From IMG/VR virus record IMGVR_UViG_3300042387_001899, positions 1 through 41,850 of that record: DNA of 41,850 nucleotides, one strand, 5' to 3'. The position numbers and the translations under genes are program-made. The DNA is from a virus. The first letter of the stretch is position 1. Every line of letters begins with the position of its first letter. This document shows, in pieces, positions 1-41,850 of the stretch. The notes under the pieces are model-generated. The model saw only the letters and a program-made list of their open reading frames with translations. It had not been told where the DNA came from and searched no databases.

Positions 1-3000
1 GCAATCAGCAAGAGACGCCCATCGAGTCGCAGGCGCAGGTTGTCGAGATCGGCGCAGACCCTACTGGCGCTTTCATCCCCTTCAGCGCCGGCGCAAAAGC
101 CATTGGCCTCTCCCGAGGCATGAAGATCGTCAGCGCCAAGACCGCCAGCGGCATCGAAAAACTCGCAGGCGGCCTTGTCAAAGGCAACGACATCCTCGCC
201 GAGCGTTTCGCCAAGGTTGTCACGGAAAAGACAGGCGTGAGCCCGCAAAACATCTCCGCCGCAGCAAACGCCATGACCTTTGGGCGCAATGTCGGCATCG
301 GTGGAGGTATCGCCGCAGGAGCAGCCGCAGTGGGCGCCCCTCCAGAAGTCAGCGCCACCATTGCCGGGTTCTACCCCGCCTACAAAGCAGGGCTCGGCGT
401 GCTCCGCAAGATCGAGACCGCAGCCGGAACCAGCAAGATCATTCTCCGCGAATCCGCCGACGCCACCAATGGCCTGGACCAAGCCGCCCGAGCCGCCGTG
501 TTGGCGAATCCCGCCGTGCCTTCCATTTTCAAAGAAGTCCTCGAGCGCCCAAGTCAGTTCGTGAGCATCGAGTCCACACCCGCCCGCCTCGCCGCGAATC
601 AAGCCCTCTCGCCGCAGATGCGGGCTTTCATGGGCAAGCTCTCCAACCCCGCCATCGTCCAAGCCGTCCGCGGATCCAGCGCCCTCGCCACAGGTGCCGT
701 GAAAGGTGCCGCAGCAAATGTCCCTTTCGCCCTCCTCGCCGCCAATGCCGGTCAGGATGAAGACGCCGCCGCTATGCTCGCCATGGGCGGCACCTTCGGC
801 GCCCTCGGCGGAGGAGTGGACCGCTTCACCGGCCTCGCCGAGCGTCGCCAGCAAGCCGCCCTCAGCGATGTGTCCCGCATGCTCGTCGATATCGAACTCA
901 ACGCCGGAGATGTCGGAAAAATGATGGCCACGCAGACGCCCGACAACCTCGTCAGGCTCGCCGCCATGCAAGGCACCTTCCGCAACAACCTCGATTTCGT
1001 CCCCCTCAGCGCCGAGGAATACGCCAAAAATGTAGACGCCCAAGGCGGAGCCGGAACCGCCGGCATGTTTGTGCAGGCCCCGCTCGGCGAACGCGCCAAG
1101 GTATTCATCAACCTCGACGCCCGCCGTGGAGGAGTCGAGCCCCACGAATTCGGCCACGCCCTCCTCGCCAGCGGTGCCCTCGACGGCCAGCAAAAATACG
1201 CCGCCCGAGCCTGGGTGGATAAAACCTACGGCCCCGAAGGCGTCCAAGCCCGCGCCGCTGAATACGCCAGCAACATCATCCGAGGCAAAAACGCCAGCGC
1301 CTTCCCCGACGGCAACTTCGAGATCAGCCCCGGCACACTCGCCGCCGAGATGGATAACCTCAGCCAAGGCGGACTCGCCCGAGGCGACATGGACGGCCTC
1401 GATTGGGCCCGCGACGAGATTTTTGCCGAGACCTTCGCCAAGGCCAGCAACACCATGGATTTCGCCGCCATCCGCCGAGGAGCCCCCGCCGGAGGCAACA
1501 TGCTCACCTTCGCCGAGAGCGTCCTCGGTGCCCAAGCCCGTGCCCTCAGCGCCAGCGGTGTGCGCATCGACCCGCAGACCGGCCAAGCCCTCGACACCCC
1601 CGGCAGCCTCTTTAAGGAAAACCCCATCCTCGCCACCGACAAGGCCCTCCTCACCCAGCTCGGCACCTACATCAACAACTACCGCCAGTGGGCCAACGAC
1701 CCCACCCACGAAAAGCCCCGCCCAAACCGCATCGCCCCCAGCGGCCGAGCCAGCGACATCGCCAACAATCCCCAGGTCACATTCTACGACCGAGGCGACG
1801 GCGTGATGGCGACCACCTTCGCTACGAAAGACCCCGTCACCGGCCAAGCCATCCTCCGCGACCAGCGCGACCTCAACAAAGAACACGCCAAGGTCAAAGA
1901 GCAGATCAAAAACATCGTCGGCTCCAAACTCATCGACCCCACAAACCCCGTCCTCGGCCCCAAGAAGACCGCAGACGGCCGCGTCACCGTGCGAGGCCGC
2001 GTCCTCCCGCCCAGCTTCGATTTCCTCAACGGCTTCATGCCCCACATCCGCGCCTTCGCCCGCCAGTTCGAGGCCCTCGGAGCCGCAGGCGAGAGCATGC
2101 AGGTCCGCTACCACGCCATCGGCAGCGGAGACACCGGCGCCATGCGAGTCAACCGCCTCGGCAACCTCGAAGCCATCACCCGCGAAGTCATCCCCTGGGG
2201 ATGGGAACTCACCAAACCAGGCAACCTCAACGCCACCGTGCTCGACCTCTCGCAATTCCGCAAACGCGCCATGCGAGGCATCGCCGAGCGCAACCCCGCC
2301 CTCGCCCCCTTCGATTGGGACATGGGCAAGATCGAAGCCGACCTCAAGACCTACATGGAGAACCACCGGCAGGAACTCCCCGGCAGCACCAAGATCGGCG
2401 AAGAAAAGCGCGACGCCATCAACGCCATCCTCGGCATCGCCACCACCAAAAACCGCGAGCGCAACGCCCTCTCCGGCAGCTTCGGCCCCGGCAGCGCCAT
2501 CAAACAATTCCGCCTCGACCGCGTAGACGCCGCCGTAGGCACCGGCCGCACCGGCTTCCACTTCGACTACGACCGCGCCAACCGCAACTTCATGCCCGAC
2601 AAGCCAGCCCCCATGCCGGACTTGTCAAGAGACCTGCCAGGGCAGGCCATGCCGGATGTTAACCCGATTGAAGACTCTGCGCGGAAGATTCACTCTGTAT
2701 ACGATCAAAGCCTGCTCGCAAAAGACCGCGACACGGCGCTCTATCCACAAAATCCGGTTCAAGGAAGCGTAGTCCTACCGCCTCGATACGGTCTCATTGG
2801 TAATGCGCCTGGTATGCCCAAAAATTTTACTGAAGTGCGCGAATTGGTGAAGTTGCTGGCAGATCGCGTTGAAGACACTGGCCTGCGAGAAACTGAATTT
2901 GCGCAGAAGAGTGCTCGCTTTTATTCCGACATGGCAAGCGAAGCAGTAACTCTGGCCGAAATTATTGATCCACAAATCACCGGCATCGAGCGTTTTAATC

Positions 3001-3896
3001 GCGCTGACGAAATGCTTCGGTATTTAGCGCTTGGTAGCCCTCGCACAAATGTTCCTGTCAACAGCACTAAATCGGCTGGAGCTGCGGCAGCGGCGCTTGG
3101 AGGATTCACTGCCGGCTACAAAATGGGATTTGGAGAGTTGCAACGCGCAACGCGCCAAACGCAAACCGATTTTAATGCCGGTAAACACTTTGATATGGAA
3201 ATCAAAGGCGTCCAAGACAAAGTCCGAACATTCTATATCAACGGTCTTTCGGAGCTCATCGAACTGGCTCGTAAAAACGGCGACACTGCGGCGGTTGAAA
3301 TGCTTCAAACACGAGCTGCAAAATCACTCAAACTTGTTGACCCAACCGCGTCCAACATAACTCCGCAACAACTTGCAGAGACCGAGCGAATCTTGGATGG
3401 TAAAGCCACCATCGACATGTGGGATATGGCAGCCAAGCGTGTTGCTGTGCCGGGTTTTATTCTTGATCCCAAAAAACGGACAGACCTGAAACAACCATTT
3501 GAGTGGACGCAAAAAAGCAAGGCCGCCAAAGACACAATCGGATCTCCCCGCTGGGCCAAAGTTGCAAAAGAGCTCGGCGTCGAATCTCCAGCAGAACTTC
3601 GCTATCAGCAAGCAAGAACGCTGGGCATTGAAGGAAACTTTGATTGGACCGCAGAAACATGGAAAGCCCGTGTAGATAGTGAAACCTCGTTTGCCGGTGC
3701 AGATTTTACAACTTACACCGCAAGCACCGAAGCTGGGTTGTCCCCTGGAGGTGGAGGGCGACTTTACGATGCGCAGCAGGCTATCGATGGAATGTTGGCA
3801 GACGAACTAAATCGCCGCGGGCTGGCATCCATGTTTGGAAAGCAAAAGCTATTTGCACGCAACGCGCAGGAAATCCTGTGGGCTATTGAAAAGTAA
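1..3896 (+). CDS. Giant polyvalent virion protein with HExxH metallopeptidase domain (5' end outside window)
   Basis: The frame is open from the left edge (codons begin at base 3) and the first in-window ATG at 120 is probably internal, so at least 1297 residues of a larger protein are seen. Counting from that ATG, HEFGH lies at residues 342-346 (nt 1143-1157), a zinc-metallopeptidase HExxH signature. DEIFAETF at about 433-440 may supply the third glutamate ligand of a gluzincin-type site. Gly/Ala-rich hydrophobic stretches near residues 60-80 and 195-235 could be membrane-interacting. Giant multi-domain 'polyvalent' proteins with peptidase domains are known in phages and are thought to be injected with the DNA. 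The neighbouring internal virion proteins on the right edge agree with this. Codon use changes abruptly near nt 2640, from strongly C-ending to mixed, lower-GC codons, which suggests a recombination joint. The gene ends at TAA 3894-3896, but the frame continues open beyond it. Confidence 0.72.
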   Translation, partial: NQQETPIESQAQVVEIGADPTGAFIPFSAGAKAIGLSRGMKIVSAKTASGIEKLAGGLVKGNDILAERFAKVVTEKTGVSPQNISAAANAMTFGRNVGIGGGIAAGAAAVGAPPEVSATIAGFYPAYKAGLGVLRKIETAAGTSKIILRESADATNGLDQAARAAVLANPAVPSIFKEVLERPSQFVSIESTPARLAANQALSPQMRAFMGKLSNPAIVQAVRGSSALATGAVKGAAANVPFALLAANAGQDEDAAAMLAMGGTFGALGGGVDRFTGLAERRQQAALSDVSRMLVDIELNAGDVGKMMATQTPDNLVRLAAMQGTFRNNLDFVPLSAEEYAKNVDAQGGAGTAGMFVQAPLGERAKVFINLDARRGGVEPHEFGHALLASGALDGQQKYAARAWVDKTYGPEGVQARAAEYASNIIRGKNASAFPDGNFEISPGTLAAEMDNLSQGGLARGDMDGLDWARDEIFAETFAKASNTMDFAAIRRGAPAGGNMLTFAESVLGAQARALSASGVRIDPQTGQALDTPGSLFKENPILATDKALLTQLGTYINNYRQWANDPTHEKPRPNRIAPSGRASDIANNPQVTFYDRGDGVMATTFATKDPVTGQAILRDQRDLNKEHAKVKEQIKNIVGSKLIDPTNPVLGPKKTADGRVTVRGRVLPPSFDFLNGFMPHIRAFARQFEALGAAGESMQVRYHAIGSGDTGAMRVNRLGNLEAITREVIPWGWELTKPGNLNATVLDLSQFRKRAMRGIAERNPALAPFDWDMGKIEADLKTYMENHRQELPGSTKIGEEKRDAINAILGIATTKNRERNALSGSFGPGSAIKQFRLDRVDAAVGTGRTGFHFDYDRANRNFMPDKPAPMPDLSRDLPGQAMPDVNPIEDSARKIHSVYDQSLLAKDRDTALYPQNPVQGSVVLPPRYGLIGNAPGMPKNFTEVRELVKLLADRVEDTGLRETEFAQKSARFYSDMASEAVTLAEIIDPQITGIERFNRADEMLRYLALGSPRTNVPVNSTKSAGAAAAALGGFTAGYKMGFGELQRATRQTQTDFNAGKHFDMEIKGVQDKVRTFYINGLSELIELARKNGDTAAVEMLQTRAAKSLKLVDPTASNITPQQLAETERILDGKATIDMWDMAAKRVAVPGFILDPKKRTDLKQPFEWTQKSKAAKDTIGSPRWAKVAKELGVESPAELRYQQARTLGIEGNFDWTAETWKARVDSETSFAGADFTTYTASTEAGLSPGGGGRLYDAQQAIDGMLADELNRRGLASMFGKQKLFARNAQEILWAIEK

Positions 3897-5282
3897 GATA
3901 ACCCAATTCTTGCCAACAACGACCTGTCTCTTTTCAGCGACAGCATCCAACCGCTCAAGCAGGAGCTGCAAGCAATCGCTGGCACAGGAGGTCAACGCAA
4001 TGCCCGCGGAGCACAAGTGCTCGACGCCATGGAGCGAGCTTATACAGCAATGGCAAAGCAAGAAATGCCGTTTGAGGTAGCCACGGTTGGCACTGGACGC
4101 ACTGCTACAGCAATCAACTCGGCACTTCAGACAATGGAGCAAGCCGGAGACAAGCAGTCGCTCGCAAGGCTCACAGCACACTTCGCCAATAATCTGGCCG
4201 ATCAATTGACCGGCCTGGCAACACAGCACGGCATCAAGCTGCAAGTTGATTCGGTGAAAACCGACCTCGGTGGCTTTACAATGAACGACGGCGTCTACAC
4301 CGAAACACCTCAGATCACCGCCGTGATCCGCGGCGACAGAGGCGACACAAAATACCTGATGCAGGTCGTGAACGAAGCGGTCGAGCAGCAAGGTGGTAAC
4401 ATTTTCCGCCGGCCAAGCGTCAAAGAATTGTATGACCCGGCCGTCGAGAAACAACCTGTTGTTTCGTTTGAAACCGGACCAATGACAACCGCGCAGAGAA
4501 CGGCATTTGTGACCGACCTGGCAAAAATCCGAGACAGCAACGGCAACAGAATTTTCACCGGCTACACACCTTCAGACAAAGGCGTGTTTATCGGCGGCCA
4601 GTTTTATGATGGTAATTTTAATCAAGCGGTTCGCACAAATTCACAAGCGATTGACGCCACGATGAAAAAGCACGGCCTGTCGGTGATGACGATTGAGGAA
4701 ATGATCGTTCCATCATACCGTTCGTCGGACCCTGTATCGCCAAGCGCATTCCGAGACGCAGTGCAAAAATTGTTTTACGATAAAGCCGTCAGCGGCATTG
4801 CAGCGAACGCGCCGACATCGGTCCTGCAACCAGCAAATGTTGAGGCCAACCTCAAATCTCGCTTAAAGAAAAACGAGACGATGTTTATTGGCCGAGAGGA
4901 GTTGGACGCACTTGCCAAAGCAATAACCGAAAGCGAAAGCATGTCTGCTGACCAAGCGCTGGCTCGCGCTGGGCAGTCGATGGAAATCCCAGGAACTAAA
5001 AAAATGCAGGCGGCATTTGCCGATTATGTCCGCGGCAAGAAAACCAAATTTGAAGCGCTGCCAGCGGAAGACAAAAAAGCCGTGTCTACATATATCAAGC
5101 AGGCCCGCGATACAGCTAAAACTCTGCGCGACCAAGAAGCGGCATTTTCTAAAGCTGCAAAAGATGGCATTCGTAAGCGCCGAGCTGAGATTGCCGAGCG
5201 TTATGACCCACAAAGAGCGCTTGACGAGATTGACGCCGCAGACCTTATGGGATATATGGAAGGGTCGGAGGTAGCAAAATGA
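3897..5282 (+). CDS. C-terminal continuation of the giant protein (after in-frame TAA), or separate gene from GTG 4017
   Basis: This stretch is in exactly the same frame as the preceding gene and has no stop between the TAA at 3894-3896 and the TGA at 5280-5282. The conceptual translation runs smoothly across the stop (LWAIEK, stop, DNPILANNDLSLF). It may be the severed C-terminal part of the polyvalent protein, reached by readthrough or broken by a nonsense mutation. It could also be an independent 421-aa gene starting at GTG 4017, which has GGAG five bases upstream; ATG 4029 is another option. No family was recognised. The last 100 residues are lysine/arginine- and glutamate-rich and probably helical (AKTLRDQEAAFSKAAKDG), and end in an acidic tail. 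Codon use matches the 3' half of the preceding gene, which supports a common origin. It overlaps the next gene by ATGA. Confidence 0.62.
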   Translation, partial: DNPILANNDLSLFSDSIQPLKQELQAIAGTGGQRNARGAQVLDAMERAYTAMAKQEMPFEVATVGTGRTATAINSALQTMEQAGDKQSLARLTAHFANNLADQLTGLATQHGIKLQVDSVKTDLGGFTMNDGVYTETPQITAVIRGDRGDTKYLMQVVNEAVEQQGGNIFRRPSVKELYDPAVEKQPVVSFETGPMTTAQRTAFVTDLAKIRDSNGNRIFTGYTPSDKGVFIGGQFYDGNFNQAVRTNSQAIDATMKKHGLSVMTIEEMIVPSYRSSDPVSPSAFRDAVQKLFYDKAVSGIAANAPTSVLQPANVEANLKSRLKKNETMFIGREELDALAKAITESESMSADQALARAGQSMEIPGTKKMQAAFADYVRGKKTKFEALPAEDKKAVSTYIKQARDTAKTLRDQEAAFSKAAKDGIRKRRAEIAERYDPQRALDEIDAADLMGYMEGSEVAK

Positions 5283-5476
5283 CTCAACAAGAACTCATAG
5301 AAAAGCAGCGCAAGCAGCGAGAAGACATTGATTGGATTAATGCGAAGTTTTCACGCCCTGGTGCCTGGAGCATCGGCAAGGAGCTGGGCGAGAATGATGC
5401 GTTCGTCGCCCTGGGAATCCGCAACGCCAAAATCTCCCCGCGGCAAGACGCCTCGATAGCAAAAGACGAGGCGTAA
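5279..5476 (+). CDS. Small hypothetical phage protein (65 aa)
   Basis: The ATG overlaps the TGA of the preceding gene (ATGA), so it is probably translationally coupled to it. The N-terminal half is highly charged and helical (LIEKQRKQREDIDWINAKF). The rest reads SRPGAWSIGKELGENDAFVALGIRN and then a short tail. No function was recognised. It is the last plus-strand gene before the convergent integrase, and its final codons and stop lie inside an inverted repeat that could end transcription. By position it may be a late virion-associated protein. Confidence 0.6.
   Translation: MTQQELIEKQRKQREDIDWINAKFSRPGAWSIGKELGENDAFVALGIRNAKISPRQDASIAKDEA
5448..5474. terminator. Inverted repeat between convergent genes (possible bidirectional terminator)
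   Basis: ACGCCTCG at 5448-5455 and CGAGGCGT at 5467-5474 form a perfect 8-bp stem with an 11-base loop. It sits between the ends of the plus-strand late operon and the minus-strand integrase. Neither strand has a good U-run immediately after the stem, so intrinsic termination is uncertain. Confidence 0.4.
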
Positions 5477-6472
5477 TCACAACCCCCAAAACCTCTCCGC
5501 CTCCGCCTGCCGGACTGCTCGCGCATAGGTTTTGTTCACCATCTGCGGCGACGAGTGCCCGAGGAAAAACGCCGTCTTCCCCGCATCCTGCCACATTGCC
5601 AAGTGCATCGAGGCCGCCGTGTGGCGCAGGCAATTCTGCGGCCACTCGTCCCATCCCATTTCTTCAGCCAATGCCGTGCGTGAACGCTTAATCGAACTTT
5701 CCTCCAGGCAGTCCCATTTCTTCGGCAGACGCCGAGTCAGAGCAGGCAAGATCGGCACATAGCGCTTCCTCGGCACCGGATCAGTGGACTTGATCCTTGG
5801 CACTAAAATCTCTGTCGCCTCCACATGGTCCGGCACACAGCCCGCCACCTCGCTCATCCGCATCCCTCCAAACACCCCCAGCACCAACCAAGCCCGCAGC
5901 CGGTCATCCTCCGCCGTCAACTCCAGCAACCGCTCCACATTTTCCACCGTCAGCAAATGATGCACCGCCGTCTTCTTCGGCACCTCCGCCTTCAGCACCG
6001 GCGACTTCTCGATGTAGTCGTATCTGACGAGCCAGTTGAAAAACAGCCGCAGATAAACAAACCCCTGCGCCCGCGTCGTCCCGCTCCATCCCTTCCGGCC
6101 GAGGAACGCATCAATCGTGCGTGCCGACACCGCCCCCAAATCCAGACCGCCAAACTTCTCCGAAAACTCGCCCAGCCACCACTCCACTAACCGCAGGTGA
6201 TTTCCCCGCAGGCTATCCCGCCTCGCCGCCAAGAAATCCTTTATCCCCTTCGACACCGTCATCCCCTTCGCATTCTCAAAAGAATCCGTCCCCTGCCGGG
6301 TCAACTGCTCCAAGGTCTGCTGCCGAGCCTGCTCCGCCTCCCCCCAGCTCTCAAAAAAACGCCGCTCCACCTTCCCCCCAATCCGCCGCCTCAACCGCCA
6401 AACTTTTTTTCCCCTTAAAACGAACTCCGTCACCGTCACCGACACACTTCCCGTCTCAATATGTTTTTTCAT
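5477..6472 (-). CDS. int: Tyrosine-family phage integrase
   Basis: 331 aa, a normal length for a phage tyrosine recombinase that catalyses site-specific integration and excision. An N-terminal arm-binding-like region (1-60, with VWRLRRRIGGKVERRFF) and a SAM-like core-binding region (about 70-160) precede the catalytic domain. Catalytic residues visible are Arg205 in GGMRMSEV, Arg283 in NCLRHTAAS, His306 in LGHSS and the nucleophile Tyr316 in NKTYAR. The usual first His of the HxxR box is replaced by Asn280. The ATG at 6472-6470 is followed by MKKHIETGS. It is transcribed away from the attachment site, which lies about 140 bases upstream. AGTAGCA[A/C]C repeats and GTTGCCAC repeats in the upstream region probably bind a regulator and the integrase arm domain. 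Confidence 0.95.
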   Translation of the reverse strand: MKKHIETGSVSVTVTEFVLRGKKVWRLRRRIGGKVERRFFESWGEAEQARQQTLEQLTRQGTDSFENAKGMTVSKGIKDFLAARRDSLRGNHLRLVEWWLGEFSEKFGGLDLGAVSARTIDAFLGRKGWSGTTRAQGFVYLRLFFNWLVRYDYIEKSPVLKAEVPKKTAVHHLLTVENVERLLELTAEDDRLRAWLVLGVFGGMRMSEVAGCVPDHVEATEILVPRIKSTDPVPRKRYVPILPALTRRLPKKWDCLEESSIKRSRTALAEEMGWDEWPQNCLRHTAASMHLAMWQDAGKTAFFLGHSSPQMVNKTYARAVRQAEAERFWGL

Positions 6473-6484
6473 GTTGCTCTATCT

Positions 6485-6543
6485 GTTGCCACCGTTGCCA
6501 TGAAAAGGCAAATTCCATTACTAAAGTAGCAACAAGTAGCACC
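6485..6543. promoter_or_regulatory. int upstream region with GTTGCCAC and AGTAGCA(A/C)C repeats
   Basis: GTTGCCAC at 6485 and GTTGCCAT at 6494 are near-direct repeats just before the int start. AGTAGCAAC at 6525 and AGTAGCACC at 6535 are spaced 10 bp, one helical turn. The second motif is identical to three copies between the divergent RHH regulator genes (7761, 7881, 7900). I infer operator sites for an RHH repressor and arm-type sites for the integrase. No clear -35/-10 pair was identified. Confidence 0.5.
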
Positions 6544-6613
6544 ACATGCCAAAACCCCGCAGACCCAGTAAACAAGCACCTCTCCAGCCGTATCTCCTTG
6601 CACAAAAGAAGAG

Positions 6614-6657
6614 AGCCGACGGCGGGAATCGAACCCGCATACATCGATTACGAATCG
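6614..6657 (-). other. attP: Phage attachment site (attP): 3' half of tRNA-Thr(CGT)
   Basis: Read on the minus strand, the segment holds the anticodon loop TTCGTAA (anticodon CGT at 6652-6650), the 3' anticodon stem, a 5-bp T-stem GCGGG/CCCGC with loop TTCGATT, and a 7-nt 3' acceptor strand CGTCGGC. The upstream sequence gives no matching 5' acceptor (GCCGACG) or D-arm, so it is not a functional tRNA gene. Phages that integrate into tRNA genes carry the 3' part of the gene next to int so that recombination restores the host tRNA. Identity with the expected anticodon stem stops after CGA at about 6657, which marks the probable core border. Confidence 0.8.
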
Positions 6658-6694
6658 TGTTTTCTGCCATTGGTTAGCAATAGGTTATGGCGTG

Positions 6695-6715
6695 TGTTGC
6701 CACGCTGTTGCCACG
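6695..6715 (+). repeat. Paired TGTTGCCAC repeats on the far side of attP
   Basis: TGTTGCCAC occurs at 6695-6703 and 6707-6715, 12 bp apart. The same 9-mer occurs at 6484-6492 on the other side of the tRNA-derived core. Arm-type integrase sites flanking a core have this arrangement. The assignment is inferred from position and repetition. Confidence 0.45.
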
Positions 6716-6722
6716 GCAGGCG

Positions 6723-7118
6723 TTATTTTTGCGAGAGGGTGAGGGGTTTGGGGTTGGGGTAGAGGTGGGCGTGGGGGTGGATGAAGGCGACTTTTTTTGG
6801 TGGGATGGTGGTGGTGAAAAAATGTTGTTCTTGAGAAGTGCCGTCCCAGAAGCGGGCTCGGATGATTTGGACGGGGTTGCCGTTGAGGGGCCAGCCTCCT
6901 TGGTAGCAGCGCTTGAGCTCGAGGGTGCAGGGGCTGATGCCGACGACATCGCCGTTGAGGTCGATCATGGCGCCGTAGGGGAGGGTGTGGATTTCGACGG
7001 TGCGGTCGCTGTGCTTGGCTTCCCAGGCTTTTTTGCTGGCCTCAAGGTCGATGGTGCTTTTAGTGGCGCAGCCGCTCAGGAACAAGGCGAGGGCGAGAAG
7101 CAGAAGAGAGGTTTTCAT
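6723..7118 (-). CDS. PEGA-like lipoprotein (131 aa)
   Basis: Residues 1-17 are a lipoprotein signal peptide with lipobox LSGC (Cys17), so the mature protein would be lipid-anchored in the envelope. The mature part contains LPYGAMIDLNGDVVGISPC, close to the PEGA repeat pattern (PxGAxVxxNGxxxGxTP), a small beta domain common in envelope proteins. The gene overlaps the stop of its upstream neighbour by ATGA. It lies on the minus strand with int and the RHH regulator, the strand usually expressed in a lysogen. This suggests a lysogenic-conversion or superinfection-exclusion role, which is inference. It has no part in virion assembly that I can see. Confidence 0.72.
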   Translation of the reverse strand: MKTSLLLLALALFLSGCATKSTIDLEASKKAWEAKHSDRTVEIHTLPYGAMIDLNGDVVGISPCTLELKRCYQGGWPLNGNPVQIIRARFWDGTSQEQHFFTTTIPPKKVAFIHPHAHLYPNPKPLTLSQK

Positions 7119-7393
7119 TTTTGAAAAAGTTGGAATTTTTTAAGCTCTTTTGAACTGACTTGCATTTGATGGACGCGGTAGACGCGACCGGGGGCTATTT
7201 TTTCATAGGAGGATTTGACATTTTCGGCTTCGGCTTCGTTGTCCATGAATCCAAAAACAAGAATGACATTATGCCATTCATTCATGACTGGGCTGTATTG
7301 CTGGACCATGCTGACTTCTTTTTTTTCGCCGGGATAAAAAAAATACAAAAGCATGCCGATACCTGCCGCAATCCAGAGCCAATTTGTTTTCAT
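7115..7393 (-). CDS. Small membrane-anchored protein (92 aa)
   Basis: Translation from ATG 7393-7391 starts MKTNWLWIAAGIGMLLYFFY, one N-terminal transmembrane segment, followed by a soluble part with VILVFGFMDNEAEAENVKSSYEKIAPGRVYRV. This looks like a small alpha/beta domain reminiscent of SPOR-like or sporulation-repeat folds, but the match is weak. A longer version would start 11 codons upstream at 7426, but MKTNWLW makes a better membrane anchor. Its stop overlaps the downstream lipoprotein start, so the two are probably co-translated and may act together at the envelope of the lysogen. Confidence 0.6.
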   Translation of the reverse strand: MKTNWLWIAAGIGMLLYFFYPGEKKEVSMVQQYSPVMNEWHNVILVFGFMDNEAEAENVKSSYEKIAPGRVYRVHQMQVSSKELKKFQLFQK

Positions 7394-7400
7394 GGCGAGG

Positions 7401-7751
7401 TCAGGTCGATGACTTGCGCCGTCCACCCTTCTGGTAGCGGGCCGTCGTAGCTGTTAAGGGTCCACCATCGGAGGTCTCGGTGGAGGGCCGGATCAATGTG
7501 TCCTGGGGGGTAGGGGGGTCTTCATTGAGCCTGTAAGATGGCATGTCGGGCATGGCTTGGCCGAATATTTTAGATTTGCGATCTTCGTCGATCATGGTGC
7601 GGATGGCTTTCTGAACCATCTTGGAACGATCTGTAGGGCAGTAGGCGTTTTCTGGTTTGGCGTTGTGCTCGGCGACCATTTTTTCCAAATAATCGTAGAG
7701 CTCTTTCGGCATCGAGATGTTTACTTTTGATGCTCCGGTTTTCGTTTTCAT
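7401..7751 (-). CDS. Ribbon-helix-helix DNA-binding regulator (candidate lysogeny repressor)
   Basis: 116 aa from ATG 7751-7749, with AGGAG almost touching the start codon. The N-terminus fits the Arc/MetJ RHH fold: a basic strand TGASKVNISMPKELYDYLEK followed by two helices including SKMVQKAIRTMIDE. The C-terminal 45 residues are polar and apparently disordered. RHH proteins bind short direct repeats as dimers of dimers. AGTAGCACC repeats lie directly in front of this gene, in front of the opposing RHH gene and in front of int. With no CI-like HTH gene in view, this is my best candidate for the prophage repressor. It may instead be an autoregulated accessory repressor such as Arc or Mnt of P22. 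Confidence 0.72.
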   Translation of the reverse strand: MKTKTGASKVNISMPKELYDYLEKMVAEHNAKPENAYCPTDRSKMVQKAIRTMIDEDRKSKIFGQAMPDMPSYRLNEDPPTPQDTLIRPSTETSDGGPLTATTARYQKGGRRKSST

Positions 7752-7909
7752 GCTCCTACCAGTAGCACCGATTGCCACCGAGTGCAAAATATTTTTTCGC
7801 CCTGCGCTCCTTTATTTATGCGGGTGTCAAGTGTTTTTTTTGATGGGGTGATCACCTTATAGAAAATATTTTCTTTACCGAGTAGCACCAGTTTTATTCA
7901 GTAGCACCC
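7752..7909. promoter_or_regulatory. Divergent operator/promoter region of the two RHH genes
   Basis: The gap holds AGTAGCACC at 7761, 7881 and 7900 (the last two 19 bp apart, the last touching the plus-strand start codon). It also holds GGTGATCACC, a 10-bp palindrome at 7847-7856, and AGAAAATATTTTCT, a perfect 14-bp palindrome at 7861-7874. It is much more AT-rich than the flanking genes. TTGACA is present on the minus strand at 7830-7825 without a convincing -10. Divergent promoters with shared operators are the expected architecture of a phage switch. Confidence 0.65.
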
Positions 7910-8083
7910 ATGCAAGGTGCATATGTAAAAATCTCAGTGAGTCTGCCGGACGAGGTCTACGGGTTTCTTAAGGCGAAAAGTAAAACGGGGGCAACTCCGG
8001 TGAGTCGGTTGGTGGCTCAAGCTGTGGGCCGCATGGCCGAGCGGGATGCCAAAACAAAAACCAAGGGGAGGGCGTCGAAATGA
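7910..8083 (+). CDS. Second ribbon-helix-helix protein (57 aa)
   Basis: The sequence MQGAYVKISVSLPDEVYGFL starts with the RHH beta-strand (VKISVSLPDEVY) followed by helix KAKSKTGATPVSRLVAQAVGR and a basic tail. The 57-residue length is typical of Arc-like regulators. The ATG at 7910 lies just after an AGTAGCACC repeat, so a repressor on that site would block both transcription and translation start. It heads the plus-strand early operon and overlaps the excisionase-like gene by ATGA. By position it would be the Cro/antirepressor-like partner of the divergent RHH gene, which is inference. Confidence 0.78.
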   Translation: MQGAYVKISVSLPDEVYGFLKAKSKTGATPVSRLVAQAVGRMAERDAKTKTKGRASK

Positions 8084-8280
8084 TTACCATCGATGAGGCG
8101 GCTGCGGAACTTCGTTTGGCTCCGTTCACGGTCAGGAAGTATGCCCGACTGAATATCATCCCGGCGACGAAGGTCGGCCGGTCTTGGATGTTCGACAATG
8201 CGGAGACGCTGAAGGTGGCACTCCAGGTCAAAGGGGGAAACAAACTTCAGCAGGCTCGCCTGCGGGGGAGGATTCAATGA
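8080..8280 (+). CDS. xis: Excisionase-like MerR-type HTH protein (66 aa)
   Basis: MITIDEAAAELRLAPFTVRK is the classic start of the excisionase / HTH_17 winged-helix family (TxxEAAxxLxxxxxTVRxYxRxGxIPAxKxGRxW). The pattern continues with IPATKVGRSWMF. Such proteins bend DNA at attachment sites to direct excision, or act as small regulators. It overlaps both neighbours by ATGA inside the early operon. Use as the recombination directionality factor fits its place between the switch and the replication genes. A pure transcription factor role remains possible. Confidence 0.75.
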   Translation: MITIDEAAAELRLAPFTVRKYARLNIIPATKVGRSWMFDNAETLKVALQVKGGNKLQQARLRGRIQ

Positions 8281-8429
8281 GGGCTCCGCGACTTTACCTG
8301 TGTGAGGGCTATGACCCGCTCTTTGGTCCGATCCGCCAGATGATCAAGGCATGCGGCTTTGGGGACGCGAAGACGCAATTTTACCGCCTGCATGGGATTC
8401 AAGCCCTGCATGTCTCGCTGGAGCGTTAA
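8277..8429 (+). CDS. Small hypothetical protein (50 aa)
   Basis: Starts at an ATGA overlap with the excisionase-like gene and reads MRAPRLYLCEGYDPLFGPIR, then QMIKACGFGDAKTQFYRL and a short end. It is one of a run of tiny genes in the early operon. No function or family was recognised. The tight coupling and the absence of any other good frame here support it. Confidence 0.5.
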   Translation: MRAPRLYLCEGYDPLFGPIRQMIKACGFGDAKTQFYRLHGIQALHVSLER

Positions 8430-8434
8430 TTTTT

Positions 8435-8560
8435 ATGGAACACGAAACCATCGTCAGGAATATGCAGTTTGCGTGGGAATTTGCCCGCGCTGTTGGCCCA
8501 GCCGTTGTGCTGGGGGTCGCAACCTACTGGGTCACCACATGGGGGGAGAAGGCACGATGA
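8435..8560 (+). CDS. Small single-span membrane protein (41 aa)
   Basis: ATG 8435 follows the preceding stop by five bases. After a polar start (MEHETIVRNMQFAWEFARAV), residues 21-37 (GPAVVLGVATYWVTTWG) form one hydrophobic segment, then a basic end. Tiny membrane proteins in the early region of temperate phages are often exclusion or host-takeover factors. No specific function can be assigned. It overlaps the next gene by ATGA. Confidence 0.5.
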   Translation: MEHETIVRNMQFAWEFARAVGPAVVLGVATYWVTTWGEKAR

Positions 8561-8817
8561 GCGCTTTTTATGTCACCGACACTGAGGCCCGAAAAATCGG
8601 CATGCTTGACATGTTTGGGCCCTACGAGACCCGTGCGGCTGCGGAGGCTTTTATCCGCAAGGATTTCGCGGATTGGTGGGAAGACTCAGACACACCGCTA
8701 AAAGATCGGGATGAATCTGTATGTGGAACTTATCAGATTCTCGAACTGGTGGCCGAGGTGAGGCCGGTCGGCACTGCGTCGCTCAAGGTGAAACTGGTGG
8801 AGGAGGCCGCGAAGTGA
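8557..8817 (+). CDS. Hypothetical early protein (86 aa)
   Basis: Starts at ATG 8557 by an ATGA overlap. The protein is acidic, with MSAFYVTDTEARKIGMLDMF followed by GPYETRAAAEAFIRKDFADWW, and ends in a predicted helical KLVEEAAK. The pattern of an aromatic start, a short loop and a helix that rewrites a residue code resembles small regulatory folds, but I recognise no family. It is translationally coupled on both sides. Confidence 0.55.
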   Translation: MSAFYVTDTEARKIGMLDMFGPYETRAAAEAFIRKDFADWWEDSDTPLKDRDESVCGTYQILELVAEVRPVGTASLKVKLVEEAAK

Positions 8818-8963
8818 GCGCCACGCTGGCTATTTCTATCGCGGTGCTGACTCTCGGCTCCTGCATCGCCTGCTACCTGCTCGGGCAGGACAGCGTGCGG
8901 CAGCAGCTACGCAACAGCAATGAGCGGCGGCGCCGCTGGGAAGAATTTGATGACGAGGATTAA
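8814..8963 (+). CDS. Small membrane protein (49 aa, GTG start)
   Basis: GTG 8814 overlaps the preceding TGA (GTGA). Residues 2-22 (SATLAISIAVLTLGSCIACY) form one transmembrane segment, followed by a cytoplasmic charged tail (RRRRWEEFDDED). It has no lipobox in a signal-peptide position. It may act in the membrane early in infection; the function is unknown. The stop is three bases before the Sak4-like gene. Confidence 0.5.
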   Translation: MSATLAISIAVLTLGSCIACYLLGQDSVRQQLRNSNERRRRWEEFDDED

Positions 8964-8966
8964 TTT

Positions 8967-9899
8967 ATGAAACTGAACATAGTAACAGGAAAACTACAGC
9001 GGGCGCAGCGCGTCTGCGTTTATGGGGTCGAAAGCGTGGGGAAGACTACGCTGGCGGCCAAGATGCCACAGCCGGTCTTTTTGGATGTGGAGAAGGGGAC
9101 GGCGCATCTGGATGTGCCTCGGCAGGAGATCGGGACTTGGGCGGAGCTGCTGGAGGTGGTGCGGGAGCTGGCCTCGGGGAGCTATGGCTACAAGACGGTG
9201 GTGCTGGATTCCATCGATTGGGCGGAGCGCCTGTGTATCGAGGACTTGAAGGCGGAGAAGAAGATCAAGTCGCTGGAGGAGATTCCGTATGGGAAGGGCT
9301 TTACGATGGCCTCGGAGCGGATGGCTCGTTTTCTGAACGATCTGGATCGGCTTATCGATGCGGGAATCCATGTGGTGCTGATCGGTCATGCACAAGTCAA
9401 GCGGGTGGAGCCGCCTGATCAGGTGCAAGCCTACGACCGCTATGAGCTGAAGCTGATCAAGCAGACGGGACCTCTGGTGAAGGAATGGGTGGACCACCTG
9501 TTTTTCCTCAACTTCAAGACACGCATCGTGGAGTCGGAATCTGGCAAGGCCAAGGGCCGTGGCGGCAAGGAGCGGGTGCTCTATACGACGCACACGGCGG
9601 CCTACGATGCGAAGACTCGCTCGGAGCTGGCGGATGAGTTGCCTCTGGACTATGCGAGCATCTCATCGCTCTTCGGGGCGGTGAAGACTCCGGTGGCGGC
9701 TGCGGCTCAAGCCTATGCGGCGGCTCAACCTTTGGAGACCTACCTCGAACCCCATGAGCAGGCTGTGAATGCCTGGCTACTGGCTAAGGGCAAGATCACC
9801 GAGGGGCAGACTTGGCGGGATATGCCGCCGGCGCTTCGGGACCAGGTATCGGCAAGGCCGGAGGATTTCCTCCAAGCGGTGGCGAAAGCGGCTGCGTGA
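8967..9899 (+). CDS. Sak4-like RecA-fold ATPase (AAA_24 family)
   Basis: 310 aa. Walker A GVESVGKTT is at residues 20-28 and Walker B KTVVLDSID at about 76-84. LIDAGIHVVLIGHAQVKRV follows in the place of sensor strands. This layout is that of phage nucleotide-binding proteins of the AAA_24/Sak4 group, which anneal single strands together with a phage SSB. Neighbours agree: a nuclease, an SSB-like protein and a Holliday junction resolvase follow. GAGGA seven bases before the ATG is a good ribosome site. The C-terminal Ala-rich linker and helix (about 230-310) are not recognised. Confidence 0.82.
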   Translation: MKLNIVTGKLQRAQRVCVYGVESVGKTTLAAKMPQPVFLDVEKGTAHLDVPRQEIGTWAELLEVVRELASGSYGYKTVVLDSIDWAERLCIEDLKAEKKIKSLEEIPYGKGFTMASERMARFLNDLDRLIDAGIHVVLIGHAQVKRVEPPDQVQAYDRYELKLIKQTGPLVKEWVDHLFFLNFKTRIVESESGKAKGRGGKERVLYTTHTAAYDAKTRSELADELPLDYASISSLFGAVKTPVAAAAQAYAAAQPLETYLEPHEQAVNAWLLAKGKITEGQTWRDMPPALRDQVSARPEDFLQAVAKAAA

Positions 9900-10171
9900 G
9901 CGTCGAGCGCACATGTCGCGAGGTGCTGGGGGAGGATGTTGGGTTGTTTCAACTTAAACACTCCCTCGGCGACCGAGGTGGGGTCGTCATTGAGCGCAGG
10001 CTCAAGTTTGAGACCTACTCGCACACCGACATTCGCGCTTTAGGCCCCTACCTCTCGGTCTCGAGCTGCGATGAGATCAACGCCGCCTGCGACAGGTTTC
10101 TAGCCTCCCGAGGAAAAAAGACAGGAAGAGATTATTCAAAACACATCAACAAAAAGAATTATGACATCTAA
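9896..10171 (+). CDS. Hypothetical protein (91 aa, GTG start)
   Basis: GTG 9896 overlaps the stop of the Sak4-like gene (GTGA), and the end overlaps the nuclease gene by 11 bases. It reads VSVERTCREVLGEDVGLFQL, a central KFETYSHTDIRALGPYL, and a lysine-rich end. Its place between an annealing ATPase and its likely partner nuclease suggests a DNA-metabolism accessory role. No family was recognised. Confidence 0.55.
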   Translation: MSVERTCREVLGEDVGLFQLKHSLGDRGGVVIERRLKFETYSHTDIRALGPYLSVSSCDEINAACDRFLASRGKKTGRDYSKHINKKNYDI

Positions 10172-11189
10172 TATACGACACAGCATGCTGCCGAAGCTGG
10201 CGGCTTGCCCGAAATATACCCCGACTCCTGGCGATGCCGGTCCGGCTGCCCAGCGGGGAACCGTAATGGACGAGGCTTTTCGTTTGGGGTTGCAGGGCGA
10301 CCGCACCAAGATCGACGCGCTGCCGGCGGAGGACCGCCCAGCGGTGGAGTGGGCGGTCGCCCTCATGGAGGACTACAAGCGGACGGGCACCATCGAGGCT
10401 CGGGAGGAATACTTGGCCATGCATACTCCAGGCATCGCTCATGTCGGGACGGCCGATGCGCTCTGCGAGAAGCTCGGCTGGGTGGCAGATTTGAAGACAG
10501 GGCAATTACGCGGATACATGGAACAGGTCGCAGCCTACGCCTACGCCCTGATGCACAAGAACTTTGAGCAGGACTACTGCGCCCATGTGCTCTACTGCGA
10601 CCATCAGGTGGTGAAGAGCTACCGTTTTACGCTGGAGCAGGCGAAGCAGATCGTGGAACGGATTATCGCAGAGGTGAATGACCCCGCCTCGGAGCCTCGG
10701 GCGTGTGACTACTGCGGATGGTGCGCCAATCAAAACACATGCCCTGCCGTTGTGAAGCCTGTAGAGCAGGGGCTGGCGCTGGCAGCACAGCCAGTCACGA
10801 GCCTGGAAACGATCCTCGGCACCATCATGGATTCGCCTGAGCGGATGGGGGAATTTTTCGCCCAATGGAAGATGGCCGAGAAGCTGGTGGCCGAGCCGGT
10901 GGAGAAGGCGATGCGTGCTCGCCTCGAAACAGGCGCCGAGATACCCGGCTGGAAGCTCACCGATGTGAAGGGCCGCGAATATGTGGACATCGAGGGCATC
11001 GCTTGGGCCGTGAAGGAGGGGAACGCTCCGCTCGGTCAGGTCATTGAAATCATGGGCGGCAAGATGACCGGCACCAAATTCCGCGAGTGGGTTTCGGCCA
11101 TGCTCGGGACGAACCCGCCGGAGGGTCTCATCCGCACCGGCACCAGCAGCAAACAACTTCGCCAGGTCAAAGTCACCAAGAGCAAATAA
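10161..11189 (+). CDS. PD-(D/E)XK nuclease, DUF2800/Cas4-RecB-like
   Basis: 342 aa. The nuclease core is seen as GTADAL at about 97-102 and WVADLKTGQ at about 107-115 (Asp and Asp-x-Lys of the PD-(D/E)XK fold). The helix MEQVAAYAYALMHKNF follows, with the Gln/Tyr pattern of the RecB nuclease family. CDYCGWCANQNTC at about 183-195 together with Cys-containing N-terminal residues could bind an Fe-S cluster, as in Cas4/AddB-like enzymes. It would process DNA ends for Sak4/SSB-mediated annealing. The C-terminal 130 residues form a helical DUF2800-type extension. Confidence 0.83.
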   Translation: MTSNIRHSMLPKLAACPKYTPTPGDAGPAAQRGTVMDEAFRLGLQGDRTKIDALPAEDRPAVEWAVALMEDYKRTGTIEAREEYLAMHTPGIAHVGTADALCEKLGWVADLKTGQLRGYMEQVAAYAYALMHKNFEQDYCAHVLYCDHQVVKSYRFTLEQAKQIVERIIAEVNDPASEPRACDYCGWCANQNTCPAVVKPVEQGLALAAQPVTSLETILGTIMDSPERMGEFFAQWKMAEKLVAEPVEKAMRARLETGAEIPGWKLTDVKGREYVDIEGIAWAVKEGNAPLGQVIEIMGGKMTGTKFREWVSAMLGTNPPEGLIRTGTSSKQLRQVKVTKSK

Positions 11190-11273
11190 TTTCCTCGCCC
11201 GGTTGGTGTATACCGACGGCAGGGGCAAAGGGGGGCTGCGCAATCCCAAAAAACGCAGACCAAACAATACATT

Positions 11274-11780
11274 ATGCCTACATATACAGCAAAAAAACCA
11301 GAAGCGCCGCAGAGCGGCAACAAATACCATGTCGAGCCAGGGGTCTACCGTTGTGAAGTTTTCACAGCAGAGGAGAAGACCAGCAAGCGCAAGCCAGATG
11401 GCACAGGCGGAAATCCGATGATCGAGCTGGTGCTCAAGGTCATGCTGCCGGATGGCAAGACAGGGCCAGAGATCCGCGACTACCTTGTCTTTACCGCAAA
11501 AAGCGGATGGAAGATCGACGCCTTCCGTGCCTCCTCGGGCGAGGCGGTGCTCGAGGGCGATGCCGAACTCACCGCAGAATCCTGCGAAGGCCGCGAGGTC
11601 GTTGCCATGATCGGCGACAAGCCGGGGGACAAGGAAGGCATTTACTGGAACTTCATCGAATATTACCTCCACAGTGAAGAGCGTGCCGAGTTCCTCTCGG
11701 GCAAGGCAGTGGCTCGACCTGCGGCGAAACCTGCGGTGAAACCTGCGGCAGTCGCTGACGGTGACGACATCCCGTTCTGA
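11274..11780 (+). CDS. Single-stranded DNA-binding protein (phage DUF669/SSB-like)
   Basis: 168 aa. The body has alternating strands typical of an OB-like fold (GVYRCEVFTAEEKTS, MIELVLKVMLPDGKT). A repetitive Ala/Pro/Lys linker (three AKPAVKPA-type units) precedes the acidic tip DGDDIPF. This tip is the hallmark of SSB proteins, where it recruits partner enzymes. It lies between the nuclease and the resolvase and completes the recombination set. The 84-base gap before it holds no gene and no strong SD sequence (AACAATACATT before ATG). Confidence 0.8.
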   Translation: MPTYTAKKPEAPQSGNKYHVEPGVYRCEVFTAEEKTSKRKPDGTGGNPMIELVLKVMLPDGKTGPEIRDYLVFTAKSGWKIDAFRASSGEAVLEGDAELTAESCEGREVVAMIGDKPGDKEGIYWNFIEYYLHSEERAEFLSGKAVARPAAKPAVKPAAVADGDDIPF

Positions 11781-11783
11781 CCA

Positions 11784-12011
11784 ATGAGAGGCGTTCTGGA
11801 ATTCGATCTACCGCAGGACCAAGCGGAGATGCGTTACGCACAGGCAGGGCTCGACGCCATGCTGGTGCTTAACGACCTGGACCAAGAGTGCCGGAGCCGT
11901 CTCAAGCACGGCGCCGGCGCGTTTGCCGACCTCGACGAGAGCACCATCGAGCGCATCCGCGAATGGGTGCGAGGCGAGTCGGTGCGCAGGAACCTACCGG
12001 AGTTGGAATGA
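11784..12011 (+). CDS. Conserved phage replication-region protein (75 aa)
   Basis: MRGVLEFDLPQDQAEMRYAQ is followed by GLDAMLVLNDLDQECRSRL. This matches the pattern of a small protein common next to phage recombination genes (xLxFxLPE..., a central DLDxxLRxxxK and a C-terminal RExL). Its biochemical role is not established. The gene begins four bases after the SSB stop and overlaps the resolvase start by ATGA, which supports a role in replication or recombination. Confidence 0.65.
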   Translation: MRGVLEFDLPQDQAEMRYAQAGLDAMLVLNDLDQECRSRLKHGAGAFADLDESTIERIREWVRGESVRRNLPELE

Positions 12012-12442
12012 GATTATTTATAGGAATAGACCCCGGCATCAACGGCGGCATCGCGTTCATCCCAAGCACCGGAGACCCTTGGGCGCACAAGATGCCTGAG
12101 ACGGACAAGGATTTGATGGAACTCCTGCGGGATTCCATCAACATCGCCACGCCGAAAGCGCTCATCGAGCTGGTCCATTCCTCGCCGCAAATGGGTGTCA
12201 AGTCGGCCTTTACTTTTGGTCAGGGCTACGGCCGTTTGCAGATGGCACTGACGGCGCTTGGCATCCCCTACGAGCGCATCAGGCCGGCCATGTGGCAGAA
12301 GGCGATGGGCTGCCTCACCAAAGGAGACAAGAATGTCTCGAAGAGCAGGGCGCAGGAGCTGTTCCCCTCCATAAAGGTCACGCATGCCATTGCAGATGCT
12401 CTCCTTATAGCCGAGCACAACCGCAGAACAGCGACAATTTAA
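12008..12442 (+). CDS. RuvC-like Holliday junction resolvase
   Basis: 144 aa. MRLFIGIDPGINGGIAFI carries the first catalytic Asp of the RNase H fold (GIDPGxxG). A second acidic residue is in ALIELVH, and DALLIAEH near residue 130 is the C-terminal catalytic box. The YGRLQMALTALGIPYERI region matches RuvC-type enzymes of phages. It would resolve branched replication or recombination intermediates before packaging. GGAG precedes the ATG, and the stop overlaps the helicase start as TAATG. Confidence 0.86.
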   Translation: MRLFIGIDPGINGGIAFIPSTGDPWAHKMPETDKDLMELLRDSINIATPKALIELVHSSPQMGVKSAFTFGQGYGRLQMALTALGIPYERIRPAMWQKAMGCLTKGDKNVSKSRAQELFPSIKVTHAIADALLIAEHNRRTATI

Positions 12443-13950
12443 TGCAATACCCCGAAAAAGAGAGCGCCGTCGTCGGCTACTTGAGCATGTGCGGCTTTGC
12501 CGGTGTGCCCAAGTCGGCTGTGGTGGACCCAGAGGCATTCAGCAATGTGCTCAATGGGCTCTACTACGCCGCCGCGCACCGGCTCCACCACGCTGGCAAG
12601 GCTGTAGTCGGCACTACGATCCTTGAGGCTATCGAGCGCGAGCCGTATTGGCTGAAGCTGGCCGAGGCCGAGGCACAGGCCGCCGGCATGATGTCCTGGC
12701 AGGATGGTGTGGTATTGGCGGATACCTCGCTGGCATTCAGCCCTGTCGGCGGCTCAATCGTCTCCGAATACCTCGCAGACATTGCAACCGCCTCAAATGC
12801 CCGCAAAGCAACCCGAATAGGCCGGAATCTGGCCGATGGCAGCATGCCTGTGGCTGAGGCGCTCGAGGAATTGAAACTCTTGGCGAAGCCGAAGTCGGCT
12901 ATGGTGGGCGTGGAGATGCACACTTTCGAGCAACTCTTCGCTTACACGCCAAAGGATGACGCGAGCACTCTTGTGGGCGACCGTTGGCTGTGCCGTGGCG
13001 GACAGCTCCTGCTCCTCGGGCAGTCGGGCATCGGCAAATCCTCCTACACACTCCAGCAGGCGATGACCTGGGCGCTGGGAATGCCATTTTTCGGAATGAA
13101 ACCACGCCAACCGCTCAAGAGCCTCATCATCCAAGCGGAGAACGACATGGGCGACATGGCCGAGGTTGTCCAAGGCGTGCTGACCTATGTGGTGACCAAC
13201 AGCAAGCTGGACCAACGCACGGCGCTCGAGCAGCTCAAGCAAAACATCATCTTCTCACGGGTGACCGCGCAGACCGGCGAGGCATTCATCGAGGTTGTTA
13301 GAGAGCTGATTGCGAAGCACGGGCCGTTCGATCTGGTGTATGGGGATCCGTTGCTGTCGTTCATCGGCGACGATATCTCGCAACAGGCGGTGGCCTCGCA
13401 CTTCCTGCGCGAGCTGTGCAACCCGTTGGCATTCGAGCACGGCTTCGCATGGGTGTGGAGCCACCACACCGGCAAGCCCCAATCGGACAGCAAGAGCCGG
13501 GCGCACTGGAATGCGAATGACTACGCCTACATCGGCCTCGGCTCCTCAGAGCTAACGAACTGGGCACGCGCCATCTGTGTGCTCCAGACCACGAAGCATG
13601 ATGGGATATTCAAAATTCTCCTGGCGAAGCGGGGCAACCGCGCCGCTGTAGTAGACGAACACGGCCACCCGACCACGGACATCATCATCAAGCACGCCGA
13701 CAAGGGACTGCACTGGGAAGTCGCAGAACTCCCCGAGGAGACCCAAGAAGAGGGCAAGCCACAGGGCAAGTCCGGCAGGCCGTCCGCTCTCACCGCTGTG
13801 CAAGAACTCGAGATCGTGACCATGCACGCCAAGTGGCCAGAGAACAGCCGGGGTTTCTATTCCACTGCCATGAGCAAATACAAGGTCTCTCACGACACCA
13901 TCAAGCGGGTCTTAAACAAGCACACTCACCCACAGAAAGCCGCCGCATAA
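12442..13950 (+). CDS. RepA/DnaB-like replicative helicase (AAA_25)
   Basis: 502 aa. The N-terminal 110 residues resemble the DnaB N-terminal helical domain (SNVLNGLYYAAAHRL). The RecA-like motor has Walker A GQSGIGKSS at about 193-201 and Walker B FDLVYGDPLL at about 296-305. The arginine-rich strand SRAHWNANDYAYIGLGSSEL follows. This is the pattern of RSF1010-RepA-type hexameric helicases. A C-terminal HTH-like helix pair (SKYKVSHDTIKRVLNKH) may contact DNA. It is the only replicative helicase in view and lies directly before an iteron array, so it is likely the phage initiator-helicase. TAATG couples it to the resolvase gene. Confidence 0.85.
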   Translation: MQYPEKESAVVGYLSMCGFAGVPKSAVVDPEAFSNVLNGLYYAAAHRLHHAGKAVVGTTILEAIEREPYWLKLAEAEAQAAGMMSWQDGVVLADTSLAFSPVGGSIVSEYLADIATASNARKATRIGRNLADGSMPVAEALEELKLLAKPKSAMVGVEMHTFEQLFAYTPKDDASTLVGDRWLCRGGQLLLLGQSGIGKSSYTLQQAMTWALGMPFFGMKPRQPLKSLIIQAENDMGDMAEVVQGVLTYVVTNSKLDQRTALEQLKQNIIFSRVTAQTGEAFIEVVRELIAKHGPFDLVYGDPLLSFIGDDISQQAVASHFLRELCNPLAFEHGFAWVWSHHTGKPQSDSKSRAHWNANDYAYIGLGSSELTNWARAICVLQTTKHDGIFKILLAKRGNRAAVVDEHGHPTTDIIIKHADKGLHWEVAELPEETQEEGKPQGKSGRPSALTAVQELEIVTMHAKWPENSRGFYSTAMSKYKVSHDTIKRVLNKHTHPQKAAA

Positions 13951-13963
13951 ATATGTTTTTACT

Positions 13964-14140
13964 ACCTCCGCAAAACCTCCGCAAAACCTCCGCAATATTC
14001 CAATTCTGCGGAGCATGGATGACCTCCGCAAAATTACCTCCGCAAAATCCCCCTAAGAAGGGGGGATTGTTTTGCGGAGGAGTAATTTTTCGGAGGGGTC
14101 ATTTCCAACCATCGAAATCCGCAAAATAGATTATGCGGAG
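13964..14140. repeat. Iteron and hairpin array, candidate replication origin
   Basis: ACCTCCGCAAA(A) occurs at 13964, 13975 and 13986 with an exact 11-bp period, then at 14022 and 14036. Inverted or partial copies are TGCGGAG at 14007, TTTTGCGGAGG at 14070, CGGAGG at 14091, TCCGCAAAATA at 14118 and TGCGGAG at 14134. The right-hand copies form a long imperfect hairpin about 14024-14096 whose tip is AATCCCCC/GGGGGATT around a 7-base loop. Iterons plus inverted repeats directly after a RepA-like helicase gene are the usual sign of an origin. An operator for the next operon is the alternative. Confidence 0.68.
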
Positions 14141-14147
14141 CAATCAC

Positions 14148-14405
14148 ATGAACACCCCCAAAAAACAACACGACCCATATATCGTATGCCAAGCCTGCGG
14201 CCGCGAATGGCAAGACCACCCAGGCGTCGCCCACACCTGCCGACTCGCCACCGATCTGGCGACCTACCTCCGCTGGGCCCTCGATCATGTCGAGCCGCCC
14301 GAATACTCCCGCGACATCGGCGAGCAGGAAGTCTACTGGCAATCCGTCGAGGAAGCCCGCCGACTCGTCGTCGAAGCAAGCAATTGGAAAGCACGCCAAC
14401 CATGA
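14148..14405 (+). CDS. Small zinc-finger-like protein (85 aa)
   Basis: The likely start is ATG 14148, with ATG 14133 five codons upstream as an alternative. CQACGREWQDHPGVAHTC at about residues 14-31 gives a Cys-x2-Cys then His/His/Cys pattern that could bind one zinc ion. The rest is acidic and helical (TYLRWALDHVEPPEYSRD). It may be a DNA- or protein-binding adaptor. It overlaps the next gene by ATGA and follows the origin-like array, so it may be the first gene of the packaging operon. Confidence 0.58.
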   Translation: MNTPKKQHDPYIVCQACGREWQDHPGVAHTCRLATDLATYLRWALDHVEPPEYSRDIGEQEVYWQSVEEARRLVVEASNWKARQP

Positions 14406-15190
14406 AACCCAAACGATCCGCCAAACCCGAAACAAAGCACAGCATCGCCACCAAGCTGGCAGCTGAATTCCATGTCAGTGTTCAGACAGCTACCCAATGG
14501 TTCGATGCCGGTTGCCCGATGAACTACGAGGAGGCCAAGGAATGGAAGCTCCAGAGACGCGCACAGGCCGCGATTAAGTCCGAGATGGGGTCTAAGCCTA
14601 ATAAGCTCGAGAAAGCGTTAGAACAGGCCGCTGCGTGCGAAGAAACGGTCAACTGGGACGCGATGTCCAGCCAGTTCCGCCAGATGTGCGATATCGTAGC
14701 CGACTTCTACCTCATGGGCATGACGGTCTCAGCTATCAACACAAAGCTGGGAGTCAAACCCGCTGTCATCTCCCGCATTATCGCTAACCATCCAGACACC
14801 AAAGACAAGGAAGCTCAAGTCGCAGCCTCAAGCTGGAAAGATGTCCGGCGCCTGGCAGTCGATGCCCTCCGAGACAAACTCAACGACCCAACCCAAGTCA
14901 GCAAGATGAAAGCCGCCGAGCTCAACTTTGTAGCTGGCACCGCTCAAGACAAGATCCGCGACAGCGAAGGAGGAGCACAGCTCACCATCAACATCAACCA
15001 GAAGATCAATGCGTTGTCGTTCGAGGAACTCATCAACAGCATCCCCAAGAAAGCCGATGATATCGATGGCGAATTCCAGATCGAGACCCCCTCGGGAACC
15101 AGTAGCGAGGCGGAGAACCCTCCGTCAAACTTGCCGCTCAGTCTCAATAACATCCCTAAAAACGAGCCCGAATCTGACGCGTCCGAGTAA
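14402..15190 (+). CDS. HTH protein, probable terminase small subunit
   Basis: 262 aa. The N-terminus holds an HTH (IATKLAAEFHVSVQTATQWF) typical of Nu1-like small terminases that recognise packaging sites. A second HTH-like region (SAINTKLGVKPAVISRIIAN) follows near residue 115. SKMKAAELNFVAGTAQDKIR resembles the oligomerisation helices of phage small terminase families. The C-terminal 70 residues are acidic, Ser/Pro-rich and probably disordered. The large terminase lies 2.4 kb downstream, separated by the small-gene array. A pure transcription regulator is the alternative. Confidence 0.6.
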   Translation: MKPKRSAKPETKHSIATKLAAEFHVSVQTATQWFDAGCPMNYEEAKEWKLQRRAQAAIKSEMGSKPNKLEKALEQAAACEETVNWDAMSSQFRQMCDIVADFYLMGMTVSAINTKLGVKPAVISRIIANHPDTKDKEAQVAASSWKDVRRLAVDALRDKLNDPTQVSKMKAAELNFVAGTAQDKIRDSEGGAQLTININQKINALSFEELINSIPKKADDIDGEFQIETPSGTSSEAENPPSNLPLSLNNIPKNEPESDASE

Positions 15191-15335
15191 GTCATTGCAA
15201 ATCAACCCAAGCTCACTATCTATTCTAGGTGTTATCAGAAGTTATCAACCAATAATCGCCCGACAGGGGGGGGAGGGGGGTCGGTCCGCTGGCTCCGCAA
15301 AATTACCCCCACTCGTCCAGCCCCCGAAAAATTTT
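15191..15335 (+). promoter_or_regulatory. Regulatory gap with GTTATCA repeats, G-run and iteron copy
   Basis: GTTATCAGAA at 15231 and GTTATCAACC at 15241 are tandem 10-bp repeats resembling weak DnaA boxes. A run of eight Gs, A, and six Gs occupies 15266-15280. CTCCGCAAAATTACC at 15293-15307 is a copy of the origin-proximal repeat at 14025-14039. No gene is seen. The element could be a promoter/operator of the small-gene operon or a second initiator site. Confidence 0.45.
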
Positions 15336-15614
15336 ATGAAAAAAACCCAATCGAACAAGCAAGAAACAAAACAAGATCAAGCGCCTATGCCTCCTGAGTG
15401 GCCGAGGATGGGCAAGGCCGCGCCTGGGCGGCAGCCGCAGAACCCCCGTGTGTTGCGGGTAGACCTCGACGGCGAGGTCGTGAATGTGCAGGTCCGGTCG
15501 AATACCTTCTACCGGGCGAACGAGCCGGTCTTGGTGGGAGTGGACGCCGGCGGATCGTTGGTGGCGACGAAGCCAAAGACAAACCCGCTGTTGCACGGGG
15601 GTTATGAGGGATGA
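15336..15614 (+). CDS. Hypothetical protein (92 aa)
   Basis: The ATG at 15336 follows a U-rich leader. The N-terminal 40 residues are Gln/Lys/Pro-rich and disordered (TKQDQAPMPPEWPRMGKAAP). The C-terminal half folds as strands (VLRVDLDGEVVNVQVRSNTF, EPVLVGVDAGGSLVA), perhaps a small beta domain. No family was recognised. It heads the operon that contains the six-gene array and overlaps its first member by ATGA. Confidence 0.5.
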   Translation: MKKTQSNKQETKQDQAPMPPEWPRMGKAAPGRQPQNPRVLRVDLDGEVVNVQVRSNTFYRANEPVLVGVDAGGSLVATKPKTNPLLHGGYEG

Positions 15615-15892
15615 GCGACGATTGGGAAACATTCTGCGACAGCAGCTACTTCGACCTCTGGCGGGTGCGCCGGAAAAATGAGCGGGGGTTCAATGATGGA
15701 TATCACCTCCAGAATGGGGAAGAAGCGAAGGCATTGGTCGAGCTGCTGAACCGAGTGGAGATGGAGCGCGACGAGGCGAGGGCGGAACGCGATCAACTAA
15801 AAGAGGCTCTGCTCATCATGGAAAATCTTTTGAAACCAGGGATCGAGCTTTTTCCGGAAATTGGTCAGTTTTTAAAAGGAGGTATAAAATGA
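15611..15892 (+). CDS. Array small protein 1 (93 aa)
   Basis: First member of the run of six coupled small genes. It starts MSDDWETFCDSSYFDLWRVR and has a coiled-coil centre (VEMERDEARAERDQLKEAL) similar to the LERERDEAR block of the later members. Its start is only partly like MSDTPETDA, so it is the most divergent member. It overlaps the next gene by ATGA. The function is unknown; the central coil suggests protein binding. Confidence 0.6.
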   Translation: MSDDWETFCDSSYFDLWRVRRKNERGFNDGYHLQNGEEAKALVELLNRVEMERDEARAERDQLKEALLIMENLLKPGIELFPEIGQFLKGGIK

Positions 15893-16173
15893 GCGACACA
15901 CCAGAGACGGATGCAGAAGCGATGCAGGATGAATGGGATCATGTTGATACGGACTTCGGCCCGTTTGCACCTTCAACAATGGTTTCTGCTGAATTTGCAA
16001 GAGAATTAGAACGCGAGCGCGACGAGTTGATTGAGCGCAACGCCAAGCTCCGCGACATCGCGGAGAGGGCGATTGAAATGAAGGAGCAAGAGGTGTGGGG
16101 GACAGGAGAGCTTCCATTTAGCTGGAAACAACTCCGCGCCGAACTTGACCAACTCAAGGAGTGCGGAAAATGA
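15889..16173 (+). CDS. Array small protein 2, MSDTPETDA type (94 aa)
   Basis: Starts with MSDTPETDA and has LERERDELIERNAKLRDIAE in the middle and LDQLKECGK at the end, the three shared modules. The 38 bases at 16039-16076 encoding NAKLRDIAERAI recur exactly in the next gene. The part between modules (EWDHVDTDFGPFAPSTMV) is unique. MSDTPxTDA-start small proteins with a coiled coil are seen in other phages, but no function is established. ATGA overlap on both sides. Confidence 0.68.
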   Translation: MSDTPETDAEAMQDEWDHVDTDFGPFAPSTMVSAEFARELERERDELIERNAKLRDIAERAIEMKEQEVWGTGELPFSWKQLRAELDQLKECGK

Positions 16174-16373
16174 AAATTGAAATGATTAAGGGTGCTGCAA
16201 ACCCAAAACCAAATGATTTTATGATTTTGACGATCTCTGAAATTTCAAATATCAGGTCAGAGAACGCCAAGCTCCGCGACATCGCGGAGAGGGCGATTGA
16301 TTGCGTCACTCACACTGATGATTGTCGGCACTTAATTGCCGAACTCGACCAACTCAATGAGGGCGGAAAATGA
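16170..16373 (+). CDS. Array small protein 3, hybrid lacking the MSDTPETDA start (67 aa)
   Basis: Starts at ATG 16170 (ATGA overlap) with a different N-terminus (MKIEMIKGAANPKPNDFMIL), then enters the shared block NAKLRDIAERAI through the exact 38-base repeat 16263-16300 and ends LDQLNEGGK. It looks like a recombinant of an unrelated 5' end with the common 3' end of member 2. Function unknown. Confidence 0.62.
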   Translation: MKIEMIKGAANPKPNDFMILTISEISNIRSENAKLRDIAERAIDCVTHTDDCRHLIAELDQLNEGGK

Positions 16374-16654
16374 GCGACACACCAGAGACGGATGCGCTTG
16401 AGCAGAAGCAATCAAGCGAAGGATGCCCCCAATGGAACGACATGATGAGGTGGGTTAGAGAACACGCAGCTTTAGCTTGCAAGCTAGAGCGCGAGCGCGA
16501 CGAGGCGCGGGAGGCATTGGAACACATTGTTGAATATTGGAACCGCGATGAGAACGAAACGAGTATGTCAGATGCTCTGTGGCACATTATCCAAACGGCG
16601 GTTGATGTGCTACACGCGACAAAACTCGACCAACTCAAGGAGGGCGGGAAATGA
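16370..16654 (+). CDS. Array small protein 4, MSDTPETDA type (94 aa)
   Basis: MSDTPETDA start, LERERDEAREALEHIVEYW coil in the middle and LDQLKEGGK end. The unique part between start and coil is Trp-rich (CPQWNDMMRWVREHAAL). The nucleotide block at its start (ATGAGCGACACACCAGAGAC) is identical to the start of member 2, so these copies duplicated recently or are kept alike by recombination. ATGA overlap on both sides. Function unknown. Confidence 0.68.
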   Translation: MSDTPETDALEQKQSSEGCPQWNDMMRWVREHAALACKLERERDEAREALEHIVEYWNRDENETSMSDALWHIIQTAVDVLHATKLDQLKEGGK

Positions 16655-16950
16655 GCGATACACCAGATACGGATGCCAAATCGTTTATTGCTTTCGATAC
16701 GGAAGGAAGAAAGCTCGTCGTTGTTCTTGCCACAACGAGCGAAAGTTTAGAACGCGAGCGCGACGAGGCGCGAGCCGCAATCCCTTCCGGCGAATGGGTA
16801 GCATACGCTGACCACCAGAAGGTCCACAATGCTGCCAGCCGGTTGTTAGTGGCTATAAACAAACAACTGCCCATTGGGTTATTCAGCCTCATTAGCCATG
16901 AATACCATGCACTCAAAGATGCAATCTACGGCAAGGAGGGCGCGAAATGA
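16651..16950 (+). CDS. Array small protein 5, MSDTPDTDA type (99 aa)
   Basis: MSDTPDTDA start, then FIAFDTEGRKLVVVLATTS, a strand-rich insert, then LERERDEARAAI and a longer C-terminal half (HNAASRLLVAINKQLPIGLF) ending GKEGAK. It shares the start and coil modules with members 4 and 6 but has its own C-terminal segment. ATGA overlap on both sides. Function unknown. Confidence 0.66.
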   Translation: MSDTPDTDAKSFIAFDTEGRKLVVVLATTSESLERERDEARAAIPSGEWVAYADHQKVHNAASRLLVAINKQLPIGLFSLISHEYHALKDAIYGKEGAK

Positions 16951-17330
16951 GCGATACGCCTGAGACGGACGCGCTGTATGCGCAAATGCTGGCCGAGAAC
17001 CCCGGCAACTTCATTCACCTTGAGGAGTTTTTGGAACTGGCTTGCCGACTGGAGCGGGAGAGGAATGAGGCGCTGATGGATCGTGCCTCTGGAGACATTG
17101 CCACCATGACGCGCAACCACTACGAGCGCCTTATCAAAGAGCGCGACGAGGCAAGACAGAGGGCCAGCGACCTCGCCCTTGGGGTAAAAGTAGCAGACTG
17201 CATGTATGATTACGGAAAATACAGCGTCGCGCTTCGTGAAGCCAAAATAAAGGCACGATACCTACAAGAGCTCACCCGAGCGGCGTATGACGAAGTGGAA
17301 AAATTGGAAGATCAGGAGGCCGCCCAATGA
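16947..17330 (+). CDS. Array small protein 6, MSDTPETDA type (127 aa)
   Basis: The longest member. MSDTPETDA start, LACRLERERNEALMDRASGD coil, a second copy-like coil LIKERDEARQRASDLALG and a C-terminal helix. The doubled coil suggests fusion of two array units. It overlaps the zinc-ribbon gene by ATGA. Function unknown; an elongated helical protein is expected. Confidence 0.66.
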   Translation: MSDTPETDALYAQMLAENPGNFIHLEEFLELACRLERERNEALMDRASGDIATMTRNHYERLIKERDEARQRASDLALGVKVADCMYDYGKYSVALREAKIKARYLQELTRAAYDEVEKLEDQEAAQ

Positions 17331-17578
17331 CCTGCCCGACCTGCCAATCTCCCACTCGGGTGGTCTCCTGCCGTTTGGTCGGCGAGGAGTTTTTCCGGCG
17401 CCGCCGGTGCGAGAACGGCCATCGGTTCAACACCGCCGAGGTCTCGCACCTCGGTCCGTTCCCTTGGGCGAAAAAACCCGCGACCAAACCCACCAAACGC
17501 CCCAAACGCGCCCGCAAGGCCAAGCCCGAGTCCTCCGATTGGCTCACCCGCATCAACGACAAGCTCGCCACCCTATGA
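17327..17578 (+). CDS. NrdR-like zinc-ribbon protein (83 aa)
   Basis: CPTCQSPTRVVSCRLVGEEF followed by FRRRRCENGHRFNTAE copies the layout of the NrdR zinc ribbon: CPxC, about 28 residues, then C-x2-H in place of C-x2-C, with the FRRRR-type arginine run. The ATP-cone of NrdR is missing, and a lysine/proline-rich tail follows instead. It may be a small nucleic-acid-binding protein. Its ATGA overlap with the array and its ATGA start overlap with the large terminase suggest a packaging-operon role. Confidence 0.6.
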   Translation: MTCPTCQSPTRVVSCRLVGEEFFRRRRCENGHRFNTAEVSHLGPFPWAKKPATKPTKRPKRARKAKPESSDWLTRINDKLATL

Positions 17579-19185
17579 CATTCACGCAAACCGCCCACCC
17601 GCTGCTGCCATTTATCCCGCCGGAGCTTTTCGTTTCCGACTTTGAGGCGGCGAAGACCCTCTTGGCCGAGAGGGAACGCCGGATTGGGTTGGAAAAAGAG
17701 GACCCCATCCGCTACGGCTACGAGCCTGAGCACTGGACCAAGGCCGAAAAGATCGCCAAGCGCTACCGCGACCTGTTGGTTCTCGGCGGCAACCGCTCCG
17801 GCAAGTCCACATGGGCGGGAAAAATGGTCGTCCGCACCCTGCTGGAGAAGCCCGCGAGCCGCGTGTGGTGCTTCCAGACCACAAACGACAACTCGATCTC
17901 CATGCAGCAGCCCATCGTGTGGAATTTCATGCCCGCCGAGCTGCGAACGGCTAAGCGCAGCAAGATCACCAACATTTCCTACACGCAGAAGAACGGATTT
18001 TCCGAAAATACCGCCGTCCTTCCGAACAAATCGCAGGTCTGGTTCCGCAATTACGCGCAAGACATCACGACAATCGAAGGTGGTGAGATCGATTTGGCCT
18101 GGTGCGACGAATTGGTGCCCCTCGACTGGCTCGAAACCATCCGATTCCGCCTCTTGGACCGAAATGGCATCCTCCTCGTCACCTTTACCCCCATCGAAGG
18201 CTACAGCCCCACGGTAAAAAACTATCTCCAAGGCGCGAAGACGCTCGAGGAGTGCGATGCCGAGCTTTTGCCGAGAAAAAGCGGCAAAGGATTTGAAAAA
18301 GTCCCCGTCGTGCAGGAATGCGTCACCCGGCACGCCGGCATCTGTTATTTCCAGACAAAAAACAACCCATGGGCAGGCTACGGCCGCATGAAGACCGAGC
18401 TCGCCAAGCAACCGCGAGAAAAAATCCTCTGCCGAGCCTACGGCGTCCCCGTCAAAGCCGCCGCCACACGCTTTCCCCGCTTCCGCGAGTCGGTGCATGT
18501 CGTCAAGGCCGACCAGATTCCCCAGGAGGGCACGAACTACCTCTTTTGCGACCCCGCAGGCGGGAAGAATTGGTTCATGCTCTGGGTCCGAGTGGACGCC
18601 GCCGAGCGGGCGTGGGTCTACCGCGAGTGGCCGCAGACCGACACCTACATCGAGGGCGTCGGCTACGCCGGACCGTGGGCGATCTCCAGCGGCAAGAAAG
18701 CCGACGGCGAAGCCGGTGAGGGGCAGAAATCCTTTGGGTATGGGTTGCTCGCCTACAAGGCCGAGATCGAGCGCATGGAAGCCCTCGACGGGGTCAAGAT
18801 TTTTGAGAGATGGATAGACTCAAGGTATGCGAACACCACCGTCGCCGGCACCCGCGAGCAATCCACCACGCTCCTCGAGGAACTCGAAGATGTCGGCATG
18901 TCCTTCCGATCCTGTCCTGGCGAGAACATCGAGGAAGGCGTCGGCCTCATCAACAACGCACTCTACTATGACGAAGAAAACCCAATCGACCACACGAATG
19001 CCCCTCGGCTGTATATCTCCGAGTGCTGCACCAACACCATCTGGGCCCTTAAAGAATGGACCGGCACCGACGGCCAGAAAGGCGCCAGCAAAGACCCCAT
19101 CGACTGCCTCCGCTACCTCCTCACTTCTGGAGTCGGCAATGTGGAAGGAGGTCGGCTCCATGTTACCGGAGGAGGTGCCTATTAA
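17575..19185 (+). CDS. terL: Terminase large subunit
   Basis: 536 aa. The ATPase has Walker A GGNRSGKST at about 70-78, a Walker B region IDLAWCDEL at about 173-181 and a coupling segment LLVTFTPIEGY. The RNase-H-like nuclease has FCDPAGGK near 323-330 and a late acidic box KDPIDCLRYL near 503-512. The protein cuts concatemeric DNA and pumps it into the prohead through the portal. The start at ATG 17575 overlaps the zinc-ribbon gene, and a longer reading upstream would run through that gene in another frame. The 3' end overlaps a small HTH gene. Confidence 0.93.
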   Translation: MTFTQTAHPLLPFIPPELFVSDFEAAKTLLAERERRIGLEKEDPIRYGYEPEHWTKAEKIAKRYRDLLVLGGNRSGKSTWAGKMVVRTLLEKPASRVWCFQTTNDNSISMQQPIVWNFMPAELRTAKRSKITNISYTQKNGFSENTAVLPNKSQVWFRNYAQDITTIEGGEIDLAWCDELVPLDWLETIRFRLLDRNGILLVTFTPIEGYSPTVKNYLQGAKTLEECDAELLPRKSGKGFEKVPVVQECVTRHAGICYFQTKNNPWAGYGRMKTELAKQPREKILCRAYGVPVKAAATRFPRFRESVHVVKADQIPQEGTNYLFCDPAGGKNWFMLWVRVDAAERAWVYREWPQTDTYIEGVGYAGPWAISSGKKADGEAGEGQKSFGYGLLAYKAEIERMEALDGVKIFERWIDSRYANTTVAGTREQSTTLLEELEDVGMSFRSCPGENIEEGVGLINNALYYDEENPIDHTNAPRLYISECCTNTIWALKEWTGTDGQKGASKDPIDCLRYLLTSGVGNVEGGRLHVTGGGAY

Positions 19186-19351
19186 ACGCCGCACGCTCCG
19201 CAAGCGCGATGTCATGGACCTCCTTGGCATCTCCGAGCGCACCTACAAGACCTACATCGAGGTCGGCCTCCTGCACCCGCTGCCCGCGCCCAAGCAGAAA
19301 CGCCACACCTTCAGCCTCGCAGCCATCATCAAAAAATTCCAACTCGCCTGA
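19160..19351 (+). CDS. Small HTH protein overlapping terL (63 aa)
   Basis: The start ATG 19160 is set by GGAGG at 19147-19151 with an 8-base spacer, the clearest ribosome site in the packaging region. An alternative ATG 19139 lacks such a site. RTLRKRDVMDLLGISERTYK with TYIEVGLLHPLPAPKQKRHT is a MerR/excisionase-like HTH followed by a wing. It overlaps the last 26 bases of terL. It may regulate the packaging-to-morphogenesis transition or be a packaging accessory. Confidence 0.65.
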   Translation: MLPEEVPIKRRTLRKRDVMDLLGISERTYKTYIEVGLLHPLPAPKQKRHTFSLAAIIKKFQLA

Positions 19352-19354
19352 CCT

Positions 19355-19636
19355 ATGTTCACCCTAAAAAAAACCACCCGCTACATGCTGCCAGACCGGC
19401 TCGACGACGACGACATGACGACCGCGCTCTGCATGCCCGGCAGCAAGCCACTCGTCGTGCAGGCCGTCCTGCAAGTCCTCCGCGACCATATCGATGACGC
19501 CACCGAATTGGTCGGCAGCATCAAGGTCGCCACCGAGCACGGCCAGCTCGCCCATTGCGCCGGGGCCCTCGACGCCCTGCGCGGCTTTGAGTCCGACCTC
19601 CTCCAGCGCATCGACGAAGCGAGCAAGAAGATGTAG
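19355..19636 (+). CDS. Hypothetical protein (93 aa)
   Basis: The N-terminus MFTLKKTTRYMLPDRLDDDD is followed by a single long amphipathic helix region (VVQAVLQVLRDHIDDATELV...LQRIDEASKKM). It lies between the packaging genes and a structured 365-base gap before the scaffold gene. No family was recognised. A small packaging or head accessory protein is possible. Confidence 0.58.
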   Translation: MFTLKKTTRYMLPDRLDDDDMTTALCMPGSKPLVVQAVLQVLRDHIDDATELVGSIKVATEHGQLAHCAGALDALRGFESDLLQRIDEASKKM

Positions 19637-20001
19637 AAAACTTTCCGGCGGTCACTGAGGGCATGCCGTCTCGCCGTTCCCAAGGGGTAAGCGAGGCGAC
19701 CATGAGCGACCTGAGCCGTCGGACCTGCAAACTTTGACCGGCGCAAGCGGGGGAGGTGTGCTGTGCCTCCCTTAAACCGCTCACCGCCTCTACGCCGGTC
19801 ATCTTTGCTTCCCCCTCCGTGTCCTCCGTGTCCTCCGTGGTAAAATCCCTCTTTTTTCTGCCGTTATAGGTCGGTCGATGCCTGTTTCTGCCGCTCTGGG
19901 TGCGGCTCTATAGATTTCCAGAATTCTGTCGTCATTCTGAATTTCAACGAGCCCCTGTGCCGCTCGACCCAGAAGGCACTGACCCACTTGGTTGGATTAC
20001 C
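19637..20001 (+). other. 365-bp gene-free gap with structured DNA/RNA and short tandem repeats
   Basis: No credible gene lies here; frames on either strand have the low-complexity look of antisense translation. A nested stem-loop occupies 19735-19801. CCTCCGTGT is repeated in tandem at 19814 and 19823, with CCTCCGTGG at 19832. A T-rich run (CTCTTTTTTCTG) follows at about 19849-19860. The region separates packaging from head genes and may carry a terminator plus the promoter of the structural operon. No consensus promoter was recognised. Confidence 0.5.
19735..19801 (+). other. Nested three-tier stem-loop (candidate structured RNA)
   Basis: TGACCGGCG (19735-19743) pairs with CGCCGGTCA (19793-19801), AGCGG (19746-19750) with CCGCT (19777-19781), and GGGAGG (19751-19756) with CCTCCC (19766-19771) around a 9-base loop. 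The two inner helices stack without a break on the 5' side. Such extended pairing in a non-coding gap suggests a functional RNA structure or processing site. Confidence 0.5.
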
Positions 20002-21024
20002 ATGACGACAGACACACAAGACACCCCACTATCGCTCACCGACATTGCAGCCGAAATCGGCTTCGATCTCGAGGAGATAACCCCGCAGGAACAACCCGCC
20101 GCCGAGGAGACCGAAGCCGCGCCAGAAGCGCAGCCAGAGGCCACCGAGACGGAGGACGCCTCAGCGGAAACTGATCTTTCACAGGATACCGACGAAAACA
20201 CTGACGACGACAGCGACGCCGAGTCCGAAGAGGACAAAGACGACGCCGAGCCGGAAGAGGAAAAGAACCCCGTCCCCGAGAAGCTCCTCAAGCGCATCGA
20301 CAAAATCACGGCCAAGCGCCGCGAGGCTGAAGAACGCGCCGAGACCCTCGAGAGCGAGGTCAGCGAGCTGCGAGCCAAACTCGACGCCACCGTTCCCATC
20401 CAAGTTACACCCACCGCAAGCGACCCGCTCGCCGATGTGGAAACGCCCGAGCAACTCGAAGACCGGGTTGCCACCGCGAAGAAAATCCGCGCTTGGGCCA
20501 TCAAGAATTTGGAAGGCGGCACCGTCCAGAATGCCGCCGGCGAGGATGTCTACTACGAGCCCTCCCAGGTTCGTGAATACCTCGCCACCGCCGACGAGCT
20601 CCTCACCGAGCACGCCCCCAAGCGCAAGGAATGGATCTCGCACCGCAGCATGGTCCTCACCGAAGCCAAGGCCGTCTACCCGGCACTCTTCAAGGCAGGC
20701 ACCCAAGAGCACGAAAGTCTCTTGGCCACCATCAAAGCCCATCCCTACCTCAAAAATCTCCCCCAACTCGAGATGATCGTGGGAGACGCGATGGAAGGCA
20801 TGAAGCTCCGCTTCGCCCGAGCCGAGGCCGCCCAGAAAAAAGCCGCAGCGTCCAAGACCGAGTCGAAATCCCCCGTGAAAGCCAGCAACCCGCCCAGCCC
20901 TGCAAAAGGTGCCCGAGTGCCCGCCCAAGACATAGCGAACCGCGAAGGAGCAAAAAACCTGTTCTCTCGAGGATCCTCGCTCAAAACCGACGACATCGCG
21001 GCGTTCCTTGAAGGAGCGCTCTAA
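20002..21024 (+). CDS. Head scaffolding protein
   Basis: 340 aa. Residues 15-90 are extremely acidic and low in complexity (DTDENTDDDSDAESEEDKDD). A coiled coil (KRREAEERAETLESEVSEL) follows, then a helical middle and a basic Ala/Pro/Lys region. This composition is typical of podovirus scaffolding proteins, which line the prohead and leave before DNA fills it. The position directly before the major capsid gene supports the call. ATG 20002 is preferred; a frame extension to 19900 lacks conserved character. No strong SD is seen. Confidence 0.75.
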   Translation: MTTDTQDTPLSLTDIAAEIGFDLEEITPQEQPAAEETEAAPEAQPEATETEDASAETDLSQDTDENTDDDSDAESEEDKDDAEPEEEKNPVPEKLLKRIDKITAKRREAEERAETLESEVSELRAKLDATVPIQVTPTASDPLADVETPEQLEDRVATAKKIRAWAIKNLEGGTVQNAAGEDVYYEPSQVREYLATADELLTEHAPKRKEWISHRSMVLTEAKAVYPALFKAGTQEHESLLATIKAHPYLKNLPQLEMIVGDAMEGMKLRFARAEAAQKKAAASKTESKSPVKASNPPSPAKGARVPAQDIANREGAKNLFSRGSSLKTDDIAAFLEGAL

Positions 21025-21058
21025 CCCCCAAATCCAAACCAACCCCCCCCTTAACACA

Positions 21059-22078
21059 ATGCCCGCAACACTCATCACCTCCCAAACTGGCATCCGCCAG
21101 GATCTCTCCGACCTCATCGCGGTCGTAGACGCAAAAACCTGCCCCGTCATCTCGATGGCGAAAAAAGGCGCAGAGCCCATCAACCCCCTCACACAATGGC
21201 AAGCCGACGCATTCAATGCGGCAACGGTTCCCGCCGGCGTGCTCTCGAACACCGATGTTTCTTCATCTGATTTCGTGGACAACGCCGCAAACCGCGTGCT
21301 CCTCTCAGCCCGTATCCAGAAGTTCCGCGAAGTCCCATCCGTGGACGATCTCGCGCAGCATGTCTCCGAAGTTGCCGGTATCGGCAAAAAGAAAGAGATG
21401 GCCCGCGCCGTCAGCAAATCCCTCGAGCAAATGAAGCGCTCCATGGAAGCCGCATTCTGCTCCGACCAAGAAGGCGTCGAGCAATCCGGTGCGACCCCCT
21501 ACAAGACCCGTGGTCTTGGCAAGTGGATCCAGAATGGCGCTCAGTCCGACCTCCCCGTCAACGCCGCCTACCGCACACCGACAGCGTCGATCAACACGAC
21601 CGTCACCGCCTCGCTCACCGAGAACAACATCCAGGATATGTTGCAGTCCCTCTACGAGCAGACCGGCAAATCCCAGACCTACAGCCTCGTCTGCGGGCCT
21701 GCCCTCAAGCGCCAGTTCACCTCGTTCACACGCACCCAGTTCGCTTCGACGAATGTCGCCAGCGCCATCCGCGTGTTGAATCAAAAGGACAGCTCCAAAA
21801 TCGTCAGCTCTGTTGACATTTTCGAGGGCGACTTCGGCACACTCGAGCTCATCCCATCGCTCTTCCTGGCGAAGGACGCGACCGTGAACGCAGCCGCCGT
21901 GCAGAACGGCCGTGGCTATGTCCTCGACATGGACATGGTCGAGCTCCGCTACAATCGCAAGCCCCGCTTCCAAGAACTGGAAGACCGTGGCGGTGGCCCA
22001 CGCGGCATCGTGGACGCCATCTGCGCCCTCTGCGTCAAGAGCCCTCTGGCTCTCGGCAAGTTCGCACCGACTGCCTAA
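21059..22078 (+). CDS. Major capsid protein (SU10/DUF5309-type HK97 fold)
   Basis: 339 aa. The start region MPATLITSQTGIRQDLSDLI, the RYLRNQ-like core SSSDFVDNAANRVLLSARIQ, KSLEQMKRSMEAAFCSD and the C-terminal VELRYNRKPRFQELEDRGGG are characteristic of the SU10 major capsid family. It self-assembles into the icosahedral shell. The ATG lacks an SD sequence (CCCCTTAACACA before it) although it should be the most highly expressed gene. A strong nested hairpin follows the stop. The spacing and order (scaffold, capsid, portal) fit podoviruses of this family. Confidence 0.85.
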   Translation: MPATLITSQTGIRQDLSDLIAVVDAKTCPVISMAKKGAEPINPLTQWQADAFNAATVPAGVLSNTDVSSSDFVDNAANRVLLSARIQKFREVPSVDDLAQHVSEVAGIGKKKEMARAVSKSLEQMKRSMEAAFCSDQEGVEQSGATPYKTRGLGKWIQNGAQSDLPVNAAYRTPTASINTTVTASLTENNIQDMLQSLYEQTGKSQTYSLVCGPALKRQFTSFTRTQFASTNVASAIRVLNQKDSSKIVSSVDIFEGDFGTLELIPSLFLAKDATVNAAAVQNGRGYVLDMDMVELRYNRKPRFQELEDRGGGPRGIVDAICALCVKSPLALGKFAPTA

Positions 22079-22088
22079 TCCAGCCTCC

Positions 22089-22158
22089 CCCGCATAGGCC
22101 CTACGGAGGGGCGCTCACCACCCTCCAGATAAACCCTGAGCGCCCCTCCCAATGCGGG
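22089..22158 (+). terminator. Nested stem-loop after the capsid gene (likely terminator/processing element)
   Basis: GGAGGGGCGCTCA (22105-22117) and TGAGCGCCCCTCC (22137-22149) form a perfect 13-bp stem with a 19-base loop. It is enclosed by CCCGCAT (22089-22095) and ATGCGGG (22152-22158). A weak U-rich tract (AATTTTCT) follows. Placement eleven bases after the capsid stop suggests attenuation or mRNA protection, so that capsid is made in excess over downstream genes. Confidence 0.65.
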
Positions 22159-22170
22159 ACAATTTTCTAA

Positions 22171-22503
22171 ATGTCCGACCTCGCAGTAGAACTCGAAGCC
22201 GATCTTGGTGACCTCGCCCCACTGGTCACCGAGGAACTCCGCACCGGCTGGCACGCCTCCATGGTGAATGCCGAGATGCGTCAGCAGCGCATCAAAGCCG
22301 CCAGCGACCGCATCGCCGCAGCCCGCAGCACGGTGGACGGCATCGGCCAGCACACCATGAGCGTCGATTTCGACAGCTACATCTACTGGAACAACCTCTA
22401 CCCCGGTTGCTGGAAGGACAAAGGATTCCGCGAGGAATTCAAAAAAGCCAACCCCCACACCGTCGTCACCACCACCGCCAAGCCGACCATCGTCGTCCAA
22501 TGA
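22171..22503 (+). CDS. Hypothetical head-region protein (110 aa)
   Basis: The N-terminus is acidic and helical (AVELEADLGDLAPLVTEELR), then comes a basic helix (MRQQRIKAASDRIAAARSTV), and the C-terminal half is aromatic (DSYIYWNNLYPGCWKDKGFR). It lies between capsid and portal with an ATGA overlap to the portal. Small proteins here can be head decoration or portal accessories. No family was recognised. Confidence 0.6.
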   Translation: MSDLAVELEADLGDLAPLVTEELRTGWHASMVNAEMRQQRIKAASDRIAAARSTVDGIGQHTMSVDFDSYIYWNNLYPGCWKDKGFREEFKKANPHTVVTTTAKPTIVVQ

Positions 22504-24581
22504 AATCCTCGGACATCTCAGAAATCATCGGCCTGGTCGAAGAAGCGGAGACCGACGCGGCAAACTACTGGTCGCGCAAAAATCTCAACTACAACCAGCG
22601 CTTCTGCCTCTGGCCAGGACAAGACGACACCGGCCGCAAATATTCGTCGAACCTCGGCAAAAACGCATTTCCATGGGATGGGGCGAGTGATTCGCGCATA
22701 CGGCTTTCCGACATGCTCATCAACGAGCGTGTGCGGTTGATGAAAAACTCCTTCACCCGCGCCCGTCTGGCTGTGATGCCCACCGAAACGACCGACATCA
22801 TGGCCGGTCGCAAAGTCGAGACCGTCATCCAGTGGCTTCTCAACTCTCACTGCGCCGCCATGACGAAGCGCGAGGTCGAACTCGCCGCAAACATCCGCGA
22901 GACCTACGGCCTCGCCGTCATGGGCGTCTTCTGGCGCCGCACCACTCGCAACGAAAAACTCACTTTCACGCTCGAGTCCCTCCAGATGCAATACATGGAG
23001 ACCGGCGACCCCCAGCTCGCCATGATGATCGAGGCCATCCTCGACCCCACGCAGGAAGAAGCCGTCGCCCGCGAGATGGATCTCCTGCTCCCAGGCCAAG
23101 GCACCGCAGCCAATGTCCGAAAACTCCGCGAGACCGGCGCGTTCGAATACGACTCGCCCTACATCTTCGAGAACCTCCCCGATTGGCAAGCCTACGAGCC
23201 CTGGGAGGACATTATTTTCCCTCCAAGCACCTACGACCTCCAGCGGGCACCCTTCATCGCCTGCCGCGAACTCCTCCGCGAAGACGAGCTCCGCGAGCGC
23301 GAAGTCACCGAAGACTACGACCCACGCTGGATCGAAGAGGCCGTGAAGCACAAAGGCATCTCCCGCCGCACCGGCCGGAACATGTATCGCATCACCGATA
23401 CATTCCTGCTCTCCGACGACCGCGACATGATTGAGGTCTGGCGCGTCTATCAGAAAAAGTGGAACGAAAAGATCGGCGCCATGGAGGTCATCTGCACCCA
23501 CATCCAGCCCAGCGTCGTGGACCGCGTCGCCAAGTCCGAGGCGATGGGCTACGAGCACGGCCAGTATCCCTTCATCGAGCTCCCACTTGAGCGCACCAGC
23601 CGCCCGCTCATTGAGGCCCGAGGCGTGCCAGAGCTCGTCGCCACCCAGCAGAGCGAGATCAAGGTGCAGCGCGACTACCGCAGTGATCGCGCCAGTTTAA
23701 CAATTCTCCCTCCCCTAAAAGTCCCCGCCAACCGAGGCAAGATGGAAATCGTCCTCGGCCCCGCCAAGCAGCTCCCAGAGCGTCGCCCCGGCGAATTCCA
23801 ATGGATGGCCCCTCCGGTGAACGACATGGGCACCATCGAAATCGAAGCCGCCACCCGCCGCGATGTTGATGAGTATTTCGGCATTCCCCGCGCCGACATG
23901 GCCCCGCAGCGGTCTCTCCTCGCCCAGCAGGATCTGGTCGATACCTGGCTCGCCGACATGGCCCTCATCCTCGGCCAGACCTTCCAACTCTGTCAGCAAT
24001 ACCTCGACGACATCCAATTCGTGCGAGTCGCCGGCGGACTGCCCACCCCCTTCCGCGCCAGCCGCCAGGATATCCAAGGCAAATACGACCTCCGCCTCGA
24101 CTTCGACGCCCGCACGCTCGACTCCGAGGCCCTCAAAATCAAGCTGCAAGGGCTTACCCAGCTCATCCCCCTCGACACGCAAGGCGTCATCGACCGCGCC
24201 GGTCTCGTCAAATTCCTCTTCGGCTCCATCGACCCAAATCTCTCCGAGCTCCTCATCCGCGACGCCGAGGCCGCCAGCCAGCAAGAGATCGACGACGAGC
24301 AAGTCCAATATACGAAAATCGCCGCCGGCACCGAGCCACCGCTCAAGAGCGAAGGCCAGAACTTCCAGCTCCGCCTGCAAACCCTCCAAAACATCATCCA
24401 GAGCAACCCAGCGATCCAGCAGCGCCTGCAACAGGACCAAATCTTCGCCGCCATGCTCAACGCCCGCATGGAGTCATTCGCCTTCCAAGTCCAACAACAA
24501 CAAAACGCCCAAATCGGCCGCGTCGGCGCCCAGCCTGGTCTCCAGAAAGTCGCTGAGGAAATGCAAGGAGGCCCGCAGTGA
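22500..24581 (+). CDS. Portal protein
   Basis: 693 aa, the length of podovirus portals. The N-terminal segment (NQRFCLWPGQDDTGRKYSS) and FPWDGASDSRIRLSDMLINE is the portal motif of SU10/T7-like phages. A clip/wing region follows, then a C-terminal barrel rich in Gln (IQSNPAIQQRLQQDQIFAAM). It forms the 12-fold ring through which DNA passes and to which the adaptor binds. It overlaps the preceding gene by ATGA and the adaptor by GTGA. No odd feature was noticed. Confidence 0.87.
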   Translation: MKSSDISEIIGLVEEAETDAANYWSRKNLNYNQRFCLWPGQDDTGRKYSSNLGKNAFPWDGASDSRIRLSDMLINERVRLMKNSFTRARLAVMPTETTDIMAGRKVETVIQWLLNSHCAAMTKREVELAANIRETYGLAVMGVFWRRTTRNEKLTFTLESLQMQYMETGDPQLAMMIEAILDPTQEEAVAREMDLLLPGQGTAANVRKLRETGAFEYDSPYIFENLPDWQAYEPWEDIIFPPSTYDLQRAPFIACRELLREDELREREVTEDYDPRWIEEAVKHKGISRRTGRNMYRITDTFLLSDDRDMIEVWRVYQKKWNEKIGAMEVICTHIQPSVVDRVAKSEAMGYEHGQYPFIELPLERTSRPLIEARGVPELVATQQSEIKVQRDYRSDRASLTILPPLKVPANRGKMEIVLGPAKQLPERRPGEFQWMAPPVNDMGTIEIEAATRRDVDEYFGIPRADMAPQRSLLAQQDLVDTWLADMALILGQTFQLCQQYLDDIQFVRVAGGLPTPFRASRQDIQGKYDLRLDFDARTLDSEALKIKLQGLTQLIPLDTQGVIDRAGLVKFLFGSIDPNLSELLIRDAEAASQQEIDDEQVQYTKIAAGTEPPLKSEGQNFQLRLQTLQNIIQSNPAIQQRLQQDQIFAAMLNARMESFAFQVQQQQNAQIGRVGAQPGLQKVAEEMQGGPQ

Positions 24582-25525
24582 AATCCATCCCCTACAAAAA
24601 AGTCCGCGATGGCGTGATCTCCCGCATGGGCATCGACCCCGCGCAGCCGCTCATGGCTTCGCAGGCCACGGCGCTGGCGGAGTATTTGACCACCGCTGCC
24701 GCGACGGCTTGGACCTTCTTTGATTGGCCCGAGGTTTATTTGACCGAGGCCCGCACGCCAGTAGGCGATGGCTATGCGCCGGGGCTTTATACCTATGAGT
24801 CGGATTATGTCGGCACGACCTCATACATCGGCCGTGCCTTGCAGGGCTCGCAATTTGCGGACCCTGTGTGGCGCATCAAGCGCGTCACCACGACCGCAGC
24901 GGGCGATATGCTGAATATCGACACCGCCGTGGATGTCGCGTGGAACGACCGCACAACCGCGACCTACATCGAGACCAGCACGAATGCGCCTGCGGAGGAG
25001 TTCATCCCCTACATCCCGCTTCTGGCTCCAGGCCAGAAGGCCATTGGGAATGTGCTCAAGATTTATGACATCAAGCCCGACGAGGGCCGCGTCACGCTCT
25101 CGCTGGATTTTGTCGTCACCGAAGACCGCATCCTCATTACCGATACGGACTACATCTCCGGCCAAGTCTGGGTCGAGTTCTCGCTGCCTCAGCCAAAATT
25201 CACCAGCACCGCGTTCAACTCCTCCACCGCTTACGCAGCGGGCGATCTCGTTTACTACAACACCACCGGCGATTGCTACGAAGCCCTCGCCGACACAACC
25301 GGCAATCTCCCGACCAACGAGGAGTTCTGGCTACGCCACCGCATCCCCGCCTTCCTCGCTGATTACCTTAAATTTTACGCACTCGCTGAAACGCTTTCCG
25401 AGGACGGCCAGATGGATAAAGCCAACTACCAGTTTGCTCGCGCCGAAGGCATCCTGCAACAGCGCATGGACGACGCCTGGCTGCGCAAAGGCGAGGTTCG
25501 CCGCTACTCCGCTTCGTTCCAATAA
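24578..25525 (+). CDS. Head-tail adaptor protein (gp11/gp4-like) with CBM5/12-like insert
   Basis: 315 aa, starting at GTG 24578 with AAGGAGG ideally placed upstream. The helical N-terminus (DGVISRMGIDPAQPLMASQA) and the C-terminal helices (DYLKFYALAETLSEDGQMDK) match podovirus adaptors that ring the portal. Residues 212-255 hold STAYAAGDLVYYNTTGDCYE ... PTNEEFWLR, the spacing of carbohydrate-binding module 5/12, inserted before the last helices. The position after the portal agrees with an adaptor role. The insert may be surface-exposed and bind glycans. Confidence 0.7.
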   Translation: MKSIPYKKVRDGVISRMGIDPAQPLMASQATALAEYLTTAAATAWTFFDWPEVYLTEARTPVGDGYAPGLYTYESDYVGTTSYIGRALQGSQFADPVWRIKRVTTTAAGDMLNIDTAVDVAWNDRTTATYIETSTNAPAEEFIPYIPLLAPGQKAIGNVLKIYDIKPDEGRVTLSLDFVVTEDRILITDTDYISGQVWVEFSLPQPKFTSTAFNSSTAYAAGDLVYYNTTGDCYEALADTTGNLPTNEEFWLRHRIPAFLADYLKFYALAETLSEDGQMDKANYQFARAEGILQQRMDDAWLRKGEVRRYSASFQ

Positions 25526-25532
25526 CCACCCC

Positions 25533-25561
25533 TTGACACCCTTCACCATAATTAAATTAAC
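25533..25561 (+). promoter_or_regulatory. Possible promoter before tail genes
   Basis: A perfect TTGACA at 25533-25538 begins an unusually AT-rich 29-base gap. At 16-17 bases downstream there is only a weak -10 (AATTAA/ATTAAC). The gap carries no SD before ATG 25565. A promoter serving the tail operon is plausible but unproven. Confidence 0.3.
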
Positions 25562-25564
25562 GAC

Positions 25565-25852
25565 ATGAGCAACCCCACCGTCCAGATCGCCGCCCGTTCC
25601 TCCTCAGGCATCGTGCAACCCGTGCAAGCCACTCCTGATGGGGCTCTGCGAGTCACCACCGGTTTCCCTCTTCCTCTTTACGATGCCTTCAACATCGTGC
25701 GTGTTGGCTCCACAAATAACACCGACTACACGCAGTATTCTTTCGGCGGCACAGCGGTGGCTCGCGTGAAAGTTACCTACTTTGGCGGCACGCCGACTAC
25801 GGATAACGCCTCAATCTCCGGCTCGTTTATTCAGTTTCCGCCTTTCGCATAA
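25565..25852 (+). CDS. Small virion-associated protein (95 aa)
   Basis: The start VQIAARSSSGIVQPVQATPD and the later YSFGGTAVARVKVTYFGGTP suggest an all-beta protein. It follows the adaptor and precedes tail genes, so it may be a minor structural or connector protein. No family was recognised. ATG 25565 has no clear SD. Confidence 0.55.
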   Translation: MSNPTVQIAARSSSGIVQPVQATPDGALRVTTGFPLPLYDAFNIVRVGSTNNTDYTQYSFGGTAVARVKVTYFGGTPTTDNASISGSFIQFPPFA

Positions 25853-25853
25853 C

Positions 25854-26126
25854 ATGGGACAGATCGCCTTTGATCCACTGACCGGCAGCATGATTTCGAC
25901 CACTGCGCAAAACGCGCAGCTCGACTCATCAGGCCAACTCTCTGGCGATCTCATTCCGAGCGACTTCGACGATGTGCAGCGCTTTGAAAATCTCGCTGCC
26001 TTCCCAGCCGAGGGCGTCGTCGCCCGCATCTATTTTGCTGCCGACAGCAACCTCCCATATCGATGGGACCCGCCCACACTTTCCTACCAGCCCATCGTCG
26101 CCGATTCCGACGGCGGTGAGTTTTAG
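25854..26126 (+). CDS. Small tail-region protein (90 aa)
   Basis: ATG 25854 lies two bases after the preceding stop. The sequence contains FENLAAFPAEGVVARIYFAA with NLPYRWDPPTLSYQPI. This resembles a short beta module often found at the head-proximal end of phage fibres, in which 'FPxxGxxxxxYxAxDxxxxYRW' recurs. It is probably a structural accessory of the fibre encoded next. The call is tentative. Confidence 0.58.
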   Translation: MGQIAFDPLTGSMISTTAQNAQLDSSGQLSGDLIPSDFDDVQRFENLAAFPAEGVVARIYFAADSNLPYRWDPPTLSYQPIVADSDGGEF

Positions 26127-26166
26127 GACCACCCCGCAGTAACAACCCCCCAAAACATTAAATAAT

Positions 26167-27255
26167 ATGCCCTCCAATATTCGCATCAAACGCAGACTTA
26201 CCGGCGCAGCCGGAGCCCCATCCAGCCTCCTTGCAGGCGAGCCAGCGTATAACAAAGTAGACGAGGTTCTCTACCTCGGAAATGGCACCACGATAGACAA
26301 GGTGGCAGGCCGTGGTGCAGTCGTCATGCTCGACGGCGCACAGACCGTCGCAGGCGTCAAAACCTTCAGCGACACCATCACAGGCTCCGTCTCCGGCAAC
26401 GCAGGCACAGCCACCGCGCTTCAGACCGCCCGCGACATCTCGCTCACTGGCGATGTCACAGGCACAGCCTCTGCTTTCAACGGCTCGGCCAACGCCTCCA
26501 TCTCCGCCACTCTGGCCAACAGCGGCGTCTCAGCAGGCACGCACACCAAAGTCACCGTGGACGCCAAAGGCCGCGTCACCGTTGGTGCAAACCTCGAAGC
26601 CAGCGACATCCCCACGCTCACCGCGTCCAAAGTCTCCGACTTCGACACCCAGGTTCGTTCCAGCCGCCTCGACCAAATGGCCGCGCCAACCGCGTCCGTT
26701 TCGCTCAACAGCCAGAAAATCACCGGCCTCGCCGAGCCCTCGGCCTCCAGCGACGCTTCCACCAAAGGCTATGTGGACACAGCAGTCAGCAACCTCGTTG
26801 ACGGCGCTCCCGACCTCCTCAACACGCTGAACGAAATCGCCGCCGCTATCGCCGATGACGCGAACTACGCGACGACCGTGACCACCGCCCTGGGCACAAA
26901 ATTGGTCAAGTCCAGCAACCTCAGCGACCTCACCGACGCCTCGGCTGCCCGCACAAACCTCGGACTCGCCATTGGCACCAATGTCCAGGCTTACGACGGC
27001 ACACTCGCCGCCCTCGCAGGAGTCACCGTAGCCGCCGACAAGGTTATCTACGCCACCGGCGCGGATCAGTTCAGCACTGCTGACCTCTCCAGCTACGGCC
27101 GCAGCCTCATCGACGACGCCTCCGCCTCCGATGCCCGCACCACGCTCGGCCTCGGCAGCATCGCCGTCCAAGCCGCGAACAATGTCGCCATTACCGGCGG
27201 CAGCATCAGCGGTGTCACCATCGACGACATCACCGTCGATGGAGGAACTTTCTAA
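26167..27255 (+). CDS. Phage tail fibre protein with repeat shaft (362 aa)
   Basis: The N-terminus [20 protein letters not shown] with [20 protein letters not shown] is the anchor motif of many phage fibres. Shaft repeats follow, such as [33 protein letters not shown] and [18 protein letters not shown]. It ends with strands [20 protein letters not shown]. Trimeric fibres of this kind project receptor-binding tips. The gap before it is AT-rich with no SD. A pair of strong hairpins follows its stop. Confidence 0.8.
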
Positions 27256-27301
27256 AGTTCTCCTCCCTCCCCACAGCGGTGGCGCGGTTCATCCCGCGCC
27301 A
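27241..27301 (+). terminator. Two consecutive hairpins after the fibre gene
   Basis: GGAGGAACTTT (27241-27251) faces AAAGTTCTCCTCC (27254-27266) with one small bulge, overlapping the stop codon. TGGCGCGG (27280-27287) and CCGCGCCA (27294-27301) form an 8-bp stem with a 6-base loop. A T-poor tail argues against a classical terminator. The leader that follows has CTTAAAACTT-type direct repeats up to 27351. Confidence 0.5.
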
Positions 27302-27356
27302 TCGCTCCACGGGGCCCCTGCTTAAAACTTATTCCTTAAAACTTAAAACTTCCCAA

Positions 27357-27725
27357 ATGGCCACGGTCATCCAGCTCCTCCGCTCCACGGTTCCCGGCCG
27401 AGTCCCCACCGCCGCGCAAGTGGCCCAAGGCTCCCTCGCCCTCAACCTCGCCGACCGGCGCTTGTATTCCAAGGACCACACCAACGAAGTTTTCCGCATA
27501 GCCCGCCCCCGCGACCCAAGCGACTACCAGCTCCTGCACGCGGCAGACGGCAACCACCTCTACCTCGGCCGCCTCGCCTGGGCAGACTTCCCCGCCTCCG
27601 GCCCCGCCGAGGACTCCACCGCCTGGACCATCTACCGAATCACCACCGACGCCGCAGGCGATGTGCTCTCGGAGCAATCGGCCACCGGCGCGTGGTCAAA
27701 CAAGGGCAATTTAAATTATGCTTAG
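27357..27725 (+). CDS. Fibre/appendage-associated protein (122 aa)
   Basis: Starts MATVIQLLRSTVPGRVPTAA and continues QGSLALNLADRRLYSKDHTN, the classic phage fibre N-terminal attachment motif (RGTxxxxPxxxxLxxGElAlNxxDxxLY). A beta-rich C-terminal half follows, with YRITTDAAGDVLSEQ. It is a short tail appendage or adaptor. The start at 27357 follows an A/T-rich repeat leader without an SD. It overlaps the next gene by 8 bases. Confidence 0.65.
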   Translation: MATVIQLLRSTVPGRVPTAAQVAQGSLALNLADRRLYSKDHTNEVFRIARPRDPSDYQLLHAADGNHLYLGRLAWADFPASGPAEDSTAWTIYRITTDAAGDVLSEQSATGAWSNKGNLNYA

Positions 27726-28518
27726 TCCCCTCTACGGCCAACTCTCCCCCCTCCGCGTTCCGACGATTTTGCCGCCTGACCCTGATGCGTTGGCGTATAT
27801 CGCCGCCGTCGAGACCGCAGACGGCCAAGAGTTGGAAGCTGGCGTCAAGTATGCCTACGACAAATTTTTTAAGGGGTTAAAACAAGACGGGATTTTTAGC
27901 GCCATCAAAGCCTCCTGCATCCTTGCTGGTGCGCGAACGCTCTCCGGCGCACTTGTGCCGCTCGCTGGAGTTGCCCCTATTAATTACAATTTCGTTTCTG
28001 GCGACTACTCTCGACAGACAGGATTAAAAGGTGATGGCTCAACAAAATGGTTGGACTCTGCACGAAACAATAATGCCGACCCTCAGGACTCCAAGCATTT
28101 AGTCGCTTGGGTTACATTAAATCCAACAAGCACCGCAAATTCTTTTGGAGTTATTGGCGTGTCAGCTACTACTGGCTCGTCGCATCTTGCTCATAATCCC
28201 GCTGGCAAAACGGTTAGATTAAACCAATCAGCTTCGACCAATACCGCAGGGGGTAACGCGCTTGGCTTTTTCGGCGCGTCTCGGAATAACTCGTCGCAAA
28301 TAACGACCCGTGCAAATTCCACAAACACAAATTACTCGGTGGTTTCCGCCACTCCAACAAGTCGTAATTTCGCAGTTTTTGCGTATAGGATCAGCGCGAG
28401 TGGTGCGACGCATACAAACGGTCGTCTCTCATTCTACTCGATTGGTGAGCACTTAGACCTCGTCGCGCTCGACACCCGCGTGACCACCCTCATGACCGAC
28501 ATTGCCGCCGCAATATGA
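27718..28518 (+). CDS. Virion appendage protein with conserved KASCILAGARTL module (266 aa)
   Basis: Residues 20-130 contain DPDALAYIAAVETADGQELE, GIFSAIKASCILAGARTLSG and YNFVSGDYSRQTGLKGDGST, a block I know from many phage tail appendages. A LamG-like beta-sandwich (VAWVTLNPTSTANSFGVIGV) follows. The DNA from about 27880 to 28440 is clearly less GC-rich, with A/T-ending codons, unlike its neighbours. This fits an exchanged receptor-binding tip. The ATG overlaps the stop of the previous gene. Confidence 0.68.
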   Translation: MLSPLYGQLSPLRVPTILPPDPDALAYIAAVETADGQELEAGVKYAYDKFFKGLKQDGIFSAIKASCILAGARTLSGALVPLAGVAPINYNFVSGDYSRQTGLKGDGSTKWLDSARNNNADPQDSKHLVAWVTLNPTSTANSFGVIGVSATTGSSHLAHNPAGKTVRLNQSASTNTAGGNALGFFGASRNNSSQITTRANSTNTNYSVVSATPTSRNFAVFAYRISASGATHTNGRLSFYSIGEHLDLVALDTRVTTLMTDIAAAI

Positions 28519-28832
28519 CACTCGCCGACCTCATCCAGCAACCAATTAGCTACGAAGCCACGAAAGACCTCGCCTTGGTCTTCTCGCCCGAACTCGCCGC
28601 GCAACTCGCCGCCGTCCAAGCGGAGCATGGCAACCCGCGCCATGTCGCCTCGCCCGTCGATCTTATCGATGGCCGCAAAATGCTCTGCGCGGATTTGCTC
28701 ACCGAAGTCGGCCCCGGCGGCCTCTACTCCGGCGGATTTGCGCATCTCCCCGCCGAGCTTTTCCCGCTCGTCGAAGTCCTCCCCATGTCCCAAGTCCTCC
28801 CGCTCCTGCCTCAACCCGAAGAAGAAATCTAA
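28515..28832 (+). CDS. Hypothetical protein (105 aa)
   Basis: The start MTLADLIQQPISYEATKDLA and HPRHVASPVDLIDGRKMLCA-like stretches (NPRHVASPVDLIDGRKMLCA) form a compact helical-beta pattern. It ends with LPLLPQPEEEI. It is coupled to the previous gene by ATGA and may be its chaperone or cap. No family was recognised. Confidence 0.58.
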   Translation: MTLADLIQQPISYEATKDLALVFSPELAAQLAAVQAEHGNPRHVASPVDLIDGRKMLCADLLTEVGPGGLYSGGFAHLPAELFPLVEVLPMSQVLPLLPQPEEEI

Positions 28833-28846
28833 ACTTAACACCAACC

Positions 28847-29515
28847 ATGCTCGAACAAGTCTCCAACTCCGTTAAATTCCTCGCCTTTTTTTCGGCGTCA
28901 AAACAAGGCAAAACCGGCCTGACCGTCACCGTTGACATCTACAATCCAAGCGGCACGCAGATTGTGACCGCAGGCAGCGCCACCGCCCTCGGCGGCGGGT
29001 TGTATGCCTACACGCTCTCAACCGACAATTCCTCGGAGGGCGAATACGCCGCCATCTTCAAGACCACCGACTCCACCGTGGACGCCCAGCACATTCCCTC
29101 CCTCTGGGTTCTAGGCCGCGCAGGAGTCGAAAACCTCGACGCCGCGACTAGCACGCGCCTTGCAGGATCAGCATACACCGCACCAGCAAATTCTGATGTC
29201 GCCGCGATTAAAGCCAAGACAGACAACCTACCGAGCGATCCGGCAGATCAAAGCCTCCTCGAAGCCGCCATCGCCGGGGTTACAGTCCCTAGCGCTGCCA
29301 CCGTGGCCAGCGCAGTTCGCACCGAGCTTTCGGTTGAGCTTGGGCGAGTGGACCAAGCCATCAGCACCCGCCTCGCCTCCTCGGGCTATACGGCCCCAGC
29401 CAACTCGGATATCTCGGCCATCAAAGCAAAGACCGACCTGCTCAACACAGACCGCCTTGCCCAAGTCTCGACGGTCTCGACCACCGGAGCCCAGCTCGCC
29501 GCCGCCCTCAGCTAA
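28847..29515 (+). CDS. Tail appendage protein with two ~60-aa repeats (222 aa)
   Basis: The N-terminal 100 residues are beta-rich (KTGLTVTVDIYNPSGTQIVT), a common neck domain of phage appendages. Two repeats follow: TRLAGSAYTAPANSDVAAIK ... and TRLASSGYTAPANSDISAIK ..., each with a KAKTDxL end. Such repeats build coiled trimeric stems. It is likely a fibre or baseplate-like component. The gap of 14 bases before it has no SD. Confidence 0.7.
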   Translation: MLEQVSNSVKFLAFFSASKQGKTGLTVTVDIYNPSGTQIVTAGSATALGGGLYAYTLSTDNSSEGEYAAIFKTTDSTVDAQHIPSLWVLGRAGVENLDAATSTRLAGSAYTAPANSDVAAIKAKTDNLPSDPADQSLLEAAIAGVTVPSAATVASAVRTELSVELGRVDQAISTRLASSGYTAPANSDISAIKAKTDLLNTDRLAQVSTVSTTGAQLAAALS

Positions 29516-29516
29516 C

Positions 29517-29699
29517 ATGGACACGCACCAAGCCACCGCCTCCTTCACCGGCCTGCTTGCTACGGCGAGCGGCCTCACGCTCTCCATGCTGCCGGAGCTG
29601 GAAGCGTGGCTGCGTGTGGCCTCGCTCGTCATCGGCTGCCTCGTTGGCCTTGCATCGCTCTACGCCATTCTCAGAAACAAAAAGCACCCCCATGAATAA
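29517..29699 (+). CDS. Small holin-like membrane protein (60 aa)
   Basis: Two hydrophobic stretches are visible: residues 9-25 (SFTGLLATASGLTLSML) and 31-51 (AWLRVASLVIGCLVGLASLYA), with the basic end RNKKHPHE. Size, topology and position before a second membrane protein, a spanin-like lipoprotein and an endolysin candidate fit a holin that times lysis. It overlaps the next gene by 8 bases. Confidence 0.62.
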   Translation: MDTHQATASFTGLLATASGLTLSMLPELEAWLRVASLVIGCLVGLASLYAILRNKKHPHE

Positions 29700-29859
29700 C
29701 ATCCTCTCCCGTCTCCAAGAAAAATCCACCTACGCTGGCCTCGCCGCACTCCTCAGCGCCTTCGGCCTCGTCATCGACCCCGCCTTGTTTGGCCATGCCA
29801 GCACGATCCTGATCTCCCTCGTCGGCCTTTACGAAATCGTCCGCCGGGAGAAGAAATGA
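29692..29859 (+). CDS. Second holin-like membrane protein (55 aa)
   Basis: A polar N-terminus (MNNILSRLQEKSTYAG) leads to two hydrophobic spans: LAALLSAFGLVIDPALF and ASTILISLVGLYEIV, with the end RREKK. This is the profile of small phage holins that start with 'LxxKxTYAGLAALL'. It may be the holin, with its neighbour the antiholin, or the reverse. ATGA overlap to the spanin-like lipoprotein. Confidence 0.68.
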   Translation: MNNILSRLQEKSTYAGLAALLSAFGLVIDPALFGHASTILISLVGLYEIVRREKK

Positions 29860-30023
29860 TCCACCCCGCCCAGATTGTCACCGGCCTGCTCGCTGCTGCC
29901 TTTGCCGTAGGAGCCCTCCTGCTCCTCGGTGGATGCAGCACGCTGGGCATCTCGCTCCAGACGGACTACGGGCAATTCAGCTACACTCTGCCTGAGCTGC
30001 CAAAGCCTACATCGAGCAAATGA
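29856..30023 (+). CDS. Spanin-like outer-membrane lipoprotein (55 aa)
   Basis: MIHPAQIVTGLLAAAFAVGA is followed by LLLLGGCSTL: a signal peptide with lipobox LGGC (Cys27). The mature 29 residues are Ser/Gln/Pro-rich and end ELPKPTSSK. Tiny lipoproteins beside a holin are Rz1/o-spanins or unimolecular spanins that disrupt the outer membrane at lysis. No Rz partner with a coiled coil was seen nearby. It starts at an ATGA overlap with the holin gene. Confidence 0.7.
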   Translation: MIHPAQIVTGLLAAAFAVGALLLLGGCSTLGISLQTDYGQFSYTLPELPKPTSSK

Positions 30024-30045
30024 CCCATAAATTTTAATCCTCCCG

Positions 30046-30591
30046 ATGCTCCCCCCGAGCCGTCCACAACAAGCCAAGTCCAAGACGCAAGCCCTGCTCA
30101 CCAAGGCCCGCGTCGATGATGCCGTGGCGCTTGTGGGTATTCGCGGTTACTACCGCGACAGCATGGGAGTGCCAGGCGAAAACGACCGAGGCATCTACGA
30201 CGACGCGATTTTTCTCATCAGCCCCAACGCCTACGCCACCTTCAACGCCAACACCGATCCGAGCGTGAAGCGCCAAGGCATCGCTGTTCTAAAGCCTGGC
30301 GTGCATCGCTACCGCAAAGGCAAACACGGCCTCAGTAAGCCTGGCGGCGGCTACCCTGCCTTGCGCCCCGCGAACCCCGCCGAAGAACTCCCCGTGACCC
30401 GTGACGGCCAAGGCGACTCCATGGGCATCGCCATCAACATCCACAAAGGCGGCTATCGCACAACTAGCAGCGAAGGCTGCCAGACCATCTACCCCAGCCA
30501 GTGGGAGTCTTTCATTTCCCTGGTCTATTCCGAAATGGACCGCGCCGGGCAGAAGACAATCCCTTACCTGCTCGTCGAGGAGGAAGCATGA
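30046..30591 (+). CDS. L,D-transpeptidase-like lysis enzyme, candidate endolysin
   Basis: 181 aa. The catalytic block reads INIHKGGYRTTSSEGCQTIY: His, then Ser-x-Gly-Cys, similar to the His/Ser/Cys motif of YkuD L,D-transpeptidases (HGxxxxxSxGCxx). GIRGYYRDSMGVPGENDRGI and GVHRYRKGKHGLSKPGGGYP are conserved in a phage family I know from lysis cassettes. The enzyme would act on peptidoglycan cross-links. It has no signal peptide, so it depends on the holin. The substrate specificity is uncertain. Confidence 0.6.
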   Translation: MLPPSRPQQAKSKTQALLTKARVDDAVALVGIRGYYRDSMGVPGENDRGIYDDAIFLISPNAYATFNANTDPSVKRQGIAVLKPGVHRYRKGKHGLSKPGGGYPALRPANPAEELPVTRDGQGDSMGIAINIHKGGYRTTSSEGCQTIYPSQWESFISLVYSEMDRAGQKTIPYLLVEEEA

Positions 30592-30821
30592 GCGCCAAAC
30601 GCAAGCCCGCCACCCGCAAAGCCGTGCTGGAGCGCATTCGCAAGGAACTCGTCGAGCAATTTGATGTCGGCCTCGCAGTGGTCTCTTGGGAAGAGGGCGG
30701 CACGACCTACCACATGGATTTAAAATTCGGGAACCAATACGCCGTCGAAGCACTGGCCGACAGGACCAGCGACATATTGTTCCCCTACGAAGACGAAGAA
30801 GAGGAGGAAGAAGAAGTATGA
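30588..30821 (+). CDS. Small acidic-tail protein (77 aa)
   Basis: Basic N-terminal helix (KRKPATRKAVLERIRKELVE), a central strand pair (LAVVSWEEGGTTYHMDLKFG) and a run of nine glutamates near the end. Mixed charge suggests protein or DNA mimicry, but no family was recognised. It overlaps the endolysin candidate and the phosphoesterase by ATGA and is translationally coupled with both. Confidence 0.55.
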   Translation: MSAKRKPATRKAVLERIRKELVEQFDVGLAVVSWEEGGTTYHMDLKFGNQYAVEALADRTSDILFPYEDEEEEEEEV

Positions 30822-31825
30822 AAACATCATGGAGTTCCATAGCCCGCGAGCAAGCGGACAAATCTCACAAGACCGAAGTGGACGCGCTCAAAGCCAAGCT
30901 CGCCCAATACCAAGTCGCTACCGAAAGTCTCGAGAAACAACTCGGCATCGCCTTGAGCCTCGGCAAGACACGCATCCGCCCGCAGCCGCTCTCGGTCTCG
31001 ATGAACGACAAAGCCGAGGCCGTCGCCATCGCGCTGGCCAGCGATTGGCATGTGGAGGAAACGGTGGAATCCGCCAGCGTCAACGGCCTCAACGAATACC
31101 GCCTCCCCATCGCCAAGACTCGCATCGAGAAATTTTTCAGCACCATCGCCCGCCTTACCGAGATCGAACGCCACGGTGCCAAGATCGACGACCTTATCCT
31201 CTGGCTCGGCGGCGACTTGATGACCGGCATGATTCACGAAGAGCTCGCCGAGTCTAACAGCAAGACGCCGACGCAAGTCATCCTCTGGCTCCAAGACAGG
31301 CTCGCAGACGGACTCGCCACGCTCAAGCCGCACTTCAAGCGCATCATCATTCCGACAAACTACGGCAACCACGGCCGCACCACCGTGAAGCCTCGCCACG
31401 CCACAGGTGCCGCGCACTCTTACGAATGGCTCCTCTACAAAATCCTCGAAGGCCGCTTTCACGGCGACCAGCAGATCGAATTCCAGATCGCCGATTCGTA
31501 TTTCAATTTCATGACCGTCTTCGACCGCCGCCTCCGCTTCCACCACGGCGACGGCCTCAAATTCCAAGGAGGCATCGGCGGCCTCACCATCCCCACCGAA
31601 AAAGCCATCGCCAGTTGGAACAAATCCCCCAACCGCGCCGACCTCGACCTCTTCGGCCACTGGCACCAATACCAGCAGAACCGCCACTGGCTCTGCAACG
31701 GCAGCCTCATCGGCTACAACGCTTACGCCCTCTCCATCAAAGCCAGCTTCGAGCCGCCGACGCAGACCTATTTCCTGCTCGATAAGAAACGCGGCAGGAC
31801 CATGACCTCCCCCATCTACCTATGA
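30818..31825 (+). CDS. Calcineurin-like metallophosphoesterase
   Basis: 335 aa. The metal-binding motifs are in the proper order: DWHVE at about 76 (in place of DxH), GGDLMTG at about 131, GNHGR at about 182, FHHGD at about 240 and GHWHQ at about 281. An N-terminal coiled coil (residues 12-45) precedes the domain. Phage relatives are seen in podovirus late regions and may be phosphodiesterases or DNA nucleases. It has a GGAGG-rich upstream leader in the acidic codons of the preceding gene. The biological substrate is unknown. Confidence 0.82.
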   Translation: MKTSWSSIAREQADKSHKTEVDALKAKLAQYQVATESLEKQLGIALSLGKTRIRPQPLSVSMNDKAEAVAIALASDWHVEETVESASVNGLNEYRLPIAKTRIEKFFSTIARLTEIERHGAKIDDLILWLGGDLMTGMIHEELAESNSKTPTQVILWLQDRLADGLATLKPHFKRIIIPTNYGNHGRTTVKPRHATGAAHSYEWLLYKILEGRFHGDQQIEFQIADSYFNFMTVFDRRLRFHHGDGLKFQGGIGGLTIPTEKAIASWNKSPNRADLDLFGHWHQYQQNRHWLCNGSLIGYNAYALSIKASFEPPTQTYFLLDKKRGRTMTSPIYL

Positions 31826-32265
31826 GCACTTGGAAACACCTTGCCAAAAAATCCAACTCGCTTCCGCCCGGTTGGAGCACCACCGACGAAATCGCCGGCG
31901 ACCTCGATTGCGAGCCAAGCGAAGTCCCCAAAATCCTCGCCAGCGCCATCCGCGACGGCCTCGTTGAGAAACAGAACTTTCCGCACTGGCAACCCGGCAG
32001 TCGCCAGCTCCTCTACCAAACCGGCTACCGGCAGAAGACCGGCAAAGTTATCTCGGAAAAAAGCCCACATATTTCTGACAAAACCCCAGACTCCATCCCC
32101 GGCATCCCCGCCGATCTCCTGCCCAAGGTTCGAGACAAAATCCTCGCCCACCCGCACAAAACAGCCAGCGCCATCAAAGATCTGTTCAGCACAAACAACC
32201 GCATGCGCCTAAGCGTAGCCTCCATCCGAGGGCTACTTGACAAGCCTCCGCAGAATAGAAGGTAG
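31822..32265 (+). CDS. Winged-helix-like hypothetical protein (147 aa)
   Basis: Two helix-turn-helix-type stretches are seen: WSTTDEIAGDLDCEPSEVPK with ILASAIRDGLVEKQNF, and ILAHPHKTASAIKDLFSTNN with MRLSVASIRGLLDK. A Pro/Ser-rich linker separates them. Two small winged helices in one late protein suggest regulation or DNA handling together with the phosphoesterase gene, to which it is coupled by ATGA. The stop is directly followed by the nozzle start. Confidence 0.5.
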   Translation: MSTWKHLAKKSNSLPPGWSTTDEIAGDLDCEPSEVPKILASAIRDGLVEKQNFPHWQPGSRQLLYQTGYRQKTGKVISEKSPHISDKTPDSIPGIPADLLPKVRDKILAHPHKTASAIKDLFSTNNRMRLSVASIRGLLDKPPQNRR

Positions 32266-34167
32266 ATGCCCGACGACCAAACCATAGTCGAAGGCGATGC
32301 CGGATTCCTCGGCATGGCCTCCCGCTTGAACCCGCTGCAACTCCAGCCGGGCATGGTCCAATACTGCGAAAACATGCGCTTGGATCGCGGCGTCGCCCAA
32401 ACCCGCAAAGGGGCGAAGCGGCTCGGAGATGAAATTTCCTCGGGAGCGCAACCGCTCACTCTCCCTTTCGTTCTCGATAACAATGCGATCATTCGCACTT
32501 CGTATTCTGGCGGCATCCTGGCGTCGGGAGTTTTCTCGTCTCCGAATTATTTCGACTCGAACGAATACATTGTCCTTTGCGGGCCGACCTCGGCGTTCCT
32601 TTACCGGCAAGATGTTTCCTCGATTGAGGAAATCAGTTTCACCAATCCAGCCTCGTCGTCGGAAGAAATCCTGGAGCAGACGGATCAGGCGACCTGCATC
32701 CAGGCGTTCAATCGATTTTACCTACTTCGTGAAGCAGACACCTCGTTGCCGGGGTGGGGGTGGAAATCCACCACCTCCAGCGGCATCGGCGTTTCCGGCA
32801 CCCTCGCCACTGTCCATTGCACGGCTCACGGCTACTCCGCCGGTATGCGGGTTCGCATCGAGGAGGGAGATAACGCGGCATTTTCGGGCCATGAGTTTGA
32901 TGTTGCCAACCCGGTTACGAACAATTCTTTTTCAATCTCCGTTCCACTGGGCACTCCGGCGAGTGCTTATGCCGCCATCCGCCGGGTGAAGCCGCCGCTG
33001 TGGTGGGATGGCTCGACGACTCATTTTCAAAAAGCGGAAGCCGGGATTCCCGAAGAACAGGCGAGTTTCAAGCGGATGCGTTCTGTCGGATGGGCCGCCT
33101 ACATCAACAACCGGCTGTGGATTCCCGATGGGCGCGACACCGTAGCGATCTCGGATGTTCTCGATCCCGACCTCTACGATCCTTTTTTCCAATCCTTCCG
33201 CGCCAACCAAGGCAGCAACGACTACCTGGTGGCGATCCACCCATGGGTCGAGGGACAGGCCCTCGTTTTCATGCGGAACTCAATCTGGCTGGCCAATCTC
33301 ACGGACTCGTTCAACGCCGCTGAAAACGAGTTTGTCGTCGATTCCGCCGTGTCTCGCGTGACACTTTTGACAGACGAAATCGGCTGCGTCGCCCGCAAAA
33401 CGATTGTTACCGCCGGTCAATTCGTTTTTTTCCTGAGCGACTCGGGAGTTTACCGCCTCGATACCCAACTCGATCTCAAGCTCCGCGCCAACACCCAGCC
33501 CCTCTCCGACACGATCTCCGACCAGCTTGAGGAAATCAACAAAGCGCAAGCGCACAAGGCGGCGGCAAAATGGTGGGCAAACCGCTACTACCTGGCCGTT
33601 CCCATCGGCGACTCGGCGATCAACAACAACGCCATTTTTATTTGGAACGCCCTCAACCAGCACTGGGAGAGCAAAGACCTCTACTCGGTGGCACTGGATG
33701 AGCTGATCGTCGCGGATTACAACAGCCAGCGCCGCCTGCACACGGCGGCTCGCAGTGGCACCCTCTTTCTCCTCGATGAACTCGAATACGGCGACGAGGT
33801 GCCTTATGCGAATGCAGAGGGTCAATACACTCCTGTTCCCGGCCTGCTGACCTCGCGGTCCTATTCCTTCGGCTCGTTAAATTCCAAAAGGCTCACCCGC
33901 TCCAAAGCCTCTGTGGTGCTGCCGCCTGGTGCTGCCTGCGAACTCCGTGCCTATACCACCGACTACGACGCCGACTTCCAAATTGCCGCCCTCTCCAACA
34001 CCACCTCTGAGGACGAAGATTATACCCTCAAAGCGCCGCTGCGCTGCAAAGCCGTTGCGCTCGATTTGGAATTTCTCACCACAAGCGGACGCCCGACCCT
34101 GCGCCAAATCACCGCCGAAGCCACCCGCTCCGCTTTCGATCCCACCCTCACCCGCACCCTCAACTAA
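32266..34167 (+). CDS. Tail nozzle / tail tubular protein B-like (633 aa)
   Basis: The N-terminus has LNPLQLQPGMVQYCENMRLD and then RGVAQTRKGAKRL, the signature of the podovirus nozzle (T7 gp12-like) and related stabilisation proteins. A beta-propeller-like sequence follows, with repeated WxxRxxxxxxxxxR strand pairs (AAYINNRLWIPDGRDTVAIS; FNAAENEFVVDSAVSRVTLL). It would form the lower tail tube that opens during DNA ejection. It starts exactly after the TAG of the previous gene. Confidence 0.75.
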   Translation: MPDDQTIVEGDAGFLGMASRLNPLQLQPGMVQYCENMRLDRGVAQTRKGAKRLGDEISSGAQPLTLPFVLDNNAIIRTSYSGGILASGVFSSPNYFDSNEYIVLCGPTSAFLYRQDVSSIEEISFTNPASSSEEILEQTDQATCIQAFNRFYLLREADTSLPGWGWKSTTSSGIGVSGTLATVHCTAHGYSAGMRVRIEEGDNAAFSGHEFDVANPVTNNSFSISVPLGTPASAYAAIRRVKPPLWWDGSTTHFQKAEAGIPEEQASFKRMRSVGWAAYINNRLWIPDGRDTVAISDVLDPDLYDPFFQSFRANQGSNDYLVAIHPWVEGQALVFMRNSIWLANLTDSFNAAENEFVVDSAVSRVTLLTDEIGCVARKTIVTAGQFVFFLSDSGVYRLDTQLDLKLRANTQPLSDTISDQLEEINKAQAHKAAAKWWANRYYLAVPIGDSAINNNAIFIWNALNQHWESKDLYSVALDELIVADYNSQRRLHTAARSGTLFLLDELEYGDEVPYANAEGQYTPVPGLLTSRSYSFGSLNSKRLTRSKASVVLPPGAACELRAYTTDYDADFQIAALSNTTSEDEDYTLKAPLRCKAVALDLEFLTTSGRPTLRQITAEATRSAFDPTLTRTLN

Positions 34168-34170
34168 ACT

Positions 34171-36108
34171 ATGGCTACCGTCACCAAAGGAAAAACATTC
34201 ATCAACGGCGATCTCGTCACGCCCGCCGCCCTGCACCAGTTGGTCGATTCTGCCAGTGTCACCAATATAGCCAACGGCGACCTCGCCAGTGATGCGGCCA
34301 TCGCCGACACGAAACTTGCCACCATCGCCACCGCAGGCAAAGTCGCCAATTCTGCGACCACGGCCACGCCGCTTTTACAAGCCAACACCATCGTGCGCCG
34401 AGATGCCGCAGGCAACTTCGATGCCAACATTATTGGCGCAAATATCACCGGCACCGCCAGCAATGTCACTGGCACAGTGGCAGTCGCTAATGGCGGAACG
34501 GGAGCAACCAGCGCGCCGGCTGCCCGAACAAACCTCGGCCTGGGCAATTCCGCCACGCTTAATACCGGCACCACATCCGGCACGGTAGCCACAGGGGATC
34601 ACACGCACGCCCAGCTCCACGACCGCTCCCACGCCATCTCATCGACCAGCGACCACACCGCCGGGAACTGGAAAGTTTTTCACTCTAATGGCACTGGCCA
34701 AGTTGTCGAATTGCCCCTCGGCACAGCAGGCCAGGTGCTCACCGCAAACGGCACCGCCGCTGCACCAAATTGGCAAACCCTTTCGGCCACCACCACCAAT
34801 GCCAACAACCTCACCGGAGGCAGCGCGGGAACCATTCCATACCAATCCGCCGCAGGCACCACCGCCATGCTCTCCGCTGGCACCTCCGGCCAAGTGCTCC
34901 GATCCAATGGAGCCGCTGCCCCATCGTGGGACAGCTTTGGAACTTCGGGAAACACAGCCAACGCCGTCGTTCAACGCGATGGTTTTGGAAATTTTGCGGC
35001 TGGGACTATCACCGCCAACCTTACGGGGAATGTCACTGGGAATGTCACTGGGAATAGTAGCACGGCTACCAGTCTCTCTGGCACGGTGGCAGTCGGCAAT
35101 GGCGGAACAGGAGCAACCAACGCCCCTGCCGCATTGACCAACTTAGGAGCCGCAGCGGTCTCGCATAGTCACGGGAACATCACCACCCTCGGGGCCATCG
35201 GAAACACCAGCGGGGTGCCGATCATTACCGGCACCAGCGGGGTGCTCCAAGCTGGGTCCTTCGGAACCGCCGCAGGCACCTACTGCCAAGGCAATGACTC
35301 CCGTCTCTCGGATGCGCGAACTCCGGCCGCGCATAGTCACGGGAGCATCACCACCCTCGGGGCCATCGGAAACGCCAGCGGGGTGCCGATCATTACTGGC
35401 ACAAGCGGAGTGCTTCAAGCTGGGTCCTTCGGAACCACAGCAGGCACCTTCTGCCAAGGCAACGACCCCCGCCTTTCCGACGCTCGCACACCAACTGACA
35501 ACTCTGTGACCACGGCAAAGCTCGCCGATGGTTCCGTCACCACCGCAAAGCTCGCTAGTGCCCAACAAGTCGCCTCAGCCTGGTGCTCGGTCGATGGCGA
35601 TATACCGACAATATCTATCGGCTCGGGCGCAGCAATAACAACATTTTCAAAAGTGTCTGACACTGTGGTTCGCGTGAACAAGACTGCCCATGGTTTGTTA
35701 AATGGCGACTATGTTTGTTTCGATGCGTTGGCAAGCCCAAATAATTATCTCAACGGCACATGGATTGTTTCTGGCGTCACTTCTAACCAATTTGATTTTA
35801 CAATTTCCGGTGCCATCGTCCCTGCGTCTCCTACAGCTCAAATTATAAAACCAACAAGAATCAAGCGAAAATACAATGTCTCAAAAGTTGGAAGACTTTC
35901 TGATGGAAACTATCGCGTGTTTTTTGAAAGCCCCCTTGCGTCAGATGAATACATAGTAGTTGGCTCTGCACTATATGCCGGAGACCCTAGAATGGGGGTT
36001 GGTCCGGTGGCCCAAACATCTTCTTATGTCGATGTAAGAACAAGCTATTATAATGGAACCGAATATAATGTCGATCCGTTAAATGTCGTCATTTTTGGAG
36101 GCTTTTAA
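34171..36108 (+). CDS. Repeat-rich tail fibre / receptor-binding protein (645 aa)
   Basis: The N-terminus has TKGKTFINGDLVTPAALHQL, a phage fibre anchor. Shaft repeats include AVANGGTGATSAPAARTNLG twice with small changes. A 56-residue unit (HSHGNITTLGAIGNTSGVPI...) is duplicated in tandem (168 bp). The last 170 residues, from about nt 35580, are encoded by much more AT-rich DNA and lack the Gly/Ala repeats. They form a distinct tip domain (YNVSKVGRLSDGNYRVFFES). This is probably the host-range determinant acquired separately from the shaft. Confidence 0.82.
   Translation: MATVTKGKTFINGDLVTPAALHQLVDSASVTNIANGDLASDAAIADTKLATIATAGKVANSATTATPLLQANTIVRRDAAGNFDANIIGANITGTASNVTGTVAVANGGTGATSAPAARTNLGLGNSATLNTGTTSGTVATGDHTHAQLHDRSHAISSTSDHTAGNWKVFHSNGTGQVVELPLGTAGQVLTANGTAAAPNWQTLSATTTNANNLTGGSAGTIPYQSAAGTTAMLSAGTSGQVLRSNGAAAPSWDSFGTSGNTANAVVQRDGFGNFAAGTITANLTGNVTGNVTGNSSTATSLSGTVAVGNGGTGATNAPAALTNLGAAAVSHSHGNITTLGAIGNTSGVPIITGTSGVLQAGSFGTAAGTYCQGNDSRLSDARTPAAHSHGSITTLGAIGNASGVPIITGTSGVLQAGSFGTTAGTFCQGNDPRLSDARTPTDNSVTTAKLADGSVTTAKLASAQQVASAWCSVDGDIPTISIGSGAAITTFSKVSDTVVRVNKTAHGLLNGDYVCFDALASPNNYLNGTWIVSGVTSNQFDFTISGAIVPASPTAQIIKPTRIKRKYNVSKVGRLSDGNYRVFFESPLASDEYIVVGSALYAGDPRMGVGPVAQTSSYVDVRTSYYNGTEYNVDPLNVVIFGGF
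35163..35498 (+). repeat. 168-bp tandem duplication in the tail-fibre gene
   Basis: GCATAGTCACGGGA marks unit starts at 35163 and 35331. The two 168-bp units are about nine-tenths identical by eye and in frame, giving 56 residues each. Copy-number change by slippage would lengthen or shorten the fibre in 56-residue steps. Confidence 0.85.
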
Positions 36109-36473
36109 TGCTCCCCTGGGAACGCGCCCGAAACTGGCATGACGATCACACTACCGAACCTTTTGAATCCCTCCTCGCCTGGCACATGGCCCACGGCCTC
36201 GTTTTCAATACACCGCAAGTCTTCCTCCTCGCCCACGAAGTCCACTACTCCCCGGATACCAACACCATGACCTACGACCTCCCCCCAAACGCCTGGTTCG
36301 TCGAGCTGGCCGCCTCGGTCGGCCACGCAAACCCCGTCCGCGAATTTCTCCGCGTCGCCACCCGCCCGCAAGAGTGGGCCATCTGGCACCGCCGCAACTC
36401 GTTCAAGCCCCACGCCTACCCATGGGCCAAACTCGCCCGCCGCGTTGGTCTCGTTGAAGGGAGGGTGTCCTAA
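36108..36473 (+). CDS. Hypothetical protein (121 aa)
   Basis: Trp/His-rich: MLPWERARNWHDDHTTEPFE, LLAWHMAHGLVFNTPQVFLL, EWAIWHRRNSFKPHAYPWAK. The compact alpha-rich pattern resembles small phage proteins placed between fibre and internal virion genes, perhaps chaperones. No family was recognised. Both ends overlap neighbours (ATG at 36108 overlapping the preceding TAA, and TAATG at 36471). Confidence 0.58.
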   Translation: MLPWERARNWHDDHTTEPFESLLAWHMAHGLVFNTPQVFLLAHEVHYSPDTNTMTYDLPPNAWFVELAASVGHANPVREFLRVATRPQEWAIWHRRNSFKPHAYPWAKLARRVGLVEGRVS

Positions 36474-38515
36474 TGGGCGGCGGAGGAGGGGGCAGCAAGC
36501 CCAAAACCGGCACGCCACCGCCCCAAGCGCAGCCTATCGACTACGAGGCGCTCATGGCGCAGGGCAGCAAAGCGGCATCCAAACAATTTCGAGACCAGCT
36601 CAAAGCTCAAATTCAAGCCTACCCCGAGATGGAAGGCTTGCAACTCGGCACGATTTCCAAAATCGCAGACAACCTCCGCAACGACTACACGGAAACAGCC
36701 GACGCAGCCCTCTACGCCGCCGCCGACGAAACTGGAAAACTCACCGCCGCCGGAGACAGGATAGGCACCACGGCCACCCGCGCCGACGAGTTAGCCACCT
36801 CAGCGCAGCAATTCGCCCAAGGCCCGACCGCTCTCGACCAGCAAATCTCCGCCCTTGGAGCCAGTGCCATGTCGCAGCAAGCCGATCAGGTCCAAGGTTC
36901 ACGCATCGGCGATCTGGCTCGCATGGATTCAGCCAGCGTCGGTTCTGTCGGGAATGTGCAAGGGCCGTCAGGTTATTCTCCTGCGGAAATCAGGGCGCAA
37001 CAAATCTCCGCCGCTCAAGCTGGACCCGTTGCCAATGTGCAAGCAGCCACGACTGGCCCCATCGAACGAGTCGCTGGAACTCGCGTTGCGGCTGTTGGGC
37101 CTGCATCGTCCGCCCGAGTCCGCCGCGTGCAAGATGTGCGGTCCCGAGACATTCAAGCCAGTGCCGCCGAAAATGCCCTCATGCAAGAGGCCGTTGGCGG
37201 TGGCCTGTCAGGGCAACTCCGAGCACAGGCCCAAAACGACCTGGCCCTTGGCCGCTCCCTCTCTGCCGAGCAATCCCGCGACGCCATCCAATCCGCCCGC
37301 TCCGGTGCGGCCTCTCGCGGCATGGCTACCGGAAACTCCGCCCTCGCCGCCGAGCTGCTTAATCGAGACCGCTTTGCCACCGCTAGGGAAAACGAACGCC
37401 GCACTTTTGCCTCGGGTGTTCTTAACCAAAGCACAGGAATCCAGCAAACCGCCAACCAAGCCTACGCCCAGCGGCAGGACGCCAACGCAGGCCGTGCTCT
37501 CCAAGCCGACACCACCAACCAATCTGTGGCCCAAGCCCGCGCCATGCAGAACGCGCAGTTCGCGCAGCAGGCAAACCTCGCCGACAACCAAAACGCCCAG
37601 CAGCGAGTCCTCGCCGAGGCTGGATACGCCCAGCAGGCCGAACTCTCAAACCAAGATTTCAGCTTCCGCGCTGGTTCCCAAAACGCGCAACTCGCCCAAC
37701 AAGCCGCCCTCCAAAACCAGCAAACGGCATTACAGCTTGGCCTTTCCAACGCGCAGTTCCAACAAGCCGCCGCCCTCGCCAACCAGCAATCAGGGCTTCA
37801 AGCCGGACAGATTAACCAATCCGCCGCCGCCCGCGCCGCTGAATTTCAACAACAAGGAGGGCTTCAAGCCGCCCTCCAGAACCAACAAACCGCCATGACA
37901 CTCGGTTTGACGGATGCACAGTTCCAGCAAGCCGCCAACGCTGCCAATTTCGACGCCGCCAACAACCGCGCCTTCACCGAAGCAGGCTATGACCAGCAAG
38001 CCGCCCTCGCCAACCAGGACGCCAACCAGCGCCAGGTCGAGATGAACCGCGCCTTCCTGCAAAACGCAAACCAATCCGGCATCAATTCCGAAATCTCCCG
38101 AGGCGGCTACGCTTTGGGAGCCCTCGGCCAAACCGCCAACCTCTATGGCCAGCAAGCCGGAGCCTACCAAAACGCCGCCGGGCTTGGCCTTAACATCGCC
38201 AATCAGGCCATGGCCAACGACCCCTACATGCGAGCCTTCGCCCCGGGGACGACCATAGGCGGAGGCACGCTTGGCACCTCAGCCAGCATGATCGGCAACA
38301 CCTGGAGCGGAGCCACCCAAATGGCCGGAAATGTCGCCAGCTTCAACGCCAACATGCTCGACACCCGCTACAACAGCTTCATGAACAACCGTGCCTCCCT
38401 CCAAGGCGCGGCCATGCAAGCCGGTGCGACCGCAGGCGCATCTCAAAACTCCATGATGGGCTCCGGCATGGCCGCTGGCGGCATGGTCCTCGGCATGACC
38501 GCCCTCGCCATTTAA
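36473..38515 (+). CDS. Internal virion protein with Gln/Asn/Ala repeats (680 aa)
   Basis: The start MGGGGGGSKPKTGTPPPQAQ is a Gly-rich tail-fibre/internal protein hallmark of podoviruses. Residues 310-530 hold roughly ten degenerate units of about 20 residues such as NAQFAQQANLADNQNAQQ and QNQQTALQLGLSNAQFQQ, expected to form long coiled helices. A hydrophobic C-terminus (SMMGSGMAAGGMVLGMTALA) could insert into the membrane. It is likely ejected with the DNA to build a trans-envelope channel. TAATG coupling to the next gene. Confidence 0.72.
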   Translation: MGGGGGGSKPKTGTPPPQAQPIDYEALMAQGSKAASKQFRDQLKAQIQAYPEMEGLQLGTISKIADNLRNDYTETADAALYAAADETGKLTAAGDRIGTTATRADELATSAQQFAQGPTALDQQISALGASAMSQQADQVQGSRIGDLARMDSASVGSVGNVQGPSGYSPAEIRAQQISAAQAGPVANVQAATTGPIERVAGTRVAAVGPASSARVRRVQDVRSRDIQASAAENALMQEAVGGGLSGQLRAQAQNDLALGRSLSAEQSRDAIQSARSGAASRGMATGNSALAAELLNRDRFATARENERRTFASGVLNQSTGIQQTANQAYAQRQDANAGRALQADTTNQSVAQARAMQNAQFAQQANLADNQNAQQRVLAEAGYAQQAELSNQDFSFRAGSQNAQLAQQAALQNQQTALQLGLSNAQFQQAAALANQQSGLQAGQINQSAAARAAEFQQQGGLQAALQNQQTAMTLGLTDAQFQQAANAANFDAANNRAFTEAGYDQQAALANQDANQRQVEMNRAFLQNANQSGINSEISRGGYALGALGQTANLYGQQAGAYQNAAGLGLNIANQAMANDPYMRAFAPGTTIGGGTLGTSASMIGNTWSGATQMAGNVASFNANMLDTRYNSFMNNRASLQGAAMQAGATAGASQNSMMGSGMAAGGMVLGMTALAI

Positions 38516-39609
38516 TGAACCCACACCTACAAACCCTCGTCGATCAAACTCTCTACCGCACCGAGTATTGGCTACGGGAATTTCGCAACCCCGTCGTCCT
38601 CTGGAGCGGAGGCAAGGACAGCACCGCCATGCTGCACCTCCTCATCTTCAAGCTCGGCGTGCGGCTCCCCTGCGTGCAGTGGCGCGAACCCCGCTTCCGC
38701 CACCGCTACGCCCACAGCGACCTCCTCGCCCGCGAGTGGGACTTGACCCTCTTCGACTACGCTCCCGGCCGCATCGCCATCCAAGACGGGTTCGACATCG
38801 AGACCGGCGAGCCCCGTTTCGACTTTCTCAAATATTACCAGTGGGGCCACCACAGCGCCCTCGTCCTCAGCCTCGGCACCGAGCACCCCAAGGAAGGCGA
38901 GCCCTACTTGTGCGGCCTCACCGATGTCCTCCAGCGCCCGCTCGGCTCCTTCAACTGGCCGTGGGACGCCGCATTCCATGGCCAGAAAAGCGCCGATGTC
39001 GATCTCATTAAAGGCGGCGTGCCGCTCGCCCAGGATGTCCGCCGTGTGGATGACAGCCCCACGCAACTTTTCCTCATGCGGCATTGGACCGACGACGACA
39101 TCTTCGACTACCTCGAAGCCGAAGGCGTGCCGATGGACCCCACCCGCTACGACCGCGCCTCCGGCAAGTGGGGCCACAAGCAGGACAAATCCCACAACGC
39201 CGACTACTACCCCATCTGCTGGAACTGCGTGAACCGCCACCTCTCCGCCCCCGTGTGGTGCCCCAAGCTCCGCAGCGAGGTAAACAGCATCGCCCACCTC
39301 GCCCCCTACGAAGACAACTCCATCCCAGAGCAAGGCTTCAAACCCACATGGAATCCCAACTCGACTGTCAACGGTGTGGCGCATGTTGCTCGCACCGTTG
39401 GAGCTGGCCCGTGCTCCGGCGCGACCGCTCCGACGCCACCGGCATCCCTGCCGAATACCTCCGCACCGACTACCCCCTGCTCAAGACCGACCCCTGCGGA
39501 CGCTGCATCGCCCTCCGTGGCGAGGTCGGCCAATCCGTCGCTTGTTCCATTTATCCAAACCGCCCCGCCGCCTGCCGAGCATTTGTCCCAGGCAGCCCTC
39601 TCTGCCTAG
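38515..39609 (+). CDS. PAPS-reductase-family protein (adenine-nucleotide alpha-hydrolase, PP-loop)
   Basis: 364 aa. The PP-loop VVLWSGGKDSTAML is at about 27-40, with an adenylate-binding alpha/beta fold (LPCVQWREPRFRHRYAHSDL). WNCVNRHLSAPVWCPKL brings three cysteines near 239-254, in place of the reductase ECGLH motif. Family members reduce PAPS, or transfer sulfur in DNA/tRNA modification (DndC-like). The domain seems to end near residue 285. The remaining 80 residues, from codon 39348 on, look like the out-of-frame shadow of the CxxCxxCC gene and may be a non-functional extension after stop loss. ATG 38515 is coupled by TAATG to the previous gene. Confidence 0.78.
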   Translation: MNPHLQTLVDQTLYRTEYWLREFRNPVVLWSGGKDSTAMLHLLIFKLGVRLPCVQWREPRFRHRYAHSDLLAREWDLTLFDYAPGRIAIQDGFDIETGEPRFDFLKYYQWGHHSALVLSLGTEHPKEGEPYLCGLTDVLQRPLGSFNWPWDAAFHGQKSADVDLIKGGVPLAQDVRRVDDSPTQLFLMRHWTDDDIFDYLEAEGVPMDPTRYDRASGKWGHKQDKSHNADYYPICWNCVNRHLSAPVWCPKLRSEVNSIAHLAPYEDNSIPEQGFKPTWNPNSTVNGVAHVARTVGAGPCSGATAPTPPASLPNTSAPTTPCSRPTPADAASPSVARSANPSLVPFIQTAPPPAEHLSQAALSA

Positions 39610-39644
39610 AAGCCCGCCGATCCAAAAACCTCCCAACCCCCTAA
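39348..39644 (+). CDS. CxxCxxCC (YkgJ-like) metal-binding protein, overlapping the PAPS-reductase-like gene
   Basis: 98 aa from ATG 39348. MESQLDCQRCGACCSHRWSW carries the family signature C-x2-C-x2-C-C. DPCGRCIAL, SVACSIYPNRPAACRAFVPG and SPLCLE complete the cysteine set. YkgJ-type proteins bind zinc or iron, and many occur near phage or sulfur genes. 262 bases overlap the upstream gene in another frame. The recognisable motif shows that this frame is the real one here. Adjacent metal and sulfur chemistry suggests the two act together, for example in nucleic-acid thiolation; this is inference. Confidence 0.72.
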   Translation: MESQLDCQRCGACCSHRWSWPVLRRDRSDATGIPAEYLRTDYPLLKTDPCGRCIALRGEVGQSVACSIYPNRPAACRAFVPGSPLCLEARRSKNLPTP

Positions 39645-39650
39645 ACGCCC

Positions 39651-40154
39651 ATGTTCGCCTACAACCCCACCGTCAACGACACCTCCGGCCAAATCACCGC
39701 CGGTTACCAAACTAAATCCGCCGAAATCAAAGCCGCAGGCAACGAAGCCCTAGCCCAAGGCATCGCCTCCGGCGTCACCAACCTCGCTGGCGGAGTTATC
39801 GGAGGATTCTCCAAAGCCGCCGAAAATAAAATGACCTCCGACTATCTGGACCAGATGGCCGGCCAGTTTGCACAGACTCCAGGCATGGATGGGAAAACCC
39901 CTCTCATGTCCCAAGAGGAACTCGACAAATTCAGCAAAATGTCCCTCTCCGCCAAGCAGGGAATGATCGTTCCCAAGCAAGCCATGTTCGATCAATCCCT
40001 CAAAAACCAATACCTCGCCGCGCAGATTCAAGGATTCGGACAACGCAGCGCAATTCAGAACCAAGTCCCCCCCAACCAAGTCCCCATAGGCGGAGCCGAC
40101 GCGCAGCCGCAGGGCAATCCCGCCGGCAATATCAACATGAACTTTGTAAATTAA
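39651..40154 (+). CDS. Small internal virion-like protein (167 aa)
   Basis: The N-terminus MFAYNPTVNDTSGQITAGYQ is followed by an alanine/glycine hydrophobic stretch (ALAQGIASGVTNLAGGVIGG) and a Gln/Pro-rich tail. The style matches the next and previous virion genes. A membrane-active internal core protein is likely. No named family was recognised. It lies directly after the metal-binding gene with no regulatory gap. Confidence 0.6.
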   Translation: MFAYNPTVNDTSGQITAGYQTKSAEIKAAGNEALAQGIASGVTNLAGGVIGGFSKAAENKMTSDYLDQMAGQFAQTPGMDGKTPLMSQEELDKFSKMSLSAKQGMIVPKQAMFDQSLKNQYLAAQIQGFGQRSAIQNQVPPNQVPIGGADAQPQGNPAGNINMNFVN

Positions 40155-40155
40155 T

Positions 40156-40992
40156 ATGGCCGAACTACAACCCTCCGAACTCGACGCTTTCGCGCAAAAC
40201 TACCAGATCGCCGGCGCGGTGCCTCCACCGCCGCCCAAGCCATCCAAAGGCAATAGCTTTGATTTTAGCCGCATCGTCGTGCAGTCCGAAGAGGATTTCG
40301 CCCGGTTGCCGGAATCGCAAAAACAACTTTTGCGAAACATGAAGCAGGGCATCCAATACACCCCGCAAGCCGCCGCGGAATTCGTCGAGACCTTCAACAC
40401 CCGTCTCATGGAGCAGTCCACGCCAAAAGCCCAAGCCGAGGCGTCCGCAGCTCAGTTGTCGGCCCGCAAAACCCAACTCGATATCGGCAAGCTCGAGCAG
40501 GAGGCCATCGCCAAGGCCAAAGAGCAGGCCGAGCTCAACACCCGCAAGCAGCTTGTCCTTGAAAAAATCAACAAATACACAAACCCCCAAGCTCCAAATT
40601 TCACCGACATTTCTCCCTTGGTCGGAAAATTCGATGGCACAGCCGGAGCCATGCTTGATGCCGGTGGAGCCAATGACCAGCGAGCCGCCCAACGCGCCGA
40701 GCTTGAGCGCCTTGTCAACAACGATGTCCTAGAGCTCACCAAATTCCTCAAGCCCGTTTCCCAGGACGAATTGAAATTCCTCAAAAGCATGAGCCCCCGC
40801 CTGCACCAGAACGACACCATCTGGAGGGAATATCTCCTCGACGCCAAGTCCCGCATCGAAGGCATGGGTGGATCCGCCCCGCAAACAACCGCTCCCCAAT
40901 CCGCCCCCGCACAACCCCAGCAACCCGCCACCCGCATCATCCGCGGCCAAACTTTCGTCCAACAACCCAATGGCAACTGGCTCCCCCAATAG
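40156..40992 (+). CDS. Internal virion protein with coiled coil (278 aa)
   Basis: The start MAELQPSELDAFAQNYQIAG and a Pro-rich PPPPPKPSK segment precede a long coil (QLDIGKLEQEAIAKAKEQAE). The tail is Gln/Pro-rich and ends GQTFVQQPNGNWLPQ, a motif common at the ends of podovirus core proteins. It probably forms part of the ejected core. It overlaps the next gene by 23 bases. Confidence 0.62.
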   Translation: MAELQPSELDAFAQNYQIAGAVPPPPPKPSKGNSFDFSRIVVQSEEDFARLPESQKQLLRNMKQGIQYTPQAAAEFVETFNTRLMEQSTPKAQAEASAAQLSARKTQLDIGKLEQEAIAKAKEQAELNTRKQLVLEKINKYTNPQAPNFTDISPLVGKFDGTAGAMLDAGGANDQRAAQRAELERLVNNDVLELTKFLKPVSQDELKFLKSMSPRLHQNDTIWREYLLDAKSRIEGMGGSAPQTTAPQSAPAQPQQPATRIIRGQTFVQQPNGNWLPQ

Positions 40993-41850
40993 AGAATTCA
41001 CCTCCGACGAACTTGATGCCCTAGCAGCCGCCGAGCTGCCGGTGCAGGACGCCCCCGTTCCCCCGAACGCCTCTACGGCAATCGCCGCAAGCGGAGCGCC
41101 TGGACAGACAGGCTCACCCGAACTGATCACCGGGGAGGGGGCTCTTCCTGCCCGCGGACCCGCCATAGGCCCCGTTGCCCAGCTTGAGGCCCGCGAATAC
41201 TCCACCGAGGAACTCGACCTACTTGATCAGGCTAACAAGCCGCAGGAATTCACCACCGACGAGCTCGACCTTGAAGCCGTCGCCGCCCTTGAAGACCCAA
41301 ACTATGTCCCGACACGCGACGAGTATTTCGAGCAAAAGGCCACCAAGGAGCGCCTCAAGGCCCAAGGCAAAATCCCCGGCAACGCCGAACTTGCAGCCAA
41401 GGTTGTCGGAGGCTTGTTTGTCACTGCCGCAGATGCTTTTTACACGCTGGCTGTAGACCCAGAGGGAAGCGTGACACGCATCCCAGAGACATGGAACCGA
41501 ATAAAAGCAGGCACCCTCAAAGAGCCAAAATCAGAGACTCTTGCCAAAGCCCCCGCCACACTTCAGACCGGCATCGGCCGCGCCTCCATCGAAGCCATGA
41601 ACCTCGGTGGGTGGCTGAATCATCTTGTCCAAGGCGACCCAACTTATCGCAACGATGCCACAGGAGAGTTTCTTTTTGCGGACGCCCGCAACCCCGAAAG
41701 CCTTACCGAGATTCAAGCCCGCTTTCCAGACCAACCCATCCGAGTCACCAATCCAGAAGACCTCAAGGATTACGAATTCCAGCGGCACCTTGAAAAAAAA
41801 GGTGCCGACGCCGAATATCAAGCCCTCGGCCAAAAAACTGCGCCCACCGA
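40970..41850 (+). CDS. N-terminal part of a giant polyvalent virion protein (3' end outside window)
   Basis: 293 codons are visible from ATG 40970 to the window edge. Three degenerate repeats lie near residues 9-95: EFTSDELDALAAAEL, EYSTEELDLLDQ and EFTTDELDLEAVAAL. A hydrophobic region (VVGGLFVTAADAFYTLAV) follows at about 146-163, then polar sequence (SLTEIQARFPDQPIRV). The repeated E-[FY]-[ST]-[ST]-[DE]-ELD unit recalls the N-termini of giant injected virion proteins. It may be the first part of the protein cut at the left edge of the window. Confidence 0.6.
   Translation, partial: MATGSPNREFTSDELDALAAAELPVQDAPVPPNASTAIAASGAPGQTGSPELITGEGALPARGPAIGPVAQLEAREYSTEELDLLDQANKPQEFTTDELDLEAVAALEDPNYVPTRDEYFEQKATKERLKAQGKIPGNAELAAKVVGGLFVTAADAFYTLAVDPEGSVTRIPETWNRIKAGTLKEPKSETLAKAPATLQTGIGRASIEAMNLGGWLNHLVQGDPTYRNDATGEFLFADARNPESLTEIQARFPDQPIRVTNPEDLKDYEFQRHLEKKGADAEYQALGQKTAPT

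Follow-up and report, generated by a model that had tools for sequence, protein, structure and literature searches.

A divergent pair of ribbon-helix-helix genes as the likely immunity region of a temperate phage

The DNA analysed here (hereafter, the window) is a stretch of 41,850 nucleotides, positions 1 to 41,850 of the IMG/VR virus record IMGVR_UViG_3300042387_001899. Two genes for small proteins assigned to the ribbon-helix-helix (RHH) fold, denoted RHH1 and RHH2, face apart over a 158-bp gap, with coordinates and gap length exactly as an earlier note on this DNA had described them. The gap and the genes around it contain the following features, in order.

7401..7751, minus strand: RHH1, 116 amino acids from ATG, with a predicted N-terminal RHH domain (approximately residues 1-62) and a disordered tail
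7761..7769, plus strand: putative operator O1, AGTAGCACC, one half of an imperfect dyad; it tracks the RHH1 N-domain
7786..7856, no strand: centre of the gap, independent of RHH class, with AAATATTTTT, CCTGCG..TGCGGG, TGTCAA (TTGACA on the minus strand) and the dyad GGTGATCACC
7881..7889, plus strand: putative operator O2, AGTAGCACC
7900..7908, plus strand: putative operator O3, AGTAGCACC, 19 bp from O2 and separated by 1 bp from the RHH2 ATG
7910..8083, plus strand: RHH2, a 57-amino-acid Arc/CopG-like protein
8080..8280, plus strand: excisionase-like winged helix-turn-helix gene (xis; HTH_17, 1.9e-7; phrog_629 excisionase, 4e-6), overlapping RHH2 by 4 bp

The three exact copies of AGTAGCACC reported previously are indeed present in the gap, at 7761, 7881 and 7900, and so are the two palindromes, GGTGATCACC at 7847-7856 and AAAATATTTT at 7786 and 7863; with 43% GC, the gap is AT-rich in a relative sense only. 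The triple occurrence within 158 bp is not due to chance, because three copies did not arise in any of 20,000 dinucleotide-shuffled versions of the gap. In the same shuffles, no 9-mer of at least three letter types was seen three times, and the shuffled whole window contained 0.13 exact copies on average. At least 120 stretches with paired AGTAGCACC came up in a blind scan of the collection and were kept out of the evidence. No Shine-Dalgarno sequence precedes RHH2 (7890-7912), and its ATG comes directly after O3, so that its mRNA may have little or no leader. The elements of the centre (7786-7856) include a dyad of the CCCGCA..TGCGGG type, the binder of which could be of host or phage origin. 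Rfam yielded sub-threshold chance matches only.

The RHH identity of the two proteins was upheld by family alignments and AlphaFold models. Taken singly, both proteins match the Pfam RHH families weakly, and a sequence search of the PDB found no match for either. An alignment of 36 RHH2 homologues matches RHH_5, RHH_3 and RHH_1 (best, 4.8e-5), with Pfam RHH families matched in up to 17 of the 36, whereas RHH_1 is matched by only 3 of 38 RHH1 homologues. The AlphaFold (AF2) model of RHH2 has helices at residues 14-27 and 31-54; that of RHH1 has helices at 16-31 and 42-63, a disordered tail and pLDDT of about 95 over residues 11-30. Thus one beta-strand followed by two helices, along with a family-level sequence match, was found as in RHH (MetJ/Arc/CopG) proteins. 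In Foldseek, nearly all of the better-ranked matches of RHH2 are RHH proteins (CopG, Arc, ParD, CdbA), each with a weak E-value because the domain is small; RHH1 has three weak matches, all to RHH antitoxins. The assignment is therefore thinner for RHH1 than for RHH2 and, in the light of the homologues and predicted structures, appears to hold for both.

To the left of RHH1 lie a small gene (7115-7393), a lipoprotein gene (6723-7118), the phage attachment site and the integrase gene; to the right, RHH2 is followed by xis, small genes, a Sak4-like annealing protein and an exonuclease. The left-hand side includes three further features.

5477..6472, minus strand: tyrosine integrase (int; phrog_1, 3.5e-33)
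6485..6714, no strand: attP region, with arm-type repeats GTTGCCAC at 6485, 6696 and 6707 and a partial copy at 6494
6525..6543, plus strand: tandem 10-bp repeats, AGTAGCAAC A AGTAGCACC, inside attP

The attP core (6615-6657) matches the 3' part of tRNA-Thr(CGT) and has the arm-type word GTTGCCAC on both sides; other integrase groups carry different arm words (GTTGCGTC, GTTGGCAC, GTGACAC-like) around the same kind of core. A related integrase (77% identical) was found in L214 (L-numbers denote related records), part of a MAG of Chthoniobacter flavus (Verrucomicrobiota). There, its neighbours are a complete tRNA-Thr(CGT) and sequence that does not look phage-like, which indicates that the phage lineage integrates. 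L214 is one prophage end only and contains no RHH cassette; judging from this record, the host of the window phage is probably a member of the Verrucomicrobiota. The minus-strand lipoprotein gene (6723-7118) weakly matches the Cor superinfection-exclusion protein (E 0.003) and, being downstream of RHH1, would be co-expressed with it in the lysogen, provided that RHH1 is active there. Elsewhere in the window, the product of 38515-39609 has a weak match to phosphoadenosine phosphosulfate reductase (phrog_424, 1.3e-9) and is a possible auxiliary metabolic gene. Both ends (1-3896 and 40868-41850) appear to lie inside genes, and L214 has a longer version of the large gene at the start; the genome in this record has thus probably been circularly permuted or cut.

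Among INPHARED phages, tblastn found no match for RHH1, RHH2 or int; among genome contigs, no relative of RHH1 was found, and only int matched, at the prophage end in L214. A profile of RHH2 had no match in the genome that holds L214 and matched 2 of 286 genomes of its class, one of these in a contig of 17.7 kb, close to the end of which lies an RHH pair. An RHH pair or RHH1-like gene is present in L311 (16734-17194) and L312 (10569-10901), bacterial contigs of the same class; L312 also carries relatives of Sak4 and of the exonuclease.

RHH proteins that autoregulate on repeats are also found in toxin-antitoxin and plasmid-partition loci, and the weak Pfam matches to CopG and HicB-like antitoxins as well as the iteron-like repeats are what such a locus would offer. 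However, neither the toxin gene expected in a type II toxin-antitoxin system nor a ParA-type gene lies next to the pair, and no toxin family was found among the neighbours; the partners are excisionase-like and lipoprotein genes, RHH genes stand on both sides of the gap, and a tRNA gene is where the phage lineage integrates. We regard a locus of this kind as very improbable.

Approximately 40 distinct related cassettes of one architecture were collected from related viral contigs. Comparison of the window phage (W) with two of these, L018 and L019, delineates an exchanged unit.

7564..8032, approximately 470 bp, no strand: exchanged block (putative immunity cassette) with the RHH1 N-domain, the operators and the RHH2 N-domain, bounded by the blastn breakpoints against L018 and L019

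Up to 7563 and from 8033 on, W is 91-92% identical to L018 and L019 (blastn); inside the block, the sequences are diverged (28-72% per 50 bp). These breakpoints split RHH1, with the N-domain in the exchanged block and the tail in the backbone; accordingly, the N-domain was swapped together with the operators and the tail was kept. The converse is seen in L002 and L008, which are 93-94% identical to W over 7386-8083, with the xis gene (8084-8275) and the int/attP side replaced. Eleven classes of RHH1 domain were distinguished, with class-specific operators around a conserved centre: class A, to which W belongs, has AGTAGCACC, class B GATATGATCGATCATATC, class C GGTAGTAAC plus GGTAGCAC-N-TTGCTACC, and class H AGTAATACGAGTATGACC. 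L010, L013 and L235 carry a perfect O1 dyad, GTAGCA-N5-TGCTAC. Since the centre between the operators is kept across all RHH classes, divergence is not uniform over the exchanged block; this centre is likely a promoter core.

Across the related cassettes, O1 distances correlate with those of the RHH1 N-domain (Mantel r=0.72), and O2/O3 distances with those of both the RHH1 (0.82) and RHH2 (0.84) N-domains; the Mantel p-values are optimistic, given that the cassettes are related sequences, and part of the covariation is linkage because operators and RHH domains share one exchanged block. O1 tracks RHH1 more than RHH2 (partial correlations of 0.45 and 0.10, respectively), and O2/O3 track both (0.40 and 0.50). 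After control for the RHH domains, the partial correlations of the operators drop to 0.01-0.05 for xis and to 0.03 and -0.19 for the RHH1 tail. In view of this covariation, RHH1 and RHH2 are candidates for sequence-specific binding to the short repeated operators. The putative specificity proteins and operators were found to be exchanged jointly within a similar backbone, as in heteroimmune phages, and related phages seem to exchange the whole RHH unit in the way immunity regions are exchanged; an immunity region of this type would be predicted to confer superinfection immunity specific to its own class. In three close relatives, L232-L234, the Sak4 of which is 91% identical, a dissimilar divergent pair, judged RHH-like by eye and with weak profile scores, lies upstream of Sak4, with one more gene separating RHH2 from xis; even this replacement pair looks like RHH.

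The earlier note had further proposed that the RHH pair controls int as well, given an exact AGTAGCACC at 6535 and a copy with one mismatch at 6525, both of which are present. The attP copy follows the integrase and excisionase, not the RHH class: it is kept in W (class A), L018 (class C) and L019 (class B), all three of which have the same int and xis, and no AGTAGCACC was found near int in class A phages carrying other integrases. Control of int by the RHH proteins through AGTAGCACC was therefore rejected. Variant tandem repeats lie near int in L020 (AGTAGCAATA AGTAGCAATC GGTAGCACG) and L214 (AAGTAACACC GAGGAGCAAC AAGTAGCACC). Because the tandem 10-bp repeats at 6525-6543 sit between the arm sites and the core, they are probably an excisionase or integrase site rather than an RHH operator. 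Indeed, int and xis distances are tightly correlated (Mantel r=0.94), although the RHH cassette sits between these genes, and those of int are unrelated to the RHH1 (r=0.06) and RHH2 (r=0.05) N-domains. By these distances, xis is outside the RHH module and co-inherited with int, such that each integrase is paired with its likely directionality factor.

The presence of one word in both the attP region and the RHH gap of the same phage, together with the tandem 10-bp spacing that suits an excisionase array, raises the alternative that AGTAGCACC is the site of the excisionase-like protein (8080-8280) at both attP and the early promoter, with the RHH proteins binding elsewhere. The recombinants make this very improbable: within RHH class A, the gap operators remain AGTAGCACC over four xis classes, and under the same xis (W, L018, L019), they change completely with the RHH class. 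More generally, multi-member RHH1 classes hold their operator words constant over several xis classes. With operators and xis class so dissociated, the excisionase was rejected as the owner of the gap operators, and the locus differs in this respect from the P2 Cox and 186 Apl systems, where an excisionase-like protein owns the switch operators. Such natural recombinants show how repressor operators can be separated from look-alike attP sites.

No CI-like repressor, which the earlier note saw as the finding that would speak against a switch made of RHH proteins, was detected: there was no HTH_3 match over the cut-off and no S24 match in 10 related records of 35-42 kb, the window included, and no HTH_19 match in 12 such records. 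In the control genomes, these profiles matched 14 of 14 (HTH_3), 14 of 14 (HTH_19) and 13 of 14 (S24). The searched records are listed as 'linear', and a repressor of another fold could escape these three profiles. IMG/VR states no completeness; the length of several records, near 41-42 kb, suggests near-complete genomes. By these searches, the features of a lambda-type CI/Cro switch, namely, an HTH_3-type domain, often with an S24 cleavage domain, were not found.

Could the RHH pair be an accessory regulator, with lysogeny maintained by a separate primary repressor of another type? This is how the Mnt/Arc pair works in P22 immI, where it only modulates C2/Cro (PMC11016777). The window record may be incomplete, and many of its proteins have no family match, which leaves room for such a repressor. 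Against this reading, the profile searches of the window and its 9-11 relatives found none, the pair lies directly ahead of the xis/recombination operon with no ant gene in sight, and it is the RHH pair that swaps specificity. On balance, we consider an accessory role unlikely.

We therefore favour, as likely, the reading that the immunity (lysis-lysogeny) region of this temperate phage is built only from RHH proteins, with the AGTAGCACC near int belonging to a separate int-attP-xis module. The earlier idea that an RHH pair replaces CI/Cro thus stands with respect to position, immunity-like exchange and the lack of a detectable CI-type repressor, and falls with respect to int. The broader claim, that a whole temperate Verrucomicrobiota phage lineage uses an RHH-only switch with at least 11 exchangeable specificity classes and no CI-type repressor, is somewhat less certain, and we lean towards it. 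In the proposed scheme, RHH1, the putative maintenance repressor with a CI-like role, would head a leftward operon that also holds the lipoprotein gene, and would bind O1, in autoregulation, as well as O2/O3, thereby silencing the early operon on the right (RHH2, xis, Sak4 and the exonuclease gene); given that only one base separates O2/O3 from the RHH2 ATG, their occupancy could block initiation of this operon. RHH2, the first product of the rightward operon, is proposed to be a Cro-like early regulator that would occupy these same sites and reduce transcription from the leftward promoter; it could instead be a simple autorepressor. The perfect O1 dyads, with half-sites 11 bp apart centre to centre, would leave room for two RHH dimers side by side, an arrangement taken from known RHH proteins such as Arc.

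If so, lysogeny in a group of temperate phages is apparently governed mainly by an RHH pair, and this switch diversifies like lambdoid immunity. Annotation pipelines that seek CI-like repressors would miss such a module, and the approximately 40 natural operator-protein pairs could serve as material for an RHH recognition code. The roles commonly ascribed to RHH proteins are those of accessory regulator, antitoxin or plasmid copy-number repressor, and a literature search, with many journals outside its reach, found no RHH pair described as the main immunity system of a phage.

The nearest arrangement is P22 Mnt/Arc, though this is secondary to C2/Cro. In immI, Mnt represses arc and ant, and Arc represses mnt (PMC11016777). 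The likeness is that a single immunity locus carries two small, linked RHH regulators, and a divergent RHH pair was found here; however, P22 has ant and a separate primary C2/Cro region, neither of which was found at the window locus, where the pair heads the xis/recombination operon and the gene after RHH2 is excisionase-like, unlike ant next to arc. The nearest known system in role is SSV1 F55, a small RHH protein that maintains lysogeny by binding a repeated 11-nt site found at several promoters of the virus (PMC9608457). Compared by description only, F55 resembles the proposed switch of the window phage in being an RHH protein that acts on repeated sites in lysogeny, and differs in belonging to an archaeal fusellovirus and in being a single gene, described as unique to SSV1, with no divergent partner described. 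In the swaps of the lambda CI/Cro imm region, repressor specificity and operators differ together. Likewise, in Cluster A mycobacteriophages, repressor specificity and operator words diverge jointly between otherwise similar phages (PMC6550527). The window cassette resembles these heteroimmune phages in the joint divergence of putative repressor and operators, and differs from them in having the RHH fold, not helix-turn-helix, on both sides of the switch.
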